Assembly (NCBI GenBank): GCA_947087275.1
Contig: CAMUBZ010000003.1
Coordinates: forward strand, 73,132-113,095
Source of the DNA: an uncultured Candidatus Saccharibacteria bacterium
GTDB taxonomy: Bacteria > Patescibacteriota > Saccharimonadia > Saccharimonadales > Saccharimonadaceae
DNA length: 39,964 nucleotides
Reading direction: 5' to 3'
In this document: positions 1 through 39,964 of the stretch, piece after piece
How the letters are laid out: the number at the start of each line of letters is the position of its first letter
How positions within the stretch are numbered: position 1 is the first letter of the stretch
Position numbers and translations under genes: made by a program
The notes under the pieces: model-generated
Seen by the model: the letters and a program-made list of their open reading frames with translations, nothing else
The model's database searches: none
What the model was told of the DNA's origin: nothing

Positions 1-1046
1 CGACTTTGCCATTGGTTCAATAACTGTTGGCGATACTCCAAATTGGTGAGCAACTGGCGCAGAGTCGTGAAAGAAAAAACTTGCGCTGTCGAGAGCAGAT
101 AAATACTATGGCGCAACACACGCTCCAAGCGGCTGCTATAATTGTCGGCAATCAGCGACCGAAAAAGACCAAGAAGCAGTTCAATGCTAGCACTGAGATT
201 CTGTGTGTTAGCCGCAAATAAATCAATACTGCTTGTCGGCTCAACAAAATCAACAACCATGCGATCAGTTATATGTACTAAATCGGTTTTAAGAGCATCA
301 TGTGGATCAATCACGACAATTTGATACGCATCACGATGCTGCTGATAGAGCTGACTAATCATACTAGCGATAAACTTGGATTTGCCCATACCACTACCGC
401 CCAGAATAAGTGAATGACGAGCAAAGTCATATTGTTCAATTTGCAAGTAGGAGAGGGTGTTCCCGTACGGAAAAGGATCGATTTCTAGCAAGCCAGACCT
501 ATCCGCAGGCAGTAACAGTTTAGAGATTTTATCGAGTTTGAGATATTTGGGGATTTTCTTGTAGGCAAAATTTTTGCTCCTAGTAAAGTCAACGCTAAAG
601 AGCGTAGCTGGTGAAGATAAAGGTAAGTGACGAGATAAATAATGTGTATTGTGCAGCGTCAGGGCGTACGTTGAGGCAATAATTCCCTGGCGCCAACCGC
701 TAAGATTGAGTGTGAGGCCTACAAGGTGTTGCTGTTTGCGAGTGAGTGTGGTCGCCAGCGCTGCGCAGTTATCTTCTAGGCGATGAGTCAATGGCCAACC
801 CGTGCGCGCTGCCGGTAAGTCAGGTAAGGTTGCTGGCTTGAGGAGGAATTTAGACAACTGCAAACTAGATGGCAGGGCAACCGGACTTTGCAAGAAATAG
901 TGGATGATCTGTTGCTCAAAATAAATGTGCAGCGACCACGCGCGCAAGCCACCAAGATAGCGTTGCACTGCGACCAGAAATTCCTGCCACTCCGCGGGGG
1001 TAACGTGATCACTACCCAGGAATATCTCATACTCAAAACCGCGCAT
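1..1046 (-). CDS. HerA/VirB4-like P-loop ATPase, 3' part beyond the left edge
   Basis: The frame stays open on the minus strand from ATG at 1046 to the left edge, so about 348 residues are visible and the C-terminus is missing. Residues ~1-180 form an alpha/beta N-terminal domain I cannot assign. A Walker A motif, GGSGMGKSKF, sits near residues 216-225, and a Walker B-like strand, IVVIDPHDAL, follows about 30 residues later. This is the pattern of HerA/VirB4/TraD-type DNA-translocating or type IV secretion ATPases (DUF87-like). The same frame is open upstream to a stop near 1119 and reads protein-like, so the true start could be a non-ATG codon upstream; no clear ribosome site precedes 1046. 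It lies just downstream of the AraC-type gene. Family call is fairly sure; the cargo (DNA or protein) is unknown. Confidence 0.7.
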   Translation of the reverse strand, partial: MRGFEYEIFLGSDHVTPAEWQEFLVAVQRYLGGLRAWSLHIYFEQQIIHYFLQSPVALPSSLQLSKFLLKPATLPDLPAARTGWPLTHRLEDNCAALATTLTRKQQHLVGLTLNLSGWRQGIIASTYALTLHNTHYLSRHLPLSSPATLFSVDFTRSKNFAYKKIPKYLKLDKISKLLLPADRSGLLEIDPFPYGNTLSYLQIEQYDFARHSLILGGSGMGKSKFIASMISQLYQQHRDAYQIVVIDPHDALKTDLVHITDRMVVDFVEPTSSIDLFAANTQNLSASIELLLGLFRSLIADNYSSRLERVLRHSIYLLSTAQVFSFTTLRQLLTNLEYRQQLLNQWQS

Positions 1047-1107
1047 GGTATCATTGTACGAAAAAATGCTAAGTTTACCCGACTTTTTGGCGACCAGAAA
1101 AGTCGGT

Positions 1108-1905
1108 TTAATAAATTGGGATCAAAAAGTCCGTGACGCCATCATGATAGTATTCTAGTTCCGGATCGGGTTTGAGACGGTAGCAGCAGGTGGGGAGAAA
1201 TTTCTCGTAGAACCGGTCGGACATTTCTTGAATAGCGCGGGCTTCTTGTGAAGGGATACAAATTTTGAGCCAACGCGAGGCTGGAACACGATAGACCTGC
1301 ATATCAGGATGGCGCTCTTGCCACAAAACCCAATATTCGTAAGACTCGAGCGAGTCACGCGTTTCGAGATAGTTAATCATGCCATAATCAGGATGAGGTA
1401 AATCTGGGTATTGTTGCTCGATGTCAAGATAAAATTGCGGGGCATCGTGTTTGATATGTCGGTTGTCGGTCTGGATATTGCAACCATAAAGCCGTAGGGC
1501 TGGCAAATTGACGATTTCATAGTCTAGTTCAGGTTCAAGTTGAGGTGGCGAAAAGACTAGTTTGGGATAATACTTGAGTTCAACGGTGGTGTTTTTGACA
1601 GCGCTCGGGTTGATACCATGGAACTTGTGAAAGGCTCGCGAAAACGCTACCGCCGAATCGTAACCGTATTTGGCGGCAATATCAATCACGCGCGCATCCG
1701 TCTGTGCCAGATCCTTACCAGCTAGTGTCAGCCGACGCCGACGAATATAATCCGTTAACGTAATTCCTGCAAAAAGCGGAAAGATACGTTGCAAAGTTCC
1801 TAGGCTCACCCCAGCACGGTGCGCCAAAGCCTGATAGTCCAGCTCACCCTCAAGGTGGTCTTCGAGATAATCTAGGGCTGAGTTGAGGTTATCGTAAAAT
1901 GTCAT
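1108..1905 (-). CDS. AraC-family regulator with GyrI-like effector domain
   Basis: This 265-residue protein has an N-terminal AraC-type double helix-turn-helix (residues ~5-105; the second helix pair includes DIAAKYGYDSAVAFSRAF, followed by the usual F-x-K-x-x-G-x-x-P turn as FHKFHGINPS). The C-terminal ~150 residues resemble the GyrI-like/SoxS-Rob effector domain, which binds small lipophilic ligands in relatives. It should be a cytoplasmic one-component transcription factor. Its ATG overlaps the stop of the upstream kinase-like gene by 3 nt (ATGA at 1902-1905), so the two are cotranscribed and probably translationally coupled. The ligand and target genes cannot be read from the sequence. 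Confidence 0.85.
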   Translation of the reverse strand: MTFYDNLNSALDYLEDHLEGELDYQALAHRAGVSLGTLQRIFPLFAGITLTDYIRRRRLTLAGKDLAQTDARVIDIAAKYGYDSAVAFSRAFHKFHGINPSAVKNTTVELKYYPKLVFSPPQLEPELDYEIVNLPALRLYGCNIQTDNRHIKHDAPQFYLDIEQQYPDLPHPDYGMINYLETRDSLESYEYWVLWQERHPDMQVYRVPASRWLKICIPSQEARAIQEMSDRFYEKFLPTCCYRLKPDPELEYYHDGVTDFLIPIY

Positions 1906-3317
1906 AGTTGAGAGTTAAAGAAGGCTAGAATTTCATCACAATGGTCTAGTGTAGCGGTAAATTGGTCTTTGAGGGCGCCTAGGCTAATCATTTGTTCTGC
2001 TAGCCCACGGATAATCCCCTGCTCGGTGGCCGCAGTGAGAAAATTGGGCAAAATCTCTAGGCCCGATGTGACTAGCGTGGTAACATCGTCGGTAGCACGG
2101 TTGAGGTAATATTCAATGATTTGGGTGCCCAACAATTCCTTAGTATTGGTGGGGTTTTCGATAAAGTTATTCATACCATAAAGCGCCAAGAAGGCCTTAC
2201 CAAGTTTGTAGGTGATTTCGGGTGGTTCTATATTATATCGTGTGTAGAGATTCATCATCTCCACAAAGAATTGCGAGGCGTGAATGCTACGGAAACGCCG
2301 GGCTTGCGCTTCAACGTCGGCCCGATACTGTTCGCGGTCAAGATCAGTATATTTGCCATTCTGCAACAGGAGTTCAACCAACTTGTCCGTGCGCACGCTA
2401 TAAGCGTTGAGGAAAAGTTGGCGGGTATAGTCAGCCTCTTCGCCACTAAACGAGAAGATCAGCCCAAGATCAAGAAAACCCACATTACCATCGGCGTCAA
2501 GATAAACGTTGCCGCTGTGTGGGTCGCCATGAAAAGTGACCGGCAGGCCGTGGAGCAAAGCATAAAATGACAGGTTCACATAGTCATTCATGCCCCGCCG
2601 AATGCGCGCCTTGTTCTCAGGAGTGAGTGCAATCTGATTGATCGTAGGCGCCGTGATAAATTCCATGGCGATGATGTTGTCAGTACAAAGTTCGGGAATG
2701 AGTGCTGGGACTTTGATAGAGACAGTATTCGCCAGTTTACCATTCACACTATCGGCAAACTCTTGGTAGGCACGTAAATTCTGTTGCTCGTGGCAAAAAT
2801 CAGTTTCTTGCTCGATCCAGTTCGCCCAAAGTTCCAGCGCTTTGTCGCTGCCGAGATAGTTGCGGAACTTGGCCAGTTTACCGAAGCGATGAATAAAACG
2901 CCGAATTTGACGTGTATCATGCTCTACTTTTTTGACAACGTCTTGGCGCTTGACTTTGAGTGCTACTTCACGGCCATCCTGCAAAATCGCGCGGTGTACT
3001 TGAGAAATTGAAGCTGAGCCAACTGGAGTGGGGTCGATAAATTGAAAAATTTCGTTCAACGGGCGCCCGTATTCCTGGGTAATTTGTTTGGCAACCTTGC
3101 GATACGAGATTGGGTTGCAATGATCGCAAATTTTGGAGAGTTGAACGCGGTCTTGCTCGGTAAAAACGTTACCGTAATTTTGCATGGCAATAATCTGGGC
3201 CATTTTGATATAAACCACGCCCATATGCGTAGCAAAACTATACAAAACTTGGCCGGTCGTACGGCGCAAAATGAATTTCTGGATGAGTAGCAAAAAACCG
3301 TAAAAATATAGACGCAT
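1902..3317 (-). CDS. ABC1/AarF/UbiB-family atypical kinase-like protein
   Basis: The 471 residues fit the UbiB/ADCK fold. The signature KxGQ motif appears as YIKMAQ at residues 36-41, with Ala in place of the Gly. The nucleotide-loop segment VGSASISQVHRA (~98-110) precedes the lysine strand VALKVKR. The catalytic-loop equivalent is HGDPHSGN near residue 263, and the metal-binding DFG equivalent is LDLG near 282-285. In relatives the family supports isoprenoid-quinone synthesis or lipid homeostasis and hydrolyses ATP. No quinone genes are nearby, so a lipid or envelope role is as likely here. Residues 1-20 are hydrophobic and may contact the membrane. The start at 3317 has a strong GAGGGAG ribosome site and a short leader from the promoter at 3335-3363. 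Confidence 0.85.
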   Translation of the reverse strand: MRLYFYGFLLLIQKFILRRTTGQVLYSFATHMGVVYIKMAQIIAMQNYGNVFTEQDRVQLSKICDHCNPISYRKVAKQITQEYGRPLNEIFQFIDPTPVGSASISQVHRAILQDGREVALKVKRQDVVKKVEHDTRQIRRFIHRFGKLAKFRNYLGSDKALELWANWIEQETDFCHEQQNLRAYQEFADSVNGKLANTVSIKVPALIPELCTDNIIAMEFITAPTINQIALTPENKARIRRGMNDYVNLSFYALLHGLPVTFHGDPHSGNVYLDADGNVGFLDLGLIFSFSGEEADYTRQLFLNAYSVRTDKLVELLLQNGKYTDLDREQYRADVEAQARRFRSIHASQFFVEMMNLYTRYNIEPPEITYKLGKAFLALYGMNNFIENPTNTKELLGTQIIEYYLNRATDDVTTLVTSGLEILPNFLTAATEQGIIRGLAEQMISLGALKDQFTATLDHCDEILAFFNSQL

Positions 3318-3334
3318 AACTCCCTCTTAGTATC

Positions 3335-3363
3335 ATTGTAGCACAGAATTATAATTTTGTCAA
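3335..3363 (-). promoter_or_regulatory. Sigma70-type promoter of the ABC1-kinase/AraC operon
   Basis: On the minus strand TTGACA (3363-3358) is followed after exactly 17 nt by TACAAT (3340-3335), with an extended -10 TGC directly before it. Predicted transcription start is near 3328, giving an ~11-nt leader that carries the GAGGGAG ribosome site of the gene starting at 3317. Confidence 0.75.
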
Positions 3364-3384
3364 TATCTGGGACGGTTTTTGTGA

Positions 3385-3390
3385 TATAAT
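3385..3390 (+). promoter_or_regulatory. Leaderless -10 element of the small membrane protein gene
   Basis: TATAAT at 3385-3390, with the extended form TGATATAAT, is separated from ATG at 3397 by only 6 nt. Transcription should therefore begin at or within a base or two of the start codon. No ribosome site is present. Confidence 0.65.
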
Positions 3391-3396
3391 GTAAAC

Positions 3397-3636
3397 ATGA
3401 CAGAGGAAAAAGTCACTCCTGAGGCCAAACAGGCTGCCACAACAGGGGTGGAGAAATCTGGTTCAGACCATAGCGCTTGCCACCATAAGCATGGTTGGCT
3501 GAGCAAACATTTTTGTACGCGTAATTTGAAGAAATTTGGCGCATTAGGCGTAATCTTGTTTGTGTTACATATTTTATTCCATGTGGTGGAGATTTTGCTA
3601 ATTCCAACGATATTGGTTTGGCTAGGCTGGAAGTAA
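3397..3636 (+). CDS. Small His/Cys-rich single-pass membrane protein, 79 aa
   Basis: I do not recognise a family. The N-terminal half (~50 residues) is hydrophilic and carries a compact cluster, HSACHHKHGW, followed by HFC, which could bind a metal. Residues ~48-76 are a long hydrophobic stretch that makes one membrane span or a hairpin. The -10 hexamer lies 6 nt before ATG, supporting this start and real expression. Its TAA stop (3634-3636) directly abuts the stop of the convergent AlkD-like gene, with no intergenic base. Metal handling is only an inference from the residue cluster. Confidence 0.6.
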   Translation: MTEEKVTPEAKQAATTGVEKSGSDHSACHHKHGWLSKHFCTRNLKKFGALGVILFVLHILFHVVEILLIPTILVWLGWK

Positions 3637-4320
3637 CTAAAGTTTGAGAGAGCTGAGCAGTTGCTTGTCATCATCACTGATATGGCGCGATTCGCGGGCT
3701 TTTTGGATGGCTTTGTTGTGAGCAAAGACGGAAAGTTGGTCGCGCTGAAGGTAGTCCAAAGTCTCGTTCCGGAACTTGGCAAACAACTCGGCAACGAGCC
3801 AAGCCTTGGCCATCTCGACATAATATTTGTCGGATTTAATCTCGTCGAGCAGGTCAAAGATATGCTCGAGGTATTCCGGCAAAATGAAGTGATCAAGAAC
3901 CATGACGAGCATAAAACGGAGCGCATATTCCTCCTGACTAGAGCGATATTGCATCAAAAAATCCCAGAGTACTGGCAAATCTTGCGGTTTGGGCTTGAAA
4001 CTGGCGCAAAACGTATCACAAACGGCCCAGTTGTTGATTTGCGGGATAAACCAAGCAGTATAATCTAGACGCTCGGCTAGCCCCATCGGAGCTGTAGCAA
4101 TGACGATGCCTGTAACCATGATTTCTTCGTAATAGTGTGGCTGGATTTGGTCAAGAAACCACCAGAAATTATTTTTTGTAATCTCTTTGGCGAGCCGACG
4201 TTGCTCGGGAATACGCACGCCAATGACGTGCTGGGCCTGAGGGCAGGTCTTGAGATGGAATTCACGATAGCCTACATCTTGTAGGTCAAATAAACGTGAT
4301 TGTAATTCTTCGGGTGGCAT
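3637..4320 (-). CDS. DNA alkylation repair protein, AlkD-like HEAT-repeat glycosylase
   Basis: The 227 residues match the AlkD/AlkC-type family in length and pattern: an all-helical protein built of HEAT-like repeats, with the family-typical segments GVRIPEQRRLAKEI (~34-47) and a central INNWAVCDTFC block that carries the Trp and Asp used by AlkD to contact alkylated purines. In relatives it excises positively charged N3- and N7-alkyl purines without base flipping. A TATAAT lies 8 nt upstream of ATG (4329-4334), so the transcript is probably leaderless and the gene monocistronic. It converges on the small membrane protein gene with stops abutting. Confidence 0.85.
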   Translation of the reverse strand: MPPEELQSRLFDLQDVGYREFHLKTCPQAQHVIGVRIPEQRRLAKEITKNNFWWFLDQIQPHYYEEIMVTGIVIATAPMGLAERLDYTAWFIPQINNWAVCDTFCASFKPKPQDLPVLWDFLMQYRSSQEEYALRFMLVMVLDHFILPEYLEHIFDLLDEIKSDKYYVEMAKAWLVAELFAKFRNETLDYLQRDQLSVFAHNKAIQKARESRHISDDDKQLLSSLKL

Positions 4321-4382
4321 ATGTCTGTATTATATAATGTTTGTTAGGGCTTGGCTAGGTTGGGCATATAACACTATTGTCT

Positions 4383-4784
4383 TTATTGACCAGAAAAAAT
4401 CCAGTAAATGAAGGCGCCGACGAACACAGCCAGCGTGACCGAGCCGACCCAGAGCAAGACGCCGCAGAAGCCTGATAGCCAGCGACGGAACTTGTGTTTG
4501 TCGTAATCTCTGATGGCCGCCATTAGCTCATCTTGAACCACGGCGTCTTCGCGCAGGCTACGTCGGAGAACACCAGCGACAGCGTCGATGGCATAAACCT
4601 GAGTACCGAGACACTCAGAAAGCGTGCGTGCAAAGCGTTCGTTGCTTTTGGTGCGCTTTTCGAGACGACTCAGGCGTTGCTCTAGCTCAGCGATTTTGTT
4701 ATCTTTTTTAATGATTGCCTTACTCAGTTCAGCGACATCGACATCGTGCGCTACAACCTCCGAATCGGCAGTTTTTTTGCTCAT
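4383..4784 (-). CDS. Coiled-coil protein with C-terminal membrane anchor, 133 aa
   Basis: No family recognised. Residues ~15-45 form a heptad-like coiled coil (KIAELEQRLSRLEKRT), residues ~55-95 are helical, and residues ~105-130 form one transmembrane span that ends with the protein, so most of it should face the cytoplasm. I chose ATG at 4784 because GGAGG lies 6 nt before it. A frame extension to GTG at 4850 has no ribosome site and encodes an unconvincing basic leader. An extended -10 (TGC TATACT, 4865-4870) would give a ~75-nt leader. Confidence 0.6.
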   Translation of the reverse strand: MSKKTADSEVVAHDVDVAELSKAIIKKDNKIAELEQRLSRLEKRTKSNERFARTLSECLGTQVYAIDAVAGVLRRSLREDAVVQDELMAAIRDYDKHKFRRWLSGFCGVLLWVGSVTLAVFVGAFIYWIFSGQ

Positions 4785-4878
4785 GCGGGGCCTCCACTCT
4801 CCGTTAAGTTTGTGCCCTGCCCAGAGGCGATTTTCCCTTTTTGTTCCCACTCGTGCTTTTATCTAGTATAGCATGGAT

Positions 4879-5499
4879 TTAGGGTTTGTGGGAGAAATTA
4901 GCAATATGCGCCTCTCTCGTGCCGTCAGTGGGTCGCGATAGAGTGCGGAATCTTTGTTGGAGTTCATTAAATGCCCCTGTAGGAATCGTAACTTTTGGTA
5001 GTTGATTGTAAATTTGACGAAAGCTACCTTTACGATTTAGAAAATGCACATCTTGCGGTAAGTTGTGCACGCGCCAATGCCCGCATTGAGAATGAGAAAT
5101 AAACAGATAGATTGGAATGTCCAACTTTAAATATTGTTGTAAACAATAACGATGATAACGATTTTGCTCTACTGGACTCATAAAGTAGGTTTTCTTACTG
5201 CCAAAATACTGTATCCACTGCTTGCGCCGACCATCGCCGTAGATCTTTCCGCTATATGCTTTATGCTCAAAGAGCAATATGCCTTTGTGGGACAAAACTA
5301 CAATATCTATCTCTGTAGTCTTGCCATTCTCTTGCCCGCCCTTATTGAATGCTGGGATATAAACATTGCGAAATATTTGTTGGCGTGGGACACCATTTTG
5401 TTGCAATTCTAGATAGAGAAAGCGTTCACCACTTTGCCCGAGTGTTTGGTGCTCGGAGCGGCGAAAGACATAATCAACAATATCTATAATAGTTAACAT
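4879..5499 (-). CDS. NERD (nuclease-related domain) protein
   Basis: Residues ~15-130 of this 206-residue protein fit the NERD domain. GERFLYLEL carries the first acidic residue, TEIDIVVLSHKGILLFEHKA (~62-81) holds the catalytic-type Asp and the E-x-K pair, and a hydrophobic-aromatic strand follows. These residues match restriction-endonuclease-like folds, but the family's substrates are mostly unproven. The remaining C-terminal region is basic and unassigned. The -10 TAAAAT (5506-5511) is 6 nt from ATG, indicating a leaderless transcript. The gene ends near the coiled-coil gene and starts next to silent cassette A. Confidence 0.75.
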   Translation of the reverse strand: MLTIIDIVDYVFRRSEHQTLGQSGERFLYLELQQNGVPRQQIFRNVYIPAFNKGGQENGKTTEIDIVVLSHKGILLFEHKAYSGKIYGDGRRKQWIQYFGSKKTYFMSPVEQNRYHRYCLQQYLKLDIPIYLFISHSQCGHWRVHNLPQDVHFLNRKGSFRQIYNQLPKVTIPTGAFNELQQRFRTLSRPTDGTREAHIANFSHKP

Positions 5500-5526
5500 A
5501 TTCCCATTTTAGCACAGCATCACTCT

Positions 5527-5736
5527 CTACATACCTAATACAGTACTAAGGCAGCGGAGGGGGAGACCTTGATAACGATTATATGGCCCGAGCGATGGAT
5601 AGACATTTGTCTCATTAAAATGAAGATAATAAGCATAATCAATAGTAGCAGCATATGAGGACCAATAGACAGCGGCACTGCCAGCATTCCGGAAGTTACC
5701 CACAGCATTAATAACATCAAAATGTCCGCTGCGCAC
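5527..5736 (-). pseudogene. Silent cassette A: C-terminal FISUMP-like domain fragment
   Basis: In minus-strand sense the cassette opens with the shared block GTGCGCAGCGG (5736-5726; V-R-S-G) and ends with the shared 35-nt block (5561-5527) encoding PLRCLSTVLGM and TAG. Between them are 69 codons with FISUMP/C-type-lectin-like landmarks: a G-x-F-R turn, AVYWSSYA, an AYYLHF strand and an NRYQG turn before the conserved Arg-Cys. The frame extends upstream to an accidental ATG (5817) through two hairpins, but I see neither a ribosome site, a promoter nor a signal peptide. It is therefore a promoterless 3' fragment rather than a normal gene. A short expressed peptide is the alternative. Confidence 0.75.
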
Positions 5737-5740
5737 GAAG

Positions 5741-5837
5741 ACCTTATCGTTTTTCAAAAAGCGATAAGGTAAAAATTTGATTTCACCCCTGTTATTCCGC
5801 AAACCAAGCCTTATCAAAAATTAAAAAATGATAAGGT
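5741..5837. repeat. Two similar stem-loops abutting the 5' end of cassette A
   Basis: Hairpin 1 pairs ACCTTATCG (5741-5749) with CGATAAGGT (5762-5770), extended by T5/A5 arms. Hairpin 2 pairs CCTTATCA (5809-5816) with TGATAAGG (5829-5836). Both are built from the same ACCTTATC/GATAAGGT arms and lie directly outside the conserved 5' block of the cassette. They could be terminators, insertion scars or recombination-associated hairpins; the sequence does not decide. Confidence 0.6.
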
Positions 5838-5899
5838 CGCAAAAATCGTCCAAAATCAAAAAAGCGCCTACGCCAGTAACAACGTGCATGATGGCCCTT

Positions 5900-6154
5900 C
5901 TACTCATTTGGTTCTTTGATATACTCTATCAAGTCCCCAACTTGGCAATCCAATGCCTCGCAAAGTGAAATTAGCGTAGAAAAGCGCATCGCCGTAATAT
6001 GATTATTCTTAATTTTAGAGAGGTTAGCAAGCGTGATACCAACCTTATCCGCCAACTCGCCCAATGAGATTTTGCGTTCCACCATCAGACGATCTAGATG
6101 TAGGATAATTTTGCCTTGTGACACTGAAGGCGCATTACTATTAGACCAGTCCAT
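5900..6154 (-). CDS. Cro/CI-type (XRE) helix-turn-helix regulator
   Basis: This 84-residue protein is essentially one XRE-type HTH domain. LGELADKVGITLANLSKIKN (~36-55) carries the two DNA-contact helices, and SLCEALDCQVGDLIEY is the typical last helix of the YozG-like (HTH_26) subfamily. It overlaps the preceding DUF2975 gene by 14 nt, so the two are coupled. DUF2975 membrane proteins are often paired with exactly this kind of small regulator, which suggests membrane-linked control or autoregulation. The pair lies between inverted cassettes A and B. Confidence 0.85.
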   Translation of the reverse strand: MDWSNSNAPSVSQGKIILHLDRLMVERKISLGELADKVGITLANLSKIKNNHITAMRFSTLISLCEALDCQVGDLIEYIKEPNE

Positions 6155-6719
6155 CCAAATCCTTTTCTAGGTTTGCACCATAATTGAAAAATTGCGAAAC
6201 ACAGAGGAAGACTAGACCAGTGAAACAACTCAAATAATTAAAACCGTCGGGCTTACCTCCTAAGAAACTTACGAAGGCTACCGAGGCTAAACTCATGACA
6301 GAGACACCAATGAAGAAAATACCGATTTCACGGAACATGCGCACAATATCTTGTTGAAAAGGCGTATTCCCTCTAGCGAACCAGGTTTTACCTTTGGCTG
6401 TTTTGAGAATCAAGTAAACGTTACGAAATATCATCGCCATCAGCGACAAGACAATAGCACTACAAAACGCAAAAATAGCGAGCATAGATGCGCTAAGAAT
6501 TGGCAGGGTAAAGCCATAACAAGAAACCATGCTGTCGTTTATCGCAGCAGTTTTGAGCCATTCTGTAACCGGCGTAGCCCAAATCAAGCTACAAATTGTG
6601 ATTATAAGCATCGCGCCCACCAACCACCAGTGTAGAATTTCTGCGGTTTTAGCGATGATGAGCGTCACTTTTTGCAATAATAAATTTGCTTTTTGTTCGG
6701 CAGGTAAGTTCTTTGACAT
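6141..6719 (-). CDS. DUF2975-type four-helix membrane protein
   Basis: The 192 residues have four clear hydrophobic spans (~33-55, 75-100, 130-150 and 158-180), the layout of DUF2975 proteins. The function of the family is not known. It is the first gene of a two-gene unit with the XRE regulator. MSKNLPAEQK is preceded by AAAGGAACAT, and the promoter at 6745-6773 supports this start. The assignment rests on length, topology and the regulator pairing rather than on catalytic residues. Confidence 0.65.
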   Translation of the reverse strand: MSKNLPAEQKANLLLQKVTLIIAKTAEILHWWLVGAMLIITICSLIWATPVTEWLKTAAINDSMVSCYGFTLPILSASMLAIFAFCSAIVLSLMAMIFRNVYLILKTAKGKTWFARGNTPFQQDIVRMFREIGIFFIGVSVMSLASVAFVSFLGGKPDGFNYLSCFTGLVFLCVSQFFNYGANLEKDLDGLV

Positions 6720-6744
6720 ATGTTCCTTTATTTAATTTACTCCT

Positions 6745-6773
6745 ATTCTATGCCGCTATTTATTGTTTGTCAA
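6745..6773 (-). promoter_or_regulatory. Promoter of the DUF2975-XRE pair
   Basis: On the minus strand TTGACA (6773-6768), a 17-nt spacer and TAGAAT (6750-6745) form a near-consensus promoter. Just upstream, 6784-6794 holds TCGT-AAA-ACGA inside flanking T/A runs, a possible operator for the XRE protein. The operator role is speculative. Confidence 0.7.
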
Positions 6774-6841
6774 TAAATTTTTGTCGTAAAACGAAAAATC
6801 TTCTTTAGGAAACATGCAAAATTTCTTATTTACTAGTTTCC

Positions 6842-7045
6842 GTGCGCAGCGGGTTTATCAATGCACATGATGGTACGTTTAGAAACGCTTTTGCATATGG
6901 AGCATGGTGGGCGTCACGTGCCAATACGACCGTTAATTATAGTTTTGCGGTTGATCTTAACTCAAATACTATAGATAATTCCGTAAGCGGTAACCGCTAT
7001 GGTGGACGCTCCCTCCGCTGCCTTAGTACTGTATTAGGTATGTAG
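6842..7045 (+). pseudogene. Silent cassette B: C-terminal FISUMP-like domain fragment
   Basis: The cassette begins at GTGCGCAGCGG (6842; V-R-S-G-F) and ends with the 35-nt block shared with A, C and D (7011-7045). It encodes 67 codons with the same landmarks (G-T-F-R, AWWASRA, NRYGG, LRCLSTVLGM) but a largely different interior. The frame is open upstream only to TAG at 6806-6808 and holds no ATG, signal peptide or ribosome site. After the stop the flank reads GGAGTGAGATG, a ribosome-site-plus-ATG pattern that recurs in a remnant near 17386. It points away from cassette A, across the XRE/DUF2975 pair. Confidence 0.75.
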
Positions 7046-7072
7046 GAGTGAGATGAAGATGCTGCGCCAGCT

Positions 7073-7750
7073 CTATTTTAGGCGTTTCTCTAGCGTGGCA
7101 AAATTTATATAAATATAGATGAGATCTTCCACTAGTGCCGTGTCCTTCTTTCGACGGATACTATTCATAACTGAGATCACAATCTGCGCCAACAAAAATG
7201 GCAAGAGAATGATAATGGCAACACTAATCGTGGGCACAAGAACTGATACCAGGCGCGAAACGTTAATGGTATTGATGCTGTCATCATAGGCCACTATTAC
7301 AAGCGTACCAATTGATAATATTAACGAAAGCGTACCGCTAAAAAGACTGGGTTTATCTGGAGATGGAAGTTTGTGTTCAAAATATTCAATCATTACTTTG
7401 ACGTCATCGGATGTCCTAATATTAAGCTGGCGCAAACTCTTAATGAGATTATCTAGACGTTCTTCATCGTTGACCGTGAAATAGGCACGCAGCGTAGCAA
7501 TTACGCCCTTAGTATCGCGCAATTTAGCGTGGGATTGGCCCAACTTTTTGATATCAAGGTAGAAAAACAGCACAACAATAGCAAGTAAAACTAAAGCGAG
7601 CACGCCAACAATAATGAAAATGCTCAGTGAGGTAGCATATGAGAAGATGATTGCCGCGAGACACAGGATAACCGCAAGCGGCCAGTAGATCTTGTTGTAA
7701 CGTTGTTCGGCTGCGTCACGCTTATAACTCTTTTCGATTGCGTCAAACAT
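7073..7750 (-). CDS. Four-span membrane protein of unknown function
   Basis: No family recognised. The 225 residues show two close N-terminal spans (~24-42 and 45-68), a soluble helical region (~70-130) and two C-terminal spans (~135-155 and 165-195), then a short cytoplasmic helix. It begins 10 nt after the DUF362 gene, with a modest CGAGG ribosome site, so it is probably the last gene of the dut-DUF362 unit. Its 3' end lies 27 bp from cassette B, in convergent orientation. Confidence 0.6.
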   Translation of the reverse strand: MFDAIEKSYKRDAAEQRYNKIYWPLAVILCLAAIIFSYATSLSIFIIVGVLALVLLAIVVLFFYLDIKKLGQSHAKLRDTKGVIATLRAYFTVNDEERLDNLIKSLRQLNIRTSDDVKVMIEYFEHKLPSPDKPSLFSGTLSLILSIGTLVIVAYDDSINTINVSRLVSVLVPTISVAIIILLPFLLAQIVISVMNSIRRKKDTALVEDLIYIYINFATLEKRLK

Positions 7751-7760
7751 GCTTGCCTCG

Positions 7761-8690
7761 TTAATCGAGATTTATTAACTCATAGTCACGGCTGCCAAAA
7801 CCAATTTGCTCGGCATATTCTAGGATATGCTCACCGTTTTGGCCAGTGACGCGCTCCATGAAACTATCACGTCCTGGGTCGGTGGAATTTTTGACCATGT
7901 CAAGGGCGGCTTGGTCAAGCGCCACGGGGTCGGCTGAAGCCATAATCCCCATGTCCGCCATGCAGGGCGCCTCGGGCTCAGCGGCGCAGTCGCAATCGCG
8001 TGAGAGATTATTAAGAACGTTGATATAGAGCATGCGCGGTTGGCCGTCATCAGCCTTGCCGTTGACATAATCAGATACAGCCTTGGCAGTCTCGGCCATA
8101 CACTCCAAGAAACCATCTTGCTTGGCGGCGAGGCTACCCTCAACATCCGCCATAATGCCGGACATCATTTCTTCCGGGCTACGCGTGGCACCGAGCGAAT
8201 GAATATAGGCCTTACCACTCGCCGAGGCAAAACCGATAGATTGATTCTTGATCACTCCGCCAAAACCAGCCATTTCGTGACCCTTAAAATGTGCCAAGTT
8301 GAGGAAAGAGTCATAATTATCAATATGCTCACCCACAATGTCGATTGGTAGCCATTTGTGATTTTCTACCGGAATCTCAATCTCACCATGCGCATCCATA
8401 ATATCCACTTCGGCAATATCGAGGAAACCGTGCTCGCGCGCAGTCTCAAGGTGACGCTCAGTTTGGTCGCGACCACCGGCGTAAGCCACATTACATTCAA
8501 CAATGACGCCCTGCAACTTAGTCACTAAATCCTTGATTAACTCTGGTTTGAGATAATTATGATTCCCCGCCTCACCCGTAGAAATTTTGATACCAACTTT
8601 GCCGGGCAACTCCACGCCCAGCGCATCATAAATGCACACCAAGTTCTCTGGCGTAATATCTTTAGTGTAGTAAACTTTGACTTTTGCCAT
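7761..8690 (-). CDS. DUF362 domain protein
   Basis: The 309 residues match DUF362: an N-terminal GVKISTGEAGNHNYLKPEL region, a central HFKGHEMAGFGGVIKN block (~134-149), and the C-terminal DCDC...APCMADMG segment followed by the ASADPVALDQAALDM helix. DUF362 proteins occur alone or fused to ferredoxin modules. The Cys cluster here may bind a metal, but there is no classical CxxCxxCxxxC ferredoxin repeat. The biochemical role is unknown. A strong AGGAGG lies 8 nt before ATG, and the gene follows dut by 17 nt. Confidence 0.8.
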   Translation of the reverse strand: MAKVKVYYTKDITPENLVCIYDALGVELPGKVGIKISTGEAGNHNYLKPELIKDLVTKLQGVIVECNVAYAGGRDQTERHLETAREHGFLDIAEVDIMDAHGEIEIPVENHKWLPIDIVGEHIDNYDSFLNLAHFKGHEMAGFGGVIKNQSIGFASASGKAYIHSLGATRSPEEMMSGIMADVEGSLAAKQDGFLECMAETAKAVSDYVNGKADDGQPRMLYINVLNNLSRDCDCAAEPEAPCMADMGIMASADPVALDQAALDMVKNSTDPGRDSFMERVTGQNGEHILEYAEQIGFGSRDYELINLD

Positions 8691-8707
8691 GATGACCTCC
8701 TATTTTA

Positions 8708-9160
8708 TTAATCGGTAGATCCAAATCCGCCCTGGCGCTTGCCGGTGGCATGATCGTTATCTACAGTAAGAAACTTTTGAAATAGAACTTGTGCGATCCG
8801 GTCGCCCTTTTTGATTTTGAGCTCGTGATCAGACACATTGAAAATAATAATACTAAAATGACCGTCGGTCTGAGGGTTACCATAATAATCATGGTCAATA
8901 ATGCCGATACCATTAGCCATCACAATGCCCTTTCCAGCACCAGAACTGCGATTCGCGATAATATAGTACTCATCTGGCTGACAATAAGCCTTGAGGCCTG
9001 TAGGAATAACTGTGGGCGTAATTCCAGGGCGAAAAACCGGCACTATCACATCTGCGGCTGCTTCAATGTCATAAGCGGCGGCGCCAGCCGTGCTTCGCAT
9101 GGGTAGGTGGATGTCTTTATCTTCCCAGCCCTTAGCAATCTCAAAACCTCGCACTTTCAT
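8708..9160 (-). CDS. dut: dUTPase (deoxyuridine 5'-triphosphate nucleotidohydrolase)
   Basis: This 150-residue protein hydrolyses dUTP to dUMP and PPi, keeping uracil out of DNA and feeding dTMP synthesis. The trimeric dUTPase motifs are in order: AAAYDIEAA (motif 1), NRSSGAGKG (motif 2), GIGIIDHDYYG (motif 3), KKGDRIAQ (motif 4) and the Gly-rich P-loop-like tail RQGGFGSTD (motif 5). A TATAAT 6 nt upstream of ATG (9167-9172) marks a leaderless start. DUF362 and a membrane protein follow on the same strand and may be cotranscribed. Confidence 0.93.
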   Translation of the reverse strand: MKVRGFEIAKGWEDKDIHLPMRSTAGAAAYDIEAAADVIVPVFRPGITPTVIPTGLKAYCQPDEYYIIANRSSGAGKGIVMANGIGIIDHDYYGNPQTDGHFSIIIFNVSDHELKIKKGDRIAQVLFQKFLTVDNDHATGKRQGGFGSTD

Positions 9161-9177
9161 GCTCTTATTATAGCGTA

Positions 9178-11007
9178 TTATTCGTTCTCGGCAAACTGTG
9201 AGTTGTAGAGCTCGGCATAGAAGCCATTCTCAGCCAAAAGCTGGTCGTGGGTGCCCTGCTCCACGATATTTCCATCACGCATCACGAGGATCAAGTCGGA
9301 ATTGCGAATTGTTGAAAGACGGTGGGCAATCACAAATGAAGTGCGGCCTTGTGTGAGTTTGGCAAAAGCGTCTTGGATCAGTTGTTCGGTGCGGGTATCA
9401 ACATTAGATGTCGCTTCATCCAAAATCATCATTGGTGGGTCAGCAACCATGGCGCGCGCAATCGTGAGAAGTTGTTTCTCTCCGGCCGAGATATTATCAG
9501 AATCTTCTGAAATCACGGTATTGTAACCATGGGAGAGTGACTCAATAAAGTGATGAATACTACTGGCCTTGGTGGCGCGGACGATATCGTCGTGCGTTGC
9601 AGAGGTCTTGCCATAGCGTAAGTTTTCTTCAATTGTGCCTGAGAAAAGCCACGTGTCTTGCAGAACCATGCCAAAGAGTTTGCGAACATCAGCGCGTTTC
9701 ATCTCTTTGGTAGGTGTACCGTCGATGGTGATATAGCCACTATCCGGATCATAAAACCGCATCAAAAGGTTGATAATTGTAGTTTTGCCAGCGCCGGTTG
9801 GGCCAACAATTGCTACTTGCATGCCAGGCTTGATTTTGACGGAGAAGTTCTGGATAATCGGGCGAGTTTTGTCGTACGAGAAATTGACATCATGGAATTC
9901 CACGGCACCCTTAACATCAGTAATCTCAAGAGCTGGATCGAGGTCTGGAGCCTCTTCGGGCTCTTCAAGGAAGTTAAAGATACGTTCCGAAGCCGCTAAG
10001 GTCTGTTGGATATTGGAAGCAATCTGAGAAACTTCAGTAATTGGACGGTTAAATTGGCTAGCATATTGAATAAATGCCTGCACGCTACCAATCATCAATT
10101 TGCCGTCGATGGCCATTCTTCCACCAACCACACAGATTGCAACGTAGCTCAAATTGGTAAACATGTTGGTAATTGGGAAGGCTAAGGCGGAGAGGAAGTT
10201 GGCTTTCCAGGTCATTTCACAAAGTTTGTCGTTGGATTTGCTAAATTTAGCAATTGCTGTCTCTTCGTAGCTATTAGCCTTGATGATACTTTGCCCAGAA
10301 AAGTCCTCTTCGATGCTACTGTTGAGTACGCCAAAAGTAGACTGCGCCGTGCGGAAATAGCCTTGTGATTTCTTGGCAATCAAGCTAATGAAAATAAGGG
10401 ATAACGGCACAGCGATAAGTGCAATGACTGAAAGCCAAATCGAAATCGACATCATCATAATAAGGATACCGATAACGGTCGTGAGGCTGGTGATAATTTG
10501 TGTGAGAACGTTTGCCAAAGTGTTGGCGACAGTACCCACATCGTTACTCATGCGTGACAATGTATCACCAATTTGGTGCTGATCAAAGTAGGAGATTGGT
10601 AAACGAGCAATCTTGGCGACAATCTCGGCGCGCATCTTGCGCGCATAATGTGCAGAAATTACAGACAAAATTGCACCTTGAATATAGTTGAGAATTGCAG
10701 AAGCAAGATAAAGTGCAATCAAGATAAGCGCTAAACGACCGATTCGCCCCCAATTGATGGCCTCGCCGAGTTGTTCGGCACTTGGAATACCGCCAGCTTG
10801 CATTGCTGCCAACTGATAATCCTCCACGGCGGAGTTGGTCATCTGACCAAGGATATCTGGACCAAAAATTGAACAAACTGTCGCAGCAACCGCCAAAATA
10901 ATGGCAAAAATCAACGGTACCATCCATGGTTTGAGTGAACGAGCAAACATCTTGAACGCCCGACCCAAACTCTTGGGTTTTTCGGTAAGATGACCACCTC
11001 TAGGCAT
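9178..11007 (-). CDS. ABC exporter half-transporter, consensus ATP site
   Basis: This 609-residue type IV ABC exporter fuses six membrane spans (~25-330) to a nucleotide-binding domain (~365-605). Visible motifs: Walker A GPTGAGKT, signature ISAGEKQ, Walker B MMILDEATSN with catalytic Glu, and switch His in IAHRLSTI. The signature deviates from LSGGQ. It overlaps its partner upstream by 8 nt. One subunit with a complete catalytic site plus one with a degraded site is the hallmark of heterodimeric exporters such as TM287/288, LmrCD and BmrCD, so the pair probably exports drugs, lipids or peptides. The substrate is not predictable. Confidence 0.9.
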   Translation of the reverse strand: MPRGGHLTEKPKSLGRAFKMFARSLKPWMVPLIFAIILAVAATVCSIFGPDILGQMTNSAVEDYQLAAMQAGGIPSAEQLGEAINWGRIGRLALILIALYLASAILNYIQGAILSVISAHYARKMRAEIVAKIARLPISYFDQHQIGDTLSRMSNDVGTVANTLANVLTQIITSLTTVIGILIMMMSISIWLSVIALIAVPLSLIFISLIAKKSQGYFRTAQSTFGVLNSSIEEDFSGQSIIKANSYEETAIAKFSKSNDKLCEMTWKANFLSALAFPITNMFTNLSYVAICVVGGRMAIDGKLMIGSVQAFIQYASQFNRPITEVSQIASNIQQTLAASERIFNFLEEPEEAPDLDPALEITDVKGAVEFHDVNFSYDKTRPIIQNFSVKIKPGMQVAIVGPTGAGKTTIINLLMRFYDPDSGYITIDGTPTKEMKRADVRKLFGMVLQDTWLFSGTIEENLRYGKTSATHDDIVRATKASSIHHFIESLSHGYNTVISEDSDNISAGEKQLLTIARAMVADPPMMILDEATSNVDTRTEQLIQDAFAKLTQGRTSFVIAHRLSTIRNSDLILVMRDGNIVEQGTHDQLLAENGFYAELYNSQFAENE

Positions 11008-12781
11008 GTTTTTCCTCCTTCATGTTAGCAACTGTGGCGCTGTTGGCCATTTCTTGTTGAAACTCTTGATCTGAGAGCTGAGATTTGGCAATTTCGCGGT
11101 AGACTTTGCAGGTGCTAAGCAACTCAAGATGATTGCCTTTGCCGACAACCTTACCTTGGTTGAGTACCACAATTTGCTCAGCATCACGAATCGTGCTGAT
11201 GCGCTGCGCCACAATTAGGGTGACAGCATCTTTAGTGATTGGCTTGAGGTCTTGACGTAGTTTGGCGTCGGTCTTCATATCAAGTGCCGAGAAGGAGTCG
11301 TCAAAGATATAAATGTCAGGGTTCTTAGCGATGGCTCGCGCAATCGAAAGGCGTTGCCTCTGACCACCGGACACGTTGGTGCCACCTTGTGCGATATGTG
11401 AATCATATTTTTTGTCGAGTTTCTCGATAAATTCTGCGGATTGTGAAACACGTGCCGCCAAGTGCAGTTGCTCTGTGCTCGCTTCCGGCGCGCCAAAGAG
11501 AATATTACTCTTGACCGTGCCCTCGAACAATACACCGCGCTGTGGAACATAGCCAATTCGTCGCATCAAATCATTCTGTGCATAATCTTTAATATTGATG
11601 TCGTTGATTTTGATTTCGCCAGATGTGGCTTCATAAAAACGTGGTACGAGATTAATTAGGGTGGACTTGCCTGAACCCGTTGATCCAATAAAGGCCGTAG
11701 TTTCGCCCGCTCTGGCGACAAAGGAGATATCCTGCAAAACTTTTTCTTCGGCTCCGCTGTAGGAGAAATCGACATGCGAGAACTCAACAGACGGAGTAAT
11801 GCTCGGCTTGCCAACGGTTTGTGGCTTCCAAGTAATCTTGGACTTTGTATCCATGACCTCATTGACACGCTTAGCAGAGACGCTAGCACGCGGCAACACC
11901 ACAAAGAGCATAGTGAGAAAGAGAAAGGACATCACAACCTGAATGGCGTATTGCATAAATGCCATCATATTGCCAAGGTAAGCAAAATCTTTGGTGATGA
12001 GTGTAATACCAATCCAGACACAAAGCAAGGTGGTGCCGTTGAAGACGAGACTTACGAGCGGATTTTCAAGCGACATAATCACATCAACCCAGGCGTTGAG
12101 GTGTGAATACTCTTGATTAGTGCGGTCGAATTTGCGCTTTTCGAGTTTTTCATTGTTAAAAGCACGGATCACGCGGAGGCCAGTGAGATTCTCACGTGTG
12201 AGCAAGGTGACACGATCGGCGAGTTTTTGAATGATTTTGAATTTTGGCATCACGATTGACATAATCAAGACCGTGAGACAGAGAATGATCCCCACGGCAA
12301 GGGCAATAATCCAAGTCATATCTGGTGCCGTAGCAATTGCCTGACCAATGGCCAAAATACACGTGAGCGGCGCGCGCAAGCCCATCGAAAGCGTCATCAC
12401 AATTGCCTGCTGGACCTGGAAAATATCGCTCACAGTGCGTGTGATAAGCGAAGCGGTAGAAAAGTTGTCGATTTCTGCAGTGCTTAGGCTGAGAACATGA
12501 ATAAAGAAATCGCTGCGAATGTCACGTGTGATGCGGGCGCCAATCCAAGACGAGAGAAAGTTAGCCAAGAAAGCACAGACCGAACCCAGCAAGGCGAAGC
12601 CAATCATACCCACACCAGTTCCCCAGATATAATCAAGGTCACCAGCAACGATGCCTTTGTTGATGATATTAGCCATCATAGCCGGCAGTTGCAGGTTGGC
12701 CCACACCTGTACAGCAATAGTTCCAAGCAACAAAATCGTTTGCCAAAGATAAGGTTTTAGATAGCGATATAACTTTAACAT
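11000..12781 (-). CDS. ABC exporter half-transporter, degenerate ATP site
   Basis: Partner of the downstream exporter gene (593 residues; spans ~15-300; nucleotide-binding domain ~335-575). Walker A is GSTGSGKST and the signature VSGGQRQRLS, but after Walker B the catalytic Glu is Asp (IFDDSFSALD) and the switch His is Gln (VAQRISTI). These are the classic changes of the non-hydrolysing site in heterodimeric exporters. A TATCAT-type -10 lies 6 nt upstream of ATG (12788-12793), so the two-gene operon is probably leaderless. It is transcribed divergently from the queuosine transporter gene. Confidence 0.9.
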   Translation of the reverse strand: MLKLYRYLKPYLWQTILLLGTIAVQVWANLQLPAMMANIINKGIVAGDLDYIWGTGVGMIGFALLGSVCAFLANFLSSWIGARITRDIRSDFFIHVLSLSTAEIDNFSTASLITRTVSDIFQVQQAIVMTLSMGLRAPLTCILAIGQAIATAPDMTWIIALAVGIILCLTVLIMSIVMPKFKIIQKLADRVTLLTRENLTGLRVIRAFNNEKLEKRKFDRTNQEYSHLNAWVDVIMSLENPLVSLVFNGTTLLCVWIGITLITKDFAYLGNMMAFMQYAIQVVMSFLFLTMLFVVLPRASVSAKRVNEVMDTKSKITWKPQTVGKPSITPSVEFSHVDFSYSGAEEKVLQDISFVARAGETTAFIGSTGSGKSTLINLVPRFYEATSGEIKINDINIKDYAQNDLMRRIGYVPQRGVLFEGTVKSNILFGAPEASTEQLHLAARVSQSAEFIEKLDKKYDSHIAQGGTNVSGGQRQRLSIARAIAKNPDIYIFDDSFSALDMKTDAKLRQDLKPITKDAVTLIVAQRISTIRDAEQIVVLNQGKVVGKGNHLELLSTCKVYREIAKSQLSDQEFQQEMANSATVANMKEEKHA

Positions 12782-12826
12782 TAGACTATGATAACGCTAA
12801 TTTTTGGCACAGTCAAGACCATGTGA

Positions 12827-12832
12827 TATAAT
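12827..12832 (+). promoter_or_regulatory. Leaderless -10 element of the queuosine transporter gene
   Basis: TATAAT with an extended TGA prefix lies 8 nt before ATG at 12841, and there is no ribosome site. The divergent exporter operon has its own -10 (rc TATCAT) at 12788-12793, so the two promoters share ~45 bp. Confidence 0.6.
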
Positions 12833-12840
12833 GAAAATTT

Positions 12841-13557
12841 ATGATGAAGCGAATATTAGATATATTAGGGATTGGCGAGAAGCAAGCCAATCCAGAGGAA
12901 ATGACATTTCCTGTAGCAAAAGTTTTGGCCTTCTTTAGCGTAGCGCTGGGGGTGATTTTACTAGCAAGCAATCTGGCGGCACTCAAAGTTTGGAACTTGT
13001 TTGGCATACCAGTAGATGCAGGTATTTGGCTCTTTCCAATCGCATATATTGTCGGCGACCTTTTGGTAGAAATTTATGGGCAAAAAATGGCGAACTTGGT
13101 TTCGGTATATTGCACTCTGTTTGCCGTGATTGTAGCAGGCGTGTTGGCTTTCGCTAAAGTAGTGTTGCCGGATTTCCCCGGCGTAGATAATGGCGCTTTT
13201 GAGATTGTCCAAAGCGCTACGGGGCGAATTTTCTTGGCTAGCGTGGCAGGATTCTTAGCAGGACAGATTGTAAATAATGGTGTTTTCGCACGCCTGCGCG
13301 CGAAAGAGTCTAACCAAAATGCACATTTTATTAAACGTGCATTACTGTCGTCTTATGTAGCACACATCTTTGATAGCCTGATTTTTGAAACATTGGCTTT
13401 TGTAGGTCGAGTTCCATTTGGAGACTTTGTGGCGCAAGCGGTTTTTGCTTACGTGGCGGGGATCGTCCTAGAAACTATCCTGAGTCCGCTTACAGCTGTA
13501 CTAGCCCAAAAACTACGCCAACGTCTACGTTATAATAATGGTAAGAATTTAAATTAA
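12841..13557 (+). CDS. yhhQ: Queuosine precursor transporter, YhhQ/QPTR (DUF165) family
   Basis: The 238 residues match the YhhQ family: six hydrophobic helices, with the typical LLASNLAALKV first helix, the PIAYIVGDLLVEIYG block (~62-76) holding the conserved Asp and Glu, and a SYVAHIFDSLIFETLAF segment near the C-terminus. Relatives import preQ0, preQ1 or queuine. tgt lies 0.7 kb downstream on the same strand, so this organism probably salvages the base rather than making it. Two ATGs are adjacent (12841 and 12844). Its last 9 nt overlap the 3' end of the convergent exonuclease-like gene. Confidence 0.88.
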   Translation: MMKRILDILGIGEKQANPEEMTFPVAKVLAFFSVALGVILLASNLAALKVWNLFGIPVDAGIWLFPIAYIVGDLLVEIYGQKMANLVSVYCTLFAVIVAGVLAFAKVVLPDFPGVDNGAFEIVQSATGRIFLASVAGFLAGQIVNNGVFARLRAKESNQNAHFIKRALLSSYVAHIFDSLIFETLAFVGRVPFGDFVAQAVFAYVAGIVLETILSPLTAVLAQKLRQRLRYNNGKNLN

Positions 13558-14280
13558 CTCGACATCAGCTGAGAGTGCTAGGTGGTCAGAAACCAAATCG
13601 GGATGAACGGTGAAGTTGTTTGCCTGCACAAAATTATTGACTAAAATATGGTCACACGCAACTTCGCCATTGTATTTGAGGCCCGAGAGAGTATTCTTGA
13701 TTTGATGCTCATGTGTAAGGTCATGCAAAAAATCTAGGGGACGCATAGCGGGCGAATTATGGATAACATTGAGATCACCACACATTACCAATGGCCCATC
13801 AATTTGACTGACGATATTACCGACCTTTTCAAAAGCCTTCACCGAATCAGCATCACCCATTGGATCTGGACGCCAGAAACCGTGGTGATTGACAACAGTC
13901 AATCCGTTTTCTAATTTGGCGATTTGGACATTGAGATTATTACCCACGTCTTTACCTAACATAAAGTGCGCTTTATATTCGCCGTGGACAAACTCAGACT
14001 GCGTTTCGGCAATTGGGATCTTACTTAAGATGAGATTCCCAAGCGAGCACTCTCCACCCACCATGTCAAAACTCCAGTTAGGAGAAAAGAAGATGTGTTC
14101 TAGTCGACTGGCTTTGACAATTTGCGATAAGTCAAAACAAAGTCGCGATAGGTGTTGCTCGCGACTTTGCGACGCAAAAACTTCCTGCATGCAAATCACA
14201 TCAAAATCATTATTCTCTAAAAATCGGCGGAGATTCCCTTCAACTTTCCCCATCCAAACATTTAACTGTAAAATCTTCAT
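13549..14280 (-). CDS. Endonuclease/exonuclease/phosphatase family protein
   Basis: The fold is that of DNase I/exonuclease III-like phosphohydrolases: LQLNVWMG at the N-terminus (Asn), DVICMQEVF (catalytic Glu), MCGDLNV (Asp-x-Asn) and VSDHLALS (terminal Asp-His). I chose ATG at 14280, giving 243 residues. A further 30 upstream codons in frame are not conserved-looking, and a TATAAT lies 7 nt before this ATG. The substrate could be DNA, a phosphoester or sphingomyelin-like lipid. It sits between yhhQ and tgt on the opposite strand. Confidence 0.8.
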   Translation of the reverse strand: MKILQLNVWMGKVEGNLRRFLENNDFDVICMQEVFASQSREQHLSRLCFDLSQIVKASRLEHIFFSPNWSFDMVGGECSLGNLILSKIPIAETQSEFVHGEYKAHFMLGKDVGNNLNVQIAKLENGLTVVNHHGFWRPDPMGDADSVKAFEKVGNIVSQIDGPLVMCGDLNVIHNSPAMRPLDFLHDLTHEHQIKNTLSGLKYNGEVACDHILVNNFVQANNFTVHPDLVSDHLALSADVELI

Positions 14281-14287
14281 ATAATTT

Positions 14288-14295
14288 ATTATAAT
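14288..14295. promoter_or_regulatory. Overlapping divergent -10 elements for tgt and the exonuclease-like gene
   Basis: Within a 21-bp intergenic gap, ATTATAAT reads as TATAAT (14290-14295) toward tgt, 6 nt from its ATG, and as TATAAT (14293-14288) on the minus strand, 7 nt from the other ATG. The two polymerase footprints must collide, so the promoters should be mutually exclusive. Confidence 0.6.
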
Positions 14296-14301
14296 ATAGG
14301 A

Positions 14302-15504
14302 ATGGAATTTGAGATTGAGAAAGTTTTGCCGAATGGATTGGGTAGGGTTGGAACGATAAAAACCGCGCATGGTGAGATCAAGACGCCGGCTTTTATGGCC
14401 GTGGGGACAAACGGCTACGTGCGATTTATTGCACCTGCAGAATTACGAGACCTTGGCGCACAGGCAATGCTTTCTAATGGCTATCATTTACGCAGAAAAG
14501 CACCAGAAATTGCCGAAACTGGAGGCTTGGCCGAGTGGTCGGGTTGGCATGGGCCGACGATTACCGACAGTGGCGGGTTCCAAGTGATGTCGCTTGGGTC
14601 TGGGCTTGGTAAGGTGGTCTCGATGGAGAAGGAACGCCATGTCACCAATACGGCACATAAGGAACGCTTGGCACACGTTTCTGAGGATGGTGTAAGTTTT
14701 ATTGATCCATTTGATGGTCAGCCGGATTTTATTGGTCCAGAGGAATCGATGCAAATTCAATGTCAAATTGGCGCCGATATTCATATGGCCTTCGACGAGC
14801 TGACATCCCTCGCGGACACTTATGAATACAATATTGAAGCCGTGGAACGCACAGAGCGTTGGGCAGAACGCAGCCTGCGTGAGCACATCAAATATCGCGA
14901 TGATTTGGGCTACCGTCAGAATTTATATGGTGTACTACAGGGTGGCCGGTGGGAAGATTTGCGTCGTCAAACTGCGCAGCATCTTGGGGCTATGCAAGTT
15001 GACGGCGTAGAGTTTGATGGTTTTGGTCTAGGCGGAGCATTTCTCAAGGAAGATTTGGGTGAAATCTTGCGTTGGTGCAACGAAGAGTTGCCCATGAATA
15101 AGCCTCGTCACTTATTGGGATTATCGCACCCTGATGATATTTTGATTGGTGCTGAAATGGGTGCAGATACTTTTGATTGCGTTGCCCCAATGCGTGAAGC
15201 CCGACATGGCAAAATTTATACCCGCACCGGCAATATCAACTTACGCAAATATAGCGATGCTGGCGAACCGTTAGATCATGACTGCGATTGTGCAACTTGC
15301 CAAGCGGGCTGGACGCGTGGCAGCCTGCGTGCGCTTTGGCGCTCAGGTGATATGGAGAAAAAGGCTAAATATTATAATCTGGCGTCAATTCACAACTTGC
15401 GTTTTATTGTCCGTTTGACTGAAGAAATTCGTGAAGCAATGTTGGGCGGATATTTTGAGGACTATAAACATAATTTTTTGGCAAAATATTATGCTACTTC
15501 TTAA
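14302..15504 (+). CDS. tgt: Queuine tRNA-ribosyltransferase (tRNA-guanine transglycosylase)
   Basis: The 400-residue enzyme exchanges G34 of tRNA(Asn, Asp, His, Tyr) for queuine or preQ1. TITDSGGFQVMSL carries the general-acid/base Asp, LYGVLQGG the base-specificity loop, FDCVAPMREARHG the nucleophilic Asp (the usual PTR is PMR), and DCDCATCQ plus a later His (ASIHNL) the structural zinc site. It is slightly longer than the ~375-residue average and its NGYHLRRKAPE stretch differs from the usual substrate-loop sequence. No preQ1 biosynthesis genes are in view. With yhhQ nearby it forms a salvage route. ATG is 6 nt from TATAAT. Confidence 0.93.
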   Translation: MEFEIEKVLPNGLGRVGTIKTAHGEIKTPAFMAVGTNGYVRFIAPAELRDLGAQAMLSNGYHLRRKAPEIAETGGLAEWSGWHGPTITDSGGFQVMSLGSGLGKVVSMEKERHVTNTAHKERLAHVSEDGVSFIDPFDGQPDFIGPEESMQIQCQIGADIHMAFDELTSLADTYEYNIEAVERTERWAERSLREHIKYRDDLGYRQNLYGVLQGGRWEDLRRQTAQHLGAMQVDGVEFDGFGLGGAFLKEDLGEILRWCNEELPMNKPRHLLGLSHPDDILIGAEMGADTFDCVAPMREARHGKIYTRTGNINLRKYSDAGEPLDHDCDCATCQAGWTRGSLRALWRSGDMEKKAKYYNLASIHNLRFIVRLTEEIREAMLGGYFEDYKHNFLAKYYATS

Positions 15505-15537
15505 TCTATGATAAGATAGTAGTAACAAGGAGGTCGC

Positions 15538-16689
15538 ATGAGCAAAACAATTGAGGTAGATACAAAGACTTTTGTCCGATTTTGGTTGGTGATTTTGGGT
15601 TTTGGTTTGGCAGCCTTGTTTGTGTGGCGAGCATGGGAAGCCTTGGTTATTATTGGTATTTCCCTGTTTCTAACAATTGCAATTCGGCCCTTAGCGCAGC
15701 AAATCAACCGTTTAACCAAAAAGGATCATGCTGCCTCTTCTTCAATTATAGCTTATATTATTGTGATTGGCGTGTTGGGAATTGTGGTTTCGATGGTGGG
15801 GCCAGTAGTCATTGAACAAACTACACAATTTGTACAACAACTGCCAACCACCTTTGAGCACACTCTGGGCGGTTGGGACGGTATCAATGACTTTGGGCAA
15901 TCTCTCGGGATAGAGAACCTGCAAAATGAAATCATGACAGCACTACAAAATTTCTCTAGCGGTTTTGTTTCAAATATTGGTAATGCCCTCGTAATGAGTG
16001 TTGGCACGGTGGCGAAGGTGTTGACTAATTTGATTTTGACAATTGTTCTTACTCTATTCTTCTCGTTAGAGGGGCCCTCAATCGTAGACAAAGGTTGGAG
16101 TATCCTTGAGGGACGGCGTAAGAACTCCGCTATCCGCGCTTGGAAGCGCTTAGCAGGACGCATGGTTGATGTAGTATCAACTTATGTTTCCCATCAAGCC
16201 ATGGTGGCATTATTGGACGGCTTGGTTGTAACAGTTGCGGTTTTGCTCTTGTCGTTTACATTTGGCTTGCCTGGTGGCCTGGCCTTGCCAATGGGGCTAA
16301 TCGCGATGGTATTCTATTTAATTCCGATGTTCGGGCCAATTATTAGTTGTATTTTAATTACGCTAGTCTTACTGTTTAGCTCACCGGTGGCAGCAGCAGT
16401 CTTCTTGGTCTTCTATATTATCTATGCACAGGTAGAGAATAATGTGATTGCGCCGAAAATTCAGGGCAATGCCTTGAATTTACCTGCCACAATGGTATTG
16501 GTGGCAATTATTATCGGAATGAATGTATTTGGGCTACTCGGCGCGATTATCGCTATCCCAATTGCCGGTTGTATCAAAGTGATTGTGGAAGAGTTGCCAA
16601 ATTTGCGTGAGGCGGAGAGTAAAGAGCAATCCCCAGAGGCGTGCGCCGAAGTCGTGATTGTCGAAAAGAGTTCTAGCCAAAATAAATAG
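15538..16689 (+). CDS. AI-2E/PerM-family membrane transporter
   Basis: The 383 residues have ~8 spans in the AI-2E/YdiK/PerM layout: two N-terminal helices, a soluble amphipathic stretch (~95-130), LVTVAVLLLSFTFGLPGGLA..., a FYLIPMFGPIIS helix pair, and the C-terminal signature YIIYAQVENNVIAPKIQG followed by LGAIIAIPIAG. Despite the family name, members include antiporters and exporters of other compounds, so the substrate is open. AAGGAGG lies 5 nt before ATG. The acidic ~25-residue C-terminal tail is cytoplasmic. tRNA-Gln follows 23 nt after the stop. Confidence 0.85.
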   Translation: MSKTIEVDTKTFVRFWLVILGFGLAALFVWRAWEALVIIGISLFLTIAIRPLAQQINRLTKKDHAASSSIIAYIIVIGVLGIVVSMVGPVVIEQTTQFVQQLPTTFEHTLGGWDGINDFGQSLGIENLQNEIMTALQNFSSGFVSNIGNALVMSVGTVAKVLTNLILTIVLTLFFSLEGPSIVDKGWSILEGRRKNSAIRAWKRLAGRMVDVVSTYVSHQAMVALLDGLVVTVAVLLLSFTFGLPGGLALPMGLIAMVFYLIPMFGPIISCILITLVLLFSSPVAAAVFLVFYIIYAQVENNVIAPKIQGNALNLPATMVLVAIIIGMNVFGLLGAIIAIPIAGCIKVIVEELPNLREAESKEQSPEACAEVVIVEKSSSQNK

Positions 16690-16712
16690 TCTGTGGTAAA
16701 ATAATGGCGTGG

Positions 16713-16787
16713 TGGGTCTTCGCCAAGTGGTAAGGCACTGGGTTTTGGTCCCAGCATTCGCAGGTTCGAATCCTGCAGACCCAGCCA
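16713..16787 (+). tRNA. tRNA-Gln (anticodon TTG)
   Basis: The cloverleaf folds fully. Acceptor TGGGTCT (16713-16719) pairs with AGACCCA (16777-16783), followed by discriminator G and an encoded CCA. The anticodon stem CTGGG/CCCAG holds loop TTTTGGT with anticodon TTG at 16745-16747, and the T arm is GCAGG/CCTGC around TTCGAAT. An extended -10, TGGTAAAAT, ends 10 nt upstream (16694-16702). Confidence 0.95.
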
Positions 16788-16797
16788 TAGCAATGGT

Positions 16798-16820
16798 CCG
16801 TGCCCTAGGTACGGGCTTTT
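16798..16820 (+). terminator. Candidate terminator of tRNA-Gln
   Basis: CCGTGCC and GGTACGG pair around CTA (one G-U pair), followed by GCTTTTGC. The T-run is short, so the terminator is weak. It overlaps the stop codon of the convergent GNAT gene. Confidence 0.45.
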
Positions 16821-17323
16821 GCTATGCGTACACTTTCACTATTATTAAACACAAAAATTCCATCTTCTAGCTGATTATCTTCTCCCGTCACGTCATTAAT
16901 CACCGTCTTCCAGAACCAATATGCCGACTCGCTCCCATCCGCTGGACTAACTTCCCAATTGCCGGGGTGCATAGCAAAGCATCGCCTTGCTACCTCCCTG
17001 CCAACCCCTTTTCTTCTAAACCGCGGTAGCACCAAAAACTCAGCTATAAAATGTCCGGTTGTTACTTTTTGAAGGTATTGATTTATCATCACGAAACCCA
17101 TCAATTCGCCAGTTTCTGATTTGACAAGGTAAGCATTTCGATCAGGGTCGGTGAAATAATTATCGAAATACTTATAATTGAAACTCCCATCTGTATTTGC
17201 TACATTATTGCCAGATGGGCTCGTCTCGAATAGCATGTACTGCAATAAGTTCCAAAGAGCCTGCCGATTTTCTTCATTGACGCGCTCTAACTGAATTTTT
17301 GCTAAATTGATTCTAGTTACCAT
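16805..17323 (-). CDS. GNAT-family N-acetyltransferase
   Basis: This 172-residue protein has the acetyl-CoA pyrophosphate loop as RFRRKGVGREVARR (~108-121), preceded by the FIAEFLVLP strand, typical of GNAT motif A. The C-terminal part has the expected aromatic-rich strand (YWFWKTVIND). The acceptor is unknown. I chose ATG at 17323 because a TATAAT sits 6 nt upstream. The frame runs 23 codons further to a start at 17392 without any promoter or ribosome signal. Its upstream side faces the cassette C/D pair. Confidence 0.8.
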   Translation of the reverse strand: MVTRINLAKIQLERVNEENRQALWNLLQYMLFETSPSGNNVANTDGSFNYKYFDNYFTDPDRNAYLVKSETGELMGFVMINQYLQKVTTGHFIAEFLVLPRFRRKGVGREVARRCFAMHPGNWEVSPADGSESAYWFWKTVINDVTGEDNQLEDGIFVFNNSESVRIAKART

Positions 17324-17385
17324 AGTAGAATTATACTGGAAAATCATGCATCTTACTAGTTCGTCCGATATTTGGCCCCATCTCC

Positions 17386-17405
17386 ATCTCACTCCTACAT
17401 AGCTA
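17386..17405 (-). repeat. Remnant of the cassette 3' flank
   Basis: On the minus strand TATGTAGGAGTGAGATG, and one mismatch later AGATG, matches the end and downstream flank of cassette B (7039-7061). The rest of the cassette 3' block is missing here. It appears to be a relic of a deleted cassette ~80 bp from cassette C. Confidence 0.55.
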
Positions 17406-17483
17406 CATCACTACGTTCTGTGGTATGGGTGTCGATTCGGGAGAAGGATGAAAGTTTGCTTCCATTCTTTTTTACTCCCCCTC

Positions 17484-17655
17484 CTACATACCTAATACAG
17501 TACTAAGGCAGCGGAGGGGGAAACCGAGATAGCGGAAGTTGTTGTTCGAAGAACTAACATTATTAGCAAAGTCAAGATAGTGGGAGTTGGTAGTATTGGA
17601 ATATCCATATGACGACCAATAGACACCAGAGATGCCAGCAAACCTTAATGAACCA
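17484..17655 (-). pseudogene. Silent cassette C: 5'-truncated FISUMP-like fragment
   Basis: The 3' block (17518-17484) is identical to A, B and D and encodes PLRCLSTVLGM. The interior reads GSLRFAGISGVYWSS and HYLDF, so it belongs to the same domain. The 5' block is missing: at ~17655-17670 the sequence runs straight into the 5' block of cassette D on the opposite strand. The frame happens to stay open to 17690 through D's antisense. Direct head-to-head joining with no spacer suggests a recombination junction. Confidence 0.72.
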
Positions 17656-17658
17656 ATT

Positions 17659-17868
17659 GTGCGCAGCGGGTGGTTTAGTATATATAACACGTCGGGGACT
17701 CTTAGATCCGTGGGACTATATAGTCAATCTTGGTCATCGCGTGCCTATTCTGCGGATAGCCTAGCTTATCATAGCGAATACAGTGATGAAAACCTTGATC
17801 CTTCCAATCTTGATATAAGGGCCGATGCTTTCCCCCTCCGCTGCCTTAGTACTGTATTAGGTATGTAG
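17659..17868 (+). pseudogene. Silent cassette D: C-terminal FISUMP-like domain fragment
   Basis: The cassette starts with GTGCGCAGCGGG (V-R-S-G-W-F) at 17659 and ends with the 35-nt shared block (17834-17868). Its 69 codons keep the landmarks G-T-L-R, SWSSRA and FPLRCLSTVLGM, but the interior differs strongly from A-C. The upstream open frame to 17632 is antisense of cassette C, so its ATG is fortuitous; there is no ribosome site, promoter or signal peptide. Confidence 0.75.
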
Positions 17869-17885
17869 GAGATGAGAGCAATTAT

Positions 17886-19112
17886 CTATTTGAAATACGT
17901 CACCGTAAATTCTGTTCCCTTGCCTTCTTCGGATTTGACGGTAATCTGGCCATTATCAGCTTCAATCACAGTCTTAGCAAAAGATAATCCAATACCAATA
18001 CTATCGGCTGCGGAGTTTTTGGCTTTATAAAACCGTTCAAAAATGTGACGCAGATCTTTGGAGGCAATCCCCTCACCAGAATCTTTGATAGTGAAACGCA
18101 AAAAGAGCGGACTATTATGGACAGTGATTTTAACAGTACTGTCAGATTGACTATGCTCCAGGCAATTTTTGACAATGTTAACTAGTGCTTCGACTTGCCA
18201 ATGCTTGTCTAACTTGGCCTTGGCACTCAAATCCCCTGCTATGACAATATTCACGCCCTGTAAGTCTGCAAGTACCTCTAACCTCCCGCGAACTTCATTC
18301 AGAAGTTCGCCAGCACTAATTGGGTGCTGGCGTAAACGAATTGAACCATTATCAAACTTAGCCAAATTTAACAACGTCAGGACTAGGTTTGACATTGACT
18401 CAACTTGGTGACTGATAGAACGCAGAAAGTCCTGACGCACCGCCACCGGCATCTCCAGGTCTTCATAAATATTATCTATCATAACCTGCATAGAAGTGAG
18501 CGGGGTACGCAGTTGGTGAGAGATGTCAGCCAAAGCAGTTTCTAGGTCTTGACGGGCTTTTTGGTTATTGTCGGCAGTTTCGCGGAGTAGAACCATCACT
18601 TTATATAGCTCATTGGATAGAATCGAAAACTCATCCTCACTATTTTCTTCCAAATGCAAATCATAGATGCGTTCATTGAGGCGCCCAATGTAGTCAATCA
18701 AGCCCGTAATCTGTCGTTGACGGCGCCAGTCTCGCCAACTAAAATAAGCAATAGCCGTAAGCGCAAAAGCCACTAGCATTATAACAATAACCACAAGCAC
18801 TCGCCAACACAGCCATGCAGCACTATTCGAAGCATAGTCACTCGCAAAATAGCCATATTGCCGCAAGACTTCTGTACCAGTCGATATTTGATCTATGCTT
18901 GGCTGGCGTAAATTAGTAATTACTTCCCTTGCATCACCTCCAGTAACCACCACGCCCACTAACGCTGCAATTTCTTGATTGGAACGCTGCCGATATTGCC
19001 GGTAACTCTTCGCCAGCGTCAAACTAGCAACTACGCCGACCACCAAAGCGATAAGCGTCACCGGCAGAATAATACGCCGCAGATAGTGGTGTTTCACGCT
19101 GCCTCCGTACAT
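17886..19112 (-). CDS. Sensor histidine kinase
   Basis: Membrane-bound HisKA-type kinase of 408 residues. Span 1 is ~14-32, an extracytoplasmic sensor loop of ~70 residues follows, span 2 is ~103-123, then a HAMP-like linker with a helical stretch. The H-box ADISHQLRTPLTS has His199 as phospho-acceptor; the N-box is VNIVKNCLEHS, and the G-boxes are DSGEGIASKDL and SIGIGLSFAK. Its start overlaps the response-regulator gene by 19 nt, so it is translated from the same mRNA. The short loop could sense envelope stress or a peptide handled by the adjacent ABC transporter. Confidence 0.92.
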   Translation of the reverse strand: MYGGSVKHHYLRRIILPVTLIALVVGVVASLTLAKSYRQYRQRSNQEIAALVGVVVTGGDAREVITNLRQPSIDQISTGTEVLRQYGYFASDYASNSAAWLCWRVLVVIVIMLVAFALTAIAYFSWRDWRRQRQITGLIDYIGRLNERIYDLHLEENSEDEFSILSNELYKVMVLLRETADNNQKARQDLETALADISHQLRTPLTSMQVMIDNIYEDLEMPVAVRQDFLRSISHQVESMSNLVLTLLNLAKFDNGSIRLRQHPISAGELLNEVRGRLEVLADLQGVNIVIAGDLSAKAKLDKHWQVEALVNIVKNCLEHSQSDSTVKITVHNSPLFLRFTIKDSGEGIASKDLRHIFERFYKAKNSAADSIGIGLSFAKTVIEADNGQITVKSEEGKGTEFTVTYFK

Positions 19113-19759
19113 AGGCGATAACCTATACTTTTGATGGTTTTGATAGGTACGCTCGGACCAAGTTTTTGACGGAGACGTTTGAGATAAACCGAAAGCGTAT
19201 TGTCGTTCACAATGCTACCCGAAGCATCATAAATCTCATCCAACAAGCGTTCGCGCGTCACGACCTGACCAGCGTTCTCTAAGAGGCAGGCAAGTAAACG
19301 ACGTTCCACGGCGCTCAAAGATATGGTTACGCCAGCAACAACTGCTTCGCCAGTAGTCGGATTAAAAGCAAGGTTGCCGAATTGTGCCACTTGGGTACTT
19401 GCTCCGCGTGGGCGTAAGGCTTTTTGAATGCGCAATAATAGCTCACGATTACGAAACGGTTTCGTAATGTAGTCTTCGGCGCCCAGTTCCAATCCTTTTA
19501 CGACGTCGGCTTCGTCGTCTTTAGCAGTCAAGAAGATAACCGCCGTATCTTGTGCTTTATGCAAGGCTTCCGCTAATGTAAAACCATCACCATCAGGCAG
19601 ACTCACATCCAGTAGGACTAAGCGATAAGTATGCATCGCGAGATTCGCTTCGGCCTCAGCTAAACTACTCGCCACATCAACATCGTACTGTTCGCGTTCC
19701 AAGAGGTACTGTAGGCCCTTGGCGGTCAGTGGATTATCTTCGACGAGTAGTAGTTTCAT
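19094..19759 (-). CDS. OmpR/PhoB-family response regulator
   Basis: The 221 residues split into a receiver domain (1-~118; acidic pair E7/D8, phospho-acceptor D51 in LVLLDVSLPDGDG, Lys in DYITKPF) and a C-terminal winged helix (~125-218; TRERLLDEIYDA and LSVYLKRLRQKLG recognition helix). A TATAAT lies 6 nt upstream of ATG (19766-19771), so it has its own leaderless promoter although it follows the permease by 12 nt. Likely target: the TGACA direct repeat upstream of the ABC genes. Confidence 0.93.
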   Translation of the reverse strand: MKLLLVEDNPLTAKGLQYLLEREQYDVDVASSLAEAEANLAMHTYRLVLLDVSLPDGDGFTLAEALHKAQDTAVIFLTAKDDEADVVKGLELGAEDYITKPFRNRELLLRIQKALRPRGASTQVAQFGNLAFNPTTGEAVVAGVTISLSAVERRLLACLLENAGQVVTRERLLDEIYDASGSIVNDNTLSVYLKRLRQKLGPSVPIKTIKSIGYRLCTEAA

Positions 19760-19771
19760 GCCAATATTATA

Positions 19772-22048
19772 CTATATATTTTCAGAGCGAATAGTTTCGA
19801 TGATGTTCTGCTTTTCTACTTGTTTTACGGAATAGCGCATAATGATGCTAATGAGTAGACCTACGGCCACAACGGAGATGAGGATTGCCATCCATGGGAT
19901 TGACCAGCCAAAGTCTACCGAATTAGCGATCGACTGATAAAAGGCGTACGATAGCAGGAGCCCAAGTGGTATACCAATAATCAAGGCTTTACCAGCATAC
20001 ATCAAACTTTCTAGCCGAATCATATGGTTAAATTCTTTGCCCGTCATACCAATCGACTTTAGCATTGCGAACTCTTTGGCACGCAGGGCAATATTGGTTG
20101 TGATCGTATTGAAGATGTTGGTGACGCCAATCAGAGTAACCACGATGACGAAGCCGTAGAGGAAGATAGAAATAAGCAGGTACATGCGGCGCATTTCGGA
20201 TACACCCTCTTTGACATCTGTGTAGTAATACGAGTTGGTTGTCTTGTTATCCTCAAAGTATTGATCAAGATAACTGGTGATGGCTGGCACATCTTCCACA
20301 TTAGCCGCGTAGAACTGACTCATGTATTCTTTGTCTAGGGCAAATTGCTTAAGGAATTCTGGCGTCGCTGGCACGATCATCATCGGCATGTGCGCATCTT
20401 CGTAGCCTAGAGGATAATCGCTAATCATTTTAGTAATCTCGACTTCGGTCTCATATTCCCCAGCACCAGCCGCGTTCACGCAAGCCTCTTCAATATTCAC
20501 ATAATAGCCAATCTGATTGCCATCCATCTCGAGTGGCTCCTGCGTAACACACTTTTCCGGTACTTCGGGAACAACCTTCATTTTATAAGTGTCACCGTCT
20601 TTTAAATCGGTCATACGACCCAGTGCATATCCGCCCTCTTCGCGCATATTCATGCCATAATCATTCAGTAAGACCACCTGGCTATAATCCTTTTCATGTA
20701 CACCCACACTCTTTGCAAACTCGGCAAAAGATTTTTCATCCATCGCAAAAATCGGGATTTCATGTGAAGAGGAATGCTGACGATAAATCGCAGTTTCTTT
20801 GAGGTTAAAACGCGAGATAAGATCTTCGTAAATCTCCACATCGTCGTTTCCGCTCATAGCAAAATCAATATCTGTATTGCTATATTGTAAGCCAATCATG
20901 TCTTGACCGTAGTGGATAAAACTATACAGCCCAACAAATGTTGCCACCGAAAGCACAATTGAGACCACCGTGGTGCGATATTTCTTGCGACTACGTTTGA
21001 GATTTTTATCCGCAATCACGCCGCCAATACCAAAAGTATTTTTGACTAATTTGGAAGTGCGGAGTTTCTTGGCTTTGACTTTGATATCTTGATTACCGCG
21101 AATTGCCTCGATGGGCGACATACGTCCAGCGCGAATCGCCGGCATTAGGCTAGAGAAGAAAATTGTAACTAAACTCAAACCAATTGCTACTGGAAATACC
21201 CAAAACGGCATTGAGAACACTACTGCACCTTCAATCATGCCAGCAAGTAACGTATTTACGATCCATACCAATATTGCCACTGCAACAATACCTAGCAAAA
21301 TGCCTAGAGGAATGCCAATCGCACCAATCACCAACCCCTCAAAGAAGATACTGTGACGAATTTGACGGGGTGTAGCACCAACACTCGAGAGCATTCCAAA
21401 CTGGCGCATGCGTTCTGTGGCAGAAATACTAAAACTATTACGAATCACAAACACGCTAGTGACGACGATAATACCAATCACGATTACTGCCATGCTGTAG
21501 AGCGTAGCGAGAGCCGCATCGCCCATCACCATAGCCTCATATCTAAGAAGATCGCCATTCGTACGATAATTAATATATTTACCCGTAGCGGATTCTATGG
21601 CGTTCTGGATCACCTCACGGTTCGCTTCATATTCTTTGGCATTATCATAGCGCATATATATATTATATGTACCTTTAGTATCACTTGGCAGAGTATCAAG
21701 ACGTTCGTAGTATTCTGCTTTGTAAGGCTGGTGCTGATAAGTCTGATAGGTGTCCCAGATGTCTTCATCCAAATCATTTTTGGTAAGTGGTTTAGAATAA
21801 TAGTAAGATTCGACGTGTTGGTTTTGTTCCACGTACTGTAGCGCTTCTACCGGTACCTCTTGGAACATTTCGTGAAAATCGCCCCGTTCAGCAATAGCAT
21901 AATTTACCATCATTTTTTGGAAACTGGTCACCATGCCAACGACTGCCAAAATTAAGGCTGAAGACAAGATAACGCCAATAATTGTCACCGCTGTGCGGCG
22001 CTTGTTCTTTTGTAGATTTGCAAGCGTTAGATGTTGTAAAACTTTCAT
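19772..22048 (-). CDS. FtsX/MacB-type ABC transporter permease
   Basis: The 758 residues show a duplicated FtsX layout: span ~17-37, an external domain (~40-185), three spans (~185-300), a linker with a second N-terminal-type helix (~355-375), a larger external domain (~380-610), and three C-terminal spans. The SATERMRQFGMLSSVGATPRQI and LRAKEFAMLKSIGMTGKEF segments are the coupling helices of this family. Such permeases act as mechanotransmitters in peptide or lipoprotein export and antimicrobial-peptide resistance rather than as classic importers. It starts 11 nt after the ATPase gene. Confidence 0.88.
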   Translation of the reverse strand: MKVLQHLTLANLQKNKRRTAVTIIGVILSSALILAVVGMVTSFQKMMVNYAIAERGDFHEMFQEVPVEALQYVEQNQHVESYYYSKPLTKNDLDEDIWDTYQTYQHQPYKAEYYERLDTLPSDTKGTYNIYMRYDNAKEYEANREVIQNAIESATGKYINYRTNGDLLRYEAMVMGDAALATLYSMAVIVIGIIVVTSVFVIRNSFSISATERMRQFGMLSSVGATPRQIRHSIFFEGLVIGAIGIPLGILLGIVAVAILVWIVNTLLAGMIEGAVVFSMPFWVFPVAIGLSLVTIFFSSLMPAIRAGRMSPIEAIRGNQDIKVKAKKLRTSKLVKNTFGIGGVIADKNLKRSRKKYRTTVVSIVLSVATFVGLYSFIHYGQDMIGLQYSNTDIDFAMSGNDDVEIYEDLISRFNLKETAIYRQHSSSHEIPIFAMDEKSFAEFAKSVGVHEKDYSQVVLLNDYGMNMREEGGYALGRMTDLKDGDTYKMKVVPEVPEKCVTQEPLEMDGNQIGYYVNIEEACVNAAGAGEYETEVEITKMISDYPLGYEDAHMPMMIVPATPEFLKQFALDKEYMSQFYAANVEDVPAITSYLDQYFEDNKTTNSYYYTDVKEGVSEMRRMYLLISIFLYGFVIVVTLIGVTNIFNTITTNIALRAKEFAMLKSIGMTGKEFNHMIRLESLMYAGKALIIGIPLGLLLSYAFYQSIANSVDFGWSIPWMAILISVVAVGLLISIIMRYSVKQVEKQNIIETIRSENI

Positions 22049-22059
22049 TTCGGGCGCCC

Positions 22060-22737
22060 CTAATTCTGCTCATCTTTGACGATTTTACCGTCTTCAAAAG
22101 TAATAATACGGTCGGCTTGGCTAGCAATTTCCAAATCGTGCGTAATGATGATAATTGTTTGATGATACTTCTTGTTGGATAGTTTGAGTAAGGACACAAT
22201 TTCATCACCCGATTTCGAATCAAGGTTGCCAGTAGGCTCATCCGCCAAGATTAGTGCGGGATTATTAATGAGCGCGCGGCCAATCGAAACCCGTTGCTGT
22301 TGTCCGCCCGAAAGTTGATTCGGCAAATGCGTAGTGCGGTTTTCGAGACCTAGAGTTTTAAGCAACTCACTTAGCCTGCTTTTGGCGACCGTCTTGCCAT
22401 CTAGGTCGCAAGGTAAAGTAATATTTTCAATCACGTTCAGAATCGGAATTAAATTATAGAACTGATAGATAATTCCTACCTGCCGGCGGCGAAAAATCGC
22501 TAGCGCATCGTCTGAAAGTTCATAAATATCTTTGCTGTCGATAAAAACTTTGCCCGATGTGGGACGATCTACACCACCAAGGAGGTGCAGCAAAGTGGAC
22601 TTACCAGAACCGCTGGCACCCACAATGGCTACGAATTCTCCTTCATCAACCGAAAAACTCACATCATCTACAGCACAAACTTGATTTTCGCCTTTGCCGT
22701 AGGTTTTTACTAGATTCTTCACTTCTAAGATCTTCAT
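22060..22737 (-). CDS. ABC transporter ATPase, MacB/LolD/BceA type
   Basis: The 225-residue cytoplasmic ATPase has every site intact: Walker [10 protein letters not shown] (~40), Q-loop IYQFYNL, signature [15 protein letters not shown], Walker [13 protein letters not shown], and switch His in [10 protein letters not shown]. The PTGNLDS run is typical of ATPases that pair with FtsX-fold permeases, as the next gene confirms. Ribosome site GAGG precedes ATG. The promoter region carries a 14-bp palindrome (22765-22778) and a TGACA direct repeat. Confidence 0.92.
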
Positions 22738-22764
22738 GATAACCTCGTTTTAATGTTGGTAAAT

Positions 22765-22819
22765 GCAGAATTTTCTGCTTAGTTACATCATAACAAAGTA
22801 AAGTGACATCCAGATGACA
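22765..22819 (-). promoter_or_regulatory. Regulatory region of the FtsX-type ABC operon
   Basis: The perfect palindrome GCAGAA-TT-TTCTGC spans 22765-22778, and a possible -10 TATGAT (minus strand) lies at 22792-22787. At 22804-22808 and 22815-22819 is a TGACA direct repeat with 11-bp periodicity, the spacing used by OmpR/PhoB-type dimers, placed over the -35 region, which has no consensus hexamer. This is what an activator-dependent promoter looks like. Confidence 0.5.
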
Positions 22820-23842
22820 CTAGGATTTTTTGGTACTTTTGGTGGTATTAGTGCGTGACACAGTGCGAGGGCGCGACTTAGGGTTTTTGTTACCCGATAC
22901 TTGCAAGCGCATGTCGGCAATAATCTCCGATTTGCTCTTGTTGGTGCGATGAATTTTTTGCGCCGATTTGCGATCTTTGAACCCTTCTACTGGCTTGATG
23001 ATATCCATGCTTGGTTGTTGCTTGGCCTTTGGCGTAACTTTCGGCTTCGTGCTAGTACTAGTGCTTGGTTTGGTTGCGACTTTAGTATCAGCTTCTTGCT
23101 TAACGTTAGTCTGCATTCTCTGCACTTCTGCCGGCGTAACTGCCTCTGGCTCTACTATTGCTGGTTCTTCAATAATGATTGTCTTAATCCGTGGCATCAC
23201 GACATGGCGCCCTAAGTTGCCGCTCAAAGTAAAGTCACCAAACATCAAAACATACCCAATTGCAAGTACAATTACGATAATCAAAAGTAGCCAGCATAAT
23301 AGATTGTCGATGCCTATAGCAGAATAATTTAAGAAAATATAGGGGTAATCCCAACCGTTTTGACTAGGCAAAAACTCCGCTGTGAGTAAAATAATACAGC
23401 AATAACTGATGATGATTCCTAGCCAATACCAGGGATAACTCAAACCCCAATCACCTTTTTTGGTAAAAAACAGCCAGTCGCCAAGCGCCAAAAGTGGAAC
23501 GGCCAAAAGTTGGACATAGCCTAAAGGGTCGCGTGCACCTAACCATTCAAGTGAATTTGCCGCGTAAGCAATCCGTAAGCATCCAAGACTGATCCCAACC
23601 ACGATAATCGTGCCTTGCAGTAATGGGCAAAAAGAGCGGTGCGGCATAGGTGCTTTGCGGTGGAACCATTCCACAACTGTAGCCGCCAAAAAATAGCCTG
23701 TAGCCACAATTAGAAGCCAGGTCTCGAGTAATCGCCAAGCATTCAGCCCCAGGTTATTAAACTGTGCCCAGAGTGCAACTCCAGAAATGATGCCGGCAAC
23801 CAGTTTGTATCCAACCGAAAACCAAAAACGTATTTTAGCCAT
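22820..23842 (-). CDS. Pr6Pr-like six-span membrane protein with basic tail
   Basis: Residues 1-~215 contain about six membrane spans with many aromatic residues, matching the Pr6Pr (FAR-17a/AIG1-like) pattern. The last ~120 residues are hydrophilic, Lys/Thr/Ser-rich and low-complexity (KPSTSTSTKPKV), predicted cytoplasmic and disordered. The function of the bacterial family is not known. It begins 9 nt after the nifU stop and may be the last gene of the nrd operon. Moderate certainty on family, low on role. Confidence 0.6.
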   Translation of the reverse strand: MAKIRFWFSVGYKLVAGIISGVALWAQFNNLGLNAWRLLETWLLIVATGYFLAATVVEWFHRKAPMPHRSFCPLLQGTIIVVGISLGCLRIAYAANSLEWLGARDPLGYVQLLAVPLLALGDWLFFTKKGDWGLSYPWYWLGIIISYCCIILLTAEFLPSQNGWDYPYIFLNYSAIGIDNLLCWLLLIIVIVLAIGYVLMFGDFTLSGNLGRHVVMPRIKTIIIEEPAIVEPEAVTPAEVQRMQTNVKQEADTKVATKPSTSTSTKPKVTPKAKQQPSMDIIKPVEGFKDRKSAQKIHRTNKSKSEIIADMRLQVSGNKNPKSRPRTVSRTNTTKSTKKS

Positions 23843-23851
23843 AAGCCAATT

Positions 23852-24250
23852 TTACTCTTTTTTGCGATAATTTTCAATGGCCGCCGCAAGCGCTTCGTGC
23901 CCTAATACTGAGCAGTGAAACTTATGCTGTGGCAAGCCACCCAAATAGTCTGTGATTTCTTGTGGCCCCACCTGAAGGGCGTCATCCAGAGTTTTGCCTT
24001 TGACCAATTCTGAAAGGGCCGAAGTTGATGCGATAGCACTAGCGCATCCATAAGTTTTCCATTTGACATCGACAATTTGATCGTTTTGGACTTGAATAAA
24101 CATTTTCATTTGATCACCGCAAACTGGATTGCCTACTACCCCCTCTGCATCATGAGGGTATTTGGACTCGTCTCCCATCAAGAAATTGCGCGGGTTCAAA
24201 AAATGTTCTTTGACAGTGTCGGAATATACCCATGGGGCCGGTTCAGTCAT
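23852..24250 (-). CDS. nifU: NifU/IscU-type Fe-S cluster scaffold
   Basis: The 132-residue scaffold has the three conserved cluster ligands: C44 (NPVCGD), C69 (YGCASAIA) and C113 (HCSVLG). I start at ATG 24250 rather than the longer frame because AGGAGG lies 4 nt before it and the protein then begins at the usual IscU N-terminus. The start overlaps the cysteine desulfurase stop by 8 nt, showing tight coupling. It assembles [2Fe-2S]/[4Fe-4S] clusters from NifS sulfur. The likely client in this operon is the NrdG activase. Confidence 0.9.
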   Translation of the reverse strand: MTEPAPWVYSDTVKEHFLNPRNFLMGDESKYPHDAEGVVGNPVCGDQMKMFIQVQNDQIVDVKWKTYGCASAIASTSALSELVKGKTLDDALQVGPQEITDYLGGLPQHKFHCSVLGHEALAAAIENYRKKE

Positions 24251-25385
24251 GTTCCTCCTTGATTTTAATAGTACTGATTCCCTGCAAACGTTGCACAAGC
24301 CCAGGCAAGACTTGGATAACTCGATCAATATCTTCTTGCGTAGTCTCAATGCCAAGTGAGAAGCGAATACTGCTATGTGCAACTTCAGCATCGCCGGTGG
24401 TTGCCATCAAAACATGGCTAGGCTTGATATCGCCCGCCGCACAGGCTGAACCCGTTGATACCATAATATTTTCTGCATCTAGATAAAGCTGAATTGACTC
24501 CCCTTCCGCCGCCCGAAAACTCATATTAAGTATATTAGGCAAGCATCCTTCCATTGGACTATTGCAACTACTATGCGGTACTGTTTCTAAAATCCGCGTG
24601 CGTAAATCATCACATAGTGGCCGGACTTTTTCGGCAAAAAGTTTACAGCTCCAGTTATCCCAGCACCAAGTTGCGGCTGCTCCAAGCCCCACAATACCTA
24701 GAACGTTACTGGTGCCAGCGCGGCGCTTTCCTTCTTGATGCCCGCCAATGATAAGGGGCTTGTATGGCGCACCTTTGCGCACATAAAGTACGCCAACACC
24801 AATTGGTCCGCCGATTTTGTGCGCGCTTAAAGTTAGGTAGTCTACTCCTAGAGACTTGACGTCAACCTTAATCTTGCCAATCGCCTGTGTAGCATCCGTA
24901 TGCACAAAAATGTCATTTTTGTGGCAACGTTCCGTAATCTCAGCAACAGGTTCCAAAGTGCCAAGTTCATTGCTAGCCAGCATAACAGAGACTAAATCAA
25001 CATCAGTCGGAACGTTCGCAGAGTCTACTCGTCCTTCTTGGTTTACGGGGATAATTTTGCATTCTTCAGTACGGGCACGCATTGACCCTAAAACTGATGG
25101 ATGTTCAATCGCGCTGACCGCAACTTTCTTGCCACGAAAAATTTCTGCTACAGTGTTGTTGGCTTCTGATCCCCCTGAAGTAAAAATAATTTCTTCAGGA
25201 TTAGCGTTAATGAGTTGCGCCACTGCTGCACGCGCATCTTCAATCGCACAGCGCGCCGCATGACCAGTACTATGTAGCGCCGAGGCATTGCCATAACCAG
25301 CCTTCATTGCCGATACCATCGCGGCTTGCACTTCTGGTAACAGTGGCGCTGTGGCAGCATAATCGAGATATACTCGCCGACTCAT
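24243..25385 (-). CDS. nifS: Cysteine desulfurase, NifS/IscS family
   Basis: The 380-residue PLP enzyme moves sulfur from cysteine to a catalytic Cys and then to NifU. Lys190 in SAHKIGG forms the Schiff base. ADEVIF-like strand and HTDATQAIG supply the PLP Asp, and the mobile loop STGSACAAGDIKPSH carries catalytic Cys315. The loop is of the short NifS-like length. ATG overlaps the stop of the upstream 37-aa ORF (ATGA), and the gene overlaps nifU by 8 nt. Confidence 0.93.
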   Translation of the reverse strand: MSRRVYLDYAATAPLLPEVQAAMVSAMKAGYGNASALHSTGHAARCAIEDARAAVAQLINANPEEIIFTSGGSEANNTVAEIFRGKKVAVSAIEHPSVLGSMRARTEECKIIPVNQEGRVDSANVPTDVDLVSVMLASNELGTLEPVAEITERCHKNDIFVHTDATQAIGKIKVDVKSLGVDYLTLSAHKIGGPIGVGVLYVRKGAPYKPLIIGGHQEGKRRAGTSNVLGIVGLGAAATWCWDNWSCKLFAEKVRPLCDDLRTRILETVPHSSCNSPMEGCLPNILNMSFRAAEGESIQLYLDAENIMVSTGSACAAGDIKPSHVLMATTGDAEVAHSSIRFSLGIETTQEDIDRVIQVLPGLVQRLQGISTIKIKEEHD

Positions 25386-25495
25386 TTTTGCAAGAACTCC
25401 TCAATACGAGCACGCATAATTTCTTCGGATAGCTCAGCATGCGCGGTTTGTTCGGTGGCAGGTGAAAAAGCCAACTCTTTGGGTTCGGACAACAT
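25382..25495 (-). CDS. Small coupled ORF between folA and nifS, 37 aa
   Basis: ATG at 25495 follows an AAGGAAG ribosome site by 5 nt and overlaps the folA stop by 1 nt (TGATG). Its TGA overlaps the nifS ATG (ATGA). The 37 residues are acidic and helical, ending in SEEIMRARIEEFLQK. It has no recognised family. The stop/start couplings on both sides argue that it is translated, either as a real micro-protein or as a coupling leader that delivers ribosomes to nifS. Confidence 0.65.
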   Translation of the reverse strand: MLSEPKELAFSPATEQTAHAELSEEIMRARIEEFLQK

Positions 25496-25980
25496 CAAAC
25501 TTCCTTTCTAGTATATTTTATCATGCGATAATTTACGCCATTAGTATCGCCAGTTTGCAATATTGTAGTACTATACTTGATATGGTCAAATTCTGGAAAA
25601 AAGACATCGGCAGGCTTTTTCGCATCCATTTCCGTCAAGTACATTACTTCTGCCTCGGGCAGATACATTTTATATAAACTAGCACCGCCAATGATGAACT
25701 TTTGTCCCGGTAATAACTCCAAATAAGCATCAAGATCGGCCCGGTCATGAAAAACTTTGATGCCGTCTGCTGTAATTTCTTCACGCGACAGCACAATATT
25801 CTCGCGTCCGGGCAAAGCACGTCCAATACTATCAAAAGTTTTGCTACCCATTACAATCGTGGCGCCCATCGTTGTCTCACGGAAAAACTTTTGGTCTTCT
25901 GGGAAGCGCCAAAGTAAGTCATTATCTTTACCTAAGCCGCCATCACGACTAACGCAGGCAATCATGGCAAGATTTTTCAT
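25495..25980 (-). CDS. folA: Dihydrofolate reductase
   Basis: The 161 residues fit bacterial DHFR, which reduces dihydrofolate to tetrahydrofolate with NADPH. Visible: IACVSRDGGLGKDNDLLWRFPEDQ (Met20-type loop and active-site acid region, written here as loop SRDGGLGKDN and helix FPEDQKFF), the cofactor motif MGSKTFDSIG, LPGRENIVLSR, and FIIGGASLYKMYLP with the paired Gly. ATG directly follows the nrdG stop (TAG-ATG). A folate importer under a THF riboswitch lies 10 kb away, so folate salvage is plausible. Confidence 0.92.
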   Translation of the reverse strand: MKNLAMIACVSRDGGLGKDNDLLWRFPEDQKFFRETTMGATIVMGSKTFDSIGRALPGRENIVLSREEITADGIKVFHDRADLDAYLELLPGQKFIIGGASLYKMYLPEAEVMYLTEMDAKKPADVFFPEFDHIKYSTTILQTGDTNGVNYRMIKYTRKEV

Positions 25981-26472
25981 CTACTCAATCTCCAAAATTT
26001 TACCAGTGCCATATTCAAGATGCAACAGACGTTGATTGCGTGACCCGCGGAATTTGAGTGTTAAATCGCGCTCAGCCAAGATGAACGGACCGTCGATCAA
26101 GGCGTCCAGACTTTTAAGAAATTCCCACTTCGCGCCGCCAATTTCTTGAAGTTGTTCATAAGCGTAACCGCTAAAACTCCAGACATTCCAGCCCAATTCT
26201 TGACGGCACCACTTACTGATTTCAAGACAGGCCTCGGGTTGCTCAAAAGGTTCACCACCACAAAAAGTAATTCCGGCTTGCCCCTTAAACTCTTTGAGGC
26301 GAGCCTTAATCTCATCCACTTCCACCATAAACCCGCCGTTAAAGTCCCACGTCTCAGGGTTCTGACAGCCCATACAATGCCGTGCGCAACCTTGCGTCCA
26401 GAGTACGGCCCGAAGGCCGTACCCATTGACGATGTTATCATGTTCGAGTGGTCCGGAAAGCCGAATCTGCAC
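25981..26472 (-). CDS. nrdG: Anaerobic ribonucleotide reductase activating protein (radical SAM)
   Basis: The 163-residue activase uses a [4Fe-4S] cluster and S-adenosylmethionine to make the glycyl radical on NrdD. The radical-SAM motif is Cys29-x3-Cys33-x2-Cys36 (GCARHCMGC), followed by the family's NPETWDFNGG and the FCGGEPF loop that binds SAM. The start is GTG at 26472, overlapping the nrdD TAG by one base. Oxygen-sensitive; requires the cluster machinery encoded downstream. Confidence 0.93.
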   Translation of the reverse strand: MQIRLSGPLEHDNIVNGYGLRAVLWTQGCARHCMGCQNPETWDFNGGFMVEVDEIKARLKEFKGQAGITFCGGEPFEQPEACLEISKWCRQELGWNVWSFSGYAYEQLQEIGGAKWEFLKSLDALIDGPFILAERDLTLKFRGSRNQRLLHLEYGTGKILEIE

Positions 26473-28835
26473 TATTTCTTCCCTTTCATTGACTTTTGTG
26501 TGCGCTTGGCGGCTTCGCGAGCCGATTTCTCTTCAGCAGTATAGACGCCAGCCTTATTGCAGGCTACAGTATGCTTTACGCGGTCGTGCTCTTCGGCCTT
26601 CTTGCCATCGTTCCAGCGCTCAAGGCTGCCTACCAAGTAACCAGTGATGCGACGCAGACGCTCAAATGGCACGTCACCTTCGCTTTCTTTGCGGCCACAA
26701 GACGGACAGCGATCGCCTTCAATGATACCAGAGTAGCCACAAACTGGGTCACGATCAACTGGGTGGTTGACTGAACCGTAGCCGATGCCACTTTCTTTCA
26801 TTTTACGAATCACGGCCTCGAAGGCTTCGATATTCTGTGTTGGGTCACCGTCTAACTCGATATAGGTAATATGGCCAGCATTACAGAGCGCGTGATATGG
26901 GGCTTCAATTTCGATCTTCTCAAAGGCGCTGATCGGATAATAAACTGGCACGTGGAAACTGTTGGTATAGTAATCGCGGTCGCAAACGCCCTTGATTGCA
27001 CCATATTCTTTGCGGTCAATCTTAGTAAAGCGCCCAGCAATGCCTTCGGCTGGAGTAGCCAAAAGGCTAAAGTTGAGATGATATTTCTTCATATACATAT
27101 CACAGCGCTCACGCATGTGTGTAATGATGTCGAGACCGAGCTCACGCGATTCTTCGTCTTCGCCGTGGTGCTTGCCAGTCATAGCAACTAAACATTCTGC
27201 CAAACCAATGAAGCCAATACTCAGGGTGCCGTGCTTGATAACATCGCGCAGACTATCGTTCCAGCCGAGTTTTTCACTGCCAAACCAGTTATGCTCGCCC
27301 ATCAAGAATGGGAAGTTGCGTACGTGTTGGTTGGCTTGGAATTCGTAACGTTCAAGCAATTCGTCCGCCACTAGGTCCATTTTCTCATCAAGATCTTTAT
27401 AGAAACCAGACCAGTCGGCTTCTTTGCGCTCACCTAGAGCAATTCCATGCTTGATACCGAGACGTACCAAGTTCACCGTGGTAAAGCTACAGTTGCCACG
27501 ACCGGTAGTAATGTGATCACTTTCGGGGAAGATGCTACCATAAACACGAGTCCGGCAACCCATAGTAGCGATTTCGGTGCGATAATCGCCTGGCACATAA
27601 CCTTCAAGGTTAAACGGCGCATCAATAAAGACAAAGTTCGGGAAGAGGCGCTTGGCACTAACTTCCATGCTCCGCTTAAACAAGTCATAGTTAGGATCGC
27701 CAGGATTGTAGTTGACGCCTTCTTTAACCTTGAAGATAGAGATTGGGAAGATTGGCGTTTCACCATGGCCAAGACCGTCTTCGGTCGCATCAAGCAAGCA
27801 ACGTACTACCAAACGACCAGCTTCACTCGTATCAGTACCAAAGTTAATACTTGTAAATGGCACCTGCGCACCAGCGCGACTATGCATCGTGTTGAGGTTA
27901 TGGATAAAGCCTTCCATAGCCTGGAACGTCTGGCGTTCTACATCTTCGTTAGCACTTTCGACAATGCCTTCTGGCAACTTTAGTTTCTTGAGTGCTTTTG
28001 CATCACCGTATTCGAGATCTTCAGGGATCTTAACTTCAATTTCTTTGTTGCCGCTAAAGCGATTATACTGGCGAATCGCACGGTTCAATGCCTTGCGGAA
28101 ACTCTTGTTGACGCCTGGTGCCATGGCGTAGTCAAAGTTTGGAATACTCTGACCACCATGTTGCTCGTTTTGGTTGGCCTGCAAGATAATTGCCGCCAAT
28201 GCGCCATAGCTACCAATTGAGTTCGGTGTACGCAAATGACCATGGCCAGTATTGAACCCGCCGTCAGCAAATAATTGCAGTGGGTCGGTCTGGCAGCAAG
28301 TCAACGTACCGGTTGCATAGAAATCTAGGTCGTGTACGTGGATATCGCCTTCGTCATGCGCCTTAGCAAACTCTGGTTTCATCAGCAAAGTCTTAGCAAA
28401 AATCTTTGAGCCTTCAGCACCAAATTGCAACATCTTACCCATGGCAGAGTTACCATCAACGTTAGCGTTGCCGCGCTTAACGTCGGAATCTTCGGAAGCA
28501 TCAGCGACCGCAATGGTCTTATAGATGTTCATCAAATTGCTTTTGGCTTCGCGAACGCGGTTGCGCTCTTGGCGATAAGTAATATATTCTTTGGCAGTCT
28601 TCTTGAAAGCGGATTCCATCAAGACTTCTTCGACGATATCTTGAATTTGCTCGACGCTCGGAGTACGCTGTTTGATAGTCTCCTGAGCACGCTTCACGGC
28701 TTTATCAGCAAGTTGTTTGGCGCGATCATGCTTGAATTCTTCGGTGGAAAGTCCAGCCTTAGCAATGGCTTCTGTAATTTTCTCTGGGTCAAAATCTACA
28801 ATTTTCCCATCCCGTTTGACAATTTTTTTGAACAT
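26472..28835 (-). CDS. nrdD: Anaerobic (class III) ribonucleoside-triphosphate reductase
   Basis: The 787-residue glycyl-radical enzyme reduces NTPs to dNTPs anaerobically. An ATP-cone allosteric domain (~1-95) starts with FKKIVKRDGKIVDFD, followed by the barrel, and the glycyl-radical loop RRITGYLVGS near the C-terminus places the radical at about Gly732. The zinc site near the end has DPVCGYSG then CPSCG, so only three of the usual four Cys are visible. A Lys-rich tail follows. The ribosome site GAGGAGG lies 12 nt before ATG, which is wide. The promoter carries two NrdR boxes. Confidence 0.94.
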   Translation of the reverse strand: MFKKIVKRDGKIVDFDPEKITEAIAKAGLSTEEFKHDRAKQLADKAVKRAQETIKQRTPSVEQIQDIVEEVLMESAFKKTAKEYITYRQERNRVREAKSNLMNIYKTIAVADASEDSDVKRGNANVDGNSAMGKMLQFGAEGSKIFAKTLLMKPEFAKAHDEGDIHVHDLDFYATGTLTCCQTDPLQLFADGGFNTGHGHLRTPNSIGSYGALAAIILQANQNEQHGGQSIPNFDYAMAPGVNKSFRKALNRAIRQYNRFSGNKEIEVKIPEDLEYGDAKALKKLKLPEGIVESANEDVERQTFQAMEGFIHNLNTMHSRAGAQVPFTSINFGTDTSEAGRLVVRCLLDATEDGLGHGETPIFPISIFKVKEGVNYNPGDPNYDLFKRSMEVSAKRLFPNFVFIDAPFNLEGYVPGDYRTEIATMGCRTRVYGSIFPESDHITTGRGNCSFTTVNLVRLGIKHGIALGERKEADWSGFYKDLDEKMDLVADELLERYEFQANQHVRNFPFLMGEHNWFGSEKLGWNDSLRDVIKHGTLSIGFIGLAECLVAMTGKHHGEDEESRELGLDIITHMRERCDMYMKKYHLNFSLLATPAEGIAGRFTKIDRKEYGAIKGVCDRDYYTNSFHVPVYYPISAFEKIEIEAPYHALCNAGHITYIELDGDPTQNIEAFEAVIRKMKESGIGYGSVNHPVDRDPVCGYSGIIEGDRCPSCGRKESEGDVPFERLRRITGYLVGSLERWNDGKKAEEHDRVKHTVACNKAGVYTAEEKSAREAAKRTQKSMKGKK

Positions 28836-28893
28836 AAAAAATATTACCTCCTCTTGATATGTTCTAATGAATTTTTATTTTCTTTCTTTGTTG

Positions 28894-28946
28894 ACCCTAC
28901 ATTTAGTGTCTATACTTATTTTAAGACACTATATATAGCGTGTCAA
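28894..28946 (-). promoter_or_regulatory. nrdD promoter with two NrdR boxes
   Basis: On the minus strand TTGACA (28946-28941), a 17-nt spacer and TAAAAT (28923-28918) form a near-perfect promoter. One NrdR-type box, 28926-28941 (plus strand ACACTATATATAGCGT), fills the spacer with one mismatch to ACACwATATATwGTGT. A second, weaker box lies at 28894-28909 (ACCCTACATTTAGTGT). Box starts are 32 bp apart, three helical turns, as NrdR requires. Confidence 0.8.
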
Positions 28947-28953
28947 TAACTTT

Positions 28954-28976
28954 AGCGTTGTATTAAATACAACGCT
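28954..28976. repeat. 10-bp inverted repeat between the P-type ATPase and nrdD promoter
   Basis: AGCGTTGTAT (28954-28963) and ATACAACGCT (28967-28976) pair perfectly around TAA. It lies 3' of the ATPase gene and 8 bp upstream of the nrdD -35. No T-run follows on the ATPase strand, so it is a doubtful terminator and could be an operator. Confidence 0.6.
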
Positions 28977-28984
28977 TATCTCTA

Positions 28985-31525
28985 TTAACCTTGGCTTTGG
29001 AGTTTCTTATAGAATTCAATCACAATGAGCGGCACAACAAAAGCGATAAGCGCCACAACCATAAGTGCTATTAGTGGCACAGAGACAGTATCAACAATAC
29101 TCATCAACGGGCCAAAAATTGCTGAAAGTTGCAACAAAATCGCCACAATTAGCGCGTAGAGAAAACCGTGATTGCGCACTTTGAGACGCTGCCAAGCGGA
29201 TTCATAAAGCCCGCGCGCCGAAATAGCGCTACTCCACTGCATCACGACGAGAGCCGTAAAGGCAAGTGTGTTAGCCTGCTCTGGTGAGTGTAAAATCAGA
29301 TTAGAGACAAAATAAGTCGCCAGCGTAATTGAAGCCATCATAACAGCAATAATAATCATCCGAATCACCATGCTAGCGGGCAGGATCGCAGCGTCCTTGT
29401 GCTCTGGCTTACGCCGCAAAATTTGCTGCTCGGGCGGCTCGAGCCCGAGTGGAATCACCAAAAGCGAGTCGGTGACCAAGTTAATCCACAAAATTTGGAT
29501 TGGAGTCAGCATATGATTACCAAAGAGCAATAAGGCGCCCAGCATCGTGAGAGCCTCACCAGCATTGGTCGCCAACAGATATCCTAGCATGCGGCGGATG
29601 TTAGCCAAAACCGTACGGCTTTCTTTGATCGCTTCAGTGATATTTTTGAAGTTGTTGTCCAAGAGCACAATGTCGCCGGCATCTTGCACAATAGATGAAC
29701 TGTCGCCCATGGCAATTCCTACGTGTGCGCCCACTAGCGCCGGTACATCATTAACACCATCACCAGTCATCGCACAAATCTCGCTTTGTTTGATAGCCTT
29801 CAGAATCCGAAACTTATCTTCAGGTGTGACACGAGCAAAAACAGTAGTAGTGCGTACCAAATCCGCCAAATCGTCATCATTAATGTTGCCAAGTTTGGAG
29901 CAATCCAGAACCTCGGAAATATCTTTGGCAAGACCAAGTTCTTTGCCAATGGCATAGGCCGTGCTAGCATGGTCGCCAGTGACCATTTTGGTTTTTACAC
30001 CCATGCGTGCAGTTTGACGAATGGCTTGGGCGGCCTCTGGACGAATCGCATCAGCAATTGCAATAAAACCTTCAAATTTTAGAGTGTCATCCTTTTCGAG
30101 ACGCGCTAGTTCATTGATTTCATGCTTGAGTTTGCCACTAGCGATGGCAATGACTTTATAACCCTTGCCAGCCAACTCCAAAAGTTGCGCTTCAAGTATT
30201 TCACGCTCTTTTTGTTTTAATTTAGCCCGATTCATGATGACTTCTGGTGCGCCTTTGACCACTAGCTGCAAATCACCTTTTTTATCACCATAGAGGTTGC
30301 CCGATAATTTTAGCCCTTGATCAAAAGCATAAGATTTGAGCGGCGTTAATTTATCCAAAGCGTATTTTTGCTCTTGAAGGTAATTGAGCAAACACACATC
30401 AAGTGGATCTGCCACCGAAGCACTGCCAGATGAATCGATTAAGGATGACGACAGCAGAGTTGCACGTGCCAAACTCTCGCGAAAATCTTGCTTGGTAGAT
30501 GGCGTCCAGATTTCTTTCAGTTCCAGACGATTCTCGGTGAGGGTGCCAGTCTTGTCGCTGGCGATAGTCGTGACAATCCCAATCGACTCAATGGCCTTGA
30601 GTTCTTTAATCAACGCCTGTTTTCTCGCCATCTGCTTCGCACAAAGCGCCAAAATAATTGAAATGGCAATTGGTAAGCCTTCTGGCACCGCCGAAACAAT
30701 CATAGCGAGAGTAAACTTGAGCGCGTTCAGGATATCAATGCCATCTACCAGTTGCACGATCAGCACGATCACGGCCAGCGCGACCACCACAATCGCAATT
30801 TTGTAAACTAGCTTGTTGATTTTTTCCGATATGGGACTGGTTTCCTCAACTGATGATGCCAGAGAGGCGATGCGACCATACTCGGTATCATTGCCAGTGG
30901 CAGTTACCAAAATCTTGCCTGTACCGGTTACTACAAAAGAACCAGCAAAGACCATATTGCGTTGCTCGTAGACCTTTTTGTTACCCGAAATTGCCCGAGC
31001 ATCTTTAGCGATTGAGGTGGACTCACCAGTAAGCATAGCTTCATCTGCCAATAACCCAGATTCATTCACAATACGTCCATCAGCGGGGATGCGGTCACCC
31101 TCGCGCAAAATTACAATATCTCCCGGTACTAACTCTGTAGCATCTAGAGCCTGTTCTTCGCCTTCACGAATTACCGCCACACCATGTTGCGTGTTAGTCT
31201 TGAGTGAACGCAAAATCCGCTCGGTCGAGAACTTTTGAATATAATATATTACCGTATCAGCGACAATGATGACACCAATCGCAATCGTTTCGATCCAATC
31301 TTGCTGAATAGCCGAAAGTATCATCGCCACTACCAGAATCACCATAAAAACATCCATAAAAGGCTCGAGGAGTTTACGCCAGAGCGGAGTCTCTTTAAAC
31401 TTTAGAATATTTTTACCATAGGCTTCTTGGCGCTTGTGTACTTCGCGCATCGTGAGACCCTTTTCTGGGTCCACGGCAAATTGCCCAAGAGTTTCTTTGA
31501 CGGTTTGGTTATAAAAATTAGCCAT
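28985..31525 (-). CDS. P-type cation-transporting ATPase (P2A-like)
   Basis: The 846-residue pump has an N-terminal cation ATPase domain, then TGEST (actuator), VPEGLPIAIS on helix 4 with ion-site Glu, phosphorylation site D324 in SDKTGTLTEN, KGAPE, and MTGDGVNDVPAL at the hinge. Spans ~60-95, 245-300 and six C-terminal helices fit the P2 layout, and the PEGLP plus overall length favours Ca2+ or Mg2+/Mn2+ transport over H+ (P3A). The exact ion is not proven. TATAAT lies 6 nt from ATG (31532-31537), indicating a leaderless transcript. Transcribed divergently from the structured RNA. Confidence 0.9.
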   Translation of the reverse strand: MANFYNQTVKETLGQFAVDPEKGLTMREVHKRQEAYGKNILKFKETPLWRKLLEPFMDVFMVILVVAMILSAIQQDWIETIAIGVIIVADTVIYYIQKFSTERILRSLKTNTQHGVAVIREGEEQALDATELVPGDIVILREGDRIPADGRIVNESGLLADEAMLTGESTSIAKDARAISGNKKVYEQRNMVFAGSFVVTGTGKILVTATGNDTEYGRIASLASSVEETSPISEKINKLVYKIAIVVVALAVIVLIVQLVDGIDILNALKFTLAMIVSAVPEGLPIAISIILALCAKQMARKQALIKELKAIESIGIVTTIASDKTGTLTENRLELKEIWTPSTKQDFRESLARATLLSSSLIDSSGSASVADPLDVCLLNYLQEQKYALDKLTPLKSYAFDQGLKLSGNLYGDKKGDLQLVVKGAPEVIMNRAKLKQKEREILEAQLLELAGKGYKVIAIASGKLKHEINELARLEKDDTLKFEGFIAIADAIRPEAAQAIRQTARMGVKTKMVTGDHASTAYAIGKELGLAKDISEVLDCSKLGNINDDDLADLVRTTTVFARVTPEDKFRILKAIKQSEICAMTGDGVNDVPALVGAHVGIAMGDSSSIVQDAGDIVLLDNNFKNITEAIKESRTVLANIRRMLGYLLATNAGEALTMLGALLLFGNHMLTPIQILWINLVTDSLLVIPLGLEPPEQQILRRKPEHKDAAILPASMVIRMIIIAVMMASITLATYFVSNLILHSPEQANTLAFTALVVMQWSSAISARGLYESAWQRLKVRNHGFLYALIVAILLQLSAIFGPLMSIVDTVSVPLIALMVVALIAFVVPLIVIEFYKKLQSQG

Positions 31526-31581
31526 GAGTATATTATACTACATAAAGCCGTCCGCGTTTTGCCCATACGAAACGTTTTCCA

Positions 31582-31590
31582 TGTTATAAT
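31582..31590 (+). promoter_or_regulatory. Extended -10 promoter of the structured RNA
   Basis: TGTTATAAT (TGn-TATAAT) at 31582-31590 has no clear -35. Predicted start at ~31597 coincides with the first paired base of the RNA below. Both tRNA genes here also use TGn-extended -10 elements. Confidence 0.65.
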
Positions 31591-31596
31591 GGAAGT

Positions 31597-31733
31597 GCTA
31601 AATCTTACAATTCATATAAACGATTCATCTGCTCTGTCTATACGAGTGAAGTATGCGGCTATTTACGCAATCTTACTTGTATAGACGCAAGTGAATTGTA
31701 AGGTTTAGCGACTAAGTAAATAGTCGCATTTTT
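31597..31733 (+). ncRNA. Highly structured ~137-nt RNA (candidate small RNA or leader)
   Basis: An 18-bp closing stem pairs 31597-31614 with 31692-31709 (one G-U). Inside, a 21-nt/5-nt asymmetric bubble is followed by GTCTATAC/GTATAGAC (31636-31643/31679-31686), AAGTA/TACTT (31649-31653/31674-31678), TGCG/CGCA (31654-31657/31666-31669) and an 8-nt loop. It starts at the predicted transcription start and is followed by an intrinsic terminator. The long rod with a central bubble recalls 6S RNA, but size and sequence do not prove it. A transcription-attenuating leader of the downstream operon is the alternative. Confidence 0.6.
31708..31733 (+). terminator. Intrinsic terminator of the structured RNA
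   Basis: GCGACTA (31708-31714) pairs with TAGTCGC (31721-31727) around AGTAAA, followed by ATTTTTGCTTT. It shares GC (31708-31709) with the closing stem of the RNA, so stem and terminator compete slightly. The next gene starts 36 bp downstream. Confidence 0.75.
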
Positions 31734-31768
31734 GCTTTATAGAAAGTGTGACGGTTCAAGGAGGTACA

Positions 31769-32449
31769 ATGAGCGAGCCAACCCCGCCGGACAAACTCGT
31801 TTTTCAGTCAAATATGCAAACTGCCAGCCAGAAGCCAACAGATTACTTTGCGGAGCAAAATCAGAAACAGGCAGAGAAAAAGCAAAAAACGAGCAAGATA
31901 CGTAAACGTATATTCCTAGTCGGAGGGCTTGTCGCGCTCATTATCATCGCCGTAGTGACAATTTTAGTTATCAATCATCAACAATCTGGGCCAGTAGTGT
32001 CGGATGACGCGGGCGCTGGAGATGGCACCGAAATCAGTGGTGGCAATTCACAACTGGCAGGCGTGCAAAAGTTAAACGAGCAGGTCACCGAAGTTTTTGA
32101 GCCAACCTATTCCGCCGACGAAAATGGTAACATTGTGGTGAGCGGTGATTTGGAGGCCGCCGAAGCAACCTTTGCTGCCGCCTTGGCAAACGCAGCCAAT
32201 CAACAGCGTATCGATACGATTTATGTGGCGCAAATTGTTTTTTATTCTTCCCTAAGTGATAATCAGCGAGTAGTGGGAATCGCCGAAAACGTCGACCCCA
32301 GTAAGTTAAATCTTTCCGAAAAGATCAAATTCTATAATTTAACTTACTTAGCTTATGCTGCACTGGGGGATACGAATCAAGCCAATCGTTACTATAATTT
32401 AACACGCGAAGCAGCAAGTAATACAAGCGGGATGGGAGATAGCTTATGA
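31769..32449 (+). CDS. Membrane-anchored extracytoplasmic protein, TPR-like
   Basis: I do not recognise a family. The 226 residues have a charged cytoplasmic N-terminus (~1-52, Lys/Gln-rich), one span (~53-72, VGGLVALIIIAVVTILVI), a Gly/Ser linker and an outer domain of paired helices (~115-220) that look like one or two tetratricopeptide repeats. AAGGAGG precedes ATG 31769 by 4 nt; an upstream in-frame GTG at 31748 is not supported. It overlaps the secreted-protein gene by 4 nt (ATGA) and so is probably its assembly or anchoring partner. Confidence 0.6.
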   Translation: MSEPTPPDKLVFQSNMQTASQKPTDYFAEQNQKQAEKKQKTSKIRKRIFLVGGLVALIIIAVVTILVINHQQSGPVVSDDAGAGDGTEISGGNSQLAGVQKLNEQVTEVFEPTYSADENGNIVVSGDLEAAEATFAAALANAANQQRIDTIYVAQIVFYSSLSDNQRVVGIAENVDPSKLNLSEKIKFYNLTYLAYAALGDTNQANRYYNLTREAASNTSGMGDSL

Positions 32450-35022
32450 AAAAACGTTTAGGGTTAGCAATGGTGGCACTGATAGCCTTAGTCGCGGCTT
32501 GTGTGTATTTATTGCCAGATGTGCAGCCAGCATATGCCGCTAATGGTGGCGACTCCAACGACAGCAATGTGGGCGGCTGTGGTGCAGCTGGGAAAAACTG
32601 TACAAGTTGGGGAATTACTTGGGTTAAGCAACCTCTAGATGAATTCTTGCAGTCGTCCGAACGCGTTGGCTTAACCAGCCAACAGAAGCAAGATATGATT
32701 AATGCCACTGCGGGAATGGCTGACCCCTATGTCTACCGCTTAGCCTACGTCGACTATGCCAATGGTGGCAAAATTCAGCTGGGTAGCGTCAGTGGTCTAA
32801 TTAGCAATGACCGCGCGGATCGCAATAATGCAGTTTATGTTGACCCGTCGTCGATTCCGGGCGGCATGTCTGCCGCTGAAGCGCAGGCACTGTTTGAATA
32901 CGCGCTGAGTATCGGCGTCGATATGCAATATAACTGGGATCAATTAGCAATTTTTGCCTTTGATGAGGCTTGGACAGATTGCGGAACAGATTCATCCTGT
33001 ATTCAACAAAAGATAGAGCAAAAAATCACTGAGCAGACTGAGAATGGTGACGGTAGCAGCGCCATGGCTTACTTTCAATCCAAGACCATTATTGATGTTG
33101 GAAATGGTATCCCCGAAGGACCACAAGATTCAGGTTGGGATGGGCATGTTGCGATTGAGTTTAGCACTGATGAGCCATCCGTGACTGTCAACTTTACGCA
33201 CACAATTGAGTATCAACCAAACGGTTTTAGCCTTGGAGGCAAAGACAAATTTACAACCAAAGCATCTGCAGGTGATATCTCAGCGGGGTCGGGCAAAACA
33301 GATGTAGCGGATACCGTCAATAACTATACGCCTTATAGTATCACAACAGGCGGCGGTGGCACTTTTGGCATCTTTACTACTAGTTCTGGCACTTCTACCT
33401 ATGGTACCACCCCACAAACGGTTTCACTCAGCCCAGGCGAGACGAAGACAGTTTGCAGCTACATTAATTACAGCAACAAATTTGCTAACATGAAGAGCAA
33501 GAAGCATATTGAAGTGCACTACAAGGCTGCAGATCCCGCCACGAATAGTCCTGCAGTTCCAGAAGATTCGCATTACGACTGGTATCTCAATAATTATTCT
33601 GGGTCGGGTAGTTCTGGGGCCTGCGCAACCATTACGCGTCCAGCTGACCCGTCCGGTGAGCCAGTTAATCCTAACTCCAGCGGATCCACAACCTCTGATA
33701 TTATGTTTGCTGGCGAAACTACTCAGCTGGAATGGGATTTGCACGGTAATACTTATGATGTACGGCGTCTTATGGAGCGCCAAATCACAGCGCATCTCGT
33801 GGATGTGTTGCCGGGACGTAGCGGACGTTTCTTTGATACCACTCCACGTTCGGCTAGTAGTCCTTACAACCATTATTCGGGCGCCAATATCGCGGCACGA
33901 CATAACTTTGGGGAAGAAGGCGCCAATCTTGACAATAGCCCCGATACTTATAGCAAAGCCTTCGGCGTAGTGGTGCCAGATTATGTAGGATACAAATATT
34001 GCCATACGGGTGGCTACCGCTATGAATCGTGGTACGCTATCAACGGTAACTGGAAGCATGACACGCGCACCGATAAGAATTATCGCAATTATTGGTATGT
34101 CTACAGTGCGTCCTGCCGCACAATCGCCAAGAAACCAACCATAGCGATTTGGAACGGGAGCGTTTTGACAGCAGGCGGCGTCACTACTTCAACCTCGCCA
34201 CGATTTGATAACGCCGTCATGGGCGCTAAGGTTGGTGAAGGCGGATCACGCACTTTGTACGGCTCATGGGTAGAATATTTGGCAGCCGTGGGCAAGAACG
34301 TGAATTACTTCACCTCTGGGTCAAGTTTGGCGATTGGCTCCAAAAATCTGTCCGCTCCGCAAAGCATTCCGTTGAGCACTGGTAATTCCCCGCTCACGAT
34401 TGCCAACAAGGATCGCCTGGGCAGTTCAGGAATTTATAATAATTCGACCTACCGCACACGCTTGACGACTTTTTTGGAAAATCAGGCTACGCCTTTGACA
34501 AGTGACACACTGGGCGCAATGAATAACGTATCCAACACACAAATCCTCACTCATAATGGCGATTTGAAGATTACGGGTAATATTACTACTAATCCTGGGG
34601 CATACAATAGCATTTACCATGTACCACAGGTTGTGATTTTTGTGCACGGTAACTTAGAAATCGCTAGCGACGTGACGCGAATTGACGCTTGGTTAATTGT
34701 TGACGGCAAGATTAACACCTGTAGCGATTTTACGTACGGCTCCACTGAAGCGGATGCGGTGAATCGTTTGCGCGATACGTGCAATAAGCAATTAGTTTTT
34801 AACGGCCCAGTGTTAGCTAACGGCTTGACGCTCAATCGCTCCTTTGGTTCTGATCCTTTGGTGACGCGCACGGGCACCTTTGGTGCACCACCGGCCAAAT
34901 ATAATGCTGGTGAAATCTTCAACTTGCGAATGGATACTTATCTGTGGGCTTACGCTCAGGCTGGACGTTATGCCTCCAGCTATACCGAAAGTTATTCCCG
35001 CGAATTAGCACCGCGTTATTAA
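32446..35022 (+). CDS. Large secreted surface protein, 858 aa
   Basis: A signal peptide is clear: MKKR, hydrophobic core ~5-24, cleavage about QPAYA/ANGG. The mature protein is Ser/Thr/Gly/Asn-rich with scattered Cys pairs, and has a beta-rich central region (~200-420) and a C-terminal region (~690-850) whose repeating polar/hydrophobic strands (VVIFVHGNLEIAS, WLIVDGKIN) look like a right-handed beta-helix. There is no LPxTG motif or C-terminal span, so the protein may attach through the TPR partner or be released. I know no family name. It overlaps ecfT by 4 nt tail-to-tail. Confidence 0.65.
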   Translation: MKKRLGLAMVALIALVAACVYLLPDVQPAYAANGGDSNDSNVGGCGAAGKNCTSWGITWVKQPLDEFLQSSERVGLTSQQKQDMINATAGMADPYVYRLAYVDYANGGKIQLGSVSGLISNDRADRNNAVYVDPSSIPGGMSAAEAQALFEYALSIGVDMQYNWDQLAIFAFDEAWTDCGTDSSCIQQKIEQKITEQTENGDGSSAMAYFQSKTIIDVGNGIPEGPQDSGWDGHVAIEFSTDEPSVTVNFTHTIEYQPNGFSLGGKDKFTTKASAGDISAGSGKTDVADTVNNYTPYSITTGGGGTFGIFTTSSGTSTYGTTPQTVSLSPGETKTVCSYINYSNKFANMKSKKHIEVHYKAADPATNSPAVPEDSHYDWYLNNYSGSGSSGACATITRPADPSGEPVNPNSSGSTTSDIMFAGETTQLEWDLHGNTYDVRRLMERQITAHLVDVLPGRSGRFFDTTPRSASSPYNHYSGANIAARHNFGEEGANLDNSPDTYSKAFGVVVPDYVGYKYCHTGGYRYESWYAINGNWKHDTRTDKNYRNYWYVYSASCRTIAKKPTIAIWNGSVLTAGGVTTSTSPRFDNAVMGAKVGEGGSRTLYGSWVEYLAAVGKNVNYFTSGSSLAIGSKNLSAPQSIPLSTGNSPLTIANKDRLGSSGIYNNSTYRTRLTTFLENQATPLTSDTLGAMNNVSNTQILTHNGDLKITGNITTNPGAYNSIYHVPQVVIFVHGNLEIASDVTRIDAWLIVDGKINTCSDFTYGSTEADAVNRLRDTCNKQLVFNGPVLANGLTLNRSFGSDPLVTRTGTFGAPPAKYNAGEIFNLRMDTYLWAYAQAGRYASSYTESYSRELAPRY

Positions 35023-35588
35023 TCGTAACCTTTTAGCCGCAAGGCTTGCTCGGCGGCTTCCGTAGAGTCGAAAAGTTGTTCCATTACGCCAACGATATAG
35101 ACTTGCGGTTGTTGCCAAAGCGTTCTTAAGCCACAGCCCTTGAGTTTAAGATTAGATTGTAGTTGTTTGGCCTCATGCGTCAAGAGTGGCACAAACGTGA
35201 GTGCCACAGTAATGCTCAGCACAATTGCTTCCGTATCAACCTTAAAAAGTCTGAGTGGAGCACAAAGGTTAGCAATGCCGTGTGCAAACTCTTGAGAAGT
35301 GAGGAGCTGAGAGACGAGATAAGTCGCCTCAATCGCTAGGCCAAGTCGCACGCCTAATAGTAGAGCTTGCGGCAGGCCAGAAAATAGCCAATTACACAGA
35401 ATAACAAAGGTCACAAAACCACAATTCTGAGCAAGGAATCGGACTTGTTTCTGCCAATGATGACGCTGTAGAAGTAGCAGTATACATAAATCAAGCAACA
35501 ATAATCCACCCAAGATTCGCCAATCTTCTAGCCAAAATAGCCAGATATTATAGATGATAAAGCCTAAGACCAGCAGGGCGCCTTTCAT
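35019..35588 (-). CDS. ecfT: ECF transporter transmembrane component EcfT
   Basis: The 189 residues have about five spans in the first ~110 residues followed by the cytoplasmic coupling region. The second coupling motif, usually A-R-G, is present in drifted form at the C-terminus as ALRLKGYD. At 189 residues it is shorter than typical (~265). It follows ecfA with a 4-nt overlap. EcfT links the ATPases to the folate-binding FolT subunit. Confidence 0.78.
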   Translation of the reverse strand: MKGALLVLGFIIYNIWLFWLEDWRILGGLLLLDLCILLLLQRHHWQKQVRFLAQNCGFVTFVILCNWLFSGLPQALLLGVRLGLAIEATYLVSQLLTSQEFAHGIANLCAPLRLFKVDTEAIVLSITVALTFVPLLTHEAKQLQSNLKLKGCGLRTLWQQPQVYIVGVMEQLFDSTEAAEQALRLKGYD

Positions 35589-36403
35589 ATTTTTCTCCGC
35601 AAATCACGTAAATTGTAAGTTTTTAATTTTTTGGCAATTTGCAGCAAAAGTGGCACTTCTAGCCCAAACTGAGTCAGCAAAGTAGGATGCTTGATTAACT
35701 CAACAGGTGTTGATTTGATGATTTGCCCGCCAGTTAGAATCAACACGGTGTCGGCTAATAAAATTTCGTCAAGCAGATTAGTCATCATAATAATACCTAT
35801 ACCCTTTCGCTTGAGATTGTCCAAAACACGATAGACAGTGCGTCGACTTGGTAAATCGAGCATTGAAGTACCCTCATCTAGAACCAAATATTCTGGGTTG
35901 AGGGCTAGCGCACTAGCCAAGACTAAGCGCTGTTTTTGACCGCCCGAAAGTGCGCGTGGATTAGCATCCAATTTATCCGCTAATCCTACTTGTGCCAAGG
36001 CTTCGAGGATTATCTCCCGACGCTTAGATTGGATGATAGACTGACGTGCACGTTTTGCTTTGGGGAGATCGGTCATTTCTGGCAAATTGAGATTTTGCAA
36101 GGCAAAGCCAATCTCGTCCTCCACTCTGCCAAACAAAATCTGATGATCTGGGTTTTGCAAAACTAGACCAATCTTTTGCCGCAATTCGCGCACCGGTGTT
36201 GAGCGCTTGAGCCGTAGGTCATCAATCCAAACTTCACCCGAGAAATCGAGTTTGAGCCCAGCCAAAACTTGAGCCAAGGTTGATTTACCACTACCATTTT
36301 GTCCGATAATGACCGTAATCTCACCGGGCGCAATCTCCAAATTCGCTTGCGCTAAAACTGGATGCTTGGAGTAACCACAACTAAACTGCTTGAGGCTGAT
36401 CAT
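35585..36403 (-). CDS. ecfA: ECF transporter ATPase EcfA
   Basis: The 272-residue ATPase has Walker A GQNGSGKST (K40), Q-loop VLQNPDHQ typical of EcfA, signature LSGGQKQRL, and Walker B LVLDEGTSMLD with catalytic Glu. The switch His is replaced by Asn (MMTNLLDEIL, usual MTH). Only one EcfA is present, where most ECF systems carry an A1/A2 pair. It overlaps folT by 23 nt and ecfT by 4 nt. Confidence 0.9.
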   Translation of the reverse strand: MISLKQFSCGYSKHPVLAQANLEIAPGEITVIIGQNGSGKSTLAQVLAGLKLDFSGEVWIDDLRLKRSTPVRELRQKIGLVLQNPDHQILFGRVEDEIGFALQNLNLPEMTDLPKAKRARQSIIQSKRREIILEALAQVGLADKLDANPRALSGGQKQRLVLASALALNPEYLVLDEGTSMLDLPSRRTVYRVLDNLKRKGIGIIMMTNLLDEILLADTVLILTGGQIIKSTPVELIKHPTLLTQFGLEVPLLLQIAKKLKTYNLRDLRRKI

Positions 36404-36956
36404 CGGCAGTTCCTAACAAATGATTCAGACGGGGAGCAAAAATTTTGACTAGTGCCGTCATCGTAATTAGCATCACCGGAGCCATTACTAATTGCTTCAT
36501 CACCCGCACAGGAATAATCACACTGCTTGCATCCCCCGTCATCATCAGTACCCAGAGTGTATTGAGCCCGCCGTTGAGTACGCCCGTAATAATCAAGGTA
36601 CATATTACCAAGCGTAGCACAAAGTTGCGATCCAGCTTAATGCCGTGCGGGCGGTAGAGACAAAGGCCAGCCGTTAGTCCAGTGAGGATTGCCGTCAGCG
36701 TATAGCCAAAGAAAAAGCTACCCGACGGAAATAGTAGCGCACCAATCAAATCCGCAATAGTTGCTACAAAAGTTGCGCCCGGCCAGCCCAAGAGCATGCC
36801 CGCCAACATCACTGGCACGAACATGAAGTTGATTTGAATAATCGGCGTCCGGAACGCCAGCAAGCGTTGCAGTACGATAGTGAGCGCAATCAAAATTGCA
36901 GTAATAATTACTTTACGCGCCCGAGGCATGGTGTGGGGCGCGGGGCGGTTGGTCAT
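36381..36956 (-). CDS. folT: ECF transporter folate-binding S component FolT
   Basis: The 191 residues fit FolT: six spans, with the family's INFMFVPVMLAGMLLG segment and the ALLFPSGSFFFGYTLTA loop-helix (~93-109). FolT binds folates and delivers them to the EcfT/A core. GGAAGGAG precedes ATG. The upstream leader contains a THF riboswitch, the typical regulatory partner of folT in Firmicutes, which independently supports the assignment. Confidence 0.87.
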   Translation of the reverse strand: MTNRPAPHTMPRARKVIITAILIALTIVLQRLLAFRTPIIQINFMFVPVMLAGMLLGWPGATFVATIADLIGALLFPSGSFFFGYTLTAILTGLTAGLCLYRPHGIKLDRNFVLRLVICTLIITGVLNGGLNTLWVLMMTGDASSVIIPVRVMKQLVMAPVMLITMTALVKIFAPRLNHLLGTADDQPQAV

Positions 36957-37003
36957 AAAACTCCTTCCCCGCTATTTACGAGGTTGGCAAAAGCACTCTC
37001 ATC

Positions 37004-37094
37004 ATAGCGGAATGCGAACCAAAATCAGCGGTTTCCCTTGCCTTGCGGGCAACTTCCCGTCCCACAAGTCTTAACTATTTTGGCCCTACTCTAT
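37004..37094 (-). promoter_or_regulatory. Tetrahydrofolate (THF) riboswitch aptamer
   Basis: Minus-strand RNA begins ATAG-AGTAG and ends GCATTCCG-CTAT, closing P1. GGCCAAAAT pairs with ATTTTGGTT as P2. Between them are GTTAAG, GGGACGGGAAGTTGCC and the hairpin TTGCC/GGCAA, then CCGCTGA. These match the folT THF-riboswitch layout (AGUAG, GUUAAG, GCAUCCGCU). A TATAAT lies just upstream (37117-37112). Downstream, CCGCTAT of the aptamer can pair with ATAGCGG (36975-36969) next to the GGAAGGAG ribosome site. Confidence 0.82.
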
Positions 37095-37112
37095 TAGTTG
37101 ATAATAAGTTTA

Positions 37113-38078
37113 TTATAGCACGCTTTGCTCAATGAAGTGCACCACATCCGCCCAAACTTCCTGCTTCCCTTTTTCGTTTAAGATCTCGTGACGCATGCCA
37201 GGATAAAGTTTGCTCGTGACGTGTTGGTACCCGCGCTGGCGCATGAAGTCTACGGCTCGCACAAAATCTTTATGACTAATAATGCACGGGTCATCTGCCC
37301 CAGCAATAAAGAAAATCGGCGCCTCTGGGTGAGCTAGTTGCCAACCTTTTTTGCTATAGGCTCGCTGCACCAAACCAAATAGAGTCTCAAAACCGTTCAA
37401 AGTGAAGATAAAGCCATCACGCGGATCAGCATCATAGGCCGCCACTACCGCTGGGTCACTGACAATCCACGAGTTTAGGGTAGGATAATGCTGGGCCATA
37501 TCAACCGCTTGACCATTCGTGCGTGCGAGTTTGGCGGATTTTTGATTATATCCGCCAAAAGCCAGCTGGTTCACAAATTTGCTACGGTATTTGTCACCAT
37601 GGAAAAGTTGCAAGAACTTGGCTACCATTTTACCCATACCGGCACCGACACGCTTGCTAGGTGAGCCGCAGACAATCAACCCGTCAACATCCGCATCATG
37701 CTGCTGCATATAGCAGCGCACCACCAGCGAGCCCATGCTATGGCCAAACAAAGTCAAAGGCAACCCGGGGAAGCGGTTCTTAACATACTCTGTCACTTGA
37801 TGGACGTCATCAATAATTCCCTGCACGCCGTTTTGGTAAAAATAGCCGTAATCGTCAGCGGATTTGACGCTGGCACCATGGCCACGATGATCATGGATAA
37901 TTACCACAAAGCCTTGCTGGGCACAGTAATCCATAAAATCATGGTAGCGCTCGCGATGCTCCGCCATGCCGTGCACCAGTTGCAAAATCCCGCGCGGTTG
38001 TCCGCCCGGGATACGTAGGCTCACACCCAATTCCAAGTTATCATGTTGGCTTTTGATCGTAAATTCTTCACGTTGCAT
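37113..38078 (-). CDS. Alpha/beta hydrolase, monoacylglycerol lipase-like
   Basis: The 321 residues match the Hydrolase_4/monoglyceride-lipase group: oxyanion segment VHGMAEHRERY (~34-44), HDHRGHG, nucleophile elbow GHSMGS with Ser114, AGADDPCI with the acid Asp, and PGMRHEILNE with the catalytic His. It is predicted cytoplasmic with a cap domain between. Likely substrates are monoacylglycerols or lysophospholipids scavenged from a host. TATAAT lies 6 nt from ATG (38085-38090), so the transcript is leaderless. Confidence 0.88.
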   Translation of the reverse strand: MQREEFTIKSQHDNLELGVSLRIPGGQPRGILQLVHGMAEHRERYHDFMDYCAQQGFVVIIHDHRGHGASVKSADDYGYFYQNGVQGIIDDVHQVTEYVKNRFPGLPLTLFGHSMGSLVVRCYMQQHDADVDGLIVCGSPSKRVGAGMGKMVAKFLQLFHGDKYRSKFVNQLAFGGYNQKSAKLARTNGQAVDMAQHYPTLNSWIVSDPAVVAAYDADPRDGFIFTLNGFETLFGLVQRAYSKKGWQLAHPEAPIFFIAGADDPCIISHKDFVRAVDFMRQRGYQHVTSKLYPGMRHEILNEKGKQEVWADVVHFIEQSVL

Positions 38079-38114
38079 AAACCTATTATAGCATGTATAA
38101 TATAAAGGTTAATT

Positions 38115-38984
38115 ATGTATTCCACCACCACTTTGGCCAAAAACTCCAAGCTCACAGGCAAACTCGTGGGCACACATCAGCAACTCGACCAGGCCGCACG
38201 CAAGGTGCTGGCCAAACATCTTCCTCGAGGCAAATATTTCCCGAGTGCCAAAGAGATTCGACATTTTTCTGGTGCCCTCGGGCCCGATGGCCTCAAACGT
38301 AAAAGCCCTGATGAAGACGATCCTTCGCACATGTTTGATGGCGAAAACGGCGCGAACCTCGTGCAGCAGATTCTAGACCACCATTATAATCTTGTGCAAG
38401 CGCTCAAAAATCACAATGAAGTGCGGGCAGCCTTTGAGGCGGCTTGGCTGGCACACAAAGTCACTGATGCTTTGACCCCCGCGCATCATTTTCCGCTCTC
38501 GGAAGCCAAAGAAGAACTGATGTCAAATAAGGAATTTGTAAAGATTTTTGGTGAGCCAATCAAGGGGATTATGCATGGACGTAGCGCCATCGAAACCGCA
38601 CGCAACAACTGGTTGTACTGGGGTGCTGGAGGGTATTTTTCTAAGCATTTGGCGTATGAGTATGGCGTGGTGGTGATTGCCGCCACGCTGCCCCAACGCA
38701 AAATTATGCCTGAGGTGGGCAAGGCTGAGTTCCAATATGTGGACGCCAAAAAGACTTTGTTTGAGGCGATTGATCGAATTCAGCCGGCCAAAATTTATGA
38801 TAACTTTCGTAAAGACGGCTGGACGACAGAACTAGCGCTCGAAACCAAGAACTTGGTTTTGCCAGAAATTGTCCGAGCCGAGGCGTTGATTTGGTATTCG
38901 GCAGCCGAGGAGGCCTATGGTTTACACCGCAAAAAAGATACCAAAAACACCGCAAAAGGGGCGAAAAATGCTCGGAAAAAGTGA
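38115..38984 (+). CDS. Zinc-phospholipase C/S1-P1-like protein, 289 aa
   Basis: The pattern of metal ligands suggests the zinc-dependent phospholipase C/P1 nuclease fold: GTHQQLDQAA near the N-terminus, HMFDGEN, and the helix WLAHKVTDALTPAHHF carrying H-x3-D-x4-P-x-H. No signal peptide is visible, unlike most relatives, so it may be cytoplasmic; the C-terminal ~20 residues are Lys/Ala-rich and disordered. AAAGG lies 6 nt before ATG. The rsmD gene overlaps its 3' end by 17 nt. Activity is inferred from the residue pattern only. Confidence 0.55.
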   Translation: MYSTTTLAKNSKLTGKLVGTHQQLDQAARKVLAKHLPRGKYFPSAKEIRHFSGALGPDGLKRKSPDEDDPSHMFDGENGANLVQQILDHHYNLVQALKNHNEVRAAFEAAWLAHKVTDALTPAHHFPLSEAKEELMSNKEFVKIFGEPIKGIMHGRSAIETARNNWLYWGAGGYFSKHLAYEYGVVVIAATLPQRKIMPEVGKAEFQYVDAKKTLFEAIDRIQPAKIYDNFRKDGWTTELALETKNLVLPEIVRAEALIWYSAAEEAYGLHRKKDTKNTAKGAKNARKK

Positions 38985-39612
38985 TCTCAAGGTACTTTCA
39001 GGGCGATTTAAGGGCATGCGCCTACAGTCGCCACATTCGGCTCTGACGCATCCGATGGGCTCACGCGAGAAGTTAGCTCTGTTTAATATACTTCAGCCTT
39101 ATCTGGAAAACGCTATAGTGCTAGATATTTATGCTGGTTCGGGATCCTTGGGAATCGAGGCCCTGAGCAGAGGCGCCAAACAAGTGTTTTTTGTGGAAAA
39201 AGCGCCAAAAATTAGTAAAATTATCCGTCAAAATCTCGCCCACGTGGCCGAAAAAGGCCATTTAGAGGCGATTCTGGCAACTTTGCCCCCAGAGAGCCGT
39301 GAGACCGCGGTGGCTGATTTTGAGGCAAAAAACGGTGAAAATATGATATTTTATAATGTTTTTACTGTTTCAGCAAGAGAATTCTCCCAAAATCCAGCCG
39401 CAGAAGGCGTCTTTGATGTGATTTTGGCCGACCCGCCGTATGACCGCTTTGATGTTTCTGAGGTGGCGGAATTGCCCAAATTATTGCGTAAAGGTGGGAT
39501 TTTGGCGCTGTCTTTCCCCTCTCAGCAAGGTGCGCCGGAGTTTGATGGCCTAACGCTACTGACAGTGCGTAAATATGCCGCGGCTGGGATTACGCTGTAT
39601 CAGAAAAATTAG
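38968..39612 (+). CDS. rsmD: 16S rRNA (guanine966-N2)-methyltransferase RsmD
   Basis: The 214-residue SAM-dependent enzyme has the family start KVLSGRFKGMRLQSP, the GSREKLALFNIL helix, motif I LDIYAGSGSLGIEALSRGA, and the catalytic DPPYD (about residues 155-159). It modifies G966 of 16S rRNA during 30S assembly. I chose ATG at 38968, since the earlier in-frame start at 38917 lies in the preceding gene's coding region and adds an unconserved Lys-rich leader. A ~25-residue acidic insert after motif II (~110-135) makes it longer than the usual ~185 residues. Confidence 0.88.
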   Translation: MLGKSDLKVLSGRFKGMRLQSPHSALTHPMGSREKLALFNILQPYLENAIVLDIYAGSGSLGIEALSRGAKQVFFVEKAPKISKIIRQNLAHVAEKGHLEAILATLPPESRETAVADFEAKNGENMIFYNVFTVSAREFSQNPAAEGVFDVILADPPYDRFDVSEVAELPKLLRKGGILALSFPSQQGAPEFDGLTLLTVRKYAAAGITLYQKN

Positions 39613-39679
39613 GAATGTTATAACTGCGAGTGCGGCCTTAGCTGGATATTTTGATGAAATTATGCTACAATGGTTCTAT

Positions 39680-39764
39680 GCCCGTGTGGTGAAATTGGTA
39701 TACACGTATGCCTTAGGAGCATATGCCGCAAGGCGTGCTGGTTCAAGTCCAGTCGCGGGCACCA
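39680..39764 (+). tRNA. tRNA-Leu (anticodon TAG)
   Basis: Acceptor GCCCGTG (39680-39686) pairs with CGCGGGC (39754-39760; one T-G), then discriminator A and encoded CCA. The anticodon stem TATGC/GCATA holds loop CTTAGGA with anticodon TAG at 39714-39716. A long variable arm (GCCGCAAGGC) marks a class II tRNA. An extended -10, TGCTACAAT, ends at 39671. Confidence 0.93.
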
Positions 39765-39843
39765 CGGCCCTAACAGGGGCGAAGTAGCATTACTGGAACC
39801 GGCAGAGCCGGCGCCAAGGCTACAAGTCCAGTCGCGGGCACCA
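39744..39843 (+). repeat. Duplicated 3' end of tRNA-Leu (21-bp direct repeat)
   Basis: The last 21 nt of tRNA-Leu (39744-39764; CAAGTCCAGTCGCGGGCACC plus A) recur exactly at 39823-39843. The 58-bp segment between holds two small hairpins, including CCGGC-AGA-GCCGG (39799-39811), and no gene. Duplicated tRNA 3' ends are the signature of integrase att sites, so this may be a scar of an excised element. Confidence 0.85.
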
Positions 39844-39853
39844 TTGACAAACT

Positions 39854-39880
39854 GCACCAGAAATGGTGTTATTTTGTTTT
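39854..39880 (+). terminator. Terminator of tRNA-Leu
   Basis: CACCA-GAAA-TGGTG (39855-39868, closed by an extra G-T pair) is followed by TTATTTTGTTTT. It lies after the repeated tRNA end, so the primary transcript includes the duplicate. Confidence 0.8.
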
Positions 39881-39895
39881 AACATTTCCGTTTTT

Positions 39896-39964
39896 TTACT
39901 CCTGCATATCTAATACAGTACTAAGGCAGCGGAGGGGGAGGCCACTCCAACGATTATACGGACC
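39896..39964 (-). pseudogene. Silent cassette E: partial FISUMP-like fragment at the right edge
   Basis: Only the last 22 codons are in view. They encode GPYNRWSGLPLRCLS then TVLDMQE and TAA. The 27-nt core shared by all five cassettes is at 39936-39910. Two changes remove the usual ending: GGT becomes GAT (Gly to Asp) and the TAG stop becomes CAG, so the frame runs on to TAA at 39898-39896. GPYNR matches cassette A closely. It lies directly behind the tRNA-Leu terminator. Confidence 0.72.

Follow-up and report, generated by a model that had tools for sequence, protein, structure and literature searches.

The perfect inverted repeat that seals a head-to-head pair of cassettes in this Saccharibacteria genome is probably part of a diversity-generating retroelement (DGR) system whose headless variable repeats (VRs) form a dispersed archive and would be swapped, whole and unmutated, with a full-length gene. 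The pair lies in a window of 39,964 nucleotides (the whole stretch of DNA that was analysed) in contig C3 of a genome of 829 kb and 15 contigs, hereafter G000, in which our reading of the sequence covered the stretches around cassettes. As the original prediction had stated, its two arms (17481-17523 on the minus strand, 17829-17871 on the plus strand) are exact reverse complements over 43 nt. The match extends no further on either side. The first is the 3' box of a cassette that we call C, with the coding end PLRCLSTVLGM, a stop and GGAG; the second is the 3' box of its partner, D. Since the arms are the common 3' box of a DGR VR, a perfect inverted repeat is to be expected wherever two cassettes face apart.

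A population of headless cassettes

The 20-nt core of the arm is present in 76 copies in G000 when up to 3 mismatches are allowed, against 0 for the reversed control. One of these copies is a stray (C4:16472), and 66 of the remainder carry a full cassette. The 43-bp arm of the window corresponds to the 38-40-nt box of nearly all cassettes plus a few extra matching bases. This 3' box, CCCCCTCCGCTGCCTTAGTACTGTATTAGGTATGTAGGAG, is nearly invariant in 74 copies, while the other end of the cassette is marked by a 5' box of 11 nt, GTGCGCAGCGG, fixed at nearly every base, silent sites included, in every one of the 66 full cassettes; conservation is lost within a few bases of its upstream edge. Between the boxes there are about 70 variable codons, VRSG...FPLRCLSTVLGM and a stop, that represent the C-terminal part of the FISUMP domain, and none of the 66 full cassettes has an internal stop. 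The cassettes have no start, no signal peptide and no N-terminal half, so that a single one cannot make a protein by itself.

Downstream of the cassettes, stems of at least 10 bp are found in 17 of 75 cases, mostly 9-12 nt past the stop, against 0 of 71 far upstream, although they could also be terminators. A repeat, GTATGGCTTATGGGAAAATAT...CATGCCTATGCTTGCTAA, lies behind several cassettes (C3:39582 on the minus strand; C5:17138, C11:21249 and C12:11082 on the plus strand). Several contigs of G000 end in or beside cassettes: at C2:60, at C4:62161, at C10:37153, and in the window itself, where the 3' part of a VR-type cassette (39902-39964, minus strand) is cut by the end of C3 at position 113095 of the contig, which is also the end of the window. 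Two pairs of these ends have a cassette tail in common; the archive thus disrupts assembly from short reads.

Every named relative that we found is a Candidatus Saccharibacteria MAG, and none was found in viral contigs. In the same genus, the cassette profile has one or more matches in 59 of 60 genomes, only 1-30 in most of them and 58-100 in a few; the genomes G060 to G064 have 74-148 each, all of these counts including templates and the VRs of full-length genes.

Descent from a DGR

That the cassettes descend from a DGR is well supported by their pattern of variation in relatives. The test of origin was run in two genomes with one template each, where differences from the template were counted at adenines and elsewhere: 466 of 1030 against 488 of 3046 in G072 (p=3.5e-75), and 261 of 488 against 281 of 1804 in G062 (p=3.9e-61). 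Differences lying mainly at template adenines mark the scattered cassettes as DGR variable repeats. The freshest cassettes of these relatives are changed at 0.8-5% of non-adenine positions and at 19-60% of adenines. Across the test, non-adenine change ranges from 1% to 45%, a spread of ages that is not a random sample, the tested cassettes being among the best profile hits.

In G000 the signal is faint. Compared with the 12 templates of this genome, the window cassettes show no significant adenine bias (p of 0.17, 0.20 and 0.60); the bias is significant for 5 of 66 cassettes taken singly, all of which lie outside the window, and the pooled adenine excess is small (0.46 vs 0.38), with the choice of the best of 12 templates favouring an excess. 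The window cassettes are old. Between D and its homologue at C2:52340, with which it is 86% identical, 17 of 20 coding changes are transitions, so these differences look like ordinary drift.

The machinery itself is present. An intact reverse transcriptase (RT) frame of 428 aa with the motif YVDD (C1:973-2256, minus strand) is 73% identical to the RT beside the template of G072, its assignment to the DGR type being by sequence similarity. Beside it stands a putative accessory gene of 333 aa (C1:973-3178 for the two together), with equivalents in relatives and no Pfam or NCBIfam match. The 12 template-type cassettes of G000 share the 5' box of the other cassettes, close at the 3' side with another sequence, ...GTGCCGATCTTT, and contain more Asn codons (15.7% vs 6.8%); an Asn-rich template also lies beside the RT in G072, G062, G085 and G063. 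We considered, and rejected, the loss of the genome's own DGR: PF00078 found no RT in G000 or G061, but a query with the RT protein of G072 recovered intact frames in both. Having missed intact DGR RTs in two genomes, a negative with PF00078 is not evidence of absence here. Separately, contig C8 of G060 carries a second RT, with YRDD (L268:1999-3504), which is not of the DGR kind and is possibly a defence RT.

Identical copies and the full-length gene

A VR stands at the 3' end of a full-length FISUMP gene in two relatives, G061 and G085. In G061 (a single MAG, in which a strain mixture could mimic copies) this gene lies beside infB, and its VR and a headless cassette on another contig (C4:11265-11463) are 100% identical along 199 bp, with unrelated flanks and with the borders of identity at the cassette edges. 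A further locus of the same genome, C11:27798-28184, repeats the last third of the FISUMP gene, being identical over 132 nt to the left of the VR and over at least 315 nt to its right, with a different VR between them; this VR, VR_A, has its own headless twin at C2:30760-30960, identical over 201 bp. At a third locus (C2:18525) the same left part is followed by yet another VR. The C11 locus may be an old state of the gene that was copied out, a donor, or a strain variant within the MAG. Such exact headless matches to the end of a full-length gene, seen in a relative, suggest a genome-wide library of spare protein tips.

G000 itself contains four pairs of cassettes that are identical from the 5' box to the 3' box and have unrelated flanks. 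Since identical copies of this kind bear no new adenine changes, the mutating RT is probably not their source. No mosaics of unlike cassettes were found in G000, where such cassettes have no common stretch of at least 24 nt. These comparisons point to cassettes that are exchanged whole and without mutation with the full-length gene; the direction and the function of this exchange are inferred. In three near-identical duplicates of G000 (C2:60721/C2:84730, C2:113207/C9:25772 and C3:53146/C12:11082), the only differences lie in the final codons ahead of the 3' box, which gives the impression that a short patch on this side was rewritten. Drifted duplicates carry 20.5 synonymous and 18.5 other changes, more synonymous than neutral in a test pooled over five pairs, mostly two (p=0.002); the excess fits selection on the coding sequence.

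The synonymous excess bears on an alternative that we consider unlikely, namely that the cassettes are by-products, VR copies spilled to ectopic sites by retrohoming or recombination and decaying there without function. The wide range of ages (1% to 45% non-adenine change), the existence of truncated and fused copies, C included, and the lack of start and head are all compatible with it. Yet spilled copies would have to account for 66 full cassettes without an internal stop, for stereotyped spacers and pair layout, for the retention of large numbers of cassettes in several compact genomes, and for VRs in an expression context that are identical to headless twins, besides the synonymous changes themselves.

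Classical silent-cassette gene conversion of the vls or pilS type, with no living DGR and the present one a relic, is distinctly unlikely: the RT and accessory frames are intact in G000, the Asn-rich templates have been kept, relatives hold fresh adenine-mutated cassettes, and mosaics are missing from G000, even if exact, unmutated copies of whole cassettes and the little adenine bias in this genome are points in its favour.

A DGR with an archive swapped with the full-length gene continues to be, in our judgement, the probable reading, and the expected place of that gene in G000 can be indicated. Contig C13 breaks off within a FISUMP gene that immediately follows infB, before the expected VRSG start is reached, and in three other MAGs (L119, L121 and L122) the same infB-linked FISUMP gene also stops at a contig end. 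A repeated or variable continuation would explain these ends, which do not amount to proof of it; the assembly of G000 contains no full-length gene that ends in a VR box. A cassette pair is adjoined by a FISUMP gene of 416 aa with a dissimilar C-terminus (L072:164-1414; C2:107248 in G000), and both this gene and one on C6 (L089) have the 3' flank seen behind cassettes. On the question of a C-type lectin fold, the AlphaFold model of the FISUMP variable protein is of low confidence (mean pLDDT 38), and no relative in the PDB was found by sequence.

Comparison with known systems and a possible mechanism

DGRs in CPR bacteria, DGRs with multiple VRs and silent-cassette systems are already known. 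The system described here resembles the DGRs of Patescibacteria/CPR (RT clade 2; Roux et al., 2021, PMC8144416) in its RT with a putative accessory gene, Asn-rich template repeat, C-terminal VR, adenine-specific variation and occurrence in CPR, but it differs from them in that tens to more than 100 VRs lie outside any target gene as headless fragments, and in that a single genome holds 12 templates. Genomes with several templates and numerous VRs are also on record in the portion of the multi-VR DGR survey drawn upon here (Yan et al., 2019, PMC6642488), according to which several target genes are present in 86.7% of multi-VR systems and 11.3% carry several VRs within a single target gene; the example that has 91 pairs is atypical and shows few A-to-N changes. 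That portion makes no mention of headless VR archives arranged as head-to-head pairs.

The layout of the cassettes follows the pattern of the BPP-1 DGR target (Guo et al., 2011, PMC3240598), in which a 3' IMH is followed just downstream by a hairpin with variable stem sequence, upstream sequence is dispensable, and a short identity suffices for integration at the 5' side. It departs from BPP-1 in that a long perfect stem is present in only 17 of 75 cassettes and the loops are not GRNA. With a 3' box, a 5' box and, in those 17 of 75, a stem that match this target plan, each cassette could be a homing target. The 3' box lies outside the template's own end, so new sites would need a source of the box, which the copying of existing cassettes could provide. 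As in the vls system of Lyme Borrelia (PMC11499132) and pilE/pilS of Neisseria, many promoterless cassettes match part of an exported protein, here being homologous to part of a full-length gene; vls, however, is a contiguous array with segmental conversion, whereas our cassettes are scattered, their transfers are of whole cassettes, their variation is RT-derived, and unlike cassettes in G000 show no segmental (mosaic) transfer.

Taken one step further, these comparisons lead us to propose, tentatively and with slightly less than an even chance of being right, a DGR with memory, in which adenine-targeted retrohoming fills and refreshes a genome-wide library of headless VRs and a separate, non-mutagenic exchange moves whole cassettes in and out of one expressed surface-protein gene, which would let the cell keep good variants and recall them later. 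In the reading that we consider probable, the RT would write adenine-mutated copies into cassettes, with the 3' box as homing site (IMH) and the 5' box providing the short identity for the other end. Whole unmutated cassettes would then pass between silent sites and the 3' end of the full-length exported FISUMP gene beside infB, so that the cell could keep tips of surface proteins in store or swap them. In the window, D would be a complete archived cassette, and C a partner cut back at the 5' box of D, in the usual outward layout.

A DGR overwrites its target, and a useful variant is gone at the next round. A dispersed store of VRs would solve this loss, and would link two classes of diversity systems that are treated separately. 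Should the protein prove to be an adhesin, there may also be consequences for the way in which host-dependent Saccharibacteria retain or exchange their partners. A search among open-licence papers yielded no description of a DGR that keeps headless VRs in a dispersed store, and nothing on FISUMP or Saccharibacteria with gene conversion.

Outward pairs and the pair in the window

Neighbouring cassettes tend to point away from each other: within 1.1 kb, 23 of 30 neighbours face outward (p=4e-9 against an expectation of one in four), a cut-off picked after the list had been seen, with which cut-offs up to 5 kb agree. In G000 the distances from 5' box to 5' box fall into classes of 14-16, about 84-92, about 118-151 and about 216 nt; the classes in G060 are 14-16, 84 and 119-129 nt. 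Spacer sequences recur. The 7-mer GCAGCGG is seen at both cassette ends, in inverted orientation. One might see in the over-represented outward pairs with inverted ends, in the recurrent spacer families and in this 7-mer a transposon- or MITE-like element, with the 43-bp arms as terminal inverted repeats and the coding content incidental. We regard this as highly improbable, given that many cassettes are single and that they contain an open FISUMP C-terminus whose variation in relatives is targeted to adenines.

Cassette D (17659-17868, plus strand) is a full headless VR-type cassette of 69 codons and a stop, with the 5' box GTGCGCAGCGG (VRSG) at 17659-17669. Cassette C (variable part at 17524-17656, minus strand; open frame GSLRFAGISGVYWSSYGYSNTTNSHYLDFANNVSSSNNNFRYLGF) is truncated at its 5' side, lacks the 5' (VRSG) box, and matches the cassette profile from position 11 only. 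Its coding part (GSLRFAGISG...) ends 0-3 nt from the 5' box of D, which bears out the claim that C is cut there with no spacer. Behind C, the 3' flank (17379-17480, minus strand) contains an imperfect hairpin region, a CGAATCGAC motif and what is left of the end of a second box (CTATGTAGGAGTGAG), an order that is repeated behind other cassettes. The remnant of a further 3' flank that had been noticed here is real, 17379-17414 being 83% complementary to another cassette's 3' end and flank at 7026-7061.

The pair had been read as a product of recombination between inverted cassettes. The part of this reading in which C is a cassette cut back at the 5' box of D fits the sequence; its uniqueness does not hold, outward pairs being the rule (23/30). 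A one-off recombination between inverted cassettes, able to invert, is hardly credible: the cut in C fits it, but the outward pair is the general layout, and no sign of inversion, or of a cruciform extruded by the arms, was seen. With no spacer and a shortened C, the window pair is a worn member of that layout. By eye, a second pair of G000 (C1:33814-34020, L061; cassettes at 33814 on the minus and 34001 on the plus strand) is fused even more tightly, at the 7-mer GCAGCGG, one cassette having shrunk to its 3' box and being fused to the 5' box of the next.

Comparison with sister genomes, which the original prediction had proposed, reveals that the pair is not conserved. In G060, the nearest relative found, the interval from tRNA-Gln to a histidine kinase (75% identical) has no cassette and holds an epimerase-like gene instead, so the pair was gained in one lineage or lost in the other.

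Elsewhere in the window, positions 32446-35022 encode an 858-aa protein without any Pfam match. The best open example of a full VR-type cassette in the window lies at 5527-5736 (minus strand; weak match to TIGR02145, E 0.0031), and a second VR-type cassette, at 6842-7048 on the plus strand, faces away from it, with a 192-aa gene between the two.
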